Assembly (NCBI RefSeq): GCF_902459645.1
Contig: NZ_CABPSK010000001.1
Coordinates: 1,488,001 to 1,552,000, forward strand
DNA length: 64,000 nt
Direction: 5' to 3'
DNA from: Pandoraea pneumonica
GTDB taxonomy: Bacteria; Pseudomonadota; Gammaproteobacteria; Burkholderiales; Burkholderiaceae
Part shown: positions 1 through 64,000 of the stretch, in pieces
Layout: every line of letters starts with the position of its first letter
Numbering within the stretch: position 1 is the stretch's first letter
Translations under genes and position numbers: made by a program
Notes under the pieces: model-generated
What the model saw: the letters and a program-made list of their open reading frames with translations, nothing else
Database searches by the model: none
Told to the model about the DNA's origin: nothing

Positions 1-1026
1 CTTGCGCCCCTCTATCCCCTGGCTCGTCGCGCCCTGTTCTGCCTTGATGCCGAACAAGCCCACCATCTGACGCTGGCAACCCTGCGCGGCGCTGCCTCGC
101 TCGGCCTGGCCGGTCTCGTCGGCCAGTCACTGCCGGAAGATCCGCGCACGGTGATGGGCATTCGCTTCCCGAACCCGGTCGGGCTGGCCGCCGGTCTCGA
201 CAAGGACGGCAGTTGCATCGACGGCTTGGCCGCACTCGGTTTCGGCTTCGTTGAAGTGGGCACGGTCACGCCGCGCCCGCAGGCCGGTAATCCGAAGCCG
301 CGCATCTTCCGTCTGCCGCAAGCCGAAGCGATCATCAATCGCATGGGCTTCAACAACGGCGGCGTCGAACAGTTTCTGCAAAACGTGCAATCGGCGCGCT
401 ATAAAGGGCCGCTCGGCCTGAACATCGGCAAGAACGCCGATACGCCGATCGAGCGCGCGGTCGACGACTATCTGATCTGCCTCGAGAAGGTCTACCCTTA
501 CGCCACCTACGTCACGGTCAACATCTCGTCGCCCAACACGAAGAACTTGCGCCAACTGCAAGGCGGCGACGAACTCGACGCGTTGCTCGGCAAGCTCAAG
601 GAAAAGCAGCGCGCGCTGTCCGACCGGCACGGCAAGTACGTCCCGATTGCCCTGAAGATCGCGCCGGATCTCGACGACGAGCAAATCAAGGTCATTGCCG
701 GTACGCTCACGCGCCATGGCTTCGACGGCGTGATCGCCACCAATACCACGCTCTCGCGCGAAGCCGTCGCCGGTCAACCGAACGCCAATGAAACCGGCGG
801 GCTGTCGGGACGCCCCGTGTTCGACGCGTCGAACCGCGTGATCCGTGCGCTGGCGAAGGAACTGGGCGGCGCGCTGCCGATTATCGGTGTGGGCGGCATT
901 CTCTCGGGGGCCGACGCCCGTGCAAAACTCGACGCAGGCGCCAGCCTGGTTCAGGTGTATAGCGGATTGATTTACCGCGGCCCCGAGCTAGTGCGAGAAT
1001 GCGTGCAAGCGCTGCGACCGGCCTGA
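1..1026 (+). CDS. pyrD: Dihydroorotate dehydrogenase (quinone), 5' end outside window
   Basis: Class 2 dihydroorotate dehydrogenase, the membrane-associated FMN enzyme that oxidises dihydroorotate to orotate with quinone in pyrimidine synthesis. The reading frame is open from base 1 and begins with residues ([20 protein letters not shown]) typical of the N-terminal helical extension of class 2 enzymes, so only a few codons are missing. The GTG at 151 is internal, not the start. Visible motifs are the FMN-binding [24 protein letters not shown], the catalytic-serine loop NTTLSRE, and GVGGI near the C-terminus. It is the first gene of the rightward group at the left edge. Confidence 0.96.
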
Positions 1027-1112
1027 TCTGTCCCAAGCTTGTTCAGGCCTGTCCGAGCGAGGCGATCTCGCCAGCAAGCGGCGCACTTTCATTCGACGGA
1101 GAATCCATCACC

Positions 1113-1910
1113 ATGAAAACCTGGCTCAAGACGCTGTGCCTCGTGCCGCTGGCCGCCGCCGCCCTTGTGGGCACGTCCGCCGCGCGTGCTGCCGATTTGC
1201 TCGACACCGTGAAATCGGCCGGCGTGCTCAAGATCGGCATCGAGGGCACCTACCCGCCGTTCAACTATCGCGGCGCGAATGGTGACTTGGAAGGTTTCGA
1301 TGTCGACGTCGCCAAAGCCGTCGCTGCCAAGCTCGGCGTGAAGCCGGTGTTCGTGACGACCGAATGGAGCGGCATCATCGGCGGGCTCGTCTCGGGCAAG
1401 TTCGACGTCATCGTCAATCAGGTCGCGATTACCGACGAGCGCAAGAAGTCGGTCGACTTCAGCCAGCCGTATGTGTATTCCGCCGCGCAGCTGATTCAGC
1501 GCAAGGACGACAAGCGCGAGTTCAAGTCGCTTGACGATCTCAAGGGCAAGAAACTCGGCGTAAGCCTGGGCAGCAACTACAACACGCTGGCCAAATCGGT
1601 GGCGGGCATCGACGTACGCACGTATCCGGGTGCGCCCGAGTATCTGCGCGATCTGGCATCGCAGCGTATCGACGCCGCGCTCAACGACCGCCTGATGCTG
1701 GCATACCTGATCAAGACGTCGAACCTGCCGCTGCGCCCGGGCGCCGTGTTGCAGGGTGCCAACGAGTCGGTGGGCATCCCGTTCCGCAAGGGCAATCCGC
1801 AATTTGCGAAGGCCATCGACGATGCGCTCACGCAAATGAAGCAAGACGGGTCGCTCGCCAAGCTCTCGCAGCAGTGGTTCGGTGAAGACACCTCAAAGCC
1901 GGCGAAGTAA
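1113..1910 (+). CDS. Amino-acid ABC transporter periplasmic receptor (cystine/polar amino acid type)
   Basis: Receptor of 265 residues for a polar-amino-acid importer of the FliY/TcyJ type. The ATG at 1113 is chosen because GGAGA lies 10-15 bases upstream and it opens a signal peptide (MKTWLKTLCL to ARAA). The frame runs 38 codons further upstream without looking protein-like. Family features are YPPFNYRGANGDLEGFDVDV, EWSGIIGGL and a DERKKSVDFSQPY stretch. It starts 86 bases after pyrD and is followed by its permease at 2046. Cystine or another small amino acid is a family-level guess. No ATPase gene follows. Confidence 0.88.
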   Translation: MKTWLKTLCLVPLAAAALVGTSAARAADLLDTVKSAGVLKIGIEGTYPPFNYRGANGDLEGFDVDVAKAVAAKLGVKPVFVTTEWSGIIGGLVSGKFDVIVNQVAITDERKKSVDFSQPYVYSAAQLIQRKDDKREFKSLDDLKGKKLGVSLGSNYNTLAKSVAGIDVRTYPGAPEYLRDLASQRIDAALNDRLMLAYLIKTSNLPLRPGAVLQGANESVGIPFRKGNPQFAKAIDDALTQMKQDGSLAKLSQQWFGEDTSKPAK

Positions 1911-2045
1911 TCGAGCAACGCTGAAAACCATAAGAACGCGCCTGACGGCAACGCCGCATCGCGCATAAACACGGCCGACGTCACGCAAAGCTGCGGGCGT
2001 CGGCCTTTGCCGTTTAGCACGATCTAAAACGATCTATCCCCCGCC

Positions 2046-2705
2046 ATGGATCCATTCGAACTCGCCGCACAATCCCTGCCCGTGCTGTTGCAGGGCACCG
2101 TCCTCACGATCAAGTTCGCCGTGATGTCGATGGTGTTCGGTCTGGCGCTGGGCATCGTCGTCGCGATCATGGGGATCGGCAAGATCCGCGTGTTCCGCGC
2201 CCTTGCTCGCGGGTACGTCAGCATCATGCGCGGCACGCCGCTATTGGTGCAGATCTTCGTGATCTATTACGGCTTGCCCAGCGTCGGCATCTCGCTTGAG
2301 CCAACCCCGGCCGGTGTGCTGACGCTTAGCCTGAACGTGGGCGCGTATCTGTCCGAGAGCATGCGCGGCGCGCTCGAAGGCATGCCGCGCGGTCAGTGGC
2401 TGGCGTCGTACAGTCTCGGGTTGTCGTATTGGCAGACGCTGCGCTATGTGATCGGCCCGCAAGCGCTGCGCATGGCTGTGCCGAGCCTCGGCAACAGCCT
2501 GATCAGCCTGATCAAAGACACGTCGCTCGTGTCGGTGATTACCGTGACCGAGTTGCTTCGCTCGGCACAGGAAGTGATCGCGTCGACGTATCAACCGCTG
2601 CCCCTCTATCTCGCGTGTGCCGCGATTTATTGGGTGTTGTCGACGGGACTCTCAGCGCTGCAACGACGCATCGAAAAGCGCTTGGCACTGCCGTCGCGGC
2701 ATTGA
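2046..2705 (+). CDS. Amino-acid ABC transporter permease
   Basis: Inner-membrane permease of 219 residues, HisM/GlnP type. The N-terminal helix is followed by the family's RGTPLLVQIF motif, and an EAA loop (ESMRGALEGMPRGQWLASYS) that docks the ATPase lies in the middle. A final helix ends in a basic tail. It should form a homodimeric channel fed by the receptor encoded just upstream. The 135 bases between the two genes hold no gene. A strong hairpin follows directly, so the ATPase partner must be encoded elsewhere or be shared. Confidence 0.88.
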   Translation: MDPFELAAQSLPVLLQGTVLTIKFAVMSMVFGLALGIVVAIMGIGKIRVFRALARGYVSIMRGTPLLVQIFVIYYGLPSVGISLEPTPAGVLTLSLNVGAYLSESMRGALEGMPRGQWLASYSLGLSYWQTLRYVIGPQALRMAVPSLGNSLISLIKDTSLVSVITVTELLRSAQEVIASTYQPLPLYLACAAIYWVLSTGLSALQRRIEKRLALPSRH

Positions 2706-2743
2706 GGCACCGAACGCGCCCCCGCTGGGGATTCTCAAATACG

Positions 2744-2781
2744 AAAAAGGCCGGGACTTCTGAAGTCCCGGCCTTTTTTTC
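2744..2781. terminator. Bidirectional intrinsic terminator between permease and lutB
   Basis: An 11-bp perfect stem (2749-2759 pairing with 2763-2773, GGCCGGGACTT) has a 3-base loop, a run of A on the left and a run of seven T on the right. It can stop the rightward permease transcript and the leftward lutB transcript, which converge here. Confidence 0.9.
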
Positions 2782-2814
2782 GCGCTGTAGCAACCGCCGT
2801 CTAATACGGCCGAC

Positions 2815-4224
2815 TCAACGCGGCGCGCGACGCTCCCGATACATCGCCCGGAACGTCTTGCCGCTCGGTGCGGGCATCTCACGCGTGTTGGTCCAGCCAC
2901 CGGCGAACGGCAGCTTCGAAATGCTGCCGCGATCGCGTCCCATGCGGCCCAGCACCCACGTGCCAAGCCCCGACAGCGCCGAGTACAACCGCGGACGGCG
3001 TGCCGCGAAACCCCATGCAGCGAGCGCCGCCCGCTCTTGCCACGGACGCAACCCGCGCTCGACCTGACGCTCGCGCAGCTTGCGCAGCAAATCCGAAATC
3101 GGAATGCCCACCGGACACACGCGGTTGCACTCGCCGCACAGCGTCGCTGCTTGCGGCAAGTCCAGTGTCTTTTCCAGCCCGACATAACTCGGTGTCAGCA
3201 CCGAGCCCATCGGCCCCGGGTACACCCAGCCATACGCATGGCCGCCGATCTTCTGATACACCGGGCAGTGGTTCATACACGCGCCGCAGCGGATACAGCG
3301 CAACATTTCTTGAAAAGCACCGCCGATCAACCCCGTGCGCCCGCCATCGACGAGCACGAAGTACATGTGATCGGGCCCGTCGACTTCGCCCTCGGCACGC
3401 GTGCCGGTCAGCAGCGAAAAGTAATTCGACGTGCCCTGCCCCGTCGCCGAGCGCGGCAACAAGCGCATGGCGGTCGCCAAGTCTTCGAGCGTCGGCAACA
3501 CCTTCTCGATACCGGTGACCGCCACGTGCACGCGCGGCATGATCGTGCACATGCCCTCGTTGCCTTCGTTGGTCACCACGGCAACCGAGCCGGTCTCGGC
3601 GATGAGGAAGTTACCGCCCGTGACCCCCATGTCTGCCGACAGAAACTGCGGGCGCAGCATCTCGCGCGCCTCACGCGTCATCGCCGGAATTTCTGTCAGG
3701 CGCGGCTTCTGGTGCACGCGCGCGAACAAGTCGGCAACTTCGTCCTTATCCTTGTGCACCACCGGCGCAATGATGTGCGACGGCGGTTCGTTGTCGTTGA
3801 TCTGAAGGATGTATTCGCCCAGATCGGTTTCCACCGACTGCACGCCCATGTCAGCGAGCACCTTGTTGAGCTGAAGCTCTTCGGTGACCATCGACTTCGA
3901 CTTGATGACCTTCTTCACCTCGTGCTTGCGCGCGATCTCGGCGATTAGCCGTGCAGCGTCTTGCGTCGATTCGGCGAAGAGCACCGTCGCGCCGCGGCGC
4001 GTGGCTTCGCGCTCGAACATCGCCAGCCAGACATCGAGGTTTTCGAGCCCGCGGTTACGCCGTTCCTTGAGCGCTTCGCGCGTGGCATCGAAATCGATTT
4101 CTTCGATTGCCGTCGCGCGAGCCGTGACGAACTTGGTCGAGAGCTTTTTGAGGTTGGCCTGGAGACGCTGATCGGCGAGCTTCTGCCCCGCACGCGCCTT
4201 GAATTGCATCGATTGAACTTGCAT
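2815..4224 (-). CDS. lutB: L-lactate utilization iron-sulfur protein LutB (LldF/YkgF)
   Basis: Ferredoxin-like subunit of the LutABC L-lactate oxidation complex, 469 residues, close to the usual length. The N-terminal half is the LUD domain (KVIKSKSMVTEEL, TDLGEYILQI, GNFLIAETGSVAVVTNEGN). Two 4Fe-4S motifs follow, CIRCGACMNHCP and CGECNRVCPVG, and then a C-terminal LutB tail. It lies 82 bases after lutA in the same direction. The usual third gene, lutC, is not here: the terminator at 2744-2781 comes directly after this gene. Confidence 0.93.
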   Translation of the reverse strand: MQVQSMQFKARAGQKLADQRLQANLKKLSTKFVTARATAIEEIDFDATREALKERRNRGLENLDVWLAMFEREATRRGATVLFAESTQDAARLIAEIARKHEVKKVIKSKSMVTEELQLNKVLADMGVQSVETDLGEYILQINDNEPPSHIIAPVVHKDKDEVADLFARVHQKPRLTEIPAMTREAREMLRPQFLSADMGVTGGNFLIAETGSVAVVTNEGNEGMCTIMPRVHVAVTGIEKVLPTLEDLATAMRLLPRSATGQGTSNYFSLLTGTRAEGEVDGPDHMYFVLVDGGRTGLIGGAFQEMLRCIRCGACMNHCPVYQKIGGHAYGWVYPGPMGSVLTPSYVGLEKTLDLPQAATLCGECNRVCPVGIPISDLLRKLRERQVERGLRPWQERAALAAWGFAARRPRLYSALSGLGTWVLGRMGRDRGSISKLPFAGGWTNTREMPAPSGKTFRAMYRERRAPR

Positions 4225-4306
4225 CGCGGCTCACGAGAAATGATGAGCGCACCCGCGCGCAACGGCGGCGCAGGTGGGCGGAATAGTCGGAAGAAGCACC
4301 GTGCGC

Positions 4307-5032
4307 TCAGGCATCGCCAGCGAGCACTTGCGCGATATGCAGCACGCGCGTCTTCGTGTCACCGGTGCGGCGCAGACGGCCTTCGATGTTCAGCATGCAG
4401 CCCAGATCGCCCAGCACCACGGCCGGTGCGCCGGAGGCGGCAATATTGGCGCACTTCTCGTCGACGATGGCCGTGGAGATGTCGCCGTATTTCAGCGCGA
4501 AGGTGCCGCCAAAGCCGCAGCAGGCCTGACAGTCTTTCATCTCGGTCACCTTGACGCCCGGCATCTTGGCGAGCAGCGCGCGCGGCTGCGTTTTGACGCC
4601 AAGCTCACGCAGCCCGGAGCACGAGTCGTGATAGGTCACCACGCCGTTGTAGTCACCGGGCACCGTCTCGACGTGCAACACGTTCACCAGAAAATCGGTG
4701 AGTTCGAACACGCGCGGACGCAGGCGCTCGTAGCGGCCCATGAGTTCGGGATCGTCGGCGAAGAGGTCGCCGTAATGCGACTTGACCATGCCGCCGCACG
4801 AGCCCGAGGGCACGACCACGTAGTCGAAGCTTTCGAATTCGTCGAGGAATTTCTGGGCGAGATCACGGGCGATGGCCCGCTCGCCGGAGTTGTAGCCCGG
4901 CTGACCGCAGCAGGTCTGGGAGTCGGGGATGATGACTTCGCAGCCGGCGGTCTCGAGCAATTTGAGCGTCGAGAAACCGATCTCCGGACGCATCAGGTCG
5001 ATCAGACACGTGACAAAGAGTCCGACGCGCAT
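4307..5032 (-). CDS. lutA: L-lactate utilization protein LutA (LldE/YkgE)
   Basis: Cysteine-rich (CCG domain) subunit of the lactate oxidase complex, 241 residues. Both CCG repeats are complete: the first contains TCCGQPGYNSG and PSGSCGGM, the second YHDSCSGLRELG, CCGFGGTFALKYG and GDLGCMLNI. Such domains bind iron-sulfur clusters. The ATG at 5032 begins MRVGLFVTCL, the standard start of the family. It is the first gene of a lutA-lutB pair with its own candidate promoter just upstream. Confidence 0.93.
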   Translation of the reverse strand: MRVGLFVTCLIDLMRPEIGFSTLKLLETAGCEVIIPDSQTCCGQPGYNSGERAIARDLAQKFLDEFESFDYVVVPSGSCGGMVKSHYGDLFADDPELMGRYERLRPRVFELTDFLVNVLHVETVPGDYNGVVTYHDSCSGLRELGVKTQPRALLAKMPGVKVTEMKDCQACCGFGGTFALKYGDISTAIVDEKCANIAASGAPAVVLGDLGCMLNIEGRLRRTGDTKTRVLHIAQVLAGDA

Positions 5033-5061
5033 GGGGAATCCTCTTCTGGGAATAATGCGCC

Positions 5062-5092
5062 ATTATAGGCCGCTGGGCCGTGACGGCCCAGC
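5062..5092 (-). promoter_or_regulatory. Candidate lutA promoter with overlapping inverted repeat
   Basis: Read leftward, a perfect TATAAT -10 box (5062-5067) lies about 30 bases before the lutA ATG. The position of the -35 box is covered by a 10-bp perfect inverted repeat with a one-base centre (5072-5081 and 5083-5092, GCTGGGCCGT arms). This is a plausible operator for a lactate-responsive repressor. It could also be a hairpin ending the upstream orphan gene, but no T-run follows it. Confidence 0.5.
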
Positions 5093-5125
5093 GTGGATTC
5101 CCGCATGCGGCGGATGGAGGATGGG

Positions 5126-6466
5126 TTAGGCGAATCGGGTGGGGGCAGCGGTGAAAGTTTGAAGAGATTGCGTCCGAAGCATCGGGGCGGGGAGAGGCTT
5201 CGGCGGCGTGCCGACCGGTGTCGCCGTAGCGCTTGACATCACACTGGACGACTCGCCCGACGGTGCACTCGAGGGTGCGCTAGGTGCCGTCACGTTGGAT
5301 GTTGCCGCGTAGACTCCCGCTGCTATCGCAACACGCCGCAACTCTTCTCGAAACTCGTCGAGCTTGCCGCTCAAGTTTTCCTGCCCTCCTTTCAAGCTCT
5401 CCCGAGCATCATCAATGCGCACACTCAGGTTTTCCTGCCCTCCCCTCAGGTTCGCCTGAGCATCATCAATGCGCATCCTCAAGTTTTCCTGACCTTCAAA
5501 AAGGCGCGCCGTCGATCGTAACTGCGCCAAGCTAACGTCCGTTTTCATTGTGTCTCCTTCAAGGGTGATGAATTGCTTGGTTGCATCTAGCAGGCCCTTT
5601 ATGGCCTTCCAACTTCGCTCGCGGTCAAAACCGCGAATGCTCGCCAGACCTACCCCTCTAGTCGCTGCCGTCATGGTGACGCCAAGACACGACAGGATAG
5701 GCGCCGAAATCGCCAAACCGAGAATGGCAATGGCTGTTGCGACAGAAGCAAGGACGAAGGAGAGGATCTGGCGTTTTCCGTAATGTTTCTTATCGGGCCA
5801 GACCTGCCCACTTGCCTCCTCAAGCGCCTGACGGGCCAACTCGCAGCTTTGCTGGCTGATGTCAACGAGCCGACAGACGTGCTCAGCAGTCTCAACAGGG
5901 TCCCCCCTCTGCCCGGAGGTGCCTGCGCGTTCTGCCAAGCTGGAAGGGTGATGCAGGGCTCGGACCTGCTCGCTCGCCTCCATCGATTGCCGGCCCCGCT
6001 CTAACGCCTCGATAAGCTGATCCAGAATTAGGGCGAAACGCTTAGCCGACGGCGTTAGTTGATCAGTATCTTTTTCGTGAATTTGATTGCCGACCAGATA
6101 ATGCGGCATCCACTTGCCCGGCTGCTTCGAATAGCGCCAGAACCCGTCCCACAAACCACCCTTCCGATACCCCGACGTCGCCTTCTCAAAAGTCTTCTCG
6201 AATGTCTTCTCCAAAGCCTCGACATATCGCATGTCATGGCTCGGCTCGCGCCTTGTATTCTTCAACGCTTCGAATTTCGCGCAAATCGCTGCGCGCTTTT
6301 CTGCAATCGACTGCCCCGTGGCTTCCGCGATGCCCTCCTTTCGAGGGCCGATCGTCGCTGGCTCATAGATCAGCGGCTCCCCTTTCGAATACCGCTCCTT
6401 CCCAAAGAAATTCAACGACTCCAACGCCCACATCGCGACGCCAGGGTGACTCGCCAAGTACGTCAT
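5126..6466 (-). CDS. Unrecognised protein with paired membrane segments and 18-residue repeats
   Basis: I do not recognise this 446-residue protein. The ATG at 6466 is chosen because it has a good GGAG nine bases upstream. A GTG 23 codons further out has none. Visible parts are a charged helical N-terminal half, a helix-rich motif LTPSAKRFALILDQL (about 137-151), two hydrophobic stretches at about 233-275, three tandem 18-residue repeats at 325-378 beginning GQENL, and a Pro/Ser/Ala-rich tail. There is no signal peptide. The membrane hairpin plus coiled-coil-like repeats would suit a membrane-inserting or secreted effector-like protein, but that is speculation. The Leu-Thr motif recurs in both neighbouring orphan genes. 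Confidence 0.7.
   Translation of the reverse strand: MTYLASHPGVAMWALESLNFFGKERYSKGEPLIYEPATIGPRKEGIAEATGQSIAEKRAAICAKFEALKNTRREPSHDMRYVEALEKTFEKTFEKATSGYRKGGLWDGFWRYSKQPGKWMPHYLVGNQIHEKDTDQLTPSAKRFALILDQLIEALERGRQSMEASEQVRALHHPSSLAERAGTSGQRGDPVETAEHVCRLVDISQQSCELARQALEEASGQVWPDKKHYGKRQILSFVLASVATAIAILGLAISAPILSCLGVTMTAATRGVGLASIRGFDRERSWKAIKGLLDATKQFITLEGDTMKTDVSLAQLRSTARLFEGQENLRMRIDDAQANLRGGQENLSVRIDDARESLKGGQENLSGKLDEFREELRRVAIAAGVYAATSNVTAPSAPSSAPSGESSSVMSSATATPVGTPPKPLPAPMLRTQSLQTFTAAPTRFA
5333..5494 (-). repeat. Three tandem 54-bp repeats coding 18-residue units
   Basis: Inside the preceding orphan gene, three head-to-tail 54-bp units encode GQENLRMRIDDAQANLRG, GQENLSVRIDDARESLKG and GQENLSGKLDEFREELRR. 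The first two are the most alike in DNA (both contain GAGCATCATCAATGCGCA), which suggests recent duplication. The units are amphipathic and probably form a coiled coil. Confidence 0.9.
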
Positions 6467-6672
6467 GACAGCTATCTCCGTTGTGATGCCGCGGCGCCGG
6501 CAAAGCGGCTGCACTTTGTCGCCGCCATTGAGCACCGTGCGTGAAAAGGGAAACGGAGTGAATCGTAACGAGACTGGGTAGCGTCCACTTTCGGTTTACG
6601 TCGTCAGAGTCCTTGGAATCGACGCACTCCCCGATGCAACGCCAAAGCGAATCCAAGACAACATTCGTCCGT

Positions 6673-7482
6673 CTAGAGATCGGTACTGATGCGCGATTGC
6701 CACTCACGGCGCCGCGCATCGTCGCGAATGAACTCCATCGCGTCGGCGCTTTGTTCGCATATCGCCGCCAATTGCCGATGGGCGTTGGCGATGCCATTGA
6801 AGGAGGCCGAAAGCCGCTCGTCCTTGCGTCGCTGCCCGGCAGCAAACGCCATCAACATGGCCTGGCGCGACATTTTCACGCCGTCGATAGCGGCATGTTG
6901 CGCAATCCACACGCTGCTGCCCGCGGGCGTGAGGCAGGCGTTGGGCGCGCCGCGCCAGTCGAGACTGCGGCATTGCAATGCGTATCGCAGGCCATGCGTG
7001 GCCGCTTGCATGCAGACGAGCTCGTCGAACAACGCCTTGGCCGTAGGCGTGAGGTGCCCCATGCGGCCGAACTGTTCTCTCACGCTCGGCGTCGTCCCCC
7101 CGAGCACCTTGCCCAGTAACGAAGCAGGGTCCGTGACGTCACCCAAGCGACAGACCTCTGCATCCACCGTATTGAGCAAGACCGTTACTGTTTCGATTTT
7201 CGGCGCGCCGTGCGCCTGCCACCGATTGGGCGACGACACTTGTCGCATGACTTCGCGAAGATCGGCCATCAACAGGTGCCGGGCCTCTTGAATCGTCTGG
7301 GGGAATCGCACGGGGAACGACACTGGCACGTCACCTCTGCCTGCCTGAAGGCACTTTCGAACGTCTCGGGCAAAGGCTGCGCCACAAAGCCCGCGCTGCG
7401 TGGCAGGTGTGCCTGCGATTGAGCGCCGGGTACCCACGCGCGGTCGCTGGTGGCTCGCCTGACGGGCGTTCATCGCTTCCAT
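6673..7482 (-). CDS. Unrecognised orphan protein, divergent from IclR
   Basis: Protein of 269 residues that I cannot assign. The ATG at 7482 has AAGGAG seven bases upstream. The protein is soluble and helical, with no signal peptide. The segment 134-155 (VREQF...LTPTAKALFDEL) closely parallels residues 101-124 of the orphan protein at 8415-9104 (VQEQW...LTASARNLYDFL). A later segment (WIAQHAAID) also matches MIAHDNAIY there. This suggests a small diverged family. It ends 206 bases before the next orphan gene and starts 104 bases from the divergent iclR-type gene, which may regulate it. Confidence 0.65.
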   Translation of the reverse strand: MEAMNARQASHQRPRVGTRRSIAGTPATQRGLCGAAFARDVRKCLQAGRGDVPVSFPVRFPQTIQEARHLLMADLREVMRQVSSPNRWQAHGAPKIETVTVLLNTVDAEVCRLGDVTDPASLLGKVLGGTTPSVREQFGRMGHLTPTAKALFDELVCMQAATHGLRYALQCRSLDWRGAPNACLTPAGSSVWIAQHAAIDGVKMSRQAMLMAFAAGQRRKDERLSASFNGIANAHRQLAAICEQSADAMEFIRDDARRREWQSRISTDL

Positions 7483-7499
7483 CCAATTGCTCCTTCTGC

Positions 7500-7536
7500 A
7501 ATTCGCAAGACTCCTCTACGGGAAGTCCTGCGAATT
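7500..7536. promoter_or_regulatory. Inverted repeat operator candidate between orphan gene and iclR
   Basis: Two 13-bp arms, AATTCGCAAGACT (7500-7512) and AGTCCTGCGAATT (7524-7536), match at 12 of 13 positions as an inverted repeat around an 11-base centre. It lies between two divergent starts, about 50 bases before the IclR-type gene and 18 bases before the orphan ATG. It is therefore placed like an operator rather than a terminator. A shorter TATAG/CTATA dyad follows at 7550-7567. Confidence 0.55.
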
Positions 7537-7586
7537 TTTCACCATATGATATAGAATCGACGCTATACGAAACTCGGCCCTACCCC

Positions 7587-8414
7587 ATGAAAGACGACAG
7601 CACGCAAGGCGCGGAATCGCGCACGTCCATTCAGGTGATCGAGCGCATGATGCGACTGCTCGATGCGCTGGCCGGACATGCCGACCCCGTCAGTCTCAAG
7701 GAGTTGGCGCAGTCCACCGAACTCCATCCTTCCACCGCACACCGCATCCTCAACGACATGGTGGCTTGCCGCTTTGTCGACCGTTGCGACCCGGGCACCT
7801 ATCGGCTCGGCATGCGCTTGCTCGAGCTCGGCAATCTGGTCAAGGCGCGCCTCTCGGTACGCGATGCCGCCCTCTCGCCGATGCGCGGCTTGCACCGCAT
7901 CACGGGACAAACGGTCAACCTGTCGGTGCGTCAGGGCGATGAAATCGTCTACATCGAACGCGCCTATAGCGAGCGCTCCGGCATGCAAGTCGTGCGTGCC
8001 ATCGGCGGCCATGCGCCCTTGCATCTGACGTCGGTCGGCAAACTGTTTCTGGCGGCGGACGAAGCAGCACGTGTGCGTGCGTATGCGACGCGCACCGGGT
8101 TGTCGGGGCACACGCGCAACAGCATCACCGATCTGCAAAAGCTCGAACGAGAACTGAGTCACGTGCGCAAGTCGGGTTACGCGCGCGACAACGAAGAACT
8201 CGAACTCGGCGTGCGCTGCATCGCGGCGGGCATTTACGACGACAGCGGCAAGCTCGTCGCCGGGTTGTCGCTCTCGGCACCGGCAGATCGCCTTCAAGAC
8301 GCGTGGCTGGCCAATCTGAACGAGACGGCACTGCTGATCTCGGCATCGCTGGGCTTTCATGTCCCCACGCCTGACGCCGGTCACATGGCGTCTCACGTGG
8401 TGACGGCCGAGTAA
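7587..8414 (+). CDS. IclR-family transcriptional regulator
   Basis: Regulator of 275 residues. The N-terminal winged helix (SIQVIERMMRLLDALAGH, then LKELAQSTELHPSTAHRILNDMV) is followed by the IclR effector domain (HAPLHLTSVGKLFLA, then ARDNEELELGVRCIAAGIYD). This architecture and length are standard. The ATG at 7587 is chosen because the helix-turn-helix follows directly. Upstream codons are not protein-like and would run through the operator region. The effector is unknown. Divergent placement and the inverted repeat suggest that it controls itself and the orphan gene at 6673-7482. Its stop codon abuts that of the convergent gene that follows. Confidence 0.9.
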   Translation: MKDDSTQGAESRTSIQVIERMMRLLDALAGHADPVSLKELAQSTELHPSTAHRILNDMVACRFVDRCDPGTYRLGMRLLELGNLVKARLSVRDAALSPMRGLHRITGQTVNLSVRQGDEIVYIERAYSERSGMQVVRAIGGHAPLHLTSVGKLFLAADEAARVRAYATRTGLSGHTRNSITDLQKLERELSHVRKSGYARDNEELELGVRCIAAGIYDDSGKLVAGLSLSAPADRLQDAWLANLNETALLISASLGFHVPTPDAGHMASHVVTAE

Positions 8415-9104
8415 TCACAAGCGCGCAGGGAGTACCGGAGCCGATGGTGACGCCATCGGAGCCGGTGGCGCCTCGGGTTGCGCATACGGTGGCGAATACG
8501 GTGGCGGCCCCTCCTCCGGCGGCAGCGCCGATGCCCTTTCAGGCCCGAACTGCGCACGGGTGTCGTTCGTGTGCATCATGGCCTGCGCGGAGACCACCAT
8601 CAATTCCGCGATCAGCGAGGAACGGGCCTGCTCGTAGATCGCGTTGTCGTGCGCAATCATCGACAGCGCGGCGCTCGCCTGATACCGCGCTGCCCGCGAC
8701 AAGATCGCCCCGCTACGCGCATCCACGTCCTGAAGAAAGTCATACAGATTTCGCGCGGAAGCTGTCAGCTTTGACGGATTCGCCACGTCCCACTGCTCCT
8801 GCACCGACCGGTTGAAGCCGCCTCCGCGCATGCCGCGAGCAAAGCAGAAATCGCTACGCTTAAACGATCGCTGGATACGCTTGTGAACACGCCCTTGGAA
8901 GACGTCGATCTCTTGCCCCATATGTGACGATGCCCGATCACCATCGGTGGCTATCACGTGCTGGTGCGCCTGTTCCAGGTTTGCGGCAATCTGCTCGTAA
9001 ATCTGCCCCATGCTTCGCGTACGCTGTACCGCCGGGCGCATGCTCGGCATATCCCATTGGCGCGCTTCTTCATGCGTGATTGCCCCCATCCTTCCAACAT
9101 GCAT
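8415..9104 (-). CDS. Unrecognised protein with proline-rich PPPY-containing tail
   Basis: Protein of 229 residues that I do not recognise. The ATG at 9104 is chosen because GGAGG lies four bases upstream. Upstream frame is a low-complexity GTN-rich stretch. The helical body includes VQEQW and LTASARNLYDFL (101-124), matching the orphan at 6673-7482. The last 35 residues are Pro/Ala/Ser-rich and contain GPPPYSPPY at 199-207. PPxY is the classical ligand of eukaryotic WW domains, so an effector role is conceivable, but no secretion signal is visible. Its stop codon touches that of the convergent iclR-type gene with no base between. Confidence 0.65.
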   Translation of the reverse strand: MHVGRMGAITHEEARQWDMPSMRPAVQRTRSMGQIYEQIAANLEQAHQHVIATDGDRASSHMGQEIDVFQGRVHKRIQRSFKRSDFCFARGMRGGGFNRSVQEQWDVANPSKLTASARNLYDFLQDVDARSGAILSRAARYQASAALSMIAHDNAIYEQARSSLIAELMVVSAQAMMHTNDTRAQFGPERASALPPEEGPPPYSPPYAQPEAPPAPMASPSAPVLPARL

Positions 9105-9320
9105 ATCGCCTCCGCTTTCCCGTTTCGTTACCTTTGCCGTCACCGTTGCTTTTACCGTTACCGAGCGTCGGCGTGATCGGTACGTCAATGCCATCTGATT
9201 GGCAGACGCAAGCGTAGATGTCCGCGCTTGGCTCGCTTTGACAATCGGGCGTCGACTTACGTTGGATGGGGCAGCAATACACCGATAAGGAATCCAAAAC
9301 GCTATTTCACGCGCGCAAAA

Positions 9321-9356
9321 CAAAAGGCGCTCCCGAAGGAGCGCCTTTTGAGAGCC
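9321..9356 (-). terminator. Intrinsic terminator of pbpG
   Basis: A 12-bp perfect stem (9322-9333 with 9338-9349, AAAAGGCGCTCC) has a 4-base loop. Read leftward it is followed by TTTTGTTTT. It lies 35 bases past the pbpG stop codon. Confidence 0.85.
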
Positions 9357-9390
9357 GCGGCGCGCGAGGCGCGCCGACAAGCGATGTGAC

Positions 9391-10659
9391 TTACAGCGCG
9401 TGCGCGCCGTTGGTTGCCACTTGCGCGGTCGGGGTGTTACCCGCCGTGCGTTGCGGCGCCGTACCGCCACCTTCAAGCAGCCACTTGCGAACGCGCGTGG
9501 CGTCGGCAAAGCGCGAATACTTGCCGGTGGAGTCGAGCAGAATCATGATGACCGGTCGGCCGTCGACGTTCGCCTGCATCACGAGGCACTGTCCCGCTTC
9601 GTTGATGTAGCCCGTCTTTTGCAGACCGATTTCCCAGCCCGGGTGACCGATCAGATGGTTCGTGCTCACGTAATGCAACTCGCGACGGCCAGTGTTGACG
9701 TCGTAGTTGGTATCGGTCGAGAAGCGGCGAATCATCGGGTACTGATACGCAGCCTTGACCATCTTCACGAGGTCACGCGCGCTCGACACGTTCTGGCTCG
9801 ACAACCCGGTCGGGTCGTTGAAGTGCGTGTCGTTCATGCCGAGCTCTTTGGCCTTGCGATTCATCGCCGCCAGGAACGCCGGGCGTCCGCCGGGGAAGTA
9901 ACGCGAGAGCGCCGCCGCCGCACGGTTTTCCGACGACATCAGCGCGATGTGCAGCATGTCTTCACGCGTGAGGCGCGAGCCCACCGACAGACGCGATCCC
10001 GTACCCTTCTCGTAGTCGCGATCCTCGTCGGTCACTTCCATGGGTTCCGTCATCGGAATGCCGGCGTCGAGCGACACCATCGCCGTCATCAGCTTCGAGA
10101 TCGAAGCGATCGGCAGCACCGCTTGGGAATTCTTGTCGAACAGCGACTCGCCGGTACGCTCGTCGATCACATAAGCCACCGACGAACGCAGAGCGAGCGC
10201 GTCAGGCGTTTCATGCAGACCGAACGCACGACCCGTCGACAGACGTTCCGGCGCTTGCGGCGCAAAGTTGACGGTGCGATACGACGTCACGACATGACGC
10301 TTGCCGTTTTTGAAGACGACACGTTTGACGGCAACACGCTTCGCCGCAGGTCCGTCGTCGTCGACGGCAGCGAGCTTGCGCGCTTTACCGCCGGCTTTCG
10401 TCGCGCTTTTGGTATCGCGCGAGGCCGTGGTGGCGACGGCGCGTTTCGCGCTGACTTTGGTGGTGGATTTAGCGACGGGCTTGGCGTTCGCGCAGGCGCG
10501 CTTCTGAGCCGCAGTCTTGGCAGTCTTGGGCGAGCATTCGCTCGTCTTACCGGCTGCGTGGACAACGGCCGGCGCACCGGCAGCGAGCGAGATCGCCACG
10601 ACGGCAGCACCCCAGAGGCGGGCGCGGCACAAACGTGCAAGGGTGGTGATCGCGTACAT
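9391..10659 (-). CDS. pbpG: D-alanyl-D-alanine endopeptidase (penicillin-binding protein 7 type)
   Basis: Serine peptidase of the PBP7/DacA S11 family (422 residues) that cleaves peptidoglycan cross-links in the periplasm. Catalytic motifs are SISK (186-189), SEN (242-244) and KTG (347-349). An N-terminal hydrophobic signal ends near AVVHAAG. Between about 40 and 115 lies an unusual Lys/Ala/Thr-rich segment resembling histone-H1-like tails, absent from E. coli PBP7. An AT-rich 188-base region upstream presumably holds its promoter. It ends at a clear terminator, so it is probably monocistronic. Confidence 0.88.
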   Translation of the reverse strand: MYAITTLARLCRARLWGAAVVAISLAAGAPAVVHAAGKTSECSPKTAKTAAQKRACANAKPVAKSTTKVSAKRAVATTASRDTKSATKAGGKARKLAAVDDDGPAAKRVAVKRVVFKNGKRHVVTSYRTVNFAPQAPERLSTGRAFGLHETPDALALRSSVAYVIDERTGESLFDKNSQAVLPIASISKLMTAMVSLDAGIPMTEPMEVTDEDRDYEKGTGSRLSVGSRLTREDMLHIALMSSENRAAAALSRYFPGGRPAFLAAMNRKAKELGMNDTHFNDPTGLSSQNVSSARDLVKMVKAAYQYPMIRRFSTDTNYDVNTGRRELHYVSTNHLIGHPGWEIGLQKTGYINEAGQCLVMQANVDGRPVIMILLDSTGKYSRFADATRVRKWLLEGGGTAPQRTAGNTPTAQVATNGAHAL

Positions 10660-10847
10660 AGATTGGGGGTAGCGAAAGGTTGGCAGGCAACGAGTTTGGG
10701 AGAAGTTTAGTAACTTCCCAAAAAATAAGCAATATGAATGACTTAGCTGAAATACTTAAACCGGCATCTGGCAGTTTTGTGCACCGCAACCAGGCAAATG
10801 CAACACTCGCCACAAAATGCCAAATAACTCCAAAATCTTGATATACG

Positions 10848-11696
10848 TTAATTCAAAAAGTGCGCCCAGTCGTCGAGTGGCGCACGCTCGGTGACGAGTT
10901 GGTTCTCGGCCGCGGCCGGATCGGCATAACCCAACGCCATACCGCAAACCACCATGCGAGATTCGGGCAAGCGCAATACCTCCGCGATCACGCGTGGATA
11001 CATGGCAAACGCCGCCTGCGCACACGTGTCGAGACCGCGAGCCCGCGCTGCGACCATGATGCTTTGCAGGAACATCCCGTAGTCCAGCCAACTCCCCTGC
11101 TCCAGATGCCGGTCGATGGTGAAAATCAACCCGACCGGCGCATCGAAGAATCGGAAGTTGCGGCCATGCTGACCATGCATGCGCTCCTTGTCCTCACGTC
11201 CGATGCCGAGCAAGCCATACAAGTCCCAGCCCACCTTGCGACGCCGCGCCTGATACGGCTCGGTCCATTCGCGCGGGTAGTACGCATACTCTTCTTCATG
11301 CATCACACGCTGTGCCGGGTCGTTGAACGTGTCGAGCAGGCGCGTCGTGAGCGCGGTCAGTGACTTTCCCGTCAGCACGTAGGTTTGCCACGGCTGGATG
11401 TTGCTGCCGGACGGTGCACGCGACGCTACCGAAAGCATGTCGGCCACGGTTTGCTGCGGCACCGGCGTCGGCAGGAAAGCGCGAATCGAGCGGCGGCTGC
11501 GAATGGCCTCGTCGACATGTTCCACGCGCGGACCGGTCAAGCCGTTGACAAGCGCCGGGGGCGTACTTTCCCCAAGGCCGCCTGTCACGCCCGCCCCATC
11601 AGGTATCCGGTCGCTCGCGTGCAATTGGGTGGCGGCGTGCGCTTGCGACGTTTGTCCGTTCTGCGGGGCCGCCCCGTGCGGATGATCGTGTTTCAT
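10848..11696 (-). CDS. Nitroreductase family oxidoreductase
   Basis: FMN-dependent nitroreductase-like protein of 282 residues. Motifs are RRSIRAF, SRAPSGSNIQPWQTYVLTG near the middle, and CGMALGYADP with a C-terminal ERAPLDDW, as in PnbA/NfnB-like enzymes. The first roughly 55 residues (His, Gly, Thr and Pro-rich) are not part of the fold and may be a flexible extension or indicate a later true start. It is separated by 57 bases from the exporter gene upstream on the same strand. Substrate unknown. Confidence 0.85.
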   Translation of the reverse strand: MKHDHPHGAAPQNGQTSQAHAATQLHASDRIPDGAGVTGGLGESTPPALVNGLTGPRVEHVDEAIRSRRSIRAFLPTPVPQQTVADMLSVASRAPSGSNIQPWQTYVLTGKSLTALTTRLLDTFNDPAQRVMHEEEYAYYPREWTEPYQARRRKVGWDLYGLLGIGREDKERMHGQHGRNFRFFDAPVGLIFTIDRHLEQGSWLDYGMFLQSIMVAARARGLDTCAQAAFAMYPRVIAEVLRLPESRMVVCGMALGYADPAAAENQLVTERAPLDDWAHFLN

Positions 11697-11753
11697 AGCG
11701 TCTTCTACGTAGCTCTTACGAATGGGGTTTGTCAGCGTGATGTACGGTCGACG

Positions 11754-12833
11754 TCACGTTCTACGCTTCGCAGCGGCGGAGGCAGACGTCGATCCCGAGG
11801 CGGATACCGAACGCCGTTCGGTGCGCTCGATGACCAGCGCTACGCCCAGCGCAGCGACCACCATCCCTGCCGCACTCAACGGCGAGAGCGTCTCGCCGAA
11901 CAACAACCAGGCCATGACCGCCGTGGTCGGCGGCGTCAGGTACATGAGGCTCGACACCTTGGTCGCGGCGCCGTGCCGGATCAACAAGAACAAGAGCGAG
12001 ATGGCGCCGATCGAGAGCGCCAATATCGACCATGCCAACGCGCCGAGCATTTCGACGTTCCATCGCACTTGCATGGTTTCGAGCAGGTATGCGGCGGGCA
12101 GCGTCACCACGAAGGCGGCGCCGAATTGCACGATCGTGCCGACACGCAAATCGAAGTGCGCGCAAAAGCGCTTCTGATAGAGCGTGCCCGCGGTGATGGC
12201 GACCAGGCTCAGCACACACAGCGCGATTGCTGCCGGGCCCACACCGCGAACGCCCACCTTATTGGCGACGACTAGCCCAACGCCCACAAACCCGCACAGC
12301 AGCCCAAACCACTGACGCCGCGATACAGGCTCGCCGATGAGCCTAGCGAAGAGCGCGGTGAGCAGCGGCTGAATGCCGACGATCAGTGCGGCCAACCCGG
12401 CAGGCACCCCGTGCTTGATGGCCGCCCAGACACCGCCGAGATACACCGCCTGAATGAGAATGCCGCACACGGCGAGGCGGCCGTAGAGCGCCCAATTCAC
12501 CTGAGACGCCCCCTGCCGCCCCGCGACTTCACGGCGCGGCCATGGCGTGCCTGTCAGCAATGCGATCGGCAGCATCACGATCAGCGTGCCGCCATAGCGC
12601 AACGTGAGAAATGTCAGCGGCTCGGCATTCGGCATGCCGTACTTGGCGACGATGAAGCCCGTGCTCCATATCAGGACAAACCACCAGGGCATGGCGGCCG
12701 ACCAGATCGATGCGCGTCCGCTTGAAAGTGAGGTCGACGTTGCCGGGTGAGACGCTGGGCTGGTTGCCCCACTAGTTGCCGGGTTCGTCAAATCTGCGGC
12801 GGTGGGTACAGCCCCCTCAGTCCGCTCGGTCAT
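11754..12833 (-). CDS. EamA/DMT-family inner-membrane transporter
   Basis: Drug/metabolite transporter of 359 residues with ten predicted membrane segments in two EamA repeats, for example MPWWFVLIWSTGFIVAKYGM and a second half ending AAGMVVAALGVALVIE. A Ser/Thr/Pro-rich cytoplasmic N-terminus of about 45 residues precedes helix 1. The ATG at 12833 overlaps the stop codon of the deacetylase gene by four bases (ATGA), which implies translational coupling. Substrate not visible from the sequence; the partner enzyme hints at an acylated or deacylated small amine. Confidence 0.85.
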   Translation of the reverse strand: MTERTEGAVPTAADLTNPATSGATSPASHPATSTSLSSGRASIWSAAMPWWFVLIWSTGFIVAKYGMPNAEPLTFLTLRYGGTLIVMLPIALLTGTPWPRREVAGRQGASQVNWALYGRLAVCGILIQAVYLGGVWAAIKHGVPAGLAALIVGIQPLLTALFARLIGEPVSRRQWFGLLCGFVGVGLVVANKVGVRGVGPAAIALCVLSLVAITAGTLYQKRFCAHFDLRVGTIVQFGAAFVVTLPAAYLLETMQVRWNVEMLGALAWSILALSIGAISLLFLLIRHGAATKVSSLMYLTPPTTAVMAWLLFGETLSPLSAAGMVVAALGVALVIERTERRSVSASGSTSASAAAKRRT

Positions 12834-13771
12834 ACGAGAATGCTCTGCATCGTCACTTCCTGAAGTCGACGACCGGAGCGCTGGAATTGGCTGGCCAGTC
12901 GAAGTGTCGCAAAGTGTGCTGCGACGGTTTGATCGATGTCGCGCCCGTAACCACCGGCCATCGCAATGGCCACCGGCAGCCCACGCTCGACGCACGCCGT
13001 GAGCACTTTGCGATCGCGCGCGAGCAAACCATCGTGCGTGAGCGACAGTCGGCCAAGCCGATCGTTTTCCAAGGGGTCGGCACCGGCGAGATAAATCACG
13101 AGCGCCGGTGTGAATTGCGCGAATAGGTCCGTCAACGCATGCCCGAGGGCAATCAGATACTCGTCGTCGCCACACCGGTCGGGCAGCGCAATATCGAGAT
13201 CGCCGCGCGCCTTATGAAACGGATAATTGTGTTCGCCATGCATCGATAGCGTGAACACGCTGGGGTCATGTTCGAAGATCGCTGCCGTGCCGTTGCCCTG
13301 ATGCACGTCGAGATCGATGATCGCCACGCGCGTACCGGCGCCGAGTTCGGCCTGCATCGCACGCGCCGCCACGGCGGCGTCGTTGAATACACAGAACCCT
13401 TCACCACGGTCGGCGTAGGCGTGATGCGTGCCGCCGGCTAAGTTGGCGGCCACGCCATCGACCAGCGCCGCCCGGCATGCGGCCACGGTCGCGCCCGCCG
13501 ACCGGCGCGAGCGCTCGACCATCTGTGTCGACCAGGGAAAACCGATGTCGCGTTGTTCTTTGGCGTCGAGTGCCCCTGCACTCACGCGAGCCACGTAATC
13601 GGCCGAATGGACTCGCCGCAGCATCGTGTCGTCGGCAGGCAGCGCTTCCGCCAAGGTCACCTGCGGCAACTCGGCCGCCACCCGTTCGCGCAGCCGCGCG
13701 TACTTTTCCATGGGGAAACGGTGCCCGGGGGGGAGAGGCAGGACGAAATGGTCGCTGTAAAACGCTTGCAT
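12830..13771 (-). CDS. Histone-deacetylase-family amidohydrolase
   Basis: Zinc-dependent deacetylase-superfamily protein of 313 residues. Landmarks are the double histidine in AGGTHHAYADRGEGFCVFND, the metal-binding DLDVHQGNGTA, and the second aspartate in GADPLENDRLGRL. Bacterial relatives deacetylate small amines such as acetylpolyamines. The start is placed at the ATG at 13771 because MQAFYSDHF opens the conserved fold. The 66 codons before it are not conserved-looking. It is the first gene of a two-gene unit with the EamA exporter. Confidence 0.88.
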   Translation of the reverse strand: MQAFYSDHFVLPLPPGHRFPMEKYARLRERVAAELPQVTLAEALPADDTMLRRVHSADYVARVSAGALDAKEQRDIGFPWSTQMVERSRRSAGATVAACRAALVDGVAANLAGGTHHAYADRGEGFCVFNDAAVAARAMQAELGAGTRVAIIDLDVHQGNGTAAIFEHDPSVFTLSMHGEHNYPFHKARGDLDIALPDRCGDDEYLIALGHALTDLFAQFTPALVIYLAGADPLENDRLGRLSLTHDGLLARDRKVLTACVERGLPVAIAMAGGYGRDIDQTVAAHFATLRLASQFQRSGRRLQEVTMQSILV

Positions 13772-14067
13772 CGACACGTTTGGCCGGCGGACGCGGCACG
13801 CAAAAGGCGTTGAACGACATCGGCACCGGCGCGCGATCCGTCGCAGCCGATTAGAAAAACCCTTCGGATTTTCGCTGCGAGTCACCGCTCCGCCAGTGCC
13901 GGAACCCAGCGATAGTACCACCGCCGCGCCGGGTTCGCCGCGCCCCCAATCGGTGCAAAGCCGCACCAATCAAGGCTTTCCAGGGAGGTGCACAGGTTCG
14001 CCGCAGCGCGGTGTCACGCATTGTTCACACACGCCCCAACCTTTTGATTTTGTAAGCTTTTGTTGAA

Positions 14068-14139
14068 TTGCTGCGCCGCACAAAAAAGACTTGACAGCGA
14101 CAAAAATATCTCTACACTTGCAATTGTGCGATGCAGCAA
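14068..14139 (+). promoter_or_regulatory. Phasin promoter flanked by two copies of a 16-bp inverted motif
   Basis: A good vegetative promoter is visible: TTGACA at 14091-14096, 16-base spacer, TACACT at 14113-14118. It is bracketed by TTGCTGCGCCGCACAA (14068-14083) and, on the other strand, TTGCTGCATCGCACAA (14124-14139), which agree at 14 of 16 positions. The second copy covers the expected transcription start and is part of an 8-bp hairpin (14126-14133 with 14144-14151). This layout suits the PHA-responsive repressor PhaR known to control phasins, but the assignment is inferred. Confidence 0.65.
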
Positions 14140-14254
14140 AGAACATCGCACTCACCGAAAGGCCCCAACCGTGTTTTCACCGAAATAAGGTGAGAACCAA
14201 CAAGCGAACACGGAGTGGGTCGATATGTTGTGTATGACATCATAGGAGAACGCC

Positions 14255-14815
14255 ATGTCGTTTCTGACCCCCGAGCAACTCGCTGCCGCCCACAAGGCCA
14301 ACCTCGAAACCCTGTTTGGCCTGACCAACAAAGCCTTTGAAGGCGTTGAAAAGCTCGTCGAACTGAACCTGCAAGCTGTGAAGGCATCGCTCGCAGAATC
14401 CGCATCGACCGCGCAAAAGGCTTTCGCTGTGAAGGACGCGCAGGAACTGCTCGCTCTGCAAGCTAACCTCGTCCAACCGGCTGCCGAAAAGGCACTCGCT
14501 TATGGCCGTCACCTGTACGAAATCGCTTCGTCGACGCAAGCCGAAGTGACCAAGGTGGCCGAAGCCCAACTGGCTGAGAGCTCGCAGAATGTGCAAGCGC
14601 TGTTCGACAACCTGGCCAAGAACGCCCCGGCCGGTTCCGAGTCGGCCGTTGCACTCGCCAAGTCGGCCCTGTCCGCTGCCAACAGCGCATTCGACAGCGT
14701 GCAAAAGGCGACCAAGCAAGCCGTTGAAATCGCTGAAACGAACTTCGCCGCGGCGACCAACGTTGCAACGAAGGCTGCTGCTCAAGCCTCGCGCGCCGCA
14801 ACCGCCAAGAAGTAA
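14255..14815 (+). CDS. phaP: Phasin (PHA granule-associated protein)
   Basis: Phasin of 186 residues that coats polyhydroxyalkanoate granules in the cytoplasm. It begins [30 protein letters not shown] and continues as an Ala/Lys/Gln-rich amphipathic helical protein of the Phasin_2 type, ending in an AATAKK tail. AGGAG lies eight bases before the ATG. It has its own strong promoter with a leader of about 130 bases and its own terminator, as expected for an abundantly expressed gene. Confidence 0.95.
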
Positions 14816-14923
14816 TCGTCTGCGTCCAATTAGCTGTACGAGGGACGCTTGAAAATTGATCGCGGTAGTCCCGTTGGATGCCGCGACACCAGTTGTCTCC
14901 TCGGTACCGCAGGTACCTTTCGA

Positions 14924-14953
14924 ACCCGGCCTCGCGCCGGGTTTTCTTTTTGG
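14924..14953 (+). terminator. Intrinsic terminator of phaP
   Basis: Stem ACCCGGC (14924-14930) with GCCGGGT (14936-14942), 5-base loop, followed by TTTTCTTTTT. It lies about 110 bases past the phasin stop. Confidence 0.85.
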
Positions 14954-14983
14954 GGCGCGACACGGTTCCACCCTACCCGCACA

Positions 14984-15024
14984 AAAAACAAAACCGCCAT
15001 CCCGTGAGGGAGTGGCGGTTTTAT
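14984..15024 (-). terminator. Intrinsic terminator of the pyruvate dehydrogenase operon
   Basis: Stem AAACCGCCA (14991-14999) with TGGCGGTTT (15013-15021). Read leftward it is followed by a T-rich run (GTTTTGTTTTTTG). It is 54 bases past lpdA and faces the phasin terminator. Confidence 0.8.
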
Positions 15025-15077
15025 TCGACTCAGCACTCAAACGAGCACCCAACATCGGATGCCCGCTACGTCGCTAA

Positions 15078-16853
15078 TTACTTCTTGCGAGCCGGCGGCA
15101 CGTCGGTGCAGACACCTTCGTAGATCTCTGCGGCCATGCCGACCGATTCCGACAGCGTCGGGTGCGGGTGAATCGTCTTACCGATATCCACCGCGTCGGC
15201 GCCCATTTCGACCGCCAGACAGATTTCACCGATCAAGTCGCCTGCGTGTGTGCCAACGATGGCGCCACCCACAATGCGGTGCGTCTCTTCATCGAACAGC
15301 ACCTTGGTGAAACCTTCATCGCGCCCATTGGCGATGGCACGGCCCGAAGCGGCCCACGGGAACACGGCCTTGCCATACTTCACGCCTTCGGCCTTCAACT
15401 GATCTTCGGTCTTGCCGGCCCATGCCACTTCCGGATCGGTGTATGCCACCGACGGAATTTGAATGGCATCGAAATACGCCTTCTCACCCGCAGCCGCTTC
15501 TGCCGCAACGTGCGCTTCGTGCACGGCCTTGTGCGCGAGCATCGGCTGACCGACGACGTCACCAATGGCGAAGATGTTCGGCACGTTCGTGCGCATCTGC
15601 TTGTCGACCGAGATGAAACCGCGATCACCCACCGACACGCCCGCCTTCTCAGCGCCAATCTTCTTGCCGTTCGGGCTGCGGCCCACTGCGACCAGCACCA
15701 GATCGTAACGCTGCGGCTCTGCCGGAGCGGCCTCGCCTTCGAACTTGACGTAAATGCCGTCGTCCTTGGCTTCAGCCCCCACCGTCTTGGTCTTGAGCAT
15801 GACGCGGCCAAAACGCTTGGCGTTCATCTTCTCCCAGACCTTGACCAGATCGCGATCGGCGCCTTGCATCAGGCCGTCGAGCATTTCGACGACGTCGATT
15901 TCGGTGCCGAGTGCGCTATACACCGTGGCCATTTCCAAACCGATGATGCCGCCACCGATGACCAGCATCTTCTTCGGCAGTTGGCGCAGTTCGAGCGCCC
16001 CGGTCGAGTCGACGATGCGCGGATCTTCCGGCAAGAACGGCAGCTTCACGGCTTGCGAGCCCGCGGCGATGATCGCCTGAGCGAACTTCACCACGCGCTT
16101 GCTGCCATCTTCGGCAACCACTTCCATATGGTTCGGATCGAGGAAGGTGCCCACACCGCGCACGACTTCGACCTTGCGCATCTTCGCCATGCCGGCCAGA
16201 CCGCCGGTGAGCTTGCCGACCACGCTTTCCTTGTACGCGCGCAGCTTGTCGAGATCGACTTCCGGCTTGGCGAACGAGATGCCATGGTGGCCCAGCGACT
16301 GCGCCTCTTCCAGCACAGCAGCCGTGTGCAGCAGTGCCTTCGACGGAATGCAGCCCACGTTCAGACACACGCCACCGAGCGTGGCATAACGCTCGACGAG
16401 CACGGTCTTGCGACCCAAATCGGCCGAACGGAATGCGGCCGAGTACCCGCCCGGGCCAGCGCCCAGCACGAGCACTTCGCATTCGGTGTCGGCGCCGCCG
16501 CTATGCGTGGCGGCGGCCGGTGCAGGCGCTGCCGGTGCGGCAGGTGCCGCTGCCGGGGCCGGCTTGGCGGGTGCCGCCGCCGGAGCCGCGGGTGCAGCGG
16601 CTTTCGCAGCACCTGCGTCTTCAGCCTCGACGATAGCGATCAGCGTGCCTTGGCTCGCCTTGTCGCCCACTTTGATCTTCACTTCTTTGACCGTGCCCGA
16701 CACTTCCGAGGGCACTTCCATGGAGGCCTTGTCGGACTCCAGCGTAATGAGCGACGCATCCTTGGCGATCTTGTCGCCGGGCTTGATCATCACTTCGATG
16801 ACATCCACGCCCTCTGCGCCGATATCCGGCACCTTGACTTCAATGAGACTCAT
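15078..16853 (-). CDS. lpdA: Dihydrolipoamide dehydrogenase (E3) with N-terminal lipoyl domain
   Basis: Flavoprotein E3 of the pyruvate dehydrogenase complex, which reoxidises dihydrolipoamide with NAD+. The 591 residues comprise a lipoyl domain (about 1-78, lipoyl-lysine in LESDKASME at K42), a flexible Ala/Pro linker, and the E3 body. The body has GAGPGG, the redox disulfide in [13 protein letters not shown], the NAD-binding [10 protein letters not shown], and the C-terminal HPHPTLSE active-site motif. An E3 with its own lipoyl domain is known in several betaproteobacteria and Neisseria. It is the last gene of the operon, 20 bases after the HslV-like gene. Confidence 0.96.
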
Positions 16854-16873
16854 GCGGGGTCTCCCTGTCGCAT

Positions 16874-17455
16874 TTATGACTTGATAGTGGTATCGATCGG
16901 AAACGTGTGCACCTGAAACGGCCCCGCAGAGCTCTTATCGAACTCCGCGCCCGCTTTGACGCCGGCCTCGGCGATGGCGCTTGCGCTCAGATCCTGATCG
17001 TAGAGGGCATACATGGCACCGAGCGCGAAATTACGCCCCGAACCGATGCCCCAGAACCGATCGAAAACAAACACTTCCCGGTAGGAATAAACGCCGTAAA
17101 TGCCGGTCGGATTCGCAATCACGCAGGTGATCTGCGACGACTCGTACGGATCGTCTTCTTCCTCCTTCGTATTGAGGAAATATTCTTCCTTGAGCTTCTG
17201 ATGGACGCGGCAGAACGTGCGGAATACTTCGTCGCGCGAATGCAGACGGCACTCGTCGCTCATGCCGGACAGAATGGCTCGCATGACCGGAAAATGCGCC
17301 GTCGTACCGGCTAACCCGATATACGAATCGCCCACGAGAAACACCTTGCGGTTTTCCTCATAGGACTGCGACAGTCGCGTGTCGCCGAACGTCACGAGCG
17401 AATCAGCGGCAATCGCGATTTCGCCCGCTTTCTTGACGACTACCACGGTGGTCAT
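16874..17455 (-). CDS. Proteasome/HslV-like Ntn hydrolase (BPH type)
   Basis: Protein of 193 residues starting [20 protein letters not shown], the proteasome beta-fold signature. After removal of Met1 the nucleophile is Thr1, with Asp17 in AADS, and a lysine in NRKVF takes the place of HslV Lys33 after a short insertion. Further HslV-like points are GLAGTTA and [17 protein letters not shown]. It resembles the betaproteobacterial proteasome homologue described beside HslV and Anbu. No unfoldase gene is adjacent. It lies between aceF and lpdA with short gaps, so it should be co-transcribed with pyruvate dehydrogenase. Its substrate is unknown. Confidence 0.82.
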
Positions 17456-17516
17456 GGTGCCCCTCCTCGTCAGCAGCCGCCGGCCAGCACTTGCGCGCGG
17501 CCGGCAGCATGCGCCA

Positions 17517-19187
17517 TCACAGCATTGCGCGACGGAAGTCCGCCAACAGTTGGCCCAAGTACGCGTTGAAGCGTGCAGCTTCGGCGCCGTCGATCACGCG
17601 GTGATCGTAGGACAGCGACAGCGGCAGCGTCAGTTGCGGCAGGAACTGTTGCTTACGCTCGTCCCACACCGGCTTCTGATACGAACGCGACAGACCCAGA
17701 ATGGCCACTTCCGGCGCATTGATGATCGGCGTGAACGTGGTGCCGCCGATACCGCCGAGCGACGAGATCGAGAAGCAACCGCCTTGCATCTGGTCCGGCT
17801 TGAGCTTGCCTTCGCGGGCGAGCTTGGCCAGGTCCGACGTCTCGCGTGCGATTTCGAACACGCCCTTCTTGTCGGCATCGCGGACCACCGGCACGACCAG
17901 ACCGTTCGGCGTGTCGGCAGCGAAGCCCACGTGGAAGTACTGCTTGAAGACGAGGTTGTCGCCGTCGAGGCTGGCGTTGAACGTCGGGAATTTCTTCAGG
18001 GCCATCACGACGGCCTTGATCACGAACGCGAGCATCGTCACCTTGACGCCGGCCTTTTCGTTTTCCTTGTTCAACTGCACGCGGAAGGCTTCCAGTTCGC
18101 TGATGTCCGCTTCGTCGTTGTTCGTGACGTGCGGGATCATGACCCAGTTGCGGTGCAGGTTGGCACCCGAAATCTTCTTGATGCGCGAGAGCGCCTTCGG
18201 TTCGACCGGACCGAACTTCGAGAAGTCGATCTTCGGCCACGGCAGCAGATTCAGCTCGCCACCGCCTGCGGGCGCACCACCCGTCGCAGCCGGACGATTG
18301 CCACCGGCCAGCGCGCTCTTGATGAAGTTGCGCACGTCGTCGACGGTCACACGGCCCTTCGGCCCCGTTCCCTTGACTTGCGTGACTTCCACACCCAGCT
18401 CGCGCGCAAACTTACGCACCGACGGGCTAGCGTGGCTAATCGGCTGGCTACCCGTTGCGACGGCAGCGGCAGGCGCGGCAGCCGGTGCTGCGGCGGGCGC
18501 CGGTGCCGGAGCGGCCGGGGCTGCTGCGGCAGGTGCCGGGGCGGCTTGCGGTGCAGGCGCGGGCGCAGCGGCAGCCTTGGCCGGTGCAGCAGCGGCACCT
18601 TCGAGCACCACGATCAGCGAGCCTTCCGAGACCTTGTCGCCGACATTAACCTTGATTTCCTTGACGACGCCAGCGGCCGGGCTCGGCACGTCCATCGACG
18701 CCTTGTCCGATTCCAGCGTGACCAGCGACTGCTCTGCCGTCACCGTATCGCCCACCTTGACCAGCACTTCGATCACAGGCACGTCGTCGTAGCCGCCGAT
18801 ATCCGGCACCTTCACATCGATCTTGCTCGTACCGCCAGCGGCAGCCGGCGCCGCGGGGGCTGCCGGGGCCGGTGCAGCAGCTTGCGGTGCTGCTGCCGGA
18901 GCAGCGGCCGGCGCGGCAGCACCGTTGGCTTGCGCGCCCGAGCCATTCACGGTCTCGAGCGTCAGAATCAGCGAGCCTTCCGAAACTTCATCGCCGACTT
19001 TCAGGCTCAGCGCCTTGATAACGCCAGCGGCCGGGCTCGGCACATCCATCGTGGCCTTGTCCGACTCCAGGGTAATCAGCGCCTGCTCGGCGTCGATCTT
19101 GTCACCCGCTTTGACCAGCACGTCGATGACGGGCAAGTCTTTGAAGTCACCGATGTCCGGGACTTTCACTTCGATCACTTGACTCAT
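17517..19187 (-). CDS. aceF: Pyruvate dehydrogenase E2, dihydrolipoyl acetyltransferase
   Basis: Core acyltransferase of the pyruvate dehydrogenase complex, 556 residues. Two lipoyl domains are present (lysine in ESDKATMDVP at K44 and in ESDKASMDVP of the second), each followed by an Ala/Pro swinging arm. The peripheral-subunit-binding domain (SPSVRKFARELGVEV to GRVTVDDVRNFI) follows, and then the catalytic domain ending in YDHRVIDGAEAARF with the active-site histidine and aspartate. It lies 97 bases downstream of aceE and 61 bases upstream of the HslV-like gene. Confidence 0.97.
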   Translation of the reverse strand: MSQVIEVKVPDIGDFKDLPVIDVLVKAGDKIDAEQALITLESDKATMDVPSPAAGVIKALSLKVGDEVSEGSLILTLETVNGSGAQANGAAAPAAAPAAAPQAAAPAPAAPAAPAAAGGTSKIDVKVPDIGGYDDVPVIEVLVKVGDTVTAEQSLVTLESDKASMDVPSPAAGVVKEIKVNVGDKVSEGSLIVVLEGAAAAPAKAAAAPAPAPQAAPAPAAAAPAAPAPAPAAAPAAAPAAAVATGSQPISHASPSVRKFARELGVEVTQVKGTGPKGRVTVDDVRNFIKSALAGGNRPAATGGAPAGGGELNLLPWPKIDFSKFGPVEPKALSRIKKISGANLHRNWVMIPHVTNNDEADISELEAFRVQLNKENEKAGVKVTMLAFVIKAVVMALKKFPTFNASLDGDNLVFKQYFHVGFAADTPNGLVVPVVRDADKKGVFEIARETSDLAKLAREGKLKPDQMQGGCFSISSLGGIGGTTFTPIINAPEVAILGLSRSYQKPVWDERKQQFLPQLTLPLSLSYDHRVIDGAEAARFNAYLGQLLADFRRAML

Positions 19188-19284
19188 TTTCCACAGTCTC
19201 CTCGAGGCTGCGCTTGTCGTGCGGCGCGCATCCGCCTGCCGCTGGGGGGCGGCTGGCGGACGCGACTGCCGCGCGAAGCGGCCT

Positions 19285-21972
19285 TTAGACGGTCATCGGG
19301 TTGGGTTTATTCGGATCCAGGTTGTACTTGGCGATCGCTTCGGCAACCTTGCTTGCCGGCAGCGTGCCTTCGTCGGCCAGCGCCTTGAGCGCAGCGACCG
19401 TCACCCAGTTACGATCCACCTCGAAGAAGTGACGCAGCTTCTCACGCGTATCCGAACGGCCATAACCGTCGGTACCGAGCACCACGTAACGACCGCGCAC
19501 GAACGGACGAATTTGGTCAGCGTACGTACGGATGTAGTCGGTCGATGCGATGACCGGGCCACGCGTATCGTTCAGGCACTTCTCGACGTGCGACAGACGC
19601 GGCGTCTCGGTCGGGTGCAGAAGATTGTAGCGTGCGACGTCATTGCCTTCGCGCGACAGTTCGGTGAAGCTCGGGCAGCTCCACAGATCCGATTCGACGC
19701 CCCAGTCGTTCTTGAGCATCTCGGCCGCAGCGATCACTTCATTGAAGATCGTGCCCGAACCCAGCAGTTGCACACGCGGGGCCTTCTTGTTGTCTTCGCC
19801 GCGACGGAACGCGTACATCCCCTTCAGGATGTCCTGTTCGACGCCTTCCGGCATGGCCGGGTGGGCGTAGTTCTCGTTCATCACGGTCAGGTAGTAATAC
19901 ACGTCTTCCTGATCCTGCACCATGCGGCGCAGACCGTCTTGAACGATCACAGCCAGTTCGAAGGCGAACGTCGGATCGTACGGCAGGCAGTTCGGAATCG
20001 ACGACGCCCACAGCAGCGAGTGACCGTCTTCGTGTTGCAGACCTTCACCGTTGAGCGTGGTCCGGCCGGCGGTACCGCCAACCAGGAAGCCGCGGGCGCG
20101 CATGTCGCCAGCCGCCCAGGCCAGATCGCCGATACGCTGGAAGCCGAACATCGAGTAGAAGATGTAGAACGGGATCATCGTCTCGCCGTGCGTCGAGTAC
20201 GACGTTGCGGCGGCGATCCAGTCGCACATACCACCCGCTTCATTGATGCCTTCTTGCAGAATCTGACCGTTCTCAGATTCCTTGTAGAACATCAGTTGAT
20301 CCTGATCTTGCGGGATGTAACGCTGACCGACCTGGCTCCAGATACCGATCTGACGGAACAGACCTTCCATACCGAAGGTACGCGACTCGTCCGGCACGAT
20401 CGGCACAATACGCTGACCCAGCGCCTTGTCCTTGAGCAGCACATTCAGAATGCGCACGAATGCCATCGTCGTCGAGATTTCACGGCCTTCGGCAGTCGCC
20501 TTGAGCAGTGCATCGAAGGCGTTCAGCGCGGGCACCGGCAGCGAAGCGGCCTTGGTGCGGCGCTGCGGCAGGTAGCCACCGAGTTCCATGCGGCGAGCGC
20601 GCATGTATTCGAGTTCCTTCGAGCCTTCTTCGAACTTGACGTACGGCACGTCGGCGATTTCGTCGTCGGTGAGCGGCAGCTTGAACTGGTCGCGGAATTT
20701 CTTGAGCGACTCCACCGGCATCTTCTTCTGCTGGTGGGTGATGTTCATCGCCTGACCGGCTTCACCCATGCCGTAACCCTTGATGGTCTTGGCGAGGATG
20801 ACGGTCGGTTGACCCTTGTGCTGCGTTGCCGATTGATAGGCCGCGTAGATCTTGTGCGGATCGTGACCGCCGCGATTGAGCGCCCAGATATCTTCGTCGG
20901 AGTAGTCGGCCACCATGGCCTTCAGCTCAGGCGTATTGAAGAAGTTCTCGCGCACAAACGCGCCGTCCTTCGACTTGTACGTCTGATACTCACCGTCCAC
21001 GCATTCCATCATGCGCTTCATCAGCAGGCCCTTCTTGTCGCGCGCGAGAAGCGCGTCCCAGCGGCTGCCCCAGATAACCTTGATGACGTTCCAGCCGGCA
21101 CCGCGGAATTCCGATTCGAGTTCCTGAATGATCTTGCCGTTGCCGCGCACCGGGCCGTCCAGGCGTTGCAGGTTGCAGTTGATCACGAACACGAGGTTAT
21201 CGAGGTGTTCGCGTCCGGCCATGCCGATTGCGCCCAGCGACTCCGGTTCATCCGTTTCGCCATCGCCCAGGAACGCCCAAACCTTACGACCTTCGGTCTG
21301 CACGATGTTGCGCGACTCGAGGTACTTCATGAAGCGAGCCTGATAGATCGCCATGATCGGGCCCAGACCCATCGACACCGTCGGGAACTGCCAGAAGTCC
21401 GGCATCAGCCACGGGTGCGGGTACGACGACAGACCGCCGCCGTCGACTTCCTGACGGAAGTTCTCGAGCTGGCTCATTTCCAGGCGGCCCAACAGGTACG
21501 CACGGCTGTAGACGCCAGGCGACGAGTGGCCTTGCACGAACACCAGGTCGCCACCGTGCTTGTCCGACGGGGCGTGCCAGAAGTGGTTGAAACCGACGTC
21601 ATACAGCGTTGCGGCCGAGGCAAACGAGGCGATGTGACCGCCAACGTTCGTGTCCTTGCCGGCACGCAGCACCATCGCGATCGCATTCCAGCGGGTGTAC
21701 GAGCGAATCTTGTGCTCGACTTCCTGATCGCCCGGAATACGGGCCTGCTGGTCGACGGGGATGGTGTTGATATAGGGGGTGTTGGCCGAGAACGGGAGAT
21801 GTTCGCCATTGATACGGGCGAATTCAATCAGCTTCTCGAGCAGGTAGTGGGCACGCTCCGGGCCTTCGGCAGCCAGCACGCCTTCGAGCGAGGCCAGCCA
21901 TTCTTGCGTTTCTTGGGGATCGGCGTCCGCAGGGGACACGATCTTCAGGGCTTCTTCAGGTACGGCGGACAT
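19285..21972 (-). CDS. aceE: Pyruvate dehydrogenase E1 component (homodimeric)
   Basis: Thiamine-diphosphate-dependent decarboxylase of 895 residues, the size of homodimeric gammaproteobacterial/betaproteobacterial E1. The ThDP motif begins GDGETDEPESLGA and continues to the NCNLQRLDGPVRGN region. DPQETQEWLASLE near the N-terminus and GTDGYGRSDTRE near the C-terminus are typical of AceE. AAGGAGACACC precedes the ATG. It is the first gene of the operon and diverges from a histidine-kinase gene. No pdhR gene is adjacent. Confidence 0.97.
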   Translation of the reverse strand: MSAVPEEALKIVSPADADPQETQEWLASLEGVLAAEGPERAHYLLEKLIEFARINGEHLPFSANTPYINTIPVDQQARIPGDQEVEHKIRSYTRWNAIAMVLRAGKDTNVGGHIASFASAATLYDVGFNHFWHAPSDKHGGDLVFVQGHSSPGVYSRAYLLGRLEMSQLENFRQEVDGGGLSSYPHPWLMPDFWQFPTVSMGLGPIMAIYQARFMKYLESRNIVQTEGRKVWAFLGDGETDEPESLGAIGMAGREHLDNLVFVINCNLQRLDGPVRGNGKIIQELESEFRGAGWNVIKVIWGSRWDALLARDKKGLLMKRMMECVDGEYQTYKSKDGAFVRENFFNTPELKAMVADYSDEDIWALNRGGHDPHKIYAAYQSATQHKGQPTVILAKTIKGYGMGEAGQAMNITHQQKKMPVESLKKFRDQFKLPLTDDEIADVPYVKFEEGSKELEYMRARRMELGGYLPQRRTKAASLPVPALNAFDALLKATAEGREISTTMAFVRILNVLLKDKALGQRIVPIVPDESRTFGMEGLFRQIGIWSQVGQRYIPQDQDQLMFYKESENGQILQEGINEAGGMCDWIAAATSYSTHGETMIPFYIFYSMFGFQRIGDLAWAAGDMRARGFLVGGTAGRTTLNGEGLQHEDGHSLLWASSIPNCLPYDPTFAFELAVIVQDGLRRMVQDQEDVYYYLTVMNENYAHPAMPEGVEQDILKGMYAFRRGEDNKKAPRVQLLGSGTIFNEVIAAAEMLKNDWGVESDLWSCPSFTELSREGNDVARYNLLHPTETPRLSHVEKCLNDTRGPVIASTDYIRTYADQIRPFVRGRYVVLGTDGYGRSDTREKLRHFFEVDRNWVTVAALKALADEGTLPASKVAEAIAKYNLDPNKPNPMTV

Positions 21973-22057
21973 GGTGTCTCCTTGTCTGTCGTTAGCGGGT
22001 TGGCGTAACGGTTGATACCCGCTTCATGGACGGGCCCACCGGCATTTTTACCGGGGC

Positions 22058-22130
22058 ATTGTACGAAGGATATTCCCGCCTTCGCAAGCGAAATTTCAGA
22101 TTACGATAGTAAATTTCATAGTGCGAAATT
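22058..22130 (-). promoter_or_regulatory. aceE promoter with AAATTTC motif cluster
   Basis: Read leftward, TTGCGA (22082-22087), an 18-base spacer and TACAAT (22058-22063) form a promoter about 80 bases before aceE. Directly upstream is a cluster of related elements: AAATTTC at 22091-22097 and 22111-22117, and GCGAAATT at 22088-22095 and 22123-22130. The cluster looks like a binding region for an activator or repressor acting on aceE and perhaps on the divergent kinase gene. Confidence 0.5.
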
Positions 22131-22314
22131 CTGTTGCGGTGCACATAAAATCAAGGGCTTGGAGACGACATCTCAACACGGTTTGATTGCGTACCGATCG
22201 GTCTCAATAGCGTTTTAAGCGGGCGTCTTAGCAAAAAGATCGGACGCTTCCGAAAAGCAGAGCATGAAAGGCTAAAGCAGCGGGAAACCGGTCTGCCTGC
22301 GCTACAATCTCGCC

Positions 22315-24798
22315 ATGCTTTCGCCACGCCTCGCCAACTCCGCCCCACCGTCCCGGACCGCCGCCACGCCTGCCCGCTCTAACCGCTGGCTGCAAGGGTT
22401 CGCGGAGTCGCACTACTACTTGCTGGTGCCGCTGGTCTCCATTGTGATCTTCCTCGTGGTCATGAGTTTGATCCTGTGGAGCCTGAATCGCCGCGAGACG
22501 GAACAGCAGCAGGACACGCTTTATCGCAACGTTGCTTGGGCACAGCAACAGATCCGCCTGAATATGCTGGCCATTCAGGATCAGATCAGTTCCCTTGCGC
22601 GCGACACCGCGGCGAAGCCTCAGGACATCGCGCACTTCCAGAACGCGGCGAGCGAGTTGATGCAAAACCATGCAGACATCGTCTTCATGAACTGGCTCGA
22701 CGCGGGGCAGCGACCGAAATGGGCCGTGCCTGCCGACTCGCCGTTTGCGTCCCGCCTACAGGGCTCGGCGCAGCATCCGATGGAAGACGAACTCCTGGTG
22801 GCGTTTCGCGCGGCGCGTGACTCCCGTCGATCGGCCTATTCCACGTTGATCTATGACGCCTCGGGCGCGAGCTATATCGTCGTTCAGGTGCCCGTGTTGC
22901 GTGAGCGCGAGTTCCTCGGCACGATCAGTGCGGTGTACTCCGTCGAGGGCCTGCTGATTCACGAACTGCCGCAAGAGCTCGGCGACAAATTCAAAGTGTC
23001 GTTCATCGACACGCACAACAACGAACTGGCGACGACATCGACACGTCCGCCACTACCTCGCGACGTCTCCTACGAACTCCTGCTCGACCCGCCCGGCCAC
23101 AGCCTGGCCGTGCGCATTTATTCGTATCCGGCCGTCGGCAACTTCGTCAACAACACGCTGGTCTGGCTGATTGCCGGGCTGTCGTGCTTCGTGCTGTGGA
23201 GCCTTTGGAGTCTCTGGCGGCATACGCGCCAGCGCTTCGAGGCCCAGCAAGCCCTGTTCAATGAAACGTCGTTCCGCCGGGCGATGGAAAACTCCATCGT
23301 GATCGGGATGCGCGTGCTTGATCTGCAAGGGCACATTACCTATGTGAATCCGGCGTTTTGCCGCATGACGGGCTGGGACGAGCCGGACCTCATGAACCGT
23401 GCACCGCCCTACCCGTATTGGCCGAAGGACGATATCCACGAGATGCAGCGCCGCATCGACATGACGTTGCGCGGCAAGGCTCCCTCGCATGGATTTGAAA
23501 TACGCGTGCAGCGCAAAGACGGCACGATCTTCTACGCCCGAATGTTTGTCTCGCCGCTCGTCGACGCGCACGGTCGGCAGACTGGCTGGATGTCGTCGCT
23601 GACCGATATCAGCGAGCCGAAGCGCGCGCGCGAAGAACTCGCCGCCGCGCACGAGCGCTTCACCACCGTGTTGGAAAGTCTCGATGCGTCGGTGTCGGTG
23701 CTTGCCGTCGATAAGGCCGAGCTGCTCTTCGCCAACCGCTACTATCGCCAGTTGTTCGGCACGCGCCCTGAGGGTCACCTCGAACTCTCCGGCGGCGGCG
23801 AACTCTCGCCGACCTCGCTCGACCATATCGATATGGTCGACGCGTTCGCCGGATTGCCCGCAGCGTCGCTGACCGACACGGCCGCCGAAACGCAGGAAAT
23901 CTATCTGCCCACGCATCAGAAGTGGTTCGAAGTGCGCCGTCAGTACATTCAATGGGTGGACGGCCATCTGGCGCAATTGCAGGTCGCTACCGACATTACG
24001 GCGCGCCGGCACGCGGAAGAATTGGCACGGCAAGAGGAAGAACGGTTACAGTTCACGGGCCGTCTGACGACGATGGGCGAAATGGCTTCGTCGCTCGCGC
24101 ATGAATTGAATCAGCCGCTGGCCGCGATCAATAACTACTGCATGGGAACGGCCGCGCTGGTGCGCGCGGGCCGCACATCGCCCGAGACGCTGCTGCCAGC
24201 GCTGGAAAAGACTTCGCAGCAGGCCGTTCGGGCGGGCATGATCATTAAGCGCATTCGCGCTTTCGTGAAACGTAGTGAACCGAAGCGTCAGCCGTCATCT
24301 ATTTATGAGATCGTGGCGGACGCTGTCGGGCTGGCCGAAATCGAGGCCCGCAAGCGCCGGGTGCGCATCGTGACCGAGCTTCCGGCAGGACTGCCACAGA
24401 TTTACGTGGACCCGGTGCTGATCGAGCAAGTGCTGGTGAACCTGCTGAAGAATGCGGCCGAGGCCATGCACGGCTACACGCCGCCGCCCGGCCAGCGCCG
24501 GGATCTGACGGTGCGCTTGCATGTCGAGCGGCGTGACAAGTCGATTGAATTTCAGGTGTCCGACCACGGCCCAGGCGTGGACGAAGCCACCATCGAACGG
24601 TTGTTTGAACCGTTCTTCAGCACCAAATCGGACGGCATGGGCATGGGCCTGAACATCTGCCGTTCCATCATCGAATCGCATCACGGCCGTCTGTGGGTAG
24701 AAAACAATGAAGTCGACGGCGTGCGGAATGGTTGTACTTTTTGTATTCTGTTACCGTTAGAAGGCGATACGACATCCGGATCCGGGGGAGGACTATGA
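22315..24798 (+). CDS. Membrane-bound PAS-domain sensor histidine kinase
   Basis: Sensor kinase of 827 residues. A membrane segment (about 33-58) and a second at about 275-295 enclose a periplasmic sensing region. A PAS domain (GHITYVNPAFCRMTGW) and a second, less typical PAS-like segment follow. HisKA has the phospho-acceptor His596 in SLAHELNQPLAAI. HATPase_c shows NLLKNAAEAM, DHGPGVD, EPFFSTK and GMGMGLNICRS. The catalytic half is of the FixL/TodS-like type. A TACAAT box at 22303-22308 is so close to the ATG that the transcript may be leaderless. Stop and response-regulator start overlap (ATGA). Signal unknown; the place beside aceE suggests carbon or redox status. Confidence 0.88.
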   Translation: MLSPRLANSAPPSRTAATPARSNRWLQGFAESHYYLLVPLVSIVIFLVVMSLILWSLNRRETEQQQDTLYRNVAWAQQQIRLNMLAIQDQISSLARDTAAKPQDIAHFQNAASELMQNHADIVFMNWLDAGQRPKWAVPADSPFASRLQGSAQHPMEDELLVAFRAARDSRRSAYSTLIYDASGASYIVVQVPVLREREFLGTISAVYSVEGLLIHELPQELGDKFKVSFIDTHNNELATTSTRPPLPRDVSYELLLDPPGHSLAVRIYSYPAVGNFVNNTLVWLIAGLSCFVLWSLWSLWRHTRQRFEAQQALFNETSFRRAMENSIVIGMRVLDLQGHITYVNPAFCRMTGWDEPDLMNRAPPYPYWPKDDIHEMQRRIDMTLRGKAPSHGFEIRVQRKDGTIFYARMFVSPLVDAHGRQTGWMSSLTDISEPKRAREELAAAHERFTTVLESLDASVSVLAVDKAELLFANRYYRQLFGTRPEGHLELSGGGELSPTSLDHIDMVDAFAGLPAASLTDTAAETQEIYLPTHQKWFEVRRQYIQWVDGHLAQLQVATDITARRHAEELARQEEERLQFTGRLTTMGEMASSLAHELNQPLAAINNYCMGTAALVRAGRTSPETLLPALEKTSQQAVRAGMIIKRIRAFVKRSEPKRQPSSIYEIVADAVGLAEIEARKRRVRIVTELPAGLPQIYVDPVLIEQVLVNLLKNAAEAMHGYTPPPGQRRDLTVRLHVERRDKSIEFQVSDHGPGVDEATIERLFEPFFSTKSDGMGMGLNICRSIIESHHGRLWVENNEVDGVRNGCTFCILLPLEGDTTSGSGGGL

Positions 24799-25421
24799 CG
24801 ACACCAAACACCAATATCGATCAAGAAACTGTCTTTGTTGTCGATGACGACGAAGCAGTGCGCGACTCACTGCGCTGGCTACTTGAAGCCAATGGTTACC
24901 ACGTTCGCGGCTTCGAGAGCGCCGAGCAATTTATTGCGCACTACGACAAACGTCAGGTGAGCTGCTTGATTCTCGACGTGCGCATGCCGGGCATGAGCGG
25001 CCTGGAGTTGCAAGAGCGGCTGATCGATCAAAAGATCAACATCCCGACGATCTTCGTGACGGGCCACGGCGACGTGCCGATGGCAGTCAATACGATGAAG
25101 AAAGGCGCGATGGACTTCATCGAAAAGCCTTTCGATGAAGCGGAACTGCGGGCATTGGTGGAGCGCATGCTCTCGAAGGCCCGGCAGGATGCCAGCAGCC
25201 AACGCGAGCAACAACAAGCCGAGGAACTGCTCGCACGCCTCACCGGCCGTGAGCAACAAGTGCTCGAGCGGATTATCGCCGGTCGCTTGAATAAGCAGAT
25301 TGCCGACGATCTCGGCATCAGTATCAAGACGGTCGAGGCCCATCGCGCCAACATCATGGAGAAGCTCAACGTCAACACAGTTGCCGACCTGCTGCGTCTC
25401 GCCTTGTCCAAACGTTCGTAA
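24795..25421 (+). CDS. FixJ-type response regulator
   Basis: Response regulator of 208 residues. The receiver has the acidic pocket DDD at 17-19, phospho-acceptor Asp61 (LILDVRMPG), the TGHGDVPMA switch and the conserved lysine in FIEKPF. The LuxR-type output domain (LTGREQQVLERIIAGRLNKQIADDLGIS, KTVEAHRANIM) follows. The ATG overlaps the kinase stop by four bases and is preceded by a strong GGGGGAGGA, so the two are translationally coupled. It probably activates genes in response to the kinase. Targets are not shown by the sequence, though the aceE promoter is close by. Confidence 0.93.
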   Translation: MTTPNTNIDQETVFVVDDDEAVRDSLRWLLEANGYHVRGFESAEQFIAHYDKRQVSCLILDVRMPGMSGLELQERLIDQKINIPTIFVTGHGDVPMAVNTMKKGAMDFIEKPFDEAELRALVERMLSKARQDASSQREQQQAEELLARLTGREQQVLERIIAGRLNKQIADDLGISIKTVEAHRANIMEKLNVNTVADLLRLALSKRS

Positions 25422-25564
25422 GTCTCGCCCGATGACAGCCTGCTGGAACCGGTGAATCTGCCGGAACTAGCGGGCCAGCAACAATACCCACCTTGCATTC
25501 CCCCAGAGCCGGCATCTCGCCGACTCGCGCAAGGTGGCCCCTCCCGCCGCCTTCGGCGCGCCGC

Positions 25565-25570
25565 TATAAT
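25565..25570 (+). promoter_or_regulatory. Candidate folD -10 box
   Basis: A perfect TATAAT lies 92 bases before the folD ATG in an otherwise G+C-rich gap. No convincing -35 box is found at 16-18 bases upstream, so confidence is limited. Confidence 0.35.
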
Positions 25571-25661
25571 ACGGTCTTTGCCGTCCACCACCTGCCTGGT
25601 AGACGCTGCCGTATCCGGCCTCTCGGGCCAGCCCCCTTCCTTCACACGATATCCACGCACC

Positions 25662-26516
25662 ATGACCGCCACCCTCATCGACGGCAACGCCCTCGCCAAA
25701 CGCATTCGCGCCGAAGTCGCTACGCGCGCTGCCGCTCTCACCGCCCGCGGCCACCAGCCCGGTCTCGCCGTGATTTTGGTCGGCGAAGATCAGGCCAGCC
25801 AGGTCTATGTGCGCAACAAGGTCAAGGCTTGCGAGGACAACGGCCTGTACTCGTCGCTCGACCGCTACCCGGCCGACCTGACCGAGACCGCCCTGCTCGC
25901 CCGCATCGACGAACTCAACCGTGATCCGAAGATCAACGGCATTCTGGTGCAATTGCCGCTGCCCAAGCATATCGACAGCCACAAGGTGCTCGAAGCGATC
26001 GCGCCGGAAAAGGATGTCGATGGCTTTCACGTGTCGAACGCCGGTGCCCTCATGACGGGCGCACCGCTGTTCCGTCCCTGCACGCCGTATGGCTGCATGA
26101 AGATGCTCGAATCGGTCGATTTCCCGCTGCGCGGCGCCGTTGCCGTCGTGATCGGCGCGTCGAACATCGTCGGCAAGCCGATGGCCATGATGCTGCTCCA
26201 AGCCGGCGCTACCGTCACCATCTGCAACAGCAAGACCAAAGATCTCGCCGCCCACACCCGCAACGCCGACGTGATCGTCGCCGCCGTGGGCAAGCGCAAT
26301 ATCGTGACGGCCGACATGGTCAAGCCTGGCGCCGCTGTGATCGACGTCGGTATGAATCGCGATGACGCCGGCAAGCTGTGCGGTGACGTCGACTTCAACG
26401 GCGTCAAGGACGTGGCCGGGTACATCACGCCCGTGCCGGGCGGCGTCGGCCCGATGACCATCACCATGCTGCTGGTCAACACGATCGAAGCGGCGGAACG
26501 CACGCTGGGCGCCTGA
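25662..26516 (+). CDS. folD: Bifunctional methylenetetrahydrofolate dehydrogenase/cyclohydrolase
   Basis: FolD of 284 residues interconverts methylene-, methenyl- and formyl-tetrahydrofolate with NADP. Signatures are [16 protein letters not shown] with the catalytic lysine, [12 protein letters not shown], and [28 protein letters not shown] in the NADP domain, ending [17 protein letters not shown]. The ATG at 25662 gives [16 protein letters not shown], the family start. An upstream in-frame extension is not conserved-looking. A terminator follows. Confidence 0.97.
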
Positions 26517-26544
26517 GGCACCCCGCCCTCAAAGGCTTGAGGGG

Positions 26545-26586
26545 AAAACGCGGCAGGCGGGACACCGTCTGCCGCGTTTCTTTTTG
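26545..26586 (+). terminator. Intrinsic terminator of folD
   Basis: Stem AACGCGGCAG (26547-26556) with CTGCCGCGTT (26569-26578), followed by a T-rich run to 26585. A smaller hairpin (CCCTCAA/TTGAGGG) precedes it. Confidence 0.8.
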
Positions 26587-26745
26587 AGGCGCAGCACCCC
26601 ATTGCGCCGATCCCCGCCCCACCCACACCTGCGCACACCTGCCGCCATGGCAATCCCCAATCGTTTCGGTTGAAAAAAACGACTGGAAAAATCGCAGGGA
26701 TGCCCCCACACTCTTCGTAAGCCCTTTCAAGTGGACATCGATCGC

Positions 26746-28824
26746 ATGAACAAGCCGCAAACCAATCCCCTGCTTGATACCGAAGGACTCCCCCGCTTTG
26801 CCGATATTCGCCCCGAGCACGTGACGCCTGCCGTCGACGTTCTGCTCGAACAGGCGCGTGCAGCGGTGGACCGCGCGGCAGATCCGTCGACCCCGGCAAC
26901 TTGGGCCAACATTCTCGACGCCGTGGAAGATGGCACCGAAGGCCTTGGCCGCGCGTGGGAAATCGTCGGGCACCTGAATGCCGTTGCCGATACGCCGGAA
27001 TTGCGTGCCGCTTACAGCGACAACCTGCCGCGCGTCACTGAATTCTCCGCCAGTGTTGGTCAGAATCTGGCCTTGTTCGACAAATACAAGGCCATCGCCG
27101 CAGGTCCGGAATTCGCTGGCCTGACGACGGCTCGCAAGAAGATTCTCGACAACGAAATGCGCGGCTTCCGCCTGGGTGGCGCCGAGTTGCCCGAAGACCA
27201 AAAGCCGCGTTTCGCCGAGATTCAAGAGGAACAAGCCCACCTCGGCAAGGCCTTTTCCGATCACGTGCTCGACGCGACCAATAAGTTTTCGCTGGTGATC
27301 ACCGACGAGAAGGAAATTGCAGGCGTCCCCGAAGACGACAAAGCCGCGGCCCGTGCTGCGGCTGAGCGCGACGGCGTCGAAGGCTGGAAATTCACGCTGC
27401 ATTTCCCCTCGTACTTCCCGGTGCTGCAATACGCAGACAACCGCGCGCTGCGCGAGAAACTCTATCGTGCGAACGTGACACGCGCCTCGGAGCTCGGCCC
27501 GCAATTCGGCGATGGTGAAGCCGATTGGGACAACACAAAGATCGTCGTCGAACAACTCGCACTGCGCCGCGAAGAAGCACAGATGCTCGGCTTCAAGAAC
27601 TACGCCGAAGTCTCGCTCGAGCCGAAGATGGCCGAGTCACCCGCACAGGTGCTGGAATTCCTCGAAGACCTCGCCAAACGCGCTCGTCCGTATGCCGAAA
27701 AGGATTGGGCAGAGTTGCAAGACTTCGCCGCTAAGTCGCTCGGCATCGACAAGCTTGAACCGTGGGACACGGCTTACGCCTCAGAAAAGCTGCGCCAGCA
27801 GCGCTATGCGTTCTCGGAGACGGAAGTCCGCCAATATTTCCCGCTGCCGAAAGTGCTTGACGGCCTCTTCCGCGTGGCTGGCACGCTGTTCGGCGTGACG
27901 ATCCGCCCGCAAGATGCCGAGACGTGGCACCCGGACGTGCGCTTCTTCCGCATCGAGCGCGATGGTGAACTGGTGGCCCAGTTCTACATGGATCTGTTTG
28001 CTCGTGAAGGCAAGCGTGGCGGCGCATGGATGGACAGCGCCCGTACGCGCAAGCGCCTGCACGACGGCAAGCTGCAAACCCCCGTCGCTTATCTCGTGTG
28101 CAACTTCCCCGCACCGGTCGGCGACAAGCCAGCGCTGCTGCCGCACGACGACGTCATCACGCTGTTCCATGAGTTCGGTCACGGCCTGCATCACATGCTG
28201 ACGCAAGTTGAAGATGCGGGCGTCGCGGGGATCAATGGCGTCGAATGGGATGCGGTGGAATTGCCGTCGCAGTTCATGGAGAACTTCTGCTGGGAATGGG
28301 ATGTGCTCGAGCACATGACCGCGCATGTCGATACCGGTGCGCCGCTGCCGCGCGCACTGTTCGATAAGATGATCGCTGCACGTAATTTCCAGAGCGGGCT
28401 GATGATGCTGCGTCAGTTGGTCTTCTCGGACTTCGACATGCACCTGCACTACGACTTCGACCCGCGTGGCACGGAGTCGGTGCTCGAAGTTTCGCGCCGT
28501 ATCAACGATCGCCTGCATGTGACGCCGCAAGCGGAAATTTCGCGCTGGCCGAACACGTTCAGCCACATTTTTGCTGGCGGTTACGCGGCGGGTTACTACA
28601 GCTACAAGTGGGCTGAAGTCCTTTCCGCCGATGCCTACGCGGCATTCGAGGAAGCCGCGAAGGTCAGCGGCACGGTGCTCGACACGGCAACTGGGACGCG
28701 CTATCGCGACGAGATTCTGGCCGTGGGTGGTAGCCGCGAAGCGATGGAGTCGTTTATCGCGTTTCGTGGACGGGCACCGCAGGTCGACGCCTTGCTGCGA
28801 CACAGCGGTATGTCGGCCAATTGA
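26746..28824 (+). CDS. prlC: Oligopeptidase A (M3 zinc metallopeptidase)
   Basis: Cytoplasmic M3-family oligopeptidase of 692 residues. The zinc site HEFGHGLHH is followed by the second glutamate in NGVEWDAVELPSQFMENF, and the C-terminal region has the substrate-binding HIFAGGYAAGYYSYKWAE. It degrades short peptides, including released signal peptides in E. coli. The ATG at 26746 is preferred over an in-frame GTG at 26731, though neither has a strong ribosome-binding site. It is followed by a hairpin. Confidence 0.94.
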   Translation: MNKPQTNPLLDTEGLPRFADIRPEHVTPAVDVLLEQARAAVDRAADPSTPATWANILDAVEDGTEGLGRAWEIVGHLNAVADTPELRAAYSDNLPRVTEFSASVGQNLALFDKYKAIAAGPEFAGLTTARKKILDNEMRGFRLGGAELPEDQKPRFAEIQEEQAHLGKAFSDHVLDATNKFSLVITDEKEIAGVPEDDKAAARAAAERDGVEGWKFTLHFPSYFPVLQYADNRALREKLYRANVTRASELGPQFGDGEADWDNTKIVVEQLALRREEAQMLGFKNYAEVSLEPKMAESPAQVLEFLEDLAKRARPYAEKDWAELQDFAAKSLGIDKLEPWDTAYASEKLRQQRYAFSETEVRQYFPLPKVLDGLFRVAGTLFGVTIRPQDAETWHPDVRFFRIERDGELVAQFYMDLFAREGKRGGAWMDSARTRKRLHDGKLQTPVAYLVCNFPAPVGDKPALLPHDDVITLFHEFGHGLHHMLTQVEDAGVAGINGVEWDAVELPSQFMENFCWEWDVLEHMTAHVDTGAPLPRALFDKMIAARNFQSGLMMLRQLVFSDFDMHLHYDFDPRGTESVLEVSRRINDRLHVTPQAEISRWPNTFSHIFAGGYAAGYYSYKWAEVLSADAYAAFEEAAKVSGTVLDTATGTRYRDEILAVGGSREAMESFIAFRGRAPQVDALLRHSGMSAN

Positions 28825-28885
28825 TGGTTAGGGCTGCCTAATCGGCGAACCCAAGACGGCCTTCATGGCCGACTCGCACTACCCT

Positions 28886-28914
28886 ACGGGCCGGATATTC
28901 CGGCCCGTTTCATT
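28886..28914 (+). terminator. Likely terminator of prlC
   Basis: Nine-bp perfect stem ACGGGCCGG (28886-28894) with CCGGCCCGT (28900-28908), 5-base loop, followed by TTTCATTT. The T-run is weak. Confidence 0.6.
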
Positions 28915-28940
28915 TGCATGAGTGACTTCTGATAAGCCAC

Positions 28941-29576
28941 TCAACTGTCGTCGTCGCAGCCGTTCGGACGCCACACGTAAGTATTCGTCTCCCGATCGAG
29001 ACATCGCGCCGCTTGAAAGCGCACTGTGCAGCCATTCTCGTAGGTGCGGACGCAATCGCCGTTGGTGCAACGCGTCTGCATGCGCACCACTTGCCCCGTA
29101 GGGATTCGGCATTGCGGCTGGGGGGCCTGTGCCGCCTTCGGCGGCGGTGGACGCTTGCCAGGCCGTTGGCCGCTGTCATACCAGACTTGCGCGTTGCTGA
29201 TCGAGCACTCACCTCCGCGTTGGCAAACTACGAATGCATCCTGCACCGCTGCGGCTTCTTCGTCGCCGAGCGCCACGCCGATCTCACCGTTGGTCGCGTG
29301 CACAACGGACCAATAGGCTGGCCCATTGCCTGCCATGATGATCTCGCAGTGCCCGCCCCGCCTGCCTGCACCGAGTTGGCTACGGCATTTGTTCAACGCC
29401 GCCAGCTTCGCCTTGGCCATCGACGTCTGGTTGCCCACAAAGACGTAACGCAACGTCCCGCCTGAACGGATACCCGCCACCGCAGCCGCAGCAAAGCTCT
29501 GCGTGCTGGCAAGCGCCATCACGCAGCCCAGTATCGCAAGACTGATTAGGGAAAGGAAACGAAGCCGTATCGTCAT
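28941..29576 (-). CDS. Exported DUF4189-like protein
   Basis: Cysteine-containing exported protein of 211 residues. The ATG at 29576 is chosen because it opens a signal peptide (MTIRLRFLSLISLAILG to TQSFAAA). An ATG 15 codons upstream would put a basic stretch in front of it. The middle repeats the DUF4189 pattern (AALNKCRSQLG...HCEII, then EEAAAVQDAFVVCQRGGECSIS). A Pro-rich linker leads to a Cys-rich C-terminal part with six cysteines. It probably acts in the periplasm or outside the cell. Function unknown. Confidence 0.7.
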   Translation of the reverse strand: MTIRLRFLSLISLAILGCVMALASTQSFAAAAVAGIRSGGTLRYVFVGNQTSMAKAKLAALNKCRSQLGAGRRGGHCEIIMAGNGPAYWSVVHATNGEIGVALGDEEAAAVQDAFVVCQRGGECSISNAQVWYDSGQRPGKRPPPPKAAQAPQPQCRIPTGQVVRMQTRCTNGDCVRTYENGCTVRFQAARCLDRETNTYVWRPNGCDDDS

Positions 29577-29766
29577 GACGGTGCCGTTCGCACGGCGTCT
29601 GCGGGGACCGAATAGCGCCATGAGACCACATCGCTGGGTGCGGCGATGCGGCGAGAAGAAGGGAGATTTGTCGCCGTTTATGGACCTTTCCGGCCCAAAC
29701 CGACGGTTTTAGGGTTCACAGACGGCCCCACCACCAAGGTCATTCGCCGTGACCCAAGCCAGCCCA

Positions 29767-29811
29767 CAAAACAAAACAGGCGGCACACCTGTCACAGTGC
29801 CACCGCCTGCT
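29767..29811 (-). terminator. Intrinsic terminator downstream of the phosphoribosyltransferase gene
   Basis: Imperfect stem with CAGGCGG/CCGCCTG at its base (29777-29783 and 29803-29809 on the plus strand). Read leftward it is followed by TTTTGTTTTG. It ends the long leftward block that begins at ndk. The rest of 29577-29870 shows nothing else. Confidence 0.65.
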
Positions 29812-29870
29812 TTGCGAGGGCTAGCCTCGCTGGCGTCGCCTGTCGGCGCGCCTTTTACACGTTCAACCGC

Positions 29871-30407
29871 TTAGGTACCGCGCTTGATCCACGCCGACAA
29901 ATTGTGCGGGCGCAGCGTGTCGTACTCTTCGAACGGCTGGTGAATCCACGGGTTCGTCGCCAGGAAATCGACGGCGTAATCCGGCGCCACCTTCGAGCAA
30001 GCCTTGTGCCAGAGCACAGCCGAACGCACGTCGGTCACCTTCGGGAAACGCTCCTTCAGGTGCTTGCCCACGCGTTCCAGCGTCACGCCCGAATCGACCA
30101 GATCGTCGACCAGCAGCACGCGGCCTTCCAACTCGCCGCGCGTTATGGTGATGTACTGAGCAATGTCGAGATCGCCGCGAACGGTGCCTTCGGCCTCACG
30201 ATACGAGCTCGTCGCCAGAATCGCGAGGGGCACGTCGTAGATGCGTGCGAGCTGATCGCCCACACGCAAGCCACCACGGGCCAGACACAGGATCTTGTCG
30301 AATTTCCAGTTGGACTCATAGACCTTGAGCGCCAGGCGCTCGATCAGTCGATGGTATTCGTCCCACGAAACCCAGAGGTTCTTATCGTCGTTTTGGGGCA
30401 GATTCAT
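29871..30407 (-). CDS. Phosphoribosyltransferase (purine salvage type)
   Basis: Type I phosphoribosyltransferase of 178 residues. The PRPP-binding loop VLLVDDLVDSGVTL is clear, preceded by LCLARGGLRVGDQLA. Overall it resembles the Gpt/hypoxanthine-xanthine group, and the neighbouring purA supports a purine-salvage role. The exact base specificity cannot be read from the sequence. The ATG at 30407 has AAGG six bases upstream and is preferred to a TTG five codons earlier. Confidence 0.85.
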   Translation of the reverse strand: MNLPQNDDKNLWVSWDEYHRLIERLALKVYESNWKFDKILCLARGGLRVGDQLARIYDVPLAILATSSYREAEGTVRGDLDIAQYITITRGELEGRVLLVDDLVDSGVTLERVGKHLKERFPKVTDVRSAVLWHKACSKVAPDYAVDFLATNPWIHQPFEEYDTLRPHNLSAWIKRGT

Positions 30408-30434
30408 GGTGTGCCTTGCCAATCCTACGAGGTC

Positions 30435-31805
<1,371 letters not shown>

Positions 31806-31849
31806 CTACCCGTGTTGGGGTACGCTAGTGCCGCTTTTTTCAGCGGATT

Positions 31850-33010
31850 TCACCGAGGCGTCACAACCCACTGGCCATCTTTCTCGACGAGAACGCGGTC
31901 TCCCGTGAACTCCTCGAAGTCTTGATCGTGGCCTGGCAGCATGCGGATGACCACCTCACCAGCATCGCGCAGGCTCTCGATCTTGGCGCGCAGCCCCGGC
32001 ACGTCGTCCGCGGGCGCCAAAATCGCGTTACTACGCGCTTCCACCGGCGAAATTGCTGCCAATTCACGCAAATCGAGCGAAAAACCCGTGGCCGGACGGT
32101 CGCGACCGAAGGCTTGACCGACCTTGTCGTAACGGCCGCCGCGCGCAATGGCGTTTGGAATGCCGTCGACGTAAGCCGCGAACATCACACCGCTGTGGTA
32201 CTGGTAACCGCGCAGATCGGCCAGATCGATCGACAACGCGGCCTGTCCGTCCTTGCTCTGCGATGCCGCCAGATAGGCCAGATCGTCCAGGGCAGCCTTC
32301 ACGCCTGGCAGGTCAGGCAGCGCCTTACGCGCACGCGCCAGCGTCTCAGTGGGCTCGCCGTACAGCGTGGTCAACGCCAGCAAGGCATCGCGCACGTGCG
32401 CGGGCAAATCCTGCGTCAGTGCCTGAAGTTGCGGCACATCCTTGGTGGCCAGCGCCCCAAACAACTCGCTTTCCATGGCTTCAGCCACCGGCACGCCTTC
32501 GATCAGCGCTTCGAGCACGCCTGCGTGACAGAGGTCGATACGAATCTGCTTGAGGCCCGCGAGGCGCAGGCAGAACAGCAACAGTTCCTGAATCTCCAGA
32601 TCAGCTTCCAAGCCGCCATGACCGAAGATTTCCGCGCCGATCTGGAACGGCTCACGCGTGGCGAGCAGATTACGCGGGCGCGTGAACAGCACACTGCCGG
32701 CGTAGCAAAGGCGTGTCACGCCCTTGCGATTGAGCAAGTGAGCGTCGATACGCGCGATCTGCGGCGTAATGTCGGCGCGCAGGCCCATGGTGCGGCCCGA
32801 GAGCTGGTCGACCAGCTTGAACGTGCGCAGATCGAGGTCGTGACCGGTGCCGGTAAGCAGCGATTCGACGTACTCGAGCATCGGCGGCATCACGAGTTCA
32901 TAGCCGTAGGTACGGAAACGATCGAGCATGAGCCGGCGCAGATCTTCGATCTTGCGCGCCTCGGACGGCAGCACGTCGGCGATATTTTCAGGGAGTAGCC
33001 AATTCGGCAT
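31850..33010 (-). CDS. hisZ: ATP phosphoribosyltransferase regulatory subunit
   Basis: HisZ of 386 residues is a histidyl-tRNA-synthetase-like protein with no charging activity. It pairs with the short form of HisG to make the first enzyme of histidine synthesis. [22 protein letters not shown] is the standard start, so the ATG at 33010 is used. [19 protein letters not shown] and [29 protein letters not shown] are class-II-synthetase-like motifs. The hisG partner is not in the window. Confidence 0.95.
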
Positions 33011-33049
33011 GGGTATTTCGGTATTCAGACGGCGCGCGGAGCGCACCTT

Positions 33050-33241
33050 TTAGTGATCGGCCAGCAGCATCAGAATCAGCCCCAGCGACACGGCGGCCAG
33101 ACCGAAGAATCGGATCTGGCCGGACGGCATTTCCGTTATTTTACGAAAACTTTGCCGCCACCGGTCCGGGGCGACAAACGGAAACAAGCCCTCGACAATC
33201 AGCATGAGGGCCAAAGCGAGAATGAGGGTGCTGCTGGTCAC
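33050..33241 (-). CDS. DUF2065 small membrane protein (YjeT-like)
   Basis: Small protein of 63 residues with two hydrophobic segments (STLILALALMLIVEGLFPFV and FFGLAAVSLGLILMLLA). It sits between hflC and hisZ/purA, as YjeT does in many proteobacteria. The start is uncertain: the GTG at 33241 gives the family length, and another GTG eight codons upstream is possible. Function unknown; position suggests a link to the HflKC membrane complex. Confidence 0.75.
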   Translation of the reverse strand: MTSSTLILALALMLIVEGLFPFVAPDRWRQSFRKITEMPSGQIRFFGLAAVSLGLILMLLADH

Positions 33242-33313
33242 AGGGGGACTCGGCCAAAATGCCACCGCCCGCGGTTGACGCGGGCGGTGACGGCTACTCG
33301 GGTGTCAAGGGGG

Positions 33314-34213
33314 CTATTTTCCCGCTTTTCCGGCTGACGCGCCAGCACCGCCCGAACTCCGCATGAAACGGAAGAAATCGCTGTTCGGATCGGCAATGAT
33401 CACGTCCTTCTTGTCGCGGAAGGTCGCCTTGTAAGCCTCGAGGCTTTGGTAGAACTGTGCAAACTGCGGATCGCGGCCAAACGCTTGCGCATAGATATTG
33501 GCGGCGGCGGCATCGCCCTCGCCCTTCACCTGCTGCGCCTTGGCGTAGGCTTCGGCCACGACGACATCGCGTTGACGATCGGCATCGGCACGAATCTGCT
33601 CGGCTTCCGCAGCGCCGGTCGAACGCAGTTCGTTCGCCACGCGCTTACGCTCGGCAGCCATCCGGCTGTACACCGAATCGCTGATGCCAGCGGCCAGGTC
33701 GACACGACGCATACGCACGTCGACGATCTCGATACCCACTTGCGCGGCATCTTCGCCAACCTTCTGCTTCACCCACTGCATCACCTGCTCACGCTGCGAC
33801 GACACCACTTCGGTCACCGTACGCTTCGTGAAGGCTTCTTGCAGCGCCGAGCGAATCTGCTGCGTCAAACGATCTTGCGCCAGACGGTTGTCGCCCTTGA
33901 AGCTCACGTAGAACTTACGCGGATCGACGATGCGCCACTTCACGTACGAGTCGACGATCAGGTTCTTCTTCTCAGCCGTGATGAAGCGCTCCGGCTCCGG
34001 GTTGTCGATGGTCATGATGCGCTTGTCCAGATACAGCACAGTCTGGAGCGGCGGCGGCAACTTGAACTTCAGGCCCGGCTGGCCGTAGACATCTTTGATT
34101 TCGCCGAGCGAAAACACGACTGCATAACGACGCTGATCCACCACGAACATGGTCGAGGCAAGCACGATCAACAAGACGATCAGCGCGACAATAATGGTTC
34201 CAATACGGTTCAT
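33314..34213 (-). CDS. hflC: Membrane protease modulator HflC
   Basis: SPFH/band-7 protein of 299 residues that forms, with HflK, the cage around FtsH in the inner membrane and modulates membrane-protein turnover. An N-terminal membrane anchor (IGTIIVALIVLLIVLASTMF) precedes the band-7 domain (VVDQRRYAVVFSLGEIKDV, DVRMRRVDLAAGIS, AAERKRVANELRSTG). It lies 12 bases after hflK. Confidence 0.95.
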   Translation of the reverse strand: MNRIGTIIVALIVLLIVLASTMFVVDQRRYAVVFSLGEIKDVYGQPGLKFKLPPPLQTVLYLDKRIMTIDNPEPERFITAEKKNLIVDSYVKWRIVDPRKFYVSFKGDNRLAQDRLTQQIRSALQEAFTKRTVTEVVSSQREQVMQWVKQKVGEDAAQVGIEIVDVRMRRVDLAAGISDSVYSRMAAERKRVANELRSTGAAEAEQIRADADRQRDVVVAEAYAKAQQVKGEGDAAAANIYAQAFGRDPQFAQFYQSLEAYKATFRDKKDVIIADPNSDFFRFMRSSGGAGASAGKAGK

Positions 34214-34225
34214 GCGCTTATCCCC

Positions 34226-35563
34226 TTAGCGTGAATCGCGGTCGCGGTTGCGCAGTGCCGCGCGCGATCGATCATGGTCGACATCCGTGGCATCGTCGGC
34301 AGCCGCCGAGCCCGTCGCAGCGTTCGTTCCCGCACCGGAAGCCGGTGCCGGCGTCGAGGCATCGCTGCGTGTGCGATCCATGATCTTGTCCAACGGCAAA
34401 TACAGCAGGCTGTTGTTCTTCGAGTCCACCATGATCTTCGTGGTGCGCGAGTAGATCTGCTGCATCGTATCGAGATACATGCGCTCGCGAATCACACCCG
34501 GTGCCTTCGCATAGGCTTCCTGCACCGACTTGAAGCGATCGGCATCACCTTGTGCCTGCGACACGACACGCGCCTTGTAACCGGCCGCCTCTTCCGTCAA
34601 ACGCGACGCAGTACCCTTGGCACGCGGAATCACGTCGTTGGCATAGGCCTGTGCTTCGTTCTTGGAACGCTCCAGATCCTGACCGGCCTTCACGGCGTCG
34701 TCGAACGCGGCTTGCACTTGTTCCGGCGGTTGCACGCTTTGCATCGTCACGCTCGTGACGAGAATGCCCGTCTTGTAACCGTCGAGGATGCGTTGGATCG
34801 AGGTGACCAATTCGTTGGCGATTTCTTCGCGGCCCGAATAGAGCACGAAGTCCATCTTGTTCTTGCCCACGATTTCGCGCACGGCAGTCTGCGCGGCAAG
34901 ATTCACCGACGATTCGGCGTCCACGTTATTGAACAGGAACTCGGTCGCGTCCTTGATCCGGTACTGCACGGCGAAGCGCACGTCGATGATGTTTTCATCG
35001 CCCGTGAGCATCGACGAGTCCTTCAGACCGGTATCGCGAACCGTGCTCGAACGGCCGATCTCGACCGAACGAATCTGCGACATGTTCACGATTTCGACGG
35101 CCTGAATCGGATACGGCAGGCGCCACTGAATACCCGACGTCGTCGTGTATTTGTACTTACCGAATTGCGTGACGACGCCGACCTGCCCTTCCTGCACGAT
35201 GAACACGCCAGTGGCGAGCCAGATCAGGAAAGCGATCGCGACAACGATACCCACACCAATGCCCGAGCCGCGCGAGCCGCCCGAGTAGTTGTTGGTACCA
35301 CCGCCATTGCCGCCTCCGCCGTTCTTACGGCCGAAGATGCGGTTAAGACGGCGATTGAAGTCACGCCACAGTTCGTCGAGATCGGGCGGGCCGTCCTGCT
35401 GCGGACCTTGCGGTCCACGCGGCGGCTCTTTCTGATCTTGAGAATTCGGATTATTCGAACGGTCGGGCCGATTCGGTTCCTGATTGCCGGACGGCGTATC
35501 GCCGCCGCCGTCCCGCCCCCAGCGCGGGTCGTTCAGGGAGAAAGTCAAGCCAACTCGTCGCAT
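34226..35563 (-). CDS. hflK: Membrane protease modulator HflK
   Basis: Partner of HflC, about 445 residues. A hydrophilic Gly/Pro/Asn-rich cytoplasmic N-terminus (about 1-100) leads into a membrane segment (GIGVGIVVAIAFLIWLATGV), the band-7 domain and a long helical region ending in an acidic/basic low-complexity tail. MRRVGLTFSLNDPRWG matches the family start, so the ATG at 35563 (AAGAG upstream) is used. An ATG six codons earlier is also possible. The 238 bases before it, up to hflX, hold no gene. Confidence 0.93.
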   Translation of the reverse strand: MRRVGLTFSLNDPRWGRDGGGDTPSGNQEPNRPDRSNNPNSQDQKEPPRGPQGPQQDGPPDLDELWRDFNRRLNRIFGRKNGGGGNGGGTNNYSGGSRGSGIGVGIVVAIAFLIWLATGVFIVQEGQVGVVTQFGKYKYTTTSGIQWRLPYPIQAVEIVNMSQIRSVEIGRSSTVRDTGLKDSSMLTGDENIIDVRFAVQYRIKDATEFLFNNVDAESSVNLAAQTAVREIVGKNKMDFVLYSGREEIANELVTSIQRILDGYKTGILVTSVTMQSVQPPEQVQAAFDDAVKAGQDLERSKNEAQAYANDVIPRAKGTASRLTEEAAGYKARVVSQAQGDADRFKSVQEAYAKAPGVIRERMYLDTMQQIYSRTTKIMVDSKNNSLLYLPLDKIMDRTRSDASTPAPASGAGTNAATGSAAADDATDVDHDRSRAALRNRDRDSR

Positions 35564-35801
35564 CAAAGCTCTTGGAAGCATAGGTAGAAGCGTGGTGACT
35601 GAAGCGGTCTTGGCGTTGCGACCGGCGCGCCGCGTTTCGGAGCGCGCATGTTGCCGGTTCGCGCGTGGTTCCCGAATCTGGTTTGCCGATCGGCGGCCTT
35701 GCCCGGCCTCCGTCTAGTCTCTTGCCAGTTCGTCGCTCGTTTCAAGCTGCGCTGCCAGTGATCCCCGCGGCAGCCTCACCCTCACGGTGCGACGTCTCGT
35801 G

Positions 35802-37007
35802 TTATCTGTCTTCTGCGCGCGGCACATCTTCCCAACGGTCGATGAGCCGGACATCGGGCGCTTCGTGCTGCGATTGTAACCCAGCAGTGCCGGCCACAAC
35901 CGCCTCGGTAATGGCCTCGCGCAGCAGGTCGAGGCCTTGACCGGCACGCGCGCTCAAAAACACGCGCGTGATGCGTCCGGTCTCGTCCCGCTCGATTCTC
36001 GGCCCTTGTGCGGCCAGTTCCGGCACCGCGTCGATCTTGTTCCAGACGAGAATCTGCGGGATGTTCGCCGCATCGATCTCCGCCAGTACGGCGTTGACCT
36101 CGGCCATTTGCTCCTTGCGCACCTGACTCGAGGCATCCACCACATGCAGCAGCATGTCGGCGTGTACCGTCTCCTCAAGCGTCGCCCGGAATGCCGCCAC
36201 CAACTGGTGAGGCAACTCGCGGATGAATCCGACAGTATCCGATAGCACGATGTTCCCGACGTCCCCCAGATAAACGCGACGCGATGTCGTGTCGAGGGTC
36301 GCGAAAAGCTGGTCAGCCGCGTAGGCATTGGCCTTGGTCATCGCGTTGAACAGCGTGGATTTCCCCGCGTTCGTGTACCCGACGAGCGAAATCGACATCG
36401 TGCCACTACGCTGACGCGCCCGACGCTGCGTATCGTGCTGGCGCTTGAGACGCTCAAGCCGGATGCCCAGCGACTTCACGCGCTCGCCGAGCAGACGGCG
36501 GTCGGTTTCAAGCTGCGTTTCACCAGGGCCACGCAGGCCAATACCGCCCTTCTGGCGCTCCAAGTGAGTCCAGGCGCGCACGAGGCGCGTGGACAAGTAC
36601 TGCAACTGTGCGAGCTCGACCTGCAACTTGCCTTCGTGACTCTTCGCACGTTGGGCGAAGATGTCCAAAATCAGGCTGGTGCGATCGACGACGCGAGTTT
36701 GCAGCAGGTGTTCGAGGTTACGCTGCTGACCCGGGGTCAGGGCGTGATTGAAAATGACCAGATCGACGTCGTACTCGGCGATCGCAGCGCGCAGTTCTTC
36801 TGCTTTACCGCTGCCGATAAACAGCTTGGCATCGGGGCTATGGCGACGACCAGTAATGCTCACGACAGGCTTAGCGCCTGCGGATTTCGTCAGAAGGTCA
36901 AGTTCTTGGAGGCTGGCTTCGAAATCGAGCTTGCCGAAATCGATGCCGACGAGGGCGGCGTTTGTGGTCAAACTACGCAGGGGATGGGTTTCGTGACTGT
37001 TGGACAA
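35802..37007 (-). CDS. hflX: Ribosome-associated GTPase HflX
   Basis: GTPase of 401 residues that splits stalled ribosomes. An N-terminal HflX domain (ITGRRHSPDAKLFIGSGKAEEL), the GGIGLRGPGETQLETDRR linker and the G domain are present, the last with GYTNAGKST (G1), DTVGFIRELP (G3) and NKID (G4). The best start is a TTG at 37007, with no obvious ribosome-binding site. No ATG precedes the conserved region. It lies 64 bases after hfq, an order shared with E. coli. Confidence 0.93.
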   Translation of the reverse strand: MSNSHETHPLRSLTTNAALVGIDFGKLDFEASLQELDLLTKSAGAKPVVSITGRRHSPDAKLFIGSGKAEELRAAIAEYDVDLVIFNHALTPGQQRNLEHLLQTRVVDRTSLILDIFAQRAKSHEGKLQVELAQLQYLSTRLVRAWTHLERQKGGIGLRGPGETQLETDRRLLGERVKSLGIRLERLKRQHDTQRRARQRSGTMSISLVGYTNAGKSTLFNAMTKANAYAADQLFATLDTTSRRVYLGDVGNIVLSDTVGFIRELPHQLVAAFRATLEETVHADMLLHVVDASSQVRKEQMAEVNAVLAEIDAANIPQILVWNKIDAVPELAAQGPRIERDETGRITRVFLSARAGQGLDLLREAITEAVVAGTAGLQSQHEAPDVRLIDRWEDVPRAEDR

Positions 37008-37071
37008 GAGGCGGGATGGCGGGAAGAGAAATTCGCCCGGCCGGAGAGACTCCCGGTCGGGCGAGCCTGAA

Positions 37072-37308
37072 TCAGGACTGCTCGGCTTCCGGATGGAAAT
37101 TCACCGGACGCGCAGGCACGACCGTCGAAATGGCGTGCTTATAAACCATTTGGGTGACCGTGTTACGCAGCAGGACGACATACTGGTCAAACGACTCGAT
37201 GTTTCCCTGCAGCTTGATACCGTTGACCAGATAGATCGAGACGGGAACATGCTCCTTACGCAAGGCGTTCAGAAACGGGTCTTGTAGAAGTTGCCCTTTG
37301 TTGCTCAT
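37072..37308 (-). CDS. hfq: RNA chaperone Hfq
   Basis: Hexameric Sm-like RNA chaperone of 78 residues that mediates small-RNA pairing. Sm1 begins [27 protein letters not shown] and Sm2 contains [10 protein letters not shown], both nearly canonical. The C-terminal tail is short, as in other Burkholderiales. A possible -10 box (TATAGT, reverse complement of 37382-37387) lies about 75 bases upstream. Confidence 0.98.
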
Positions 37309-37410
37309 AAGTTACTCCATTGTATTTTTAGCAAATGACCGTACGCCAGGGCGTGTGCGCGCTTCCCACCCTGACTCCCACACTATAGCCGATTTTGCTA
37401 GCGTCGCCAG

Positions 37411-37432
37411 CAAAACCCCGCCCCAGGCGGGC
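37411..37432 (-). terminator. Weak hairpin after der, before hfq
   Basis: Six-bp G+C stem CCCGCC (37417-37422) with GGCGGG (37426-37431). Read leftward it is followed by GTTTTG. It overlaps the end of der and may partly end that transcript upstream of hfq. Confidence 0.45.
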
Positions 37433-37434
37433 TT

Positions 37435-38772
37435 TCACTCGCCCTTGGCGTAAGGGTTCGCGCTGTTCCGGAACTCTATGCGTAATGGAGTCCCCTTCAA
37501 CTTAAAAGTTTCGCGGAAACGGTTCTCTAAGTAGCGACGGTAGCTGTCGGTCACACCATCCAGATTATTCCCGTGGATGACGATGATCGGCGGATTCGAG
37601 CCCCCTTGGTGTGCGTAGCGCAGCTTGGGACGCGAGAAGCCTGAACGGCGCGGCTGCTGGTGCTCCACGGCCTCTTCGAGGGCACGCGTGAGCTTCGGCG
37701 TGGGCAGCTTGCTCATCGCTGCTGCGTAGGCCTCGTCCACCGAGCGCATGAGCGCACCGATGCCGGTCGCACGCACGGCGGAAATGAAGTGGAAGCTGGC
37801 GAAGCCAAGGAATTTGAGCTTGCGCTCCAATTCCTGCTTGGTCTGATCGCGTGTGTACTCGTCCAGACCGTCCCATTTGTTCACACCCACCACCAGTGCA
37901 CGGCCCGATTCGACGATGAAGCCAGCGATGTGGGCATCTTGATCCGAAATGTCCTGACGGGCATCGAGCATCAAGATCACGACGTTGGCGTCGGCAATCG
38001 ATTGAAGCGTTTTCACAACCGAGAACTTCTCGACGGCCTCGAACACCTTGCCGCGACGACGCAAACCCGCCGTGTCGATCAGCGTGTAGTTCTTGCCTTG
38101 CCGTTCGAACTCGATGTGAATCGAATCGCGCGTCGTCCCCGGCATATCGAACGCAATCACGCGCTCTTCGCCGAGCAGCGTGTTCACGAGCGTGGACTTG
38201 CCGACGTTCGGACGGCCGACGATGGCGATCTTCACGCGGCCGTCGCCCTTCTCTTCGGCTTCGTTCTCGTCCTGGTTCGCGTAGAACGGCGCAATCGCCT
38301 CGTCGATGACTTCTCTGACACCATCGCCGTGGGCCGCCGAAATCGCCAACGGATCACCCAGACCGAGTTCGTAGAAATCGTTGGCGACCGTGGTGTACTT
38401 CATGCCCTCGGCCTTGTTGACCACGAGCATGATCTTGCGACCGGTCTTACGCAGATATTCGGCAATGATCTGGTCTTGCGGCGTGAGGCCCTGACGGCCG
38501 TCGACGATGTAGATCACCACATCGGCTTCGACCACGGCCTGACGCGTTTGCTTGGCCATCTCATGGAAGATGCCGTCTTTGGCGACCGGTTCGAAACCGC
38601 CGGTATCGATGACCAGATACGGATGCTCGCCAACACGCCCCTCGCCATAGTGACGGTCGCGCGTGAGCCCGGGCATGTCGGCGACGAGGGCGTCGCGCGA
38701 GCGGGTCAAACGGTTGAATAGCGTCGATTTGCCGACGTTGGGGCGCCCTACGAGCGCGATCACGGGTTTCAT
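37435..38772 (-). CDS. der: Ribosome biogenesis GTPase Der (EngA)
   Basis: Tandem GTPase of 445 residues needed for 50S subunit assembly. The two G domains show GRPNVGKST (residues 8-16 and again near 190), DTGGFEP and [15 protein letters not shown] and NKWDG. The C-terminal KH-like domain follows ([18 protein letters not shown]). It lies 78 bases downstream of bamB in the usual order. Confidence 0.98.
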
Positions 38773-38789
38773 GAATAAGCCCTAAAAAC

Positions 38790-38820
38790 GAATACGGCCG
38801 GCGCGCTGCCGGCCGTTCCC
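38790..38820 (-). terminator. Hairpin between bamB and der
   Basis: Nine-bp perfect stem ACGGCCGGC (38794-38802) with GCCGGCCGT (38808-38816). Read leftward a T-rich ATTCGTTTTT follows. It may be a terminator or partial attenuator inside the cluster. Confidence 0.5.
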
Positions 38821-38850
38821 GGAAAATGCCCGGGTGCTGCCGCTAACCGG

Positions 38851-40068
38851 TTATTCCGGACGGAAGCCGTAGATGTTGCCGTCGCGCGTTTGCACCACCA
38901 GCGTTTGGCCGGCGAGTACCGGCTGTGCGCTGATTGCGCCGCTAAGCTTCACGCGGGCGAGAATATCGCCGTTGTCACGCGACAGGAAATGCAGATAACC
39001 CTGCTTGTCGCCCACCACCACCACACGGCCAATGGCCAGCGGTGCCGACAGGTCACGGTACTTGAGTTTGTCGTTCTGCCACAGTGTACTGCCATCGGAC
39101 GAATTGAACGCGTAGACGGCACCGTCGGTATTGACCGCCGCCACCACACGCTCGTCTTGCGTCACGCCGTTCGGCGACGAGAAGTCGCGCGCCCACAGGC
39201 CGTTGCCGGTCTGCACGTCCGCACACCCCACACGGCCCTGGAACGTTGCACCGCAGACTTGGCGACCGAACACGACCGGCGCGCCGGTCACGTCGTTCAC
39301 ACGCTCGACTTCGGTCACGCCCTTCGGATACGACAGCGGCGTCATCCACAGCGGATTGCCGGTGTTCGCATCGAGCGCCACCATCTTGCCGCCGGGGAAG
39401 CCCGTCACCACGGCGCGATCGCCCAAGAACGTCATGCCCGTGCCGGTACGCAGCGTCAGCGTCGACGTCGGCTGCGAGTACGACCAGCGCACCGAACCGG
39501 TGCCCGAATCGAATGCCGTCACGCGATTGTTGATCGCCCGCACCACGACCAGGCCGCGGCCGACCAGCGGCGCGGTCAGCACTTCGCTGCCCGCGTTGGC
39601 CTTCCACGACTGCTTGCCGTCGTGATCGAACGCGATCACATCACCCTTTTGCGTGGCGACCACCGTCGTCTCGCCATCGCTGCCCGGGCCGGCCGTGATA
39701 CCGGTATCGGCCTTCGCCGACCAGTTGGACGCACCCGTGTCGGCATCCACACGCACGATGCTGCCATTGGCGCCAGCCGCGAACACGGCGTTACCCACCG
39801 CTACCGGGGCGAAGCTATACGCACCCGCCTTGCCCACGCTCGCCGTCCAGATCTGTTTGACGGTCAACGCTTGCTTGATCTCCGTGAGCGGTGTCGGCTC
39901 ATGCGCCGGCTTGCTCGTGAAGATTCCGCAACCACCCAGCGTGCCGAGCACCGCGAGCGTCAGCACGGCGCTGCCCGCGCGCTGGAAAAGGCCACGGCGC
40001 GCCGCTTCGGACTGCGACTCAGCCTGCGTGTTCGACATCGATCGACGGAAGTCGTTAAGGATCATCAT
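38851..40068 (-). CDS. bamB: Outer-membrane protein assembly lipoprotein BamB
   Basis: Eight-bladed beta-propeller lipoprotein of the BAM complex, up to 405 residues. A lipobox LGGC follows a hydrophobic signal. PQQ-type blade motifs recur (VDADTGASNWSAK, FDSGTGSVRWSYS, LDANTGNPLW, FNSSDGSTLWQN). The start is uncertain: the ATG pair at 40068 and an ATG about ten codons downstream are both in frame, and the latter gives a more usual signal length. Confidence 0.93.
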   Translation of the reverse strand: MMILNDFRRSMSNTQAESQSEAARRGLFQRAGSAVLTLAVLGTLGGCGIFTSKPAHEPTPLTEIKQALTVKQIWTASVGKAGAYSFAPVAVGNAVFAAGANGSIVRVDADTGASNWSAKADTGITAGPGSDGETTVVATQKGDVIAFDHDGKQSWKANAGSEVLTAPLVGRGLVVVRAINNRVTAFDSGTGSVRWSYSQPTSTLTLRTGTGMTFLGDRAVVTGFPGGKMVALDANTGNPLWMTPLSYPKGVTEVERVNDVTGAPVVFGRQVCGATFQGRVGCADVQTGNGLWARDFSSPNGVTQDERVVAAVNTDGAVYAFNSSDGSTLWQNDKLKYRDLSAPLAIGRVVVVGDKQGYLHFLSRDNGDILARVKLSGAISAQPVLAGQTLVVQTRDGNIYGFRPE

Positions 40069-40123
40069 GTACCCGGTTATGCGTTATGGGAGGGTAATAC
40101 TGCCAATGAAATACCGGCGCGCT

Positions 40124-40753
40124 TCAGGCCCCCAGCGCGTCGAGCTTGAACTGCACGAACTGACGCATGCCCGAATCCTGCTTATCGAGCTTGTCGAGCG
40201 CCAACTTGTACGCGGTGCGTGCGTCGGCCACCTTGCTTTGCGCAACGAGCACGTCGCCACGACGATCGGCAAACAGCCCTTCATACGGTGCAGGCGGGTT
40301 GTCGAGCATTTTCAACGCTTCGTCGTACGCCTTCTCGTCGAGCAGAACACCCGCCAGACGCAGCTTGGCCAGTTGCTTGTACTCGTCGTCCTTCGCGTTC
40401 GACACGGCCCATTGCAGTTGCGCCTTCGCGCCCGCCACGTCGCCCGCGTCCGAGAGAGACTTTGCCGCAAGCAGCGCCGTCATCTGCGCGTACGGCGTAC
40501 TGCCGAACTTGCCTTCCATATCGGACGCAATGCGAGCGACCCGCGCCTTATCCTTCGCGTCGATGGCCGTGGCCAGCTCGCCGTACAACACGCCCGCCTC
40601 GACCGTCTGCTTGCGCTCGTAATAGCGCCACAGATTCCAGCCGCCATAGGCCAGCATGATGACGACCAGCGTCCAGACAACGTAATTGCCGTACTGCTTC
40701 CACCAGGCCTTTACGTTCTCGATCTGTTCCTGTTCCTCGTGATAGCTGCTCAT
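40124..40753 (-). CDS. yfgM: YfgM-like periplasmic chaperone/TPR protein
   Basis: Protein of 209 residues with one N-terminal membrane anchor (YVVWTLVVIMLAYGGWNLW) and a helical tetratricopeptide-like domain. It matches YfgM, which in E. coli associates with the SecYEG translocon and the chaperone PpiD. It sits between hisS and bamB, the conserved position. Confidence 0.88.
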   Translation of the reverse strand: MSSYHEEQEQIENVKAWWKQYGNYVVWTLVVIMLAYGGWNLWRYYERKQTVEAGVLYGELATAIDAKDKARVARIASDMEGKFGSTPYAQMTALLAAKSLSDAGDVAGAKAQLQWAVSNAKDDEYKQLAKLRLAGVLLDEKAYDEALKMLDNPPAPYEGLFADRRGDVLVAQSKVADARTAYKLALDKLDKQDSGMRQFVQFKLDALGA

Positions 40754-40785
40754 TCGCCGGGGCTCTCCGTGTCTGGCGTCTTGGA

Positions 40786-42162
40786 TTAGTGAATCGTTTC
40801 GTTGCCTGCACCATCGCTGGCCAGGCTTTCGTTCACGCTTTCGTCGGCACTCGCGACGATGGCGTCGATCAAGTGCTCGGCGAGACCGTCGAACGGCACG
40901 CTCGTCTGATTGTTCGACGGATCGGCCGCACGCAGGTGTTTGACCACCACCGTGCCCGATGCCACTTCGTTCTCGCCAACGATGATCGCGAAGCTCGCAC
41001 CGCTCGCGTCCGCACGCTTCATCTGCGACTTGAAGCTGCTGCCCTTACCGTCCGGGCTGCAATGGAACACGACGTTCAGGCCGGCGTCGCGCATACGTTC
41101 TGCGGCGATCATGGCCGGTGCCACGGCGGCTTCGCCCTGGTGCACCACGTACACGTCCGCACCTTCGGCTTGCGGCACGAGATCGTCTTCACGCAGCAGT
41201 TCGAGAATGCGCTCCACGCCCATCGCCCAGCCGCATGCCGGCGTGGCGTCGCCGCCGAGTTGCTCGATCAGCGGATCGTAACGTCCACCGCCGGCAACCG
41301 TGCCCTGCGCGCCGAGCTTGTCGGTCACCCACTCGAACACCGTCAGATTGTAGTAGTCGAGACCACGCACCAGACGGGGATTGATAGTGAATGGAATGTT
41401 GTTCGCCTTGAGCAGCGACTGCACGCCTTCGAAGTGCTTGATCGACGCCTCGCCGAGGTAATCGATCAGCTTCGGTGCGCCTTCGACCATGGCTTGCATC
41501 GCCGGGTTCTTCGTATCGAGCACGCGCAGCGGGTTCGTGTACAAACGGCGCTTGCCATCTTCATCGAGCAGATCGACGTGCTTCTCGAGGTAAGCGATCA
41601 GATCGGCACGGTGACGCGCGCGTTCTTCGCCTTGCCCCAGCGAGTTGAGTTGCAGATGAATACCGGTCAGGCCGAGATCATCCCACAGGCGCTGGCACAT
41701 CAGAATGATTTCGACGTCCGCATCCGGGCCGGCGAGACCGAGGGCCTCAACGCCCACCTGATGGAACTGGCGATAACGGCCGCGCTGCGGCTTCTCGTGA
41801 CGGAACATCGGGCCGAAGTACCACAGGCGCTTCGGGCCGCTGTACAGCAGATTGTGTTCGAGCGTGGCACGCACGGCGGCGGCCGTGCCTTCCGGGCGCA
41901 TCGTCAGCTGTTCGCCGTTGAGCGAATCGGTGAAGCTGTACATCTCCTTCTCGACGATATCGGTCACTTCACCGATGCCGCGCGTGAAGAGCTGCGTGTG
42001 CTCGATGATCGGCGTACGGATCTGCTGATAGCCATAGGCGCGCAACATCGCGCGCACCGATTCTTCGAAGAACTCCCACAGGGCTTCGTCCTGCGGAAGA
42101 ATGTCGTTCATGCCCTTCACGCCAGCCAGTTTGGGGAGGCGCTTCTTCTTTTCTTCAGTCAT
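40786..42162 (-). CDS. hisS: Histidyl-tRNA synthetase
   Basis: Class II synthetase of 458 residues that charges tRNA-His. Motif 2 region [19 protein letters not shown], the histidine-specific [15 protein letters not shown] and [14 protein letters not shown], motif 3 ending MGVERI, and the C-terminal anticodon-binding domain are all visible. A Lys/Arg-rich N-terminal extension of about 15 residues precedes GMNDILP. It is distinct from the non-charging hisZ in this window. Confidence 0.97.
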
Positions 42163-42226
42163 ATTCTCTTTGTCCTGCCCGCGCGATCTCGCGTCGTTCG
42201 ATGGATATCGTTAGATATCGCCCGAC

Positions 42227-43507
42227 TTAGGCGGCAACGGTGCCTTCGGTCTGTGCGTAGCGGGTCTTCACGTAGTCGTCGACGATCTGCTGGAATTCTT
42301 CCGCGATATGGTCGCCGCGCAGCGTACGCACCTTCTCGCCATCGACGAACACCGGCGCCGCCGGCGATTCACCCGAACCCGGCAAGCTGATGCCGATGTT
42401 CGCGTGCTTCGATTCGCCCGGGCCATTCACGATGCAGCCCATGACCGCGACGTTCATGTTCTCGACGCCCGGATATTGAGCCTTCCACACCGGCATTTGT
42501 TCACGCAGATACGTCTGAATTTTCGAGGCAAGTTCTTGGAACACCGTGCTCGTGGTACGACCGCAACCCGGACAAGCGATGACCATCGGCGCGAACGCGC
42601 GCAGGCCCATCGTTTGCAGGATTTCCTGCGCCACCACAACTTCGCCCGTACGCGCGCCGCCCGGTTCCGGGGTCAGCGAAATACGGATCGTGTCGCCAAT
42701 GCCTTCTTGCAACAGCACCGACAGTGCCGCCGTCGATGCCACGATGCCCTTCGATCCCATGCCCGCTTCGGTCAGGCCCAGATGCAACGCGTAGTCGCAA
42801 CGCTTGGCCAACTCGCGGTACACAGCGATCAGGTCCTGCACGGCGCTGACCTTGCACGACAGCAAAATCTTGTCGGCCGACAGCCCCACACGTTGCGCGA
42901 GCTCTGCCGATTCGAGCGCCGACGTGATCAGCGCTTCGTACATCACGCTCTGCGCTTCCCACGGGGTCGCACGCGCAGCGTTCTCGTCCATGATGCGTGC
43001 GAGCAGCGACTGGTCCAGACTGCCCCAGTTCACGCCGATACGCACCGGCTTGTCGTACTTGCAGGCGGCTTCGATCATCTGCGCAAACTGCGTGTCGCGC
43101 TTCGCGCCCTGACCGACGTTACCCGGGTTGATACGGTACTTCGACAACGCTTCGGCGCAGGCCGGATAGTCGTTGAGGAGTTTGTGCCCGTTGTAGTGGA
43201 AATCGCCCACCAGCGGCACCATCACGCCCATACGATCGAGTTGATCGCGAATCGCCGGCACCGCCGCCGCGGCTTCCGGCGTGTTGACGGTGATACGCAC
43301 CAATTCGGAACCCGCTTGCGCCAGTTCTTTCACTTGAATGGCCGTGCCGATCGCGTCTGCGGTGTCGGTGTTGGTCATCGATTGCACGCGAATCGGCGAG
43401 TCGCCGCCGACCGTCACAAGCTGGCCGCCCCAACGGATCGCGACTTTACGCGACTGACGGCGCGGCGCCGGACCGCCAATGATCGGCATGCATTCTACAG
43501 AAGCCAT
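42227..43507 (-). CDS. ispG: 4-hydroxy-3-methylbut-2-enyl diphosphate synthase
   Basis: IspG (GcpE) of 426 residues, the iron-sulfur enzyme of the non-mevalonate isoprenoid pathway. The TIM-barrel half begins with [24 protein letters not shown]. The 4Fe-4S ligands lie in CPGCGRTTS and CIVNGPGE near the C-terminus. Length is longer than E. coli IspG by an insertion, as in other betaproteobacteria. It lies 18 bases after rodZ. Confidence 0.97.
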
Positions 43508-43525
43508 GATTACCCTCTTTCGGTC

Positions 43526-44608
43526 TTACTGGAGCGTCAGACGCGCCACGTTGCCCGCATTACGGGACTTGATCTCGACCGGTTGACCGTTGAACTCCAG
43601 CGACTCGACGCCCGCGACGTTACCCACAACGATCTTGAGCGGCGCATCGCCCGTGATTTCTTGTTCGGCACCTGCACGCATCAGCTGGGAGAACAGCACC
43701 TTGCCGTCCTTCGATTTCACTTCGATCCAGCTGTCTGCCTTCAGGTGCAACGCAATCTTGCCATTACCCGGCGTACCCGCGCCTACCGCCGATGCGGCTG
43801 ATGCCGCCGAAGCGACCGGCGCGGCTGCCGCCTTGGCGGCCGATGCACTCGCCGCCAGACCCGCCACCACATGCGTCGGATCGACAGCAGCGATCAAACC
43901 AGCGCCGGCAGTTGCCGAGCTAGCCGTTGCCGCATTAACAGTGCTTTCGGTATTGCCGTTATTCGCGGCGGTGTTCACGTTATTGCTGCCATCGGCGCCC
44001 GGCGGCGTGCCGTTGGCGTCGGCCACCACCGGCTGACTGGCCGGCTCGGCGGCTTCCACGCCTTGTGCAGACGGCGCGCTCGCCAGGTCGGCGGGCTCGG
44101 TCGCGCCGCGCGTCGGCTTGTGAGCATTGCCGAAGTACCACGCGGCACCGGCAATCACCACGAGCGCAGCCAGCGCCCACGGCCACTTGGCCTGCGACGC
44201 GGCAACCGGCGAGCGGAAGCGCACAGGGCTCTTCGGAATACTGGGCTGGCCGGTCGGTGCCTGCGGAATATCGATCGGTGCCGCGCGGCCAAAACGGCGC
44301 AGCGGCTCGATCATCGGTTCCGGGTCACCGCCGAGCATGCGCGCGTAGCTGCGCACGACCCCTTGAATAAACGGCATTTCCGGCAAGGCATCCCACTGGC
44401 CGGATTCCAGACGTTGCAGCTTCTGCACCGAGACTTTCAGGCGCGCCGACACGTCTTCAATCGACATGCCGCGCTTCTCGCGCAATGCCGCCAGTTGCGC
44501 ACCCACCTGCGCGCCCAGCTCAGCCAATCCGGCGGCCGATCCCGACGGCATTCCCTGGCCCTGAGCCCCGGTTTGCCCGCCTGCGTCCGCCTGATTCTGG
44601 TTATCCAT
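43526..44608 (-). CDS. rodZ: RodZ-like cytoskeletal/HTH membrane protein
   Basis: Protein of 360 residues with an N-terminal Cro-like helix-turn-helix (LAALREKRGMSIEDVSARLKVSVQKLQRLE), a single membrane segment (WPWALAALVVIAGAAWYF) and a long Ala/Ser/Thr-rich periplasmic linker. The C-terminal DUF4115 domain (ALHLKADSWIEVKSKDGK) completes the RodZ layout. RodZ links MreB to the envelope and sets rod shape. The ATG at 44608 has a G-rich stretch upstream and opens the protein. Confidence 0.9.
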   Translation of the reverse strand: MDNQNQADAGGQTGAQGQGMPSGSAAGLAELGAQVGAQLAALREKRGMSIEDVSARLKVSVQKLQRLESGQWDALPEMPFIQGVVRSYARMLGGDPEPMIEPLRRFGRAAPIDIPQAPTGQPSIPKSPVRFRSPVAASQAKWPWALAALVVIAGAAWYFGNAHKPTRGATEPADLASAPSAQGVEAAEPASQPVVADANGTPPGADGSNNVNTAANNGNTESTVNAATASSATAGAGLIAAVDPTHVVAGLAASASAAKAAAAPVASAASAASAVGAGTPGNGKIALHLKADSWIEVKSKDGKVLFSQLMRAGAEQEITGDAPLKIVVGNVAGVESLEFNGQPVEIKSRNAGNVARLTLQ

Positions 44609-44869
44609 CGATACGCCCCCGTTCGTAAGCAGCCGCATGCCGCGGCTGAGGATATGCTGACGACAACTCCATCACGTCACCCACCTTGCGCGCGGCGTGA
44701 AGATCTGCGCGACGCTTCGGACGATTCGGTGTGGAACTGACGAAATCGCGCGAAGCATCGTCGATGCTCCGCGCGAGGAATGCTGTAGTGCGTGACTGAT
44801 TCGCCGGGCGGCATGGCACGTGCCGGGCCGACGGCCCTGGCCACGGTCCGCGCCCGCCCATGCGCAACC
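44609..44869. other. Gap between rlmN and rodZ with no gene found
   Basis: This 261-base stretch contains no protein-like reading frame that I can support. In many betaproteobacteria a TPR-type pilus assembly gene (pilW/pilF) lies at this position, and no trace of TPR coding is visible here. Confidence 0.5.
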
Positions 44870-45991
44870 TCATACGGTACGCACCTCGACCGCGATTTTC
44901 CCGAACTTGCCGCGCTGTGCAAGCCGCGTGCGATCCTGCACTTCGCCGGCGAGCTGACCACACGCCGCGTCGATGTCATCGCCGCGCGTCTTGCGCACGG
45001 TCGTGACGAGGCCTGCATCGAGCAGGATCTGCGCAAACCGCTTGATTTGCGGATCCTTCGAGCGCAGCAGGCCGGATTCGGGAAACGGATTGAACGGAAT
45101 CAGATTGAACTTGCACGGCACGTCGCGCGTAAGGGCGACGAGCTCGCGCGCATGCGCTTCGGTGTCGTTCACACCGTCGAGCATGCAGTACTCGAACGTG
45201 ATGAAATCGCGCGGCGCCACTTCCAGGTAACGCTCGCACGCGCCCATCAGTTCGCGTAGCGGATATTTCTTATTGAGCGGCACGAGAACATCGCGCAGCG
45301 CATCATTCGGTGCGTGCAGCGAGACGGCCAGCGCAACGGGCAGCTCCTTGCCCAGGCGGTCCATCATCGGCACCACGCCGGACGTCGACAACGTCACGCG
45401 GCGACGCGACAGCCCGTAGGCATTGTCGTCGAGCATGAGGCGCATGGCGCCCACCACGTTTTCGAAATTGAGCAGCGGCTCGCCCATGCCCATCATCACC
45501 ACGTTGGTGATGACGCGCTCGTTCTTGCCTTCGCGCCCGAGATCGCGGCGCAACGCAAATTCGGCCATCCACAACTGGCCGATGATCTCGCCTAGCGAGA
45601 GATTGCGCGAGAAACCTTGCTTGCCGGTCGAACAGAACCGGCAGTTGACAGCGCAGCCCGCCTGCGACGAAACGCACAGCGTGCCACGCGTCTCCTCAGG
45701 GATGTAGACGGTCTCGACGGCATTGCCGTTGCCCACGTCCAGCAGCCATTTGCGCGTCCCATCGGTCGACACGTGGTCGGTGATGATCGCCGGTGCCGCG
45801 ATCGTTGCACGGGTGTGCAATTTCTCGCGCAACGACTTGGCCAGATCGGTCATGCCGTCGAAATCGGCGGCCCCGTTCTGGTGGATCCAACGCTGGAGCT
45901 GTCGCGCACGGAACGGTTTTTCACCGAGCGTGCCGCAATAGGCGGCCAGACCGTCCGGATCGTAATCAAGCAGATTCGTAAGGTTGGTCAT
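44870..45991 (-). CDS. rlmN: Dual-specificity rRNA/tRNA adenine-C2 methyltransferase
   Basis: Radical-SAM enzyme of 373 residues that methylates A2503 of 23S rRNA and A37 of some tRNAs. The cluster motif [20 protein letters not shown], and a C-terminal [16 protein letters not shown] with the catalytic cysteine are present, as is the early cysteine of SSQAGC. It lies 59 bases after ndk. Confidence 0.97.
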
Positions 45992-46050
45992 GGCCCTGGT
46001 CCGTCAACATCCCTTCGGTAACTTCCTGCGATTGAGCGGCTAAACGCGCA

Positions 46051-46476
46051 TTAGCGCGCGTAGACGTTCAAACCAGCAAAGAAGAACGACACTTCGACAG
46101 CAGCCGTTTCGGCGGCGTCCGAACCGTGAACAGCGTTCGCATCGATGCTGTCGGCGAAATCGGCGCGAATCGTGCCCTTCTCAGCCTTCTTCGGATCGGT
46201 AGCGCCCATCAGATCGCGGTTCTTGGCGATAGCGTTTTCGCCTTCGAGCACTTGGATCATGACCGGACCCGAGATCATGAAGTCGACCAGGTCCTTGAAG
46301 AACGGACGTTCCTTGTGAACACCGTAGAACTGCTCGGCTTCAGCGCGCGACAGTTGCACGAGCTTGGCAGCAACGATCTTCAGGCCCGCGCCTTCGAAAC
46401 GGCTGTAAATCTGGCCGATCACGTTCTTGGCAACGGCATCGGGCTTGATAATCGAAAGAGTGCGTTCGACTGCCAT
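46051..46476 (-). CDS. ndk: Nucleoside diphosphate kinase
   Basis: Ndk of 141 residues balances nucleoside triphosphates. The phospho-histidine motif NAVHGSDA and the nucleotide-binding [11 protein letters not shown] are intact. The ATG at 46476 has GGAG six bases upstream. An ATG four codons earlier lacks this. It is the first gene of the leftward housekeeping block. Confidence 0.98.
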
Positions 46477-46524
46477 GAAAAACTCCAAAAAATTAAGCAG
46501 TTATATAACCAACATGAACCCGTA

Positions 46525-46533
46525 ATTGTAGCA
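46525..46533 (-). promoter_or_regulatory. Candidate extended -10 promoter of ndk
   Basis: Read leftward, TGCTACAAT (an extended -10 element) lies about 50 bases before the ndk ATG. No good -35 box is seen, which fits an extended -10 promoter. The remainder of 46534-46884 shows no gene or other element that I recognise. Confidence 0.45.
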
Positions 46534-46884
46534 CGAAGGCTGTTATGATGGTGATGGAACCTACAGTGCGCGCACCGCTCAAACGCAGGACGGCCGGGAC
46601 TGTCCGGCTTGTTAGCGAGATTTGCGTGGCATCGGGATTCCCCACCTTCCCGCCATGGAAAGGTTGACGGCATCCAGCCGGCTTGAATTTTCGGGCATTT
46701 GCCCAAACATTCAGAGCATCTTCTGAGCGCATTCCGGGACATCTTTCGATATCCTGTGACATCGACGACAAGCCAGACCAACGGCTGCGGGGGATACACC
46801 GGCATTCGCCGGTCATCGTAAAAAGCGTCACAAGACGTCCACCGGCCCCGCTGGCGGACACAATGACCACGGAGAACACCATAT

Positions 46885-47583
46885 ATGAACCAGGATTTCC
46901 AACGTTTCGGCTACGGCGGGCAAGGCGTGACGACCGTACAGGTGCGCAACAAGGTGCTGCGCAATACGTACTGGCTGCTCGCGCTGTCGATGCTGCCGAC
47001 GATTGCGGGAGCCTGGCTGGGCGTGACTTACGGCTTCGCGCTGTTCGCGGGCAGCCCGATGGTCAGCGTCATTGCCTTCCTTGCGATCGCTTTCGGCTTC
47101 ATGTTCGCCATCGAGCGCTTCAAGAATAGCGGCGTCGGCGTCGCACTGCTGCTGGGCTTCACCTTCTTCATGGGGTTGATGCTCACGCGCATGCTGAGCT
47201 TTGTGCTCGGATTCTCGAACGGCGCGTCGCTCATCATGCTGGCGTTCGGCGGCACCGCCGTCATCTTCGGCGTGATGGCCACCGTCGCCACGGTCAGCAA
47301 GCGCGACTTCAGCGGTCTGGGCAAGTGGCTGTTCATGGGCGTGCTGGTGATTATCGTCGCCTCGATCGCCAATATTTGGCTGCAACTGCCGGCGCTGATG
47401 CTGACTGTCTCGGTGCTCGCCATCGCGATCTTCTCGGCATACATCCTGTTCGACGTGCAGCGCGTTGTGAACGGCGGCGAGACGAACTACGTCACGGCCA
47501 CGCTCGCGATCTACCTCGACCTGTACAACATCTTCACCAACCTGCTCGCCATCCTCGGCGTGCTGGGCGGCAACCGCAACTAA
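46885..47583 (+). CDS. Bax inhibitor-1/YccA family membrane protein
   Basis: Integral membrane protein of 232 residues with seven predicted helices and the family's C-terminal acidic-helix pattern (AYILFDVQRVVNGGETNYVTATLAIYLDLYN). E. coli YccA modulates FtsH proteolysis and related proteins are pH-gated calcium leaks. Which applies here is unknown. It lies near but is not co-transcribed with hflKC. Confidence 0.9.
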   Translation: MNQDFQRFGYGGQGVTTVQVRNKVLRNTYWLLALSMLPTIAGAWLGVTYGFALFAGSPMVSVIAFLAIAFGFMFAIERFKNSGVGVALLLGFTFFMGLMLTRMLSFVLGFSNGASLIMLAFGGTAVIFGVMATVATVSKRDFSGLGKWLFMGVLVIIVASIANIWLQLPALMLTVSVLAIAIFSAYILFDVQRVVNGGETNYVTATLAIYLDLYNIFTNLLAILGVLGGNRN

Positions 47584-47624
47584 CCGGACGCGGCGGGCTC
47601 TCGCCCGTCACGGCCTTGGCAGTA

Positions 47625-47660
47625 CAAAAAAAGCCAGTCCTTCGGGACTGGCTTTTTTCT
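47625..47660. terminator. Bidirectional intrinsic terminator with TTCG loop
   Basis: Stem AAAAAAGCCAGTCC (47627-47640) pairs with GGACTGGCTTTTTT (47645-47658) around a TTCG tetraloop, so it acts in both directions. It serves the converging Bax-inhibitor-like and rlmD genes. Confidence 0.92.
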
Positions 47661-47710
47661 TTGGCGTGTCGGCCTGGCCTTGATTGGGCCTTAATAAGGC
47701 CCTGAGGATA

Positions 47711-49243
47711 TTACGCGCCTTCGTGAATCACGCCCTCGCCGTCGGCAACACCCGCAATGGCTTCCACGCCTTCGTCGGTCTGCGCGGCCGCCGCCGGGTC
47801 TTCCTCCGATACGCGCACACGCGGCACCCACGGCTGACCGATGCTTTCATGCTCGAACACGGCCATCGACTCCACATGCGACGTGTGCGGGAACATATTC
47901 ACCACACCCGCCTGCGTCAGGCGATAGCCCGCTTCGTGCACCAACAGTCCAGCATCGCGCGCAAGCGTCGCGGGGCTGCAAGACACGTAGACGATGCGCT
48001 TCGGCAAGCCCTCATAGCCCTGCTGCGCGAGTTCGGCCAACGCCTTCGACACCGCAAGCGCGCCTTCGCGTGGCGGGTCGATCAGATACCGGTCGAACGC
48101 CCCCAGCGCACGAATATCGTCTGCCGTGATGTCGAACAGATTGCGGCACGCGAATTCCGTATGCGCCGCAACACCATTGCGCTGCGCATTGGCGAGCGCG
48201 CGCTCGGTGAGCGCCGTGCTGCCCTCGATGCCCATGACCGTGCCAGCACGCCGCGCCAGCGGCAACGTGAAGTTACCCAGCCCGCAGAACAGATCGAGCA
48301 CGCGCTCGTTCGATTCCGGCGCGAGCAACCGCAGCGCGCGATGCACGAGAACGCGATTGATCTGATGATTGACCTGCGTGAAATCCGTCGGCTTGAACGG
48401 CATCCGAATCTGATATTCCGGCAGCGTGTAGTGCAGCTCAGGTTCGAGCGGGTAGAACGGCACCGCCGTGTCCGGCCCCTTCGGCTGCACCCAGAACTGC
48501 ACACGATTGGCGTCGGCGAACGTGCGCAGAATCGCTTCGTCTTCCGGCGTGAGCGGCTCGAGAATGCGCAGCACCAGCGCCGTCACATCGGCACCGATGG
48601 CCAGTTCGATCTGCGGCAAGCGCTCGCGAATCGACAGCGATTCCACCAAGCGGCGCAGCGGCACGAGCATGTCGGAAATATGGCGCGGCAGCACTTCGCA
48701 CGAATCCATATCGGCGACGTAGCTGCTCTTGCGCTCATGGAAGCCGATAAGCACCCCGCCCTTCTTGGGCACGTAGCGCACGGTCAGACGCGCACGGAAA
48801 CGGTAGCCCCAATCCGGCCCTTGAATCGGGCGCAGCATCGTCTCGGCCTTGACCTTCCCCAGTCGCGCGAGGTTGTCCTCAAGCACGCGCTGCTTGATGG
48901 CGATCTGTGCGCGCGGCTCCAGATGTTGCATCGAGCAGCCGCCGCACTTGCCGAAATGCGGGCATTGCGGCTTGGCGCGCATCGGGCTGGCACGCAGCAC
49001 TTCGAGCGTGTCAGCTTGTTCGAATTTGGGTTTGCGGCGATAGCTTAGGTACTTGACGCGCTCTCCCGGCAACGCGCCCTCGACGAAGATCACCTTGCCG
49101 GGCTTGTATTCCGGCGTATCCGGCTCGCCTTCCGGGGCGGTGCGGCCAACGCCGCGCGCTTCCATGTCGAGCGATTCGATATCGATAATGCCGGGCTCAG
49201 CACTCGGCCGGCCACGCGAGGAGTTTCGGGAGGAGCGGGTCAC
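47711..49243 (-). CDS. rlmD: 23S rRNA (uracil-1939-C5)-methyltransferase
   Basis: RlmD of about 510 residues. A TRAM-like N-terminal domain ([15 protein letters not shown]), the four-cysteine iron-sulfur motif starting [14 protein letters not shown], the SAM motif [14 protein letters not shown] and the catalytic-cysteine region [12 protein letters not shown] are all present. A Ser/Arg-rich N-terminus and an acidic C-terminal tail extend beyond the E. coli protein. Confidence 0.95.
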
Positions 49244-49355
49244 GTCTTTGTTCTCATGTGCGACAGCAAACCCGGCATTTTAATCGATTCGCGCCCGCAG
49301 TATGCAGGCGCGAACCCTCAATTGCCGCGCATCGGTCGTCGCACCCCGCGCCGAC

Positions 49356-50132
49356 TTACACCCAAGCGTCGAGATATTCCTTCCAGTGCGGTGCAGCCTC
49401 GTCGCCCAGCGAGCGCTTCACGAACTCGATTTCCTGCTCGTATTCCGCCTGACGCAAGCCGCCGCGCATCAGTTGATAGCGGCAATACACGAGGTACGTG
49501 TTCACCACATCGGTCTCGCAATAGTTGCGAATCTCTTCGAGCTTGCCATCGCGATACGCTTCCCACACCTTGCTGCCGTCCATGCCCAGCTTGCCGGGAA
49601 ACCCGCACAACTTCGCCAGATCGTCGAGCGGCGCATTGGCGCGCGCCTGATACATCGCCAGCAGGTCCATCAGGTCGAGATGGCGCTGGTGATAGCGGCT
49701 GATGTAGTTATTCCATTTGAATTCGCGATCGTCTTCGCCCATGTCCCAATAGCGCGGCGCGGCCACGCCGTGAATCATCGCGCGGTAGTGCAACACGGGA
49801 AGATCGAAGCCGCCGCCGTTCCACGACACGAGTTGCGGCGCGTACTTCTCGATCGTGCGGTAGAAGCCCGACACGAGCGCCGCCTCGCCATCTTCGAGCG
49901 TGCCGAGCGACTTCACACGAAAGCCGTCGCGATCCCGAAACACGCACGAAATCGCGGCAATCCGGTGCAGATGCAAAGGGAGAAAGTCGTGCCCGACTTT
50001 TTCGCGACGCGCGGCGAAGGCGGCTTCGGCCACGGCGTCGTCCGACAACCCGGCATACGCCGGTTCGAGACGGCGCAGGCCATCGACGTCGGGAATCGTT
50101 TCAATGTCGAAGACGAGTACGGGAGATGCCAT
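49356..50132 (-). CDS. Predicted 3'-5' exonuclease (PolB-exonuclease-like)
   Basis: Exonuclease of the DnaQ-like fold, 258 residues. Exo I is FDIETIPD, Exo II lies in SWNGGGFDLPVLHYR, and Exo III is YCETDVVNTYLVY. These supply the acidic metal ligands. It matches the family described as related to the exonuclease domain of DNA polymerase B. Substrate and pathway are unknown. It is 119 bases downstream of rpoS. Confidence 0.88.
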   Translation of the reverse strand: MASPVLVFDIETIPDVDGLRRLEPAYAGLSDDAVAEAAFAARREKVGHDFLPLHLHRIAAISCVFRDRDGFRVKSLGTLEDGEAALVSGFYRTIEKYAPQLVSWNGGGFDLPVLHYRAMIHGVAAPRYWDMGEDDREFKWNNYISRYHQRHLDLMDLLAMYQARANAPLDDLAKLCGFPGKLGMDGSKVWEAYRDGKLEEIRNYCETDVVNTYLVYCRYQLMRGGLRQAEYEQEIEFVKRSLGDEAAPHWKEYLDAWV

Positions 50133-50251
50133 GATGAAAATCGGAAAAGGAAGAGAAAAGGCCGTCGACCGTCACGACCGCAGAGGTCACGGGTGCCGGA
50201 AAGCCCGACGCGCCCTCAGCTTGCGCCGCGGGCGCTAACGACTCGGAGGGC

Positions 50252-51355
50252 TTAGAGCACCGCGTCCTTACGCACGCCGTTCGAGGCGAAGTAGCGCTTG
50301 AGCTTGACCAGCGCCTCCTGCTGAATCTGGCGCACGCGCTCACGGGTCAGCCCCATCTCGTCGGCGAGCTCTTCAAGCGTGGCAGGCTCAACACGATTGA
50401 GACCGAAGCGACGCTCGATCACATAGCGGTGCTTAGTCGAGAGCCGCGAGAGCCATAACCGCATGAGATCTTCCAGCTCGCGGTGCTGCACTTCCTGCTC
50501 GGGCGCTTGGCTGTGATCGTCGGAGAGCAAATCGAGCAGGCTGCTGCCCGGGTCGATTTCGAGCGGCGCATCGAGCGAGGCCACATGCTCGTTGAGCGCC
50601 AAAATGTCGGTAATTTCGTCGGGCGTCTTGCCGGTCAGATCGGCAATGTCTTCGATACTGGCGTCGCGCTGTTCGCCGCCATCCACATAAGCGGCACTCT
50701 TCTCGAGATGGCGTTTAGCGCGCAGCACCTGATTGAGTTCGCGAATGACGTGCACCGGCAAGCGCACCGTACGCGCCTGATTCATGATGGCGCGCTCGAT
50801 GCTCTGGCGAATCCACCACGTCGCGTAGGTCGAGAAACGGAAGCCGCGGCCCGGGTCGAACTTCTCGATCGCGTGCATGAGCCCGAGGTTGCCCTCTTCG
50901 ATGAGATCGAGCAACGGGACCCCGCGATTGAGATAGCCCTTGGCGATGCTCACGACGAGGCGCAGATTGCGCTCGATCATCACCTGACGTGCAGCGAACT
51001 CACCGGCCTGCGCACGCGTCGAGTAATCGAGTTCCTCGGCGGGCGTGAGCAGCGGCTTGACGCTGATGCGATTGAGATAGTGCTGGACGGTATCGGCAGT
51101 AAGTTCGGCCTGAAGCACGGTGCCGAAGTCGTCGGCATCGGCAGCTTTGCGCTTGCGTCCGCTCGACGAGCCTTCACTGCTGCCTTCGCCGCCGTCTTCA
51201 TCGGATGACGAGGCGTCATCCTCCTCCGCCTCGCGCTCGTCGAAAGCGTCGTCCACGTCCTCGTCCTGCCGGGATTGCCGATCGTCGACTTCTTGATCGG
51301 GCTCCGGGGCAGCGAGGTCTTCCTCTTGCGAAGTACGACGCTTTCTCTTGAGCAT
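50252..51355 (-). CDS. rpoS: RNA polymerase sigma factor RpoS
   Basis: Stationary-phase/general-stress sigma factor, 367 residues. Region 2 ([52 protein letters not shown]), region 3 and region 4 ([30 protein letters not shown]) are standard. The first roughly 75 residues are an acidic, Ser-rich extension not found in E. coli RpoS. It lies 15 bases after nlpD, as in most proteobacteria. Confidence 0.97.
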
Positions 51356-51370
51356 TCGACCCTGCCTTGT

Positions 51371-52213
51371 TTATTGAGGCGGCAAATACTTCATCGGATC
51401 CACAGGTTTGCCATCACGGCGCACCTCGAAGTGCAACATCACACGGTCTGCATCGGAATTGCCCATTTCGGCAATTTTTTGACCGCGCATAACGCTGTCG
51501 CCTTCTTTGACCAACAGTGTGCGGTTGTGCGCATACGCCGTCAAGAAGGTCGAGTCGTGCTTGATGATCACAAGGTTGCCGTAACCGCGCAGACCAGCCC
51601 CCGAGTACACCACTTTGCCCGCGCCGGCTGCAAAAACCGGGTCGCCCGCATTGCCCGCGATGTTCAGCCCCTTGTTCTTCGAGTCGTCGAAGCGGCCGAC
51701 CACGCTGCCCTTCGCCGGCCACGACAGGGCCAAGTCGCCGCTCGACACTGCGCTCGGCGCAGCGGTTGCCGCAGAGCTGCTCGGCGGCGGCACGACCGCA
51801 GGCGGCACCGATGCCGGGTTCGGGCTCGTAGTCATCGGCGTACCGCCATTCGATGCGATCGGCGCCGGCAGCGGCGTCCCCGTGTCGCCAACAGGCGGCT
51901 TCACACGCAAGACCTGACCGACTTCGATCTGATCCGGGTTTTGAATATTGTTCCAGCGCGCAATGTCGCGATAGTTCTGACCGTTCTCCAGCGCGATCCG
52001 ATAGAGTCGATCGCCCGGTTTGACGCGATAAAAGCCCGGCGGCACCGGGGTGTTGTCGATGACGGGAGCCCCCGTCACACTGCTGTCGGTCGTTGTACCG
52101 CCTACGGTACGGTCAACGACCGGTGCGCCCACCTGTCGCGATGCGCATGCGGCCAGCATGCTCAGCAACAGAACACTGGCGACGCGTTGTTGAATACCCG
52201 CTCGCAAATTCAC
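51371..52213 (-). CDS. nlpD: Amidase-activator lipoprotein NlpD (LysM + degenerate LytM)
   Basis: Outer-membrane lipoprotein of 280 residues. A lipobox LAAC lies near residue 24, and a LysM domain (FYRVKPGDRLYRIALENGQN) and a C-terminal M23-like domain follow. The M23 zinc ligands are altered (GLNIAG where HxGxD is expected; MLHFEVR keeps only part of HxH). As in E. coli NlpD it is therefore probably not a peptidase but an activator of a cell-wall amidase in division. rpoS promoters commonly lie inside this gene. Confidence 0.93.
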   Translation of the reverse strand: MNLRAGIQQRVASVLLLSMLAACASRQVGAPVVDRTVGGTTTDSSVTGAPVIDNTPVPPGFYRVKPGDRLYRIALENGQNYRDIARWNNIQNPDQIEVGQVLRVKPPVGDTGTPLPAPIASNGGTPMTTSPNPASVPPAVVPPPSSSAATAAPSAVSSGDLALSWPAKGSVVGRFDDSKNKGLNIAGNAGDPVFAAGAGKVVYSGAGLRGYGNLVIIKHDSTFLTAYAHNRTLLVKEGDSVMRGQKIAEMGNSDADRVMLHFEVRRDGKPVDPMKYLPPQ

Positions 52214-52244
52214 TCAATTCCTCCGCAGAATAGGCCCGACGGGC

Positions 52245-53372
52245 TTAGATGATGCCCGATTTTAAGGGGACGAATAACACCCTATCAAGTTGCGTCTCGC
52301 GCCACTGGCGCGCACCGACACGCTCGATGAGGGTCAAAATCTGTTGCTCGCCGCCCACCGGGGCGACAAGGCGTGCACCGACGGCAAGCTGATCGAGCAG
52401 CGCATCCGGAATCTCGAGTCCGGCGGCGGCGATCACAATGCCGTCGAAGGGTGCGACGGCTGGCAAACCGAGCCGACCGTCGCCGTAATGCAGTCGAATG
52501 TTCGGCACGCGCAACGGCCGAAGGTTGGCTTTCGCCCGTTCGTGCAGCGGGCGCACCCGTTCGATCGAGTACACGTCGCGCGCCACACAAGACAGCACGG
52601 CAGCTTGATATCCGCAGCCCGTGCCAATCTCGAGCACTTTCTCCAGCGGACGGCCGCTCGCGAGCAGCAACTCGATCATGCGCCCGACCACCGATGGCTT
52701 CGAAATCGTCTGACCGTGACCGATCGGCAGCGCCGCGTCTTCGTAAGCCTGATTCGCCAAGCCTGCGTCGACAAACCCGTGACGCGGCACCGTGGCCAGC
52801 GCCGCCAGCACACCAGCGTGTTTGACGCCCGATGCGGCAACGCGTTCAGCCATGCGCACGCGCACACGCTCCGACGTAAGCCCGATGCCGTCGGGCGATG
52901 GCACCGGCGCCGGCTTCGCATGCCGCCCGGTGTTGCCTGTTGAAACTTTGACGGGCGCCACGTGCGCCTTGCTCTTCACCGTGGTCACCGGCTTGACTTT
53001 CGTATCGGTGACCGGCGTCGGCCGCGCCGTGCCATGCAAACTGGTTGTCGGACCGTGACCGGGGCGCAGCGCCCCAACCGGGCGCGCCGACGCGCCTGCC
53101 ATGGGCGTGGCCGCCGGACGCAGTCCGCTATGCGGATTCGCCGCATGACCAGCCGAAGGCGTCTTCCCTACCCCTTTCACCCCACTAGCCGCATTGGACC
53201 CATTGGCCCCGTTCGTGCCCTGTGTGGGCGGCGAACTCGCACGCGTCATCGCGGCGGGTGGGGCACCGGCGGGGCTCGCCCGCGATGCCTTGTCGAGCAC
53301 CGGCGCCTTGCGTTGGCGACGGGTCATGACTTCGGAAAGAGGAAGAGGAAAACGCTTCGGCGGTGTCGTCAT
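52245..53372 (-). CDS. pcm: Protein-L-isoaspartate O-methyltransferase with long N-terminal extension
   Basis: Repairs isoaspartyl residues. The C-terminal 210 residues are a standard PCMT domain ([35 protein letters not shown] motif [24 protein letters not shown]-like region). The first roughly 160 residues are a low-complexity Pro/Ala/Thr/Lys/Gly segment not in the E. coli enzyme. Its ATG overlaps the surE stop by four bases, so translation is coupled. Confidence 0.93.
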
Positions 53373-54130
53373 CGTTGGGCCACCCCTGCGCTGGCCAGCC
53401 AGTCATGCACGACTCCAAGCCGTGCGTTATGCGTGAGATCCAGTTGCAAGGGGGTGACCGAGACGTAATCGTGCGCCACGGCATGAAAATCGGTGCCTTC
53501 GCTGCTATCGCGCGCGTCGCCGGCCGGACCGATCCAGTAAATAGTTTCGCCGCGCGGGCTTTCCTGACGGATCACCGGCTGCGACTGATGCCGCTTGCCC
53601 AGACGCGTCGCTTGGGCGCCCTTGAGCTTGTCGTACGGCAAATTGGGGATATTGACGTTGAGCAGAAACGGCGCGCCGAGCGGCCTTTCCATATAGCGCT
53701 CGATCACGTCGCGCGCCACACGAGCGGCGCTATCGAGGTGATCCCAGCCCTTATTGACCTGAGAGAAGGCGAACGACGGAATGCCGAAGAGAAAGCCTTC
53801 GGTCGCCGCTGCGACAGTGCCGGAATACAGCGTGTCTTCGCCCATGTTCTGGCCATTGTTGATACCGGAGACCACAATGTCGGGCCGCTCGTCGAGCAGC
53901 CCGGTCAGCGCCACGTGAACACAATCGGTCGGCGTGCCGTTGATGAACGTGAACCCGTTGCTGCCTTTGAAGACGGACAGCGGGCGTTGGAGGGTCAGAG
54001 AATTGGACGCACCGCTACAGTTCTGTTCGGGCGCCACCACGGTAATGTCGCCAAGCGGGGCCAGCGCTTCGTAAAGCGCGGCCAGGCCTGGCGCCTGATA
54101 CCCATCGTCGTTGCTGAGCAGGATTCGCAT
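53369..54130 (-). CDS. surE: 5'/3'-nucleotidase SurE
   Basis: Survival protein SurE of 253 residues, a metal-dependent nucleotidase. [16 protein letters not shown] is the exact family start, so the ATG at 54130 is used rather than one 15 codons earlier. [22 protein letters not shown] supplies the metal and phosphate site. First gene of surE-pcm-nlpD-rpoS. Confidence 0.96.
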
Positions 54131-54225
54131 GTGGGCAATTGTAACCGAGGAAAGCCCCCCGGATATGACGCTCACAAGGCGTCAGACGCACAGGCGCGGC
54201 AGTCTCCGGCGCCCATGCCGCCCCG

Positions 54226-55044
54226 CTACATCTTCTCGGTTTCGCCCGCCTGCGGCTGCCAGACGAGCAGTCGCTTCTCCACCACACCCACCAGACCGTC
54301 GAGCACCAGCGCGAACGCCGTCAGGATCAACACCCCGGCAATCACGGCATTGATGTCGAACGTGCCTTCGGCTTGCAGAATCAGGTAGCCCACGCCGCGC
54401 GCCGACCCCAGATACTCGCCCACCACCGCCCCGACGAACGCGAGGCCCACCGAGTTGTGCAGGCTGGAGAACACCCAGCTCGTCGCACTCGGCAGATACA
54501 CGCGACGCAGCAACTGACGCTGATTCGCGCCAAGCATGCGCGCATTGGCGAGCACGACCGGGCTGACTTCCTTCACGCCCTGATAGACGTTGAAGAACAC
54601 GATGAAGAACACCAGCGTCACACCGAGCGCCACCTTCGACCAGATACCGAGCCCGAACCACACGCCGAAGATCGGCGCGAGAATCACGCGCGGCATCGAG
54701 TTGGCGGCCTTGATATACGGATCGAGCAACGCCCCGGCACTCGGCGAGAGCGCAAGCCACAGCCCGACCGCCAACCCGGCCACCGTGCCGATGGCAAACG
54801 CGAGCACGGTCTCGAGCAAGGTCACACCGAGGTGCAGATAGATTTCCCCCGTGGCGAACCACTGCCAAATCTGCCACAGCACCTTCTGCGGTTCCCCGAA
54901 GAAGAAGGCGGCCTTGTCGGGACTATCGAAGTAAAACGCGGGTAGCAGCGTGGGGCTGGTCAGTACGTACCAGACCAGAAAACTCACTACCAGCAGCAGC
55001 CATTGCCACAACCGCAAATGGCGCATGATCGAACGATTACGCAT
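54226..55044 (-). CDS. ABC transporter permease (sulfonate/nitrate/taurine type)
   Basis: Inner-membrane permease of 272 residues, SsuC/TauC type. Six predicted helices are present, with the EAA loop near EVSPVVLANARMLGANQRQLLRRVYLPSA. The ATG at 55044 is chosen; a TTG eleven codons upstream is unlikely. Third gene of the importer, 139 bases after the ATPase gene. That gap holds only a low-complexity spacer. Confidence 0.88.
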   Translation of the reverse strand: MRNRSIMRHLRLWQWLLLVVSFLVWYVLTSPTLLPAFYFDSPDKAAFFFGEPQKVLWQIWQWFATGEIYLHLGVTLLETVLAFAIGTVAGLAVGLWLALSPSAGALLDPYIKAANSMPRVILAPIFGVWFGLGIWSKVALGVTLVFFIVFFNVYQGVKEVSPVVLANARMLGANQRQLLRRVYLPSATSWVFSSLHNSVGLAFVGAVVGEYLGSARGVGYLILQAEGTFDINAVIAGVLILTAFALVLDGLVGVVEKRLLVWQPQAGETEKM

Positions 55045-55183
55045 GACGAACGAATTCCGGGAAATCAGACGAGCCAATCAAAGAAGCCAAAGCCGTCGGG
55101 CAAATCGAACCAATCCAGCCAGTCGAACCACGGCGCAAAGCCACAGGCGACGCTCACAAAGTTCAAGATTTGCCCCATGACGT

Positions 55184-55999
55184 TCAGACCGCCTTGAGCT
55201 GTTGGGCGTAGCCCTTCAACACCTCTTCGCGCAGCACATCCCAGATCTGGGCATGCAGCTCGGTAAAGCGCGGATGATTCCGAATCTCTGCCACATCGCG
55301 CGGACGCGGCAGATCGATACGAAACTCCCCGATCGGATGGGTGCCGGGCCCGGCGGCGAGCACCACCACGCGGTCGGACAAGGCAATCGCCTCGTCCAAA
55401 TCGTGCGTGATGAAGAGCACCGCTTTGCGCTTGGCGGCCCACAGTTCGAGCAACTCGTTCTCCATCAGCTGACGCGTCTGGATATCGAGCGCCGAGAACG
55501 GCTCGTCCATCAGAATGATGTCGGGATCGAGAATCAGCGTCTGCGCCATGGCCACACGCTTGCGCATGCCGCCCGAGAGTTGATGCGGGTAGCGATCGCC
55601 AAACCCGCCCAACCCCACGCGCTTGAGCCATTCGTCGCCACGCGCGCGCGCTTCGTCGGGGGGCACCCCGCGAAACTCGAGGCCTGCCGTCACGTTGTCG
55701 ATCGCGTTGCGCCAGGGCATCAGCGCTTCGGCCTGAAACATGTAGCCTGCGCGCGAGTTGATGCCCTTCAACGGTTCGCCGAACACCTTCACCGTGCCCG
55801 ACGACGGCATGAGCAGCCCCGCCGCCACATTGAGCAGCGTCGACTTGCCGCAACCGGTCGGGCCGACCACCGACACGAACTCGCCCGGCGCAATGTCGAG
55901 CGAGGTGTCGGCCACGGCGGTGTAGCGCTGACTCCGGTCGTCGCGTGCGACGAACGTGCAGGTAATGCTGTCGAAACTCAGAGCCGGCGCAGTCATCAT
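55184..55999 (-). CDS. ABC transporter ATP-binding protein (sulfonate/nitrate/taurine type)
   Basis: ATPase of 271 residues with Walker A GPTGCGKST, Q-loop, signature LSGGMRKRVAMAQTL, Walker B IILMDEPFSALD and the H-loop histidine in FITHDLDEA. Closest in style to SsuB/TauB. The ATG overlaps the receptor stop by four bases (ATGA). It energises the permease at 54226-55044. Confidence 0.92.
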   Translation of the reverse strand: MMTAPALSFDSITCTFVARDDRSQRYTAVADTSLDIAPGEFVSVVGPTGCGKSTLLNVAAGLLMPSSGTVKVFGEPLKGINSRAGYMFQAEALMPWRNAIDNVTAGLEFRGVPPDEARARGDEWLKRVGLGGFGDRYPHQLSGGMRKRVAMAQTLILDPDIILMDEPFSALDIQTRQLMENELLELWAAKRKAVLFITHDLDEAIALSDRVVVLAAGPGTHPIGEFRIDLPRPRDVAEIRNHPRFTELHAQIWDVLREEVLKGYAQQLKAV

Positions 56000-57027
56000 T
56001 TGTACTTGGCGTCGGCCTTCTTCGTGAACTCGTTCGTGAACGTCTTGGACAGATCGATCGTCTTGCCCTTGACCGTCTCATCGAACGCCTGCAACGTGCG
56101 CAGCGCCGTCGCGGGACCATCGGCCGGGATGATGCCGTCCGGCGAGATGGCTTCCTTCACGCGGCCCCAAGCGTCGAGGTACAGCGCGCGGTCGCCGAGC
56201 AGGTAGGCCTCGGGCACCGTCTTGATGAGATCCGACGGACCGGCGGTCTGCAACCAGCGCAGCGCGCGCACCATGGCGTTGGTGAGGGCCTGCGTGGTGT
56301 TCGGATTTTTCTGGATGAACGACTCGTTCGTGTAGAGGCAGCCAGCGGGCATATTGCCGCCGAACACCGACACCGTTTCCTTGAGCGTGCGCGTGTCCGA
56401 GATCACGCGGATCTCCTTATCGCGCTCGAGCATCGTGATCACCGGGTCGAGGTTGACGATGGCGTCGATGTTGCCCGAGCGGATCGCGGCCAGCGCGCCA
56501 GAGGACGCCCCGACACCGACGAACGACACTTCGTTGGGTTTCACGCCGCCCTTGGCCAGCACGAAGTTCGCCATGATGTTGGTCGACGAACCCGGGGCGG
56601 TCACACCGATCTTCTTGCCGCGCAGATCGGCCAGCGACTTGTAGTTCGGCATCGTCTTGTTCGACACGCCGAACACGATCTGCGGCGCACGGCCTTGCAG
56701 CACGAACGCGCGGATGAACTGGTTCTTGGCCTGCAACAGAATGGTGTGTTCGTACGCCCCCGAGACCACATCGGCACTGCCGCCGACGAGCGCTTGCAGC
56801 GCTTTCGAGCCACCGGCGAAGTCCGAGATTTCGACGTCGAGCCCTTCGTCCTTGAAGTAGTTCAGACGCTCGGCGATGGTGAGCGGCAGGTAGTAGAACA
56901 GGTTCTTGCCGCCGACCGCGATGGCGATCTTGGTCTTCTCGAGTTTCGCTTGTGCGAAGCCCGGGCGAATGCCTGCGCTCAGCAGACCGGTGGCGGCCAG
57001 GGCCGACACGAACTGACGTCGTTGCAT
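55996..57027 (-). CDS. ABC transporter receptor (NMT1/SsuA-like), twin-arginine-like signal
   Basis: Periplasmic receptor of 343 residues of the nitrate/sulfonate/taurine/thiamine-precursor group (GKNLFYYLPLTIAERLNYFKDEGLDVEI, GGSADVVSGAYEHTI). The N-terminus MQRRQFVSALAATGLLSAG has a double arginine followed by a hydrophobic stretch, so Tat export is possible. First of three importer genes, 82 bases after the CoA-transferase gene. Ligand unknown. Confidence 0.88.
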   Translation of the reverse strand: MQRRQFVSALAATGLLSAGIRPGFAQAKLEKTKIAIAVGGKNLFYYLPLTIAERLNYFKDEGLDVEISDFAGGSKALQALVGGSADVVSGAYEHTILLQAKNQFIRAFVLQGRAPQIVFGVSNKTMPNYKSLADLRGKKIGVTAPGSSTNIMANFVLAKGGVKPNEVSFVGVGASSGALAAIRSGNIDAIVNLDPVITMLERDKEIRVISDTRTLKETVSVFGGNMPAGCLYTNESFIQKNPNTTQALTNAMVRALRWLQTAGPSDLIKTVPEAYLLGDRALYLDAWGRVKEAISPDGIIPADGPATALRTLQAFDETVKGKTIDLSKTFTNEFTKKADAKYK

Positions 57028-57109
57028 AGGGTTTTGTCTCCGTGGTTACAGCGTGCTTTCTTTATTTCGACATGCGTAGGGCTTGTTGCCGGTTTGTTCT
57101 TACTCAGCC

Positions 57110-58444
57110 CTAAATAATCTTGTTCTCGCGCAGCCGTTTGATTTGCTCGGCATCATAACCCAGTTGCCCCAGCACCTCGTCCGTGTGGGCGCCGAGTTCC
57201 GGGCCGAGCCATTGGGTCTCGCCCGGCGTCTCGGACAGCTTGGGCGTGATATTCGGCAAATCGATCGGTGTGCCGTCAGGGAACTGGAAGCGCTGGATCA
57301 TCTGGCGCGCGGCGAATTGCGGATCTTGGAACATATCCGCCACCGTGTAGATGCGGCTCGCGGGCACATCGGCCCCTTGCAGCACAGCGAGGGCTTCGTC
57401 GATGGGGCGCACGCGGGTCCAGCCGCCAATCGCATCGTCGATCTCTTGGGTGCGCGGCACACGTCCGTCGTTATGTGCGAGCCCCGGGTCTTCCGCGAGA
57501 TCGGCGCGCCCGATGGCATGCATCAGCCGCTTGAAAATCGGATCGCTGTTGCCGCCCACGACGATCATGCCGTCGGCGCACGGATACGTGTTCGACGGCA
57601 CGATGCCCGGCAGCGATGCCCCAGTACGCTCGCGCACCATACCGGCCACGCTGTACTCGGGCACCACGCTCTCCATCAGATTGAACACTGCCTCGTACAG
57701 CGCGACATCGACCACCTGCCCTCGCCCGCCATTCACGTTGCGATGGTGCAGCGCCATCATCGCGCCGATGACGCCGTGCAATGCGGCAATCGAATCGCCG
57801 ATCGAGATACCGATACGCGGTGGCGGCAGATCGGGATAGCCCGTGATGTGCCGCAAGCCCCCCATCGATTCGGCGATCGCGCCAAAACCCGGACGGTCGC
57901 GATAGGGACCGGTCTGTCCGTAGCCCGAAAGACGCACCATCACCAGCCCGGGGTTCTCGGCGGAAAGTTGTTCGTAGCCAAGCCCGAAACGCTCCAGCAG
58001 GCCGGGGCGGAAATTCTCCACCACGATATCGGCCTGCGCCGCGAGCTTGCGCACAATCTCCTGCCCTTCCGGCGACTTGAGATTGATCGTCACCGACTTC
58101 TTGTTGCGCGCCTGGACCGCCCACCAGAGCGACGTGCCGCCCGCATCGGGATGCAGCTTGCGCCATTTGCGCAACGGGTCGCCGTGTTCCGGATCTTCGA
58201 TCTTGATGACTTCGGCGCCGAACTCACCGAGCATGCGCGCCGCGAACGGTCCGGCGATGAGCGTGCCCAGTTCGAGCACCTTCACCCCGGCGAGCGCACC
58301 TTTGCCGGGCAAGCCGGTGGCGGCGGGAGCGGTTTCAGACGGAGATTGGGGGGAGGCAGTCGTGGCGGCCTGGGCGGCCTGTGGCGACACGGAAGCTTCG
58401 AACGGCTTGGACAACGTGGACTCCTGTGCTTCGTCGACGGACAT
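57110..58444 (-). CDS. CaiB/BaiF family CoA-transferase
   Basis: Class III CoA-transferase of 444 residues. GVKVLELGTLIAGPFAARMLGEFGAEVIKIE contains the motif with the catalytic aspartate region downstream, and NKKSVTINLKSPEGQEIVRKL and GYGQTGPYRDRPGFGAIAESMGG are typical. An N-terminal Ala/Ser/Thr/Pro-rich extension of about 50 residues precedes the fold. The ATG at 58444 is used; a TTG eleven codons upstream is less likely. It probably activates an organic acid imported by the ABC system encoded next. Confidence 0.9.
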   Translation of the reverse strand: MSVDEAQESTLSKPFEASVSPQAAQAATTASPQSPSETAPAATGLPGKGALAGVKVLELGTLIAGPFAARMLGEFGAEVIKIEDPEHGDPLRKWRKLHPDAGGTSLWWAVQARNKKSVTINLKSPEGQEIVRKLAAQADIVVENFRPGLLERFGLGYEQLSAENPGLVMVRLSGYGQTGPYRDRPGFGAIAESMGGLRHITGYPDLPPPRIGISIGDSIAALHGVIGAMMALHHRNVNGGRGQVVDVALYEAVFNLMESVVPEYSVAGMVRERTGASLPGIVPSNTYPCADGMIVVGGNSDPIFKRLMHAIGRADLAEDPGLAHNDGRVPRTQEIDDAIGGWTRVRPIDEALAVLQGADVPASRIYTVADMFQDPQFAARQMIQRFQFPDGTPIDLPNITPKLSETPGETQWLGPELGAHTDEVLGQLGYDAEQIKRLRENKII

Positions 58445-58637
58445 CACCGTCAAATTCAAGGTTGCCGATGTTTGCAAACGAACGCCTATGTTAATGCGAG
58501 TGCACGCACTCGGCCATCCGCATGAGTACTATCCGGCGGACGCGTTGTTTTGCTGTGCGAAATAGGCAAATTCAGGCGACTTGAGGAGACATCAGGCAGC
58601 ATCAGGCGCGGCGTCACCAAACGCCAGCTCGCCCCGC

Positions 58638-59363
58638 TCACGTCTCGAATAAATGGCGCGCGCCGCGTTGCGCCGCGATGTAAATGGCTTCGCCGCGATT
58701 GCGGGCACCGAGCCGCCGGTACAACGCCGACACGTGCGTCTTGGCCGTCCCCTCGGAGATCACCAATTGCTGGCAAATCGTCTTGATCGAGAGACCGCGC
58801 GAGAGCAACGCGAGAATTTCATACTGCCGCTGCGAGATGCCGAGCAGCGCCGACTCCGCCAATTGGGTCGCCTTGTCGCCGCCCAACGGAAACACCGGCA
58901 TGCGCGAGAGCGGCAGCGCTTCGCCCAGCGCCTCCTGGCGCCAGAGCACGAGCAACGCCGAGAGTGCTTCTTCGGGCACGTAACGCCCGCCCGAAAACGC
59001 CACGTCGAAGACCGAACGAATCCGCGCGAGCGAGTTCGGCCACGGCAGACACGCGGTCACACCGGCCTGTAACCAGCGAATGATCTCGTCGGGAAAACCC
59101 GCATCGCCCACCACGATGACCGGCACCGGCGGCGTACATTCGCCAGCCATGGCACACAAGGTATCGATGACCGGCGTGCGCGCCACCGACTCGTCGAGCA
59201 CGAGCGCGCGCCGCGACGGCAGTTCGCGCAGCCAAAGCCAGTCCTGTCCCGTGACGTCGTCAACGTGACGCAGTACCGGTAGTGTCGCGTTCGCTTCGGT
59301 ATGCAACGCGACTTGCAGGCCGCTCAGCCAGGTGGCAGCCTCACCCACGACCAGCACACGCAT
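58638..59363 (-). CDS. LuxR-family regulator with degenerate receiver
   Basis: Protein of 241 residues. The C-terminal LuxR helix-turn-helix is clear (ISQRQYEILALLSRGLSIKTICQQLVISEGTAKTHVSALYRRLGA). The N-terminal domain has a receiver-like outline (MRVLVVGEAATWLSGLQ, LVLDESVA, VPVIVVGDAGFPDE) but lacks the acidic pair after the first strand and the conserved late lysine. It is therefore probably not phosphorylated in the usual way. Target genes unknown; the CoA-transferase operon downstream and the amyloid operon to the right are candidates. Confidence 0.82.
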   Translation of the reverse strand: MRVLVVGEAATWLSGLQVALHTEANATLPVLRHVDDVTGQDWLWLRELPSRRALVLDESVARTPVIDTLCAMAGECTPPVPVIVVGDAGFPDEIIRWLQAGVTACLPWPNSLARIRSVFDVAFSGGRYVPEEALSALLVLWRQEALGEALPLSRMPVFPLGGDKATQLAESALLGISQRQYEILALLSRGLSIKTICQQLVISEGTAKTHVSALYRRLGARNRGEAIYIAAQRGARHLFET

Positions 59364-59767
59364 GGTTTCCCCTGTCGATACGGCCGCCCCCTGAGCCGCC
59401 GTTCCCCGTACTTGCTAATTTTGTGACGCGCGTCGTGTTGTCATGTTGTCTACGGACTGCGGCCACCCTTTGCGCAGTCCATCAGCCAAAAACCGAAGAA
59501 GTCTTCGGTCTTGCGCTATCCGGTTGTACGTTCGACGCGTCACCTCGTTGTCCGACCAGTTTATGCGCGAAGCCCGCGCAACGGCGAGCCCGCGGGCCTG
59601 TGACGCCCACCGTTGTTGCCTTTGCGCGACAAACCGCAATTTGCGTAAATTAATTACTCAAACGAACAAAACCGCGCTATTACTTTTTTCCCCTTTCCTT
59701 TCTGAAAACGCGCCATAAAATACAGCCAATGTCGCGAGAACAGCATGCGGAGGCCGGGGGGCACGCC
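59364..59767. other. AT-rich intergenic region without recognised gene
   Basis: About 400 bases between divergent genes. The right part (59640-59720) is markedly A+T-rich and probably holds the promoter of the exported protein gene. No confident -10/-35 pair, RNA gene or operator is seen. Confidence 0.4.
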
Positions 59768-60163
59768 ATGTCATACATATCCGTCAGTACGACGCGCACT
59801 GCCATGTTCTGCGTGGCCGTTGCGTGCTTCACCGCACCGGTCCACGCCGACTCGTTCGACGTGAGTGCCGTGCCGGTGGCCGTCAGCGATGCGCTGCTCA
59901 ACAGCACTCGCGCGACCAACGCGCAACGCGCACTTGTCACCAGCCTGCCAGGTGCCGCCCCTTCGGCGATCGCCCCGCTCACTGCCACGACGGTCGCGAA
60001 CAACGTGCGTCTGTGGGATGAAGTGATCCCGCCCGCACCATCACCCAAACCCACACAAGCATCGACGTCGGGCATGCCACGTACCGTCGTCGCCAGCTCA
60101 CAAAGTAATCTTCAATCCACCAGTCTGAACGTCAGCGCCAGTTCGTCGCGCATGCCGCGCTAA
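59768..60163 (+). CDS. Small exported protein of unknown function
   Basis: Protein of 131 residues. The ATG at 59768 has GGGGGG six bases upstream and opens a signal peptide (SYISVSTTRTAMFCVAVACFTAPVHA, cleavage after AHA-like VHA expected). The mature part is Ser/Thr/Ala/Pro-rich without cysteines. I do not recognise it. It converges on the barrel gene of the amyloid operon and may be unrelated to it. Confidence 0.55.
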   Translation: MSYISVSTTRTAMFCVAVACFTAPVHADSFDVSAVPVAVSDALLNSTRATNAQRALVTSLPGAAPSAIAPLTATTVANNVRLWDEVIPPAPSPKPTQASTSGMPRTVVASSQSNLQSTSLNVSASSSRMPR

Positions 60164-60204
60164 CTGACAAAACGACTACGCGGCGACGTTAGACCACTTT
60201 CTGC

Positions 60205-60247
60205 AAAAACAAGGCCCGGCCAACTTCGGCCGGGCCTTTTGTTTTGC
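60205..60247. terminator. Bidirectional terminator after fapF-like gene
   Basis: Eleven-bp perfect stem AAGGCCCGGCC (60211-60221) with GGCCGGGCCTT (60228-60238), 6-base loop, with TTTTGTTTT to the right and a T-run when read leftward. It ends both the small exported gene and the amyloid operon. Confidence 0.9.
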
Positions 60248-60249
60248 GA

Positions 60250-61581
60250 TCAGAACGTGTACGGGAACCGCACACCGATCACATAGTTCGGGGCATCCGG
60301 CGACATACCGGCGTTGACGTACCCGTTGATCGTCCAGTGCTTGTCGATCGCGTAGTTGATGCCGAAGTTGAGCGACGCGGCGTTGGTGTTGCTGCCCGCC
60401 ACCGTCGTCCAGCTCGAGCCCGGCGACTGCGTCTTCGTCGCGCGCGAAATGGCCGTCGAGTACGAGATCGAGAGCGCCGTCTTGTCGTTGAGTGCCAATG
60501 CCATCCCGGCGCCCACCTGAACGATGTCGCCCAGCTTGACCTTCGCCGGCGACACCGTGCCTTCGATGGTCGAGATGTCGTCGAACGAGCGTGCCACGTT
60601 GTACGTGTAAGCCACGTTCGCAAACAGCACGATCGGATCGTAGGTACGCAGGAACGACAACCCGGCCGTGAACGCCCAAATACCGTTACCCGTCGGCAGA
60701 CGCGACGGCGTGGTCAGGTTGTTGTTGGTCGGGTCGGGCGTGCCGAGCTTGATACCGAACGGCGACGTGCCGGTCGGTGCCGTCACCCGCAACGACGCGA
60801 CGATGTCAGGCCAGTTCTGCGACTCTTTGACGATCTGGTAATACAACGCCGCATTCACGTCGCCGATGTTCGCCGAGTTCTTGCTGATGTCGCTGATCGA
60901 CGACGCCGCACCGCCCACACCGCCCGCAATAAAGTCGGAATTGCGATACAGATACGGCACGTCGAACGCCACGCTCATCCGGTCGCTGATGCCGTAGCGC
61001 GTGTTGACGTCGAACGTCCACACGTTGGCTTTGGTTTCGCCGAGATTCAACTGACCGAGAAAGATCGCGTCGAGCGCAAGAAAGCCGCTCAGCACCAGTT
61101 GCCGACGATCGTAGTAGCTGTAGCTGATACCGGCATCGATGGTGAGCTTGTGGTCGAAGAGCGGCGCGTGCTGCGCTTGCACGACGGCCTCTTCCGCCGG
61201 TGTGCGTTGCGAGTCGCTCTCGCTCTTTTGCATCTGCTGCGTTTCGCCGATCGGCGTGGCGCTCGTGGGGCCTGCCGCCCCTGCCGAGCCGCCTGCCGGT
61301 GTGCCTGCCGAGCCGGCGGCGGAGCCGTCACCGGGCGAGACTTGCGCGATCTGCGCGGTATCCCAGGCCGTGAGCCCGCGTCCGCGTTGCGCCATCTCGA
61401 TGTCGGTCAGGCGTTGCTTCAGAGAAGAAATTTCCCGCTGCTGCCGGTCGACCATATCCATCAACATCTGAATACGATTGTCCGGCGATGGGTCCGTATG
61501 CTCCTGAGCCTGGGCCGATAGCGTGAAAAGCAGTACACCCCAAGTAATGGCGGCAACGGGAAAAAAACGGTGAGTCTTCAT
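60250..61581 (-). CDS. fapF: FapF-like outer-membrane amyloid secretion channel
   Basis: Outer-membrane barrel of 443 residues. The signal peptide ends SAQAQ. Residues about 32-65 form a coiled coil (RIQMLMDMVDRQQREISSLKQRL), matching the trimerising helix of FapF. A Gly/Ala/Ser-rich linker and a beta-barrel follow, with the striking SYYDRRQLVLSGFLALDAIFLG and a C-terminal aromatic (FPYTF). In Pseudomonas FapF is the pore that exports FapB/FapC. The ATG at 61581 follows a G-run; codons upstream are not protein-like. It is 384 bases from the preceding gene and may have its own promoter. Confidence 0.82.
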   Translation of the reverse strand: MKTHRFFPVAAITWGVLLFTLSAQAQEHTDPSPDNRIQMLMDMVDRQQREISSLKQRLTDIEMAQRGRGLTAWDTAQIAQVSPGDGSAAGSAGTPAGGSAGAAGPTSATPIGETQQMQKSESDSQRTPAEEAVVQAQHAPLFDHKLTIDAGISYSYYDRRQLVLSGFLALDAIFLGQLNLGETKANVWTFDVNTRYGISDRMSVAFDVPYLYRNSDFIAGGVGGAASSISDISKNSANIGDVNAALYYQIVKESQNWPDIVASLRVTAPTGTSPFGIKLGTPDPTNNNLTTPSRLPTGNGIWAFTAGLSFLRTYDPIVLFANVAYTYNVARSFDDISTIEGTVSPAKVKLGDIVQVGAGMALALNDKTALSISYSTAISRATKTQSPGSSWTTVAGSNTNAASLNFGINYAIDKHWTINGYVNAGMSPDAPNYVIGVRFPYTF

Positions 61582-61769
61582 GATCCCCCCCGGGTGAAAG
61601 TGCGGCGAGCGCCTTGCGACGGCATGCCGCGCGCAATCCAACAAACACGTGTTACCGAACGACGGTTGTCCTAGCTGCTCGACTGCGGAGCGACGCATGC
61701 AGGTTGTTTTTGCCGTGATTCGCGACCCTGCCGACGTCACCCTCTTGTTCGCTGCGCACCTCTGTACCC

Positions 61770-61792
61770 GTTACATCCGTAACATCCGTTAC
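61770..61792. promoter_or_regulatory. Triple alternating GTTAC/GTAAC half-site in the fapE-fapF gap
   Basis: Three 5-bp half-sites, GTTAC, GTAAC and GTTAC, each separated by ATCC, occur at 61770-61774, 61779-61783 and 61788-61792. The pattern makes two overlapping inverted repeats. It looks like an operator in the 384-base gap before the barrel gene. The rest of 61582-61965 shows no gene. Confidence 0.4.
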
Positions 61793-61965
61793 GCCCGCCG
61801 CAGACATCCTCGCGTGTGCGTATCGTTTGCCGGACTCAAGTACAAAGCAGCGTTGCCCCTTTCGTTGTCATTGCGCCCGCTAACCGACTAACCGACACCG
61901 GGCGCTGCTGGCTTCGCGTGACTGCGGCCGTACTGCTGTGCCGCCGCAACCACGCGAGCTGGGTT

Positions 61966-62733
61966 TCAGTGACGCACGACGACCATGTTCGCCATTGCGT
62001 TCTGAATGCCGAGCTGTCGAAGGGCATTCGACGTCAGCGGATTCGATTGCAAGTTCAATTGCAGCGTGTTCATCACCTGCTGCGCGTTGCCTGCGACCTG
62101 TACGACCTGCATGATTTGATTCATCGCGCCACCGGCACCGCCCGCCACGCTCTGGCCGAGATTGCCGTTGGGCGTATTCAATGCAATTTGCATGCCTGCG
62201 GACGTGATCGCCACGCTCGCGCTCAAATTGCCCACCGTGGTTTGCGAGTTGGTCTGACCTTGTGCGCTGGTGGGCACCAATGTCGTCAGCGACACGCCGG
62301 GGGCGTACTGGATGGTGGCCGTGTTGAGCGCGTTATTGGCATTGCCCGCCACTTGCGAGACCTGCGCCACGCCGTTGACCAGTACGCTGGCGGCGCCGGC
62401 GACGGCCTGGGTAATTGGGGTGGTCGCGTTCACCACGCCCGGGATGATGCCGGTCGAGGCAGCGGTCTGGACTTGATAGCCCGTGTTGTTGGCGTTCTGG
62501 TTCACACCGAGCACGCCGGTGGCCGCGAGACTGGCCCCGGTCGGCATTTGCCATTGCGACTGCATCACGAGCTGAAAGCCGGTGATCATGTTCTGCTGTG
62601 CGTATTTGCCGGTGGCTTGTGCAAGCACGTCGTCACCGACGGCCTGCCAGCTATCGGGCACCACGCCCGACGCGAATGCCGGCACGGCACTCACAACGAA
62701 CGGAATGGCCAGCATCGGGACGTAACGGTTCAT
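61966..62733 (-). CDS. fapE: FapE-like exported protein
   Basis: Exported protein of 255 residues with a signal peptide ending AFAS. Two related segments, VSQVAGNANNALNT and VVQVAGNAQQVMNT, resemble the paired motif of Pseudomonas FapE. The rest is Ala/Gly/Asn/Gln/Thr-rich. FapE is a minor extracellular fibre component in Pseudomonas. It starts 12 bases after the peptidase gene. Assignment rests on position and motif style. Confidence 0.7.
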   Translation of the reverse strand: MNRYVPMLAIPFVVSAVPAFASGVVPDSWQAVGDDVLAQATGKYAQQNMITGFQLVMQSQWQMPTGASLAATGVLGVNQNANNTGYQVQTAASTGIIPGVVNATTPITQAVAGAASVLVNGVAQVSQVAGNANNALNTATIQYAPGVSLTTLVPTSAQGQTNSQTTVGNLSASVAITSAGMQIALNTPNGNLGQSVAGGAGGAMNQIMQVVQVAGNAQQVMNTLQLNLQSNPLTSNALRQLGIQNAMANMVVVRH

Positions 62734-62745
62734 GATGTTCTGGTC

Positions 62746-63456
62746 TCAAAACAGGTTCGACCGGATGATGCCGAAGTCCACCATCGGGGTCGCTGTCGTC
62801 CCGGTCGACAAGGCGCTGTCGCGCAACTTGATCGCCTGAGACTCGTTTCCTTTGAGTAGCGGAGAATCCTCCAGGAACGGCTTGCCGATCACCGCCAACA
62901 CCAAGCCATTCCACTGCTTGGCAAAATCGGCCTGCTCGATAATTCGGTTGCCCAATGCGGGATCGGACACGAAGATGCGTCCGTCTTTCGCCGCCTTGAT
63001 GAGCACGAAGTGCTGATAACCGTTGACATCGATGAGCGCGATGACCGGAATCTTCAGGTCGTAAAGCGCATTGATGTCTACCTTGAAGCCACGCCCCTCG
63101 AGTCCGAGTGTCTCGACGAATTTCTTCATATCGAGCATCGAGAACCCATTCTTGATGACGGTCTCCGGATTGGAGAAGACCATCATTCGCTTGATCATTT
63201 CCGCCTCGGGAATATCGATCCCGTAGCCGTATTGCAGCAGCGTTGCGAGCGCTGCGGAACCACAACTGAAGTCGTACTGTTGCTGAACCAGATTCACGTA
63301 GTGCATCGATTTGAATGACCGCATCTTCTTGACCGCCGGTACACCAGTCGAAGAATCCAGGTTCACCGATGCATACTGCGCGTGCCCGGCCACGCTTGCG
63401 CACGCCAGAGCGCAAACAGTAGCGATCCGTACTACGGCACGACGCGCATCACTCAT
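62746..63456 (-). CDS. fapD: FapD-like C39 cysteine peptidase
   Basis: Papain-like C39 peptidase of 236 residues without a transporter domain. The signal peptide ends VAGHA. Catalytic Cys65 lies in YDFSCGSAALATLL, His149 in GYQHFVLI, and Asp165 in SDPALG. Pseudomonas FapD has the same layout and is needed for amyloid export. The ATG at 63456 is chosen because GAGGTG lies five bases upstream. It sits directly after a terminator-like hairpin. Confidence 0.85.
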   Translation of the reverse strand: MSDARRAVVRIATVCALACASVAGHAQYASVNLDSSTGVPAVKKMRSFKSMHYVNLVQQQYDFSCGSAALATLLQYGYGIDIPEAEMIKRMMVFSNPETVIKNGFSMLDMKKFVETLGLEGRGFKVDINALYDLKIPVIALIDVNGYQHFVLIKAAKDGRIFVSDPALGNRIIEQADFAKQWNGLVLAVIGKPFLEDSPLLKGNESQAIKLRDSALSTGTTATPMVDFGIIRSNLF

Positions 63457-63469
63457 GACACACCTCATG

Positions 63470-63501
63470 AAAAAACCGGTCCGGGAAGCCCCGGACCGGT
63501 T
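63470..63501 (-). terminator. Intra-operon terminator/attenuator between amyloid gene and fapD
   Basis: A 12-bp perfect stem (63474-63485 and 63490-63501, AACCGGTCCGGG) with a 4-base loop. Read leftward it runs directly into TTTTTTC. It sits 8 bases past the amyloid stop codon and 14 bases before the peptidase start. Partial readthrough would leave the subunit message far more abundant than the export-machinery message. Confidence 0.85.
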
Positions 63502-63508
63502 ATGCACT

Positions 63509-64000
63509 TCACTTGATTGCCGAGATTGCGAGGCTGTTGCTCTGGACGTTGCCGATACCCGATGCCACGTTCACACCGATGTTGCCGGTTGCGCCAGCCA
63601 GGGCACCTGCGCCCAGCGATGCCGTCGCGATGAAGTTGCCCGAAGCTGCCATACCGGCCTTTTGGTCGGTTTGCGCCGTCGAGTTAGCTGCACCACCCGA
63701 GTACCAGCCGCTTGCCCCTTGCGAGACAGCTGCGGCCAGGCCGTTTTGCTGCACGTTGCCGATACCCGATGCCACGTTCACACCGACGTTGCCGCTCGCA
63801 CCGGCAAGGGCACCATCACCCACGCTGGCGTTCACATAGTATTGCGAGAGGCTGGCCGAACCCTTCGACGACTGGTTCGCAAACACCTGAGCCGACGCAT
63901 ACACCGGCTGAGCATTGAGCGAAGCGATCGCGACGTTGTTGGCCTGTGCGTTGTCAGCACCTGCGGCCACGTTCACGCCCATGTTGCCGTTAGCACCGGC
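63509..64000 (-). CDS. fapC: FapC/FapB-like functional amyloid repeat protein, 5' end outside window
   Basis: The C-terminal 163 residues of a repeat protein that continues past the right edge. Three imperfect repeats are present, each with the core GN(M/V/I)GVNVA(A/S)G and a following N/Q-rich piece (ADNAQANN, IGNVQQNG, IGNVQSNS). They are 65-69 residues apart and separated by Ser/Ala/Gly/Tyr linkers. This is the FapB/FapC amyloid pattern. The position directly upstream of the peptidase fits FapC. The CxxC near the C-terminus of Pseudomonas FapC is absent; the protein ends LAISAIK. Confidence 0.8.
   Translation of the reverse strand, partial: AGANGNMGVNVAAGADNAQANNVAIASLNAQPVYASAQVFANQSSKGSASLSQYYVNASVGDGALAGASGNVGVNVASGIGNVQQNGLAAAVSQGASGWYSGGAANSTAQTDQKAGMAASGNFIATASLGAGALAGATGNIGVNVASGIGNVQSNSLAISAIK

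Follow-up and report, generated by a model that had tools for sequence, protein, structure and literature searches.

Does the right-hand end of the 64,000-nucleotide stretch of Pandoraea pneumonica DNA analyzed here (the window) encode a Fap-type functional amyloid, and on what would its C39 peptidase act? The first-pass annotation had read fapC-fapD-fapE-fapF on the minus strand, an order confirmed by positions and profiles, and had expected the rest of the subunit gene, and perhaps fapA and fapB, to the right. All were found there (fapB at E 3.8e-24; fapA weakly, NF058617 E 1.7e-6), followed by one additional gene, LWDE1. On sequence evidence the locus is a complete functional-amyloid operon of Pandoraea with an extra first gene. 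The features in the window are as follows.

58638..59363, minus strand: LuxR/CsgD-type regulator, adjoining the operon (Pfam GerE E 9.4e-13)
59768..60163, plus strand: LWDE2, a paralogue of LWDE1, convergent with fapF
60250..61581, minus strand: fapF, outer-membrane amyloid channel (NCBIfam NF058560 E 1.4e-111; PDB 5o65 E 6.5e-78)
61582..61965, minus strand: fapE-fapF gap, a conserved stretch directly upstream of fapF
61966..62733, minus strand: fapE, encoding a minor subunit in which QVAGNA occurs twice (NCBIfam NF058559 E 1.9e-14, alignment)
62605..62640, minus strand: FapE leader segment, residues 32-43 VGDDVLAQATGK, double-glycine type, with a predicted FapD cut after residue 43
62746..63456, minus strand: fapD, C39 cysteine peptidase (Pfam PF03412 E 5.8e-26; NCBIfam NF058616 E 1.3e-57)
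63509..64000, minus strand: 3' end of fapC, encoding the major amyloid subunit (portion within the window: NCBIfam NF058558 E 2.9e-21)

The operon runs LWDE1-fapA-fapB-fapC-fapD-fapE-(gap)-fapF, with an activator gene and a sigma54-like site ahead of LWDE1, and LWDE2 and the LuxR-type regulator downstream of fapF. It thus starts with a gene that lay outside the view of the first annotation. From LWDE1 through fapE the spacing ranges from overlap to about 50 nt, and the gene order was identical in all 18 named Pandoraea loci; this count, like the others across loci and genomes given below, comes from related genomes and not from independent ones. Fap had been described in the first annotation as studied almost entirely in Pseudomonas. 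Fap in Betaproteobacteria has been in print since 2013 (PMC3792158) and Pandoraea was listed among the Fap-encoding species of severe lung infection in 2018 (PMC6173800), so that the operon itself is unsurprising.

The individual proteins were much as first described. In the channel protein, residues 145-445 were aligned to FapF of PDB 5o65, with the DRRQLVLSGFLALDAIFLG stretch opposite DARQLTLNGFLALDSIFLG; two PTG motifs are present, and median dN/dS is 0.056 (171 Pandoraea pairs). The barrel is assigned by homology, while the N-terminal coiled coil and signal peptide, judged by eye, are putative and rest on analogy. The amyloid repeats belong to FapC, whose full gene reaches position 64894 in the numbering of the window and encodes 461 aa with three repeats (PDB 9nqd E 7.5e-11), two whole and part of repeat 1 lying within the window. 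FapB and FapC carry three Fap repeats each by profile, structure and motif evidence. FapA, which many Fap systems lack, is encoded here as well. A separate N-terminal domain of FapC was considered and dropped, as alignment shows instead a conserved N-terminal motif that a variable G/S-rich insert separates from repeat 1, in line with the linker variation already described (PMC3792158). The protein with paired QVAGNA motifs (residues 127 and 212) is FapE, encoded between fapD and fapF, with an N-terminus that looks signal-peptide-like by eye. The C39 peptidase was rightly described as lacking a transporter: FapD has its Cys, His and Asp (codons 63262-63264, 63010-63012 and 62962-62964), the Pfam result holds no ABC transporter domain, and an ABC-type C39 exporter was rejected on this ground. 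Analogy and an N-terminus that looks like a signal peptide suggest that FapD may be periplasmic. The outcomes named beforehand as contrary evidence, either no match for FapF or for FapD or an ABC transporter with a peptidase domain, were not encountered.

Regarding control, the sigma54-like site TGGCACGGAAGTCGC scored 29 of 30 points in the window genome and in 17 of the 18 named Pandoraea loci (27 in L013), on weights of our own and by consensus match only; between 0 and 5 of 100 shuffles equalled it. In three of 17 other fap loci of the family the sites are weaker, with 64 (L066), 15 (L070) and 8 (L071) of 100 shuffles as good. The activator has a VpsR domain (E 1.4e-21), the sole match of its genome at E 0.01, and its GAFTGA motif is invariant across nine aligned sequences. 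Of 17 further fap loci in the family, 15 hold a relative, as do 8 of 10 distant loci; in presumed Pseudomonas this relative has the place and size of BrfA. Since a sigma54-like site is combined with a BrfA/VpsR-type activator, the sequence suggests c-di-GMP control of the operon. As for fapF, no good separate sigma54 promoter was found in the window genome (best 23 of 30 points), and in relatives such sites are scattered and weak; the gene may be controlled separately. In P. fluorescens PF07, fapF was not induced together with fapA-E (PMC9207406). A sigma54 promoter search for the orphan mini-FapC gave nothing conserved in the 17 parsed of 27 loci, the other 10 having no match to the repeat pattern.

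The product of the extra first gene has a conserved LWDE motif and appears to be exported; it is probably an accessory protein, either secreted or at the cell surface. LWDE1 is not described in the papers found, and LWDE proteins have no credible family in Pfam, NCBIfam or PHROGs. LWDE1 is present in 81 of the 92 FapF-bearing genomes of the family (90 with FapF above 330 bits and two partial matches, G228 and G037). For the 88 LWDE matches the limit was E 3.8e-20; as the search scored the best 14 and best 10 first-look candidates per genome, an LWDE protein may have been missed. LWDE2 occurs in 18/18 named Pandoraea loci with a median dN/dS of 0.31. Its leader is degenerate (VSDALLNSTRAT), and a link to FapD, which was considered, is unsupported in most rows: three of five fail the leader matrix although LWDE2 lies in the fap locus. 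The LuxR/CsgD-type regulator adjoins the operon in all 18 of these loci and its role is that of a candidate; against the CsgD model it scores 39 bits, below the cut-off of 250. VpsT-type c-di-GMP receptors carry a W[FLM][TS]R motif, and the regulator reads YVPE where that motif is expected (by eye, unaligned). Upstream of LWDE2 and the regulator no sigma54 site is conserved in position over the 18 loci; in L014 a sigma54-like site scoring 27 points lies 299 nt ahead of LWDE2.

With regard to the peptidase, FapE and LWDE1 share a segment of 12 residues that looks like the double-glycine leaders which C39 peptidases cleave, of the pattern [VLI]x[DE]xx[LM]xxx[RT]G[KRG]. All 45 FapE proteins carry it, two with A at the first position, and in presumed Pseudomonas FapE it reads like LKDAEMADLRGR. 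Relatives of the same family possess a second, paralogous pair of a C39 peptidase and a FapF-like barrel. Of 22 loci examined, 21 had the C39 and E-like genes and 16 an upstream protein, while L193 had the barrel alone; all 37 detected partners (21/21 E-like, 16/16 upstream) have a full RGG leader, and the segment of FapE and LWDE1 aligns in register with these leaders. A leader matrix trained solely on the paralogous system placed its best site on the segment in 45/45 FapE and 13/16 LWDE1 proteins, three LWDE1 missing, all sequences having been trimmed in front (FapE to at most 45 residues before the segment, except that of the window). Individual FapE leaders are weak by this matrix, 3/45 standing at no more than 4 of 200 shuffles. 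Profile comparison by hhalign gave E 6e-5 (probability 65%) for FapE against the paralogous E-like proteins and E 3e-5 (74%) for LWDE against FapE, and nothing weighty for LWDE against the RGG proteins (0.2% and 1%).

Among LWDE proteins the leader was found in 35/35 sampled fap-linked LWDE1, 16 by matrix, with segments that agree with the pattern too, and 19 by both tests, but among 29 sampled LWDE matches without fap nearby in none by pattern and in one by matrix, L128, which keeps a fapB remnant. The latter set comprises 9 and 19 loci plus L191 of genome G201, which was fetched among 20 linked regions for its strong LWDE match and counted here as the activator alone occurs there; L152, without an LWDE reading frame, was dropped. 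Loci were classed in this way when the stretch fetched (13-14 kb for L121-L129, 11 kb for L191, about 5 kb for the remaining loci) gave no fap match and the genome no strong FapF; on the latter point G205 is an exception, having a fap operon elsewhere. Both tools reach beyond these proteins: the loose pattern fits 6 of 192 window reading frames, FapC included, and a FapE matrix picks sites in some FapD, FapB and FapC proteins. FapA was rejected as a third leader protein: one of nine upstream reading frames (the LWDE-like one of L145 among them) reached 3 or fewer of 300 shuffles by the FapE matrix, at a different segment, and FapA of the window genome stood at 89 of 300, similar-looking stretches existing in FapA.

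Because FapE and LWDE1 share a leader-like segment whose full GG form occurs in the paralogous C39 system, we infer that FapD may be a periplasmic leader peptidase acting on both; the papers found do not describe this leader as a likely FapD target. The strongest rival, which we hold to be unlikely, is that the Fap operon is an ordinary one, with FapD acting elsewhere, on the FapF linker or GG stretches in FapE, and the segment serving FapF or FapA as a docking site. Rouse et al. (PMC5557850) suggest the linker of FapF and GG/GA motifs of FapE as FapD candidates; GG/GA pairs do occur at 198-202 of FapE and a GG at 99 of FapF. According to the same paper, the FapE part missing in Pseudomonas UK4 is about 70 residues, longer than the proposed leader. 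The end of the segment also favors this rival. Known double-glycine leaders end in GG, GA or GS (PMC6363468), while G, A or S at -1 was not found in FapE (K or R in 45/45, unusual for C39 cutting), and LWDE1 ends in R, G, T or S, with G or S in some only. Against docking stand the register with the canonical RGG leaders and the fit to the positions recognized by C39 peptidases, -12, -7, -4 and Gly at -2 (PMC6363468): FapE and LWDE1 follow the pattern L(-12)...E(-8)L(-7)..(-4).G(-2), with V or Q at -8 in many and often A or Q at -4.

A decayed or silent operon, which could be suspected from low profile scores and from the shortened FapC (393 aa) of the Pandoraea relative L024, is highly improbable. 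The locus has intact reading frames; its ten genes show median dN/dS values of 0.03 to 0.33 over 171 Pandoraea pairs each, indicating purifying selection, and catalytic residues and promoter are conserved. The profile check proposed for FapC, FapD, FapE and FapF gave matches for all four, below the NCBI cut-offs, which none of the six Fap proteins reaches: FapF 373 bits against 700, FapD 195 against 330, FapE 53.5 against 250, FapC 61 against 195, FapB 85 against 190 and FapA 28 against 110. FapF exceeds its cut-off in none of the 299 genomes of the family searched and in 7 of 398 of the phylum, those seven being presumed Pseudomonas; the cut-off is a naming threshold rather than a biological trait. 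A Fil-type pilus or other C39-linked secretion system is the most improbable reading and the Fil pilus was rejected, since despite matches to FilB (E 2.1e-36) and FilC (1.5e-11) and the second C39 and FapF-like pair of relatives, the Fap models are far stronger (FapD 1.3e-57, FapF 1.4e-111) and FapE and the repeats of FapB and FapC are present.

We thus regard as quite probable, from sequence, the joint reading of a Fap operon under sigma54/activator control whose FapD is a leader peptidase for FapE and LWDE1. By analogy with Pseudomonas, where these steps are established, high c-di-GMP would switch the operon on through the activator and RpoN, the Fap proteins would be exported by Sec, FapC, FapB and FapE would pass through FapF, and FapC would build a biofilm-matrix amyloid. 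FapE and LWDE1 would reach the periplasm by Sec, where FapD would recognize their double-glycine-type leaders and cut behind them, LWDE1 being its second substrate; the cut may license secretion of FapE and so of FapC. With less assurance, we lean toward a wider reading in which FapD-type C39 proteins form a class of periplasmic leader peptidases whose clients carry a Sec signal and then a double-glycine-type leader. In all Fap systems FapE would be such a client, joined in a large part of the Burkholderiaceae by LWDE1, whose exported family is undescribed, is transcribed first and is tied to the BrfA-type activator even after loss of fap; the second system of relatives would work in the same way, with a FapF-like barrel, two RGG-leader partners and, in one case or more, an exported protein rich in Asn. 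The operon itself extends a known system and adds to it an apparently exported LWDE family accompanying the fap activator; an amyloid possibly controlled by c-di-GMP also becomes testable in Pandoraea.

Compared with known systems, the locus resembles fapABCDEF of Pseudomonas in gene content and order, three-repeat FapC, C39 FapD, FapF channel and neighboring sigma54 activator; it differs in the leading LWDE1, the G/S-rich insert of FapC and the long gap before fapF. Its activator lies upstream on the same strand, whereas that of Pseudomonas is downstream and reversed. BrfA/RpoN/c-di-GMP control in P. fluorescens PF07 (PMC9207406, PMC13101488) likewise relies on a neighboring activator from this family, with a -24/-12 promoter ahead of the first gene; the Pandoraea activator is 44-45% identical to presumed Pseudomonas relatives. 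Peptidase-containing ABC transporters share the C39 family and leader positions -12, -7, -4 and -2, whereas FapD has no transporter and, by analogy, would sit in the periplasm; the leaders proposed for it come after a Sec-type signal and have G-K/R/G at their end. Finally, the Fil pilus and the paralogous pair also combine a C39 protein of signal-peptide-like start with a FapF-like barrel, but the Fap models fit the window better and the paralogous partners carry the full RGG leader.

The first-pass annotation had proposed a Fap-type operon at the right edge of the window, and by every biological feature testable on sequence the system is Fap. On the contig to the right of the window lie the remainder of fapC, then fapB, fapA and a further gene (product about 207 aa), here termed LWDE1 after a conserved LWDE motif; its paralogue LWDE2 (59768..60163, plus strand) is convergent with fapF. 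In window coordinates the features are as follows.

within 60250-64000, minus strand: fapF, fapE, fapD and the 3' part of fapC
to 64894 (beyond the window end), minus strand: fapC, full product 461 aa
64919-65569: fapB, 216 aa
about 65566-66060: fapA
66072-66692: LWDE1, product about 207 aa
66723-66737: sigma54-like site
67558-68919: activator gene

NCBIfam searches gave E-values of 1.4e-111 for FapF, 1.3e-57 for FapD and 1.9e-14 for FapE and, right of the window, 3.8e-24 for FapB, 1.2e-16 for FapC and 1.7e-6 for FapA; all six proteins score under the curated cut-offs. The FapF model matched 140 of the 299 genomes of the family, none over the cut-off; in a phylum-wide set of 398 genomes, 7 passed it. 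The window FapF aligns with the Pseudomonas FapF crystal structure over 301 residues, retains two PTG motifs and is 82-95% identical to FapF at 18 named Pandoraea loci, in keeping with the 64-kb window (G000:C1:1488001-1552000) belonging to a Pandoraea genome. FapC has three repeats and matches PDB FapC entries 9nqd and 9u4u. FapD, a C39 peptidase, retains its Cys, His and Asp. In the excerpts consulted, Fap was placed in Beta-, Gamma- and Deltaproteobacteria, with Burkholderia and Ralstonia species named as carriers (Dueholm et al., 2013; PMC3792158), and a Pandoraea sp. appears among Fap-encoding species (PMC6173800), so that Fap in Betaproteobacteria and in Pandoraea is already known. Start codons in many loci are longest-ORF starts. 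In the gap before fapF (61582-61965), a stretch of about 100 nt is conserved across Pandoraea and a GTAACGGATGTTACGGATGTAACGGG repeat occurs in the window genome.

FapC size is known to vary in linkers (Dueholm et al., 2013; PMC3792158, excerpt). The FapC insert is missing in Pandoraea terrae (259 aa) and shortened in P. horticolens (393 aa), and both loci keep LWDE1; at another 17 fap loci from the family (L057-L073), LWDE1 tracks long FapC, being present at 12/12 long-FapC loci vs 0/5 short-FapC loci. Far from the operon, an orphan mini-FapC of 152 aa (L008:8245-8703; G000:C2:1134247-1134702) combines a signal-peptide-like start with two FapC-model stretches. It was detected in 27 of the 32 genomes from the genus (E below 1e-40; median dN/dS 0.215), and it is possible that it serves as an extra or capping subunit.

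Purifying selection acts on both LWDE1 and LWDE2 (median dN/dS 0.33 and 0.31). No fitting family was found in Pfam, NCBIfam or PHROG, and the word LWDE did not occur in the part of the literature surveyed; two NCBIfam matches at E 0.02 were dismissed as unrelated and far below cut-off. With the best candidates per genome scored, matches at E 1e-4 or better were obtained in 120 of 299 genomes of the family and in 3 of 398 across the phylum, namely that of the window and two others from its family. Strong hits adjoined fapF in 85 of 88 cases; a strong LWDE was present in 81 of 92 FapF genomes, on the same strand and upstream of fapF in 80 of the 81. A weaker LWDE-like ORF (E 0.0097) precedes fapB in L145, a locus from another family of the order. 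Where fap is lacking, LWDE genes still adjoin one or two activators (29/29 loci), with a sigma54-like site at all nine loci examined (equalled by 0 to 7 of 200 shuffles).

Upstream of the operon lies the gene for a sigma54 activator with a VpsR domain (PF20161, E 1.4e-21). It is the only VpsR-domain match in the window genome at E 0.01, and its GAFTGA loop is invariant in nine aligned sequences. Sites were scored with a sigma54 consensus and weights. In the window genome a sigma54-like site, TGGCACGGAAGTCGC, sits 45 nt upstream of the LWDE1 ATG; 17 of the 18 named Pandoraea loci share it unchanged, and 0 to 5 of 100 shuffles did equally well. At L009 and L010 the longest ORF begins upstream of it. 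In L057-L073, two of which come from the same genus, at most 6 of 100 shuffles equalled the best site in 14 loci, and 8, 15 and 64 did so in L071, L070 and L066. Activator relatives flank 15 of these 17 loci (exceptions L058 and L070) and 8 of 10 more distant fap loci (exceptions L149 and L150). In L142 and L143, presumed Pseudomonas by FapF scores, the relative (441 aa) lies in reverse orientation downstream of fapF, matching brfA in position and size. That gene is a 1326-bp ORF of P. fluorescens PF07, where a -24/-12 RpoN promoter precedes fapA and BrfA is the adjacent activator (PMC9207406, excerpt). Activators that bind c-di-GMP and depend on RpoN have a precedent in BerB of Burkholderia cenocepacia (PMC5552954, excerpt), and we infer that the operon may be under c-di-GMP control in Pandoraea. 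Several genera also have a pair of VpsR/BrfA-type activators flanking their fap or LWDE locus (L121, L126, L128, L129, L060-L064). Beside fap, a LuxR/CsgD-type regulator (58638-59363) is conserved in 18/18 named Pandoraea loci; the VpsR-VpsT and BerB-BerA pairs suggest, by analogy, a cascade involving it. The VpsT c-di-GMP motif is seemingly absent from this protein by eye.

All 45 FapE proteins examined, from Pandoraea to distant genera, carry a 12-mer with the general form [VLI]x[DE]xx[LM]xxx[RT]G[KR] shortly after a signal-peptide-like start (29 distinct segments, two with A in first place). A matrix built from FapE only located the segment in 16/16 LWDE1 proteins, with 1 of 300 shuffles or fewer as good, and in 19/19 further fap-linked LWDE1. 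Of 29 LWDE proteins lacking fap in the vicinity, none shows the pattern; the matrix scored one as positive, that of L128, a locus with a remnant of fapB. This contrast holds within genera g11, g20 and g25, and genome G205 has the segment in its fap-linked copy (L065) and none in its second copy (L129). The genomes are related and the counts are not independent events; the nominal exact probability of the segment-fap link, 7e-19, takes no account of kinship and is not to be read literally. At 11 bits the matrix was passed by 1 of 192 window ORFs of at least 100 aa, FapE itself, and by 1 of 61 ORFs of L008; a looser leader pattern fits 6 of the 192. The leader readings, like the rest of the analysis, are a matter of sequence inference.

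In relatives, a C39 enzyme and a FapF-like barrel also occur together a second time, as a paralogous pair (L074, L075, L076, L192-L210), with RGG-leader partner proteins. Of the 22 loci examined, 21 showed the C39 gene together with a neighbouring E-like gene, and in 16 an upstream neighbour was found by similarity; leaders end in GG in 21/21 E-like and 16/16 upstream proteins. In profile comparison, the leader was where FapE aligned with the E-like proteins (E 6e-5, probability 65%, 33 columns) and LWDE with FapE (E 3e-5, 74%, 29 columns); the E-like proteins aligned with the upstream ones at E 1.3e-5 (81%). Probabilities were about 1% or lower when FapE or LWDE was compared with the upstream proteins, LWDE with E-like, and FapA with either the upstream proteins or LWDE. 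With a matrix from only the 37 paralogous leaders, the segment was the best site in 45/45 FapE, single scores being mostly weak, and in 13/16 LWDE1; these leaders are independent support for the putative FapE/LWDE1 leader. Beside one such system, an Asn-rich, exported-looking protein (L074:5504-6670) could be an amyloid-like substrate.

In the proposed mechanism, FapE and LWDE1 would each be bound by FapD at the leader and cut after G-K/R/G. No such proposal was found in the open-access literature searched, including excerpts of PMC5557850 and PMC5135000. If right, the leader would close the mechanistic gap around FapD in the consulted part of Rouse et al. (PMC5557850). The FapE 12-mer resembles the C39 peptidase recognition pattern, which comprises Leu at -12, Glu at -8, Leu at -7, a hydrophobic residue at -4 and Gly at -2 (PMC6363468, excerpt); unlike that pattern, it ends in K or R rather than G/A/S, and positions -8 and -4 vary.
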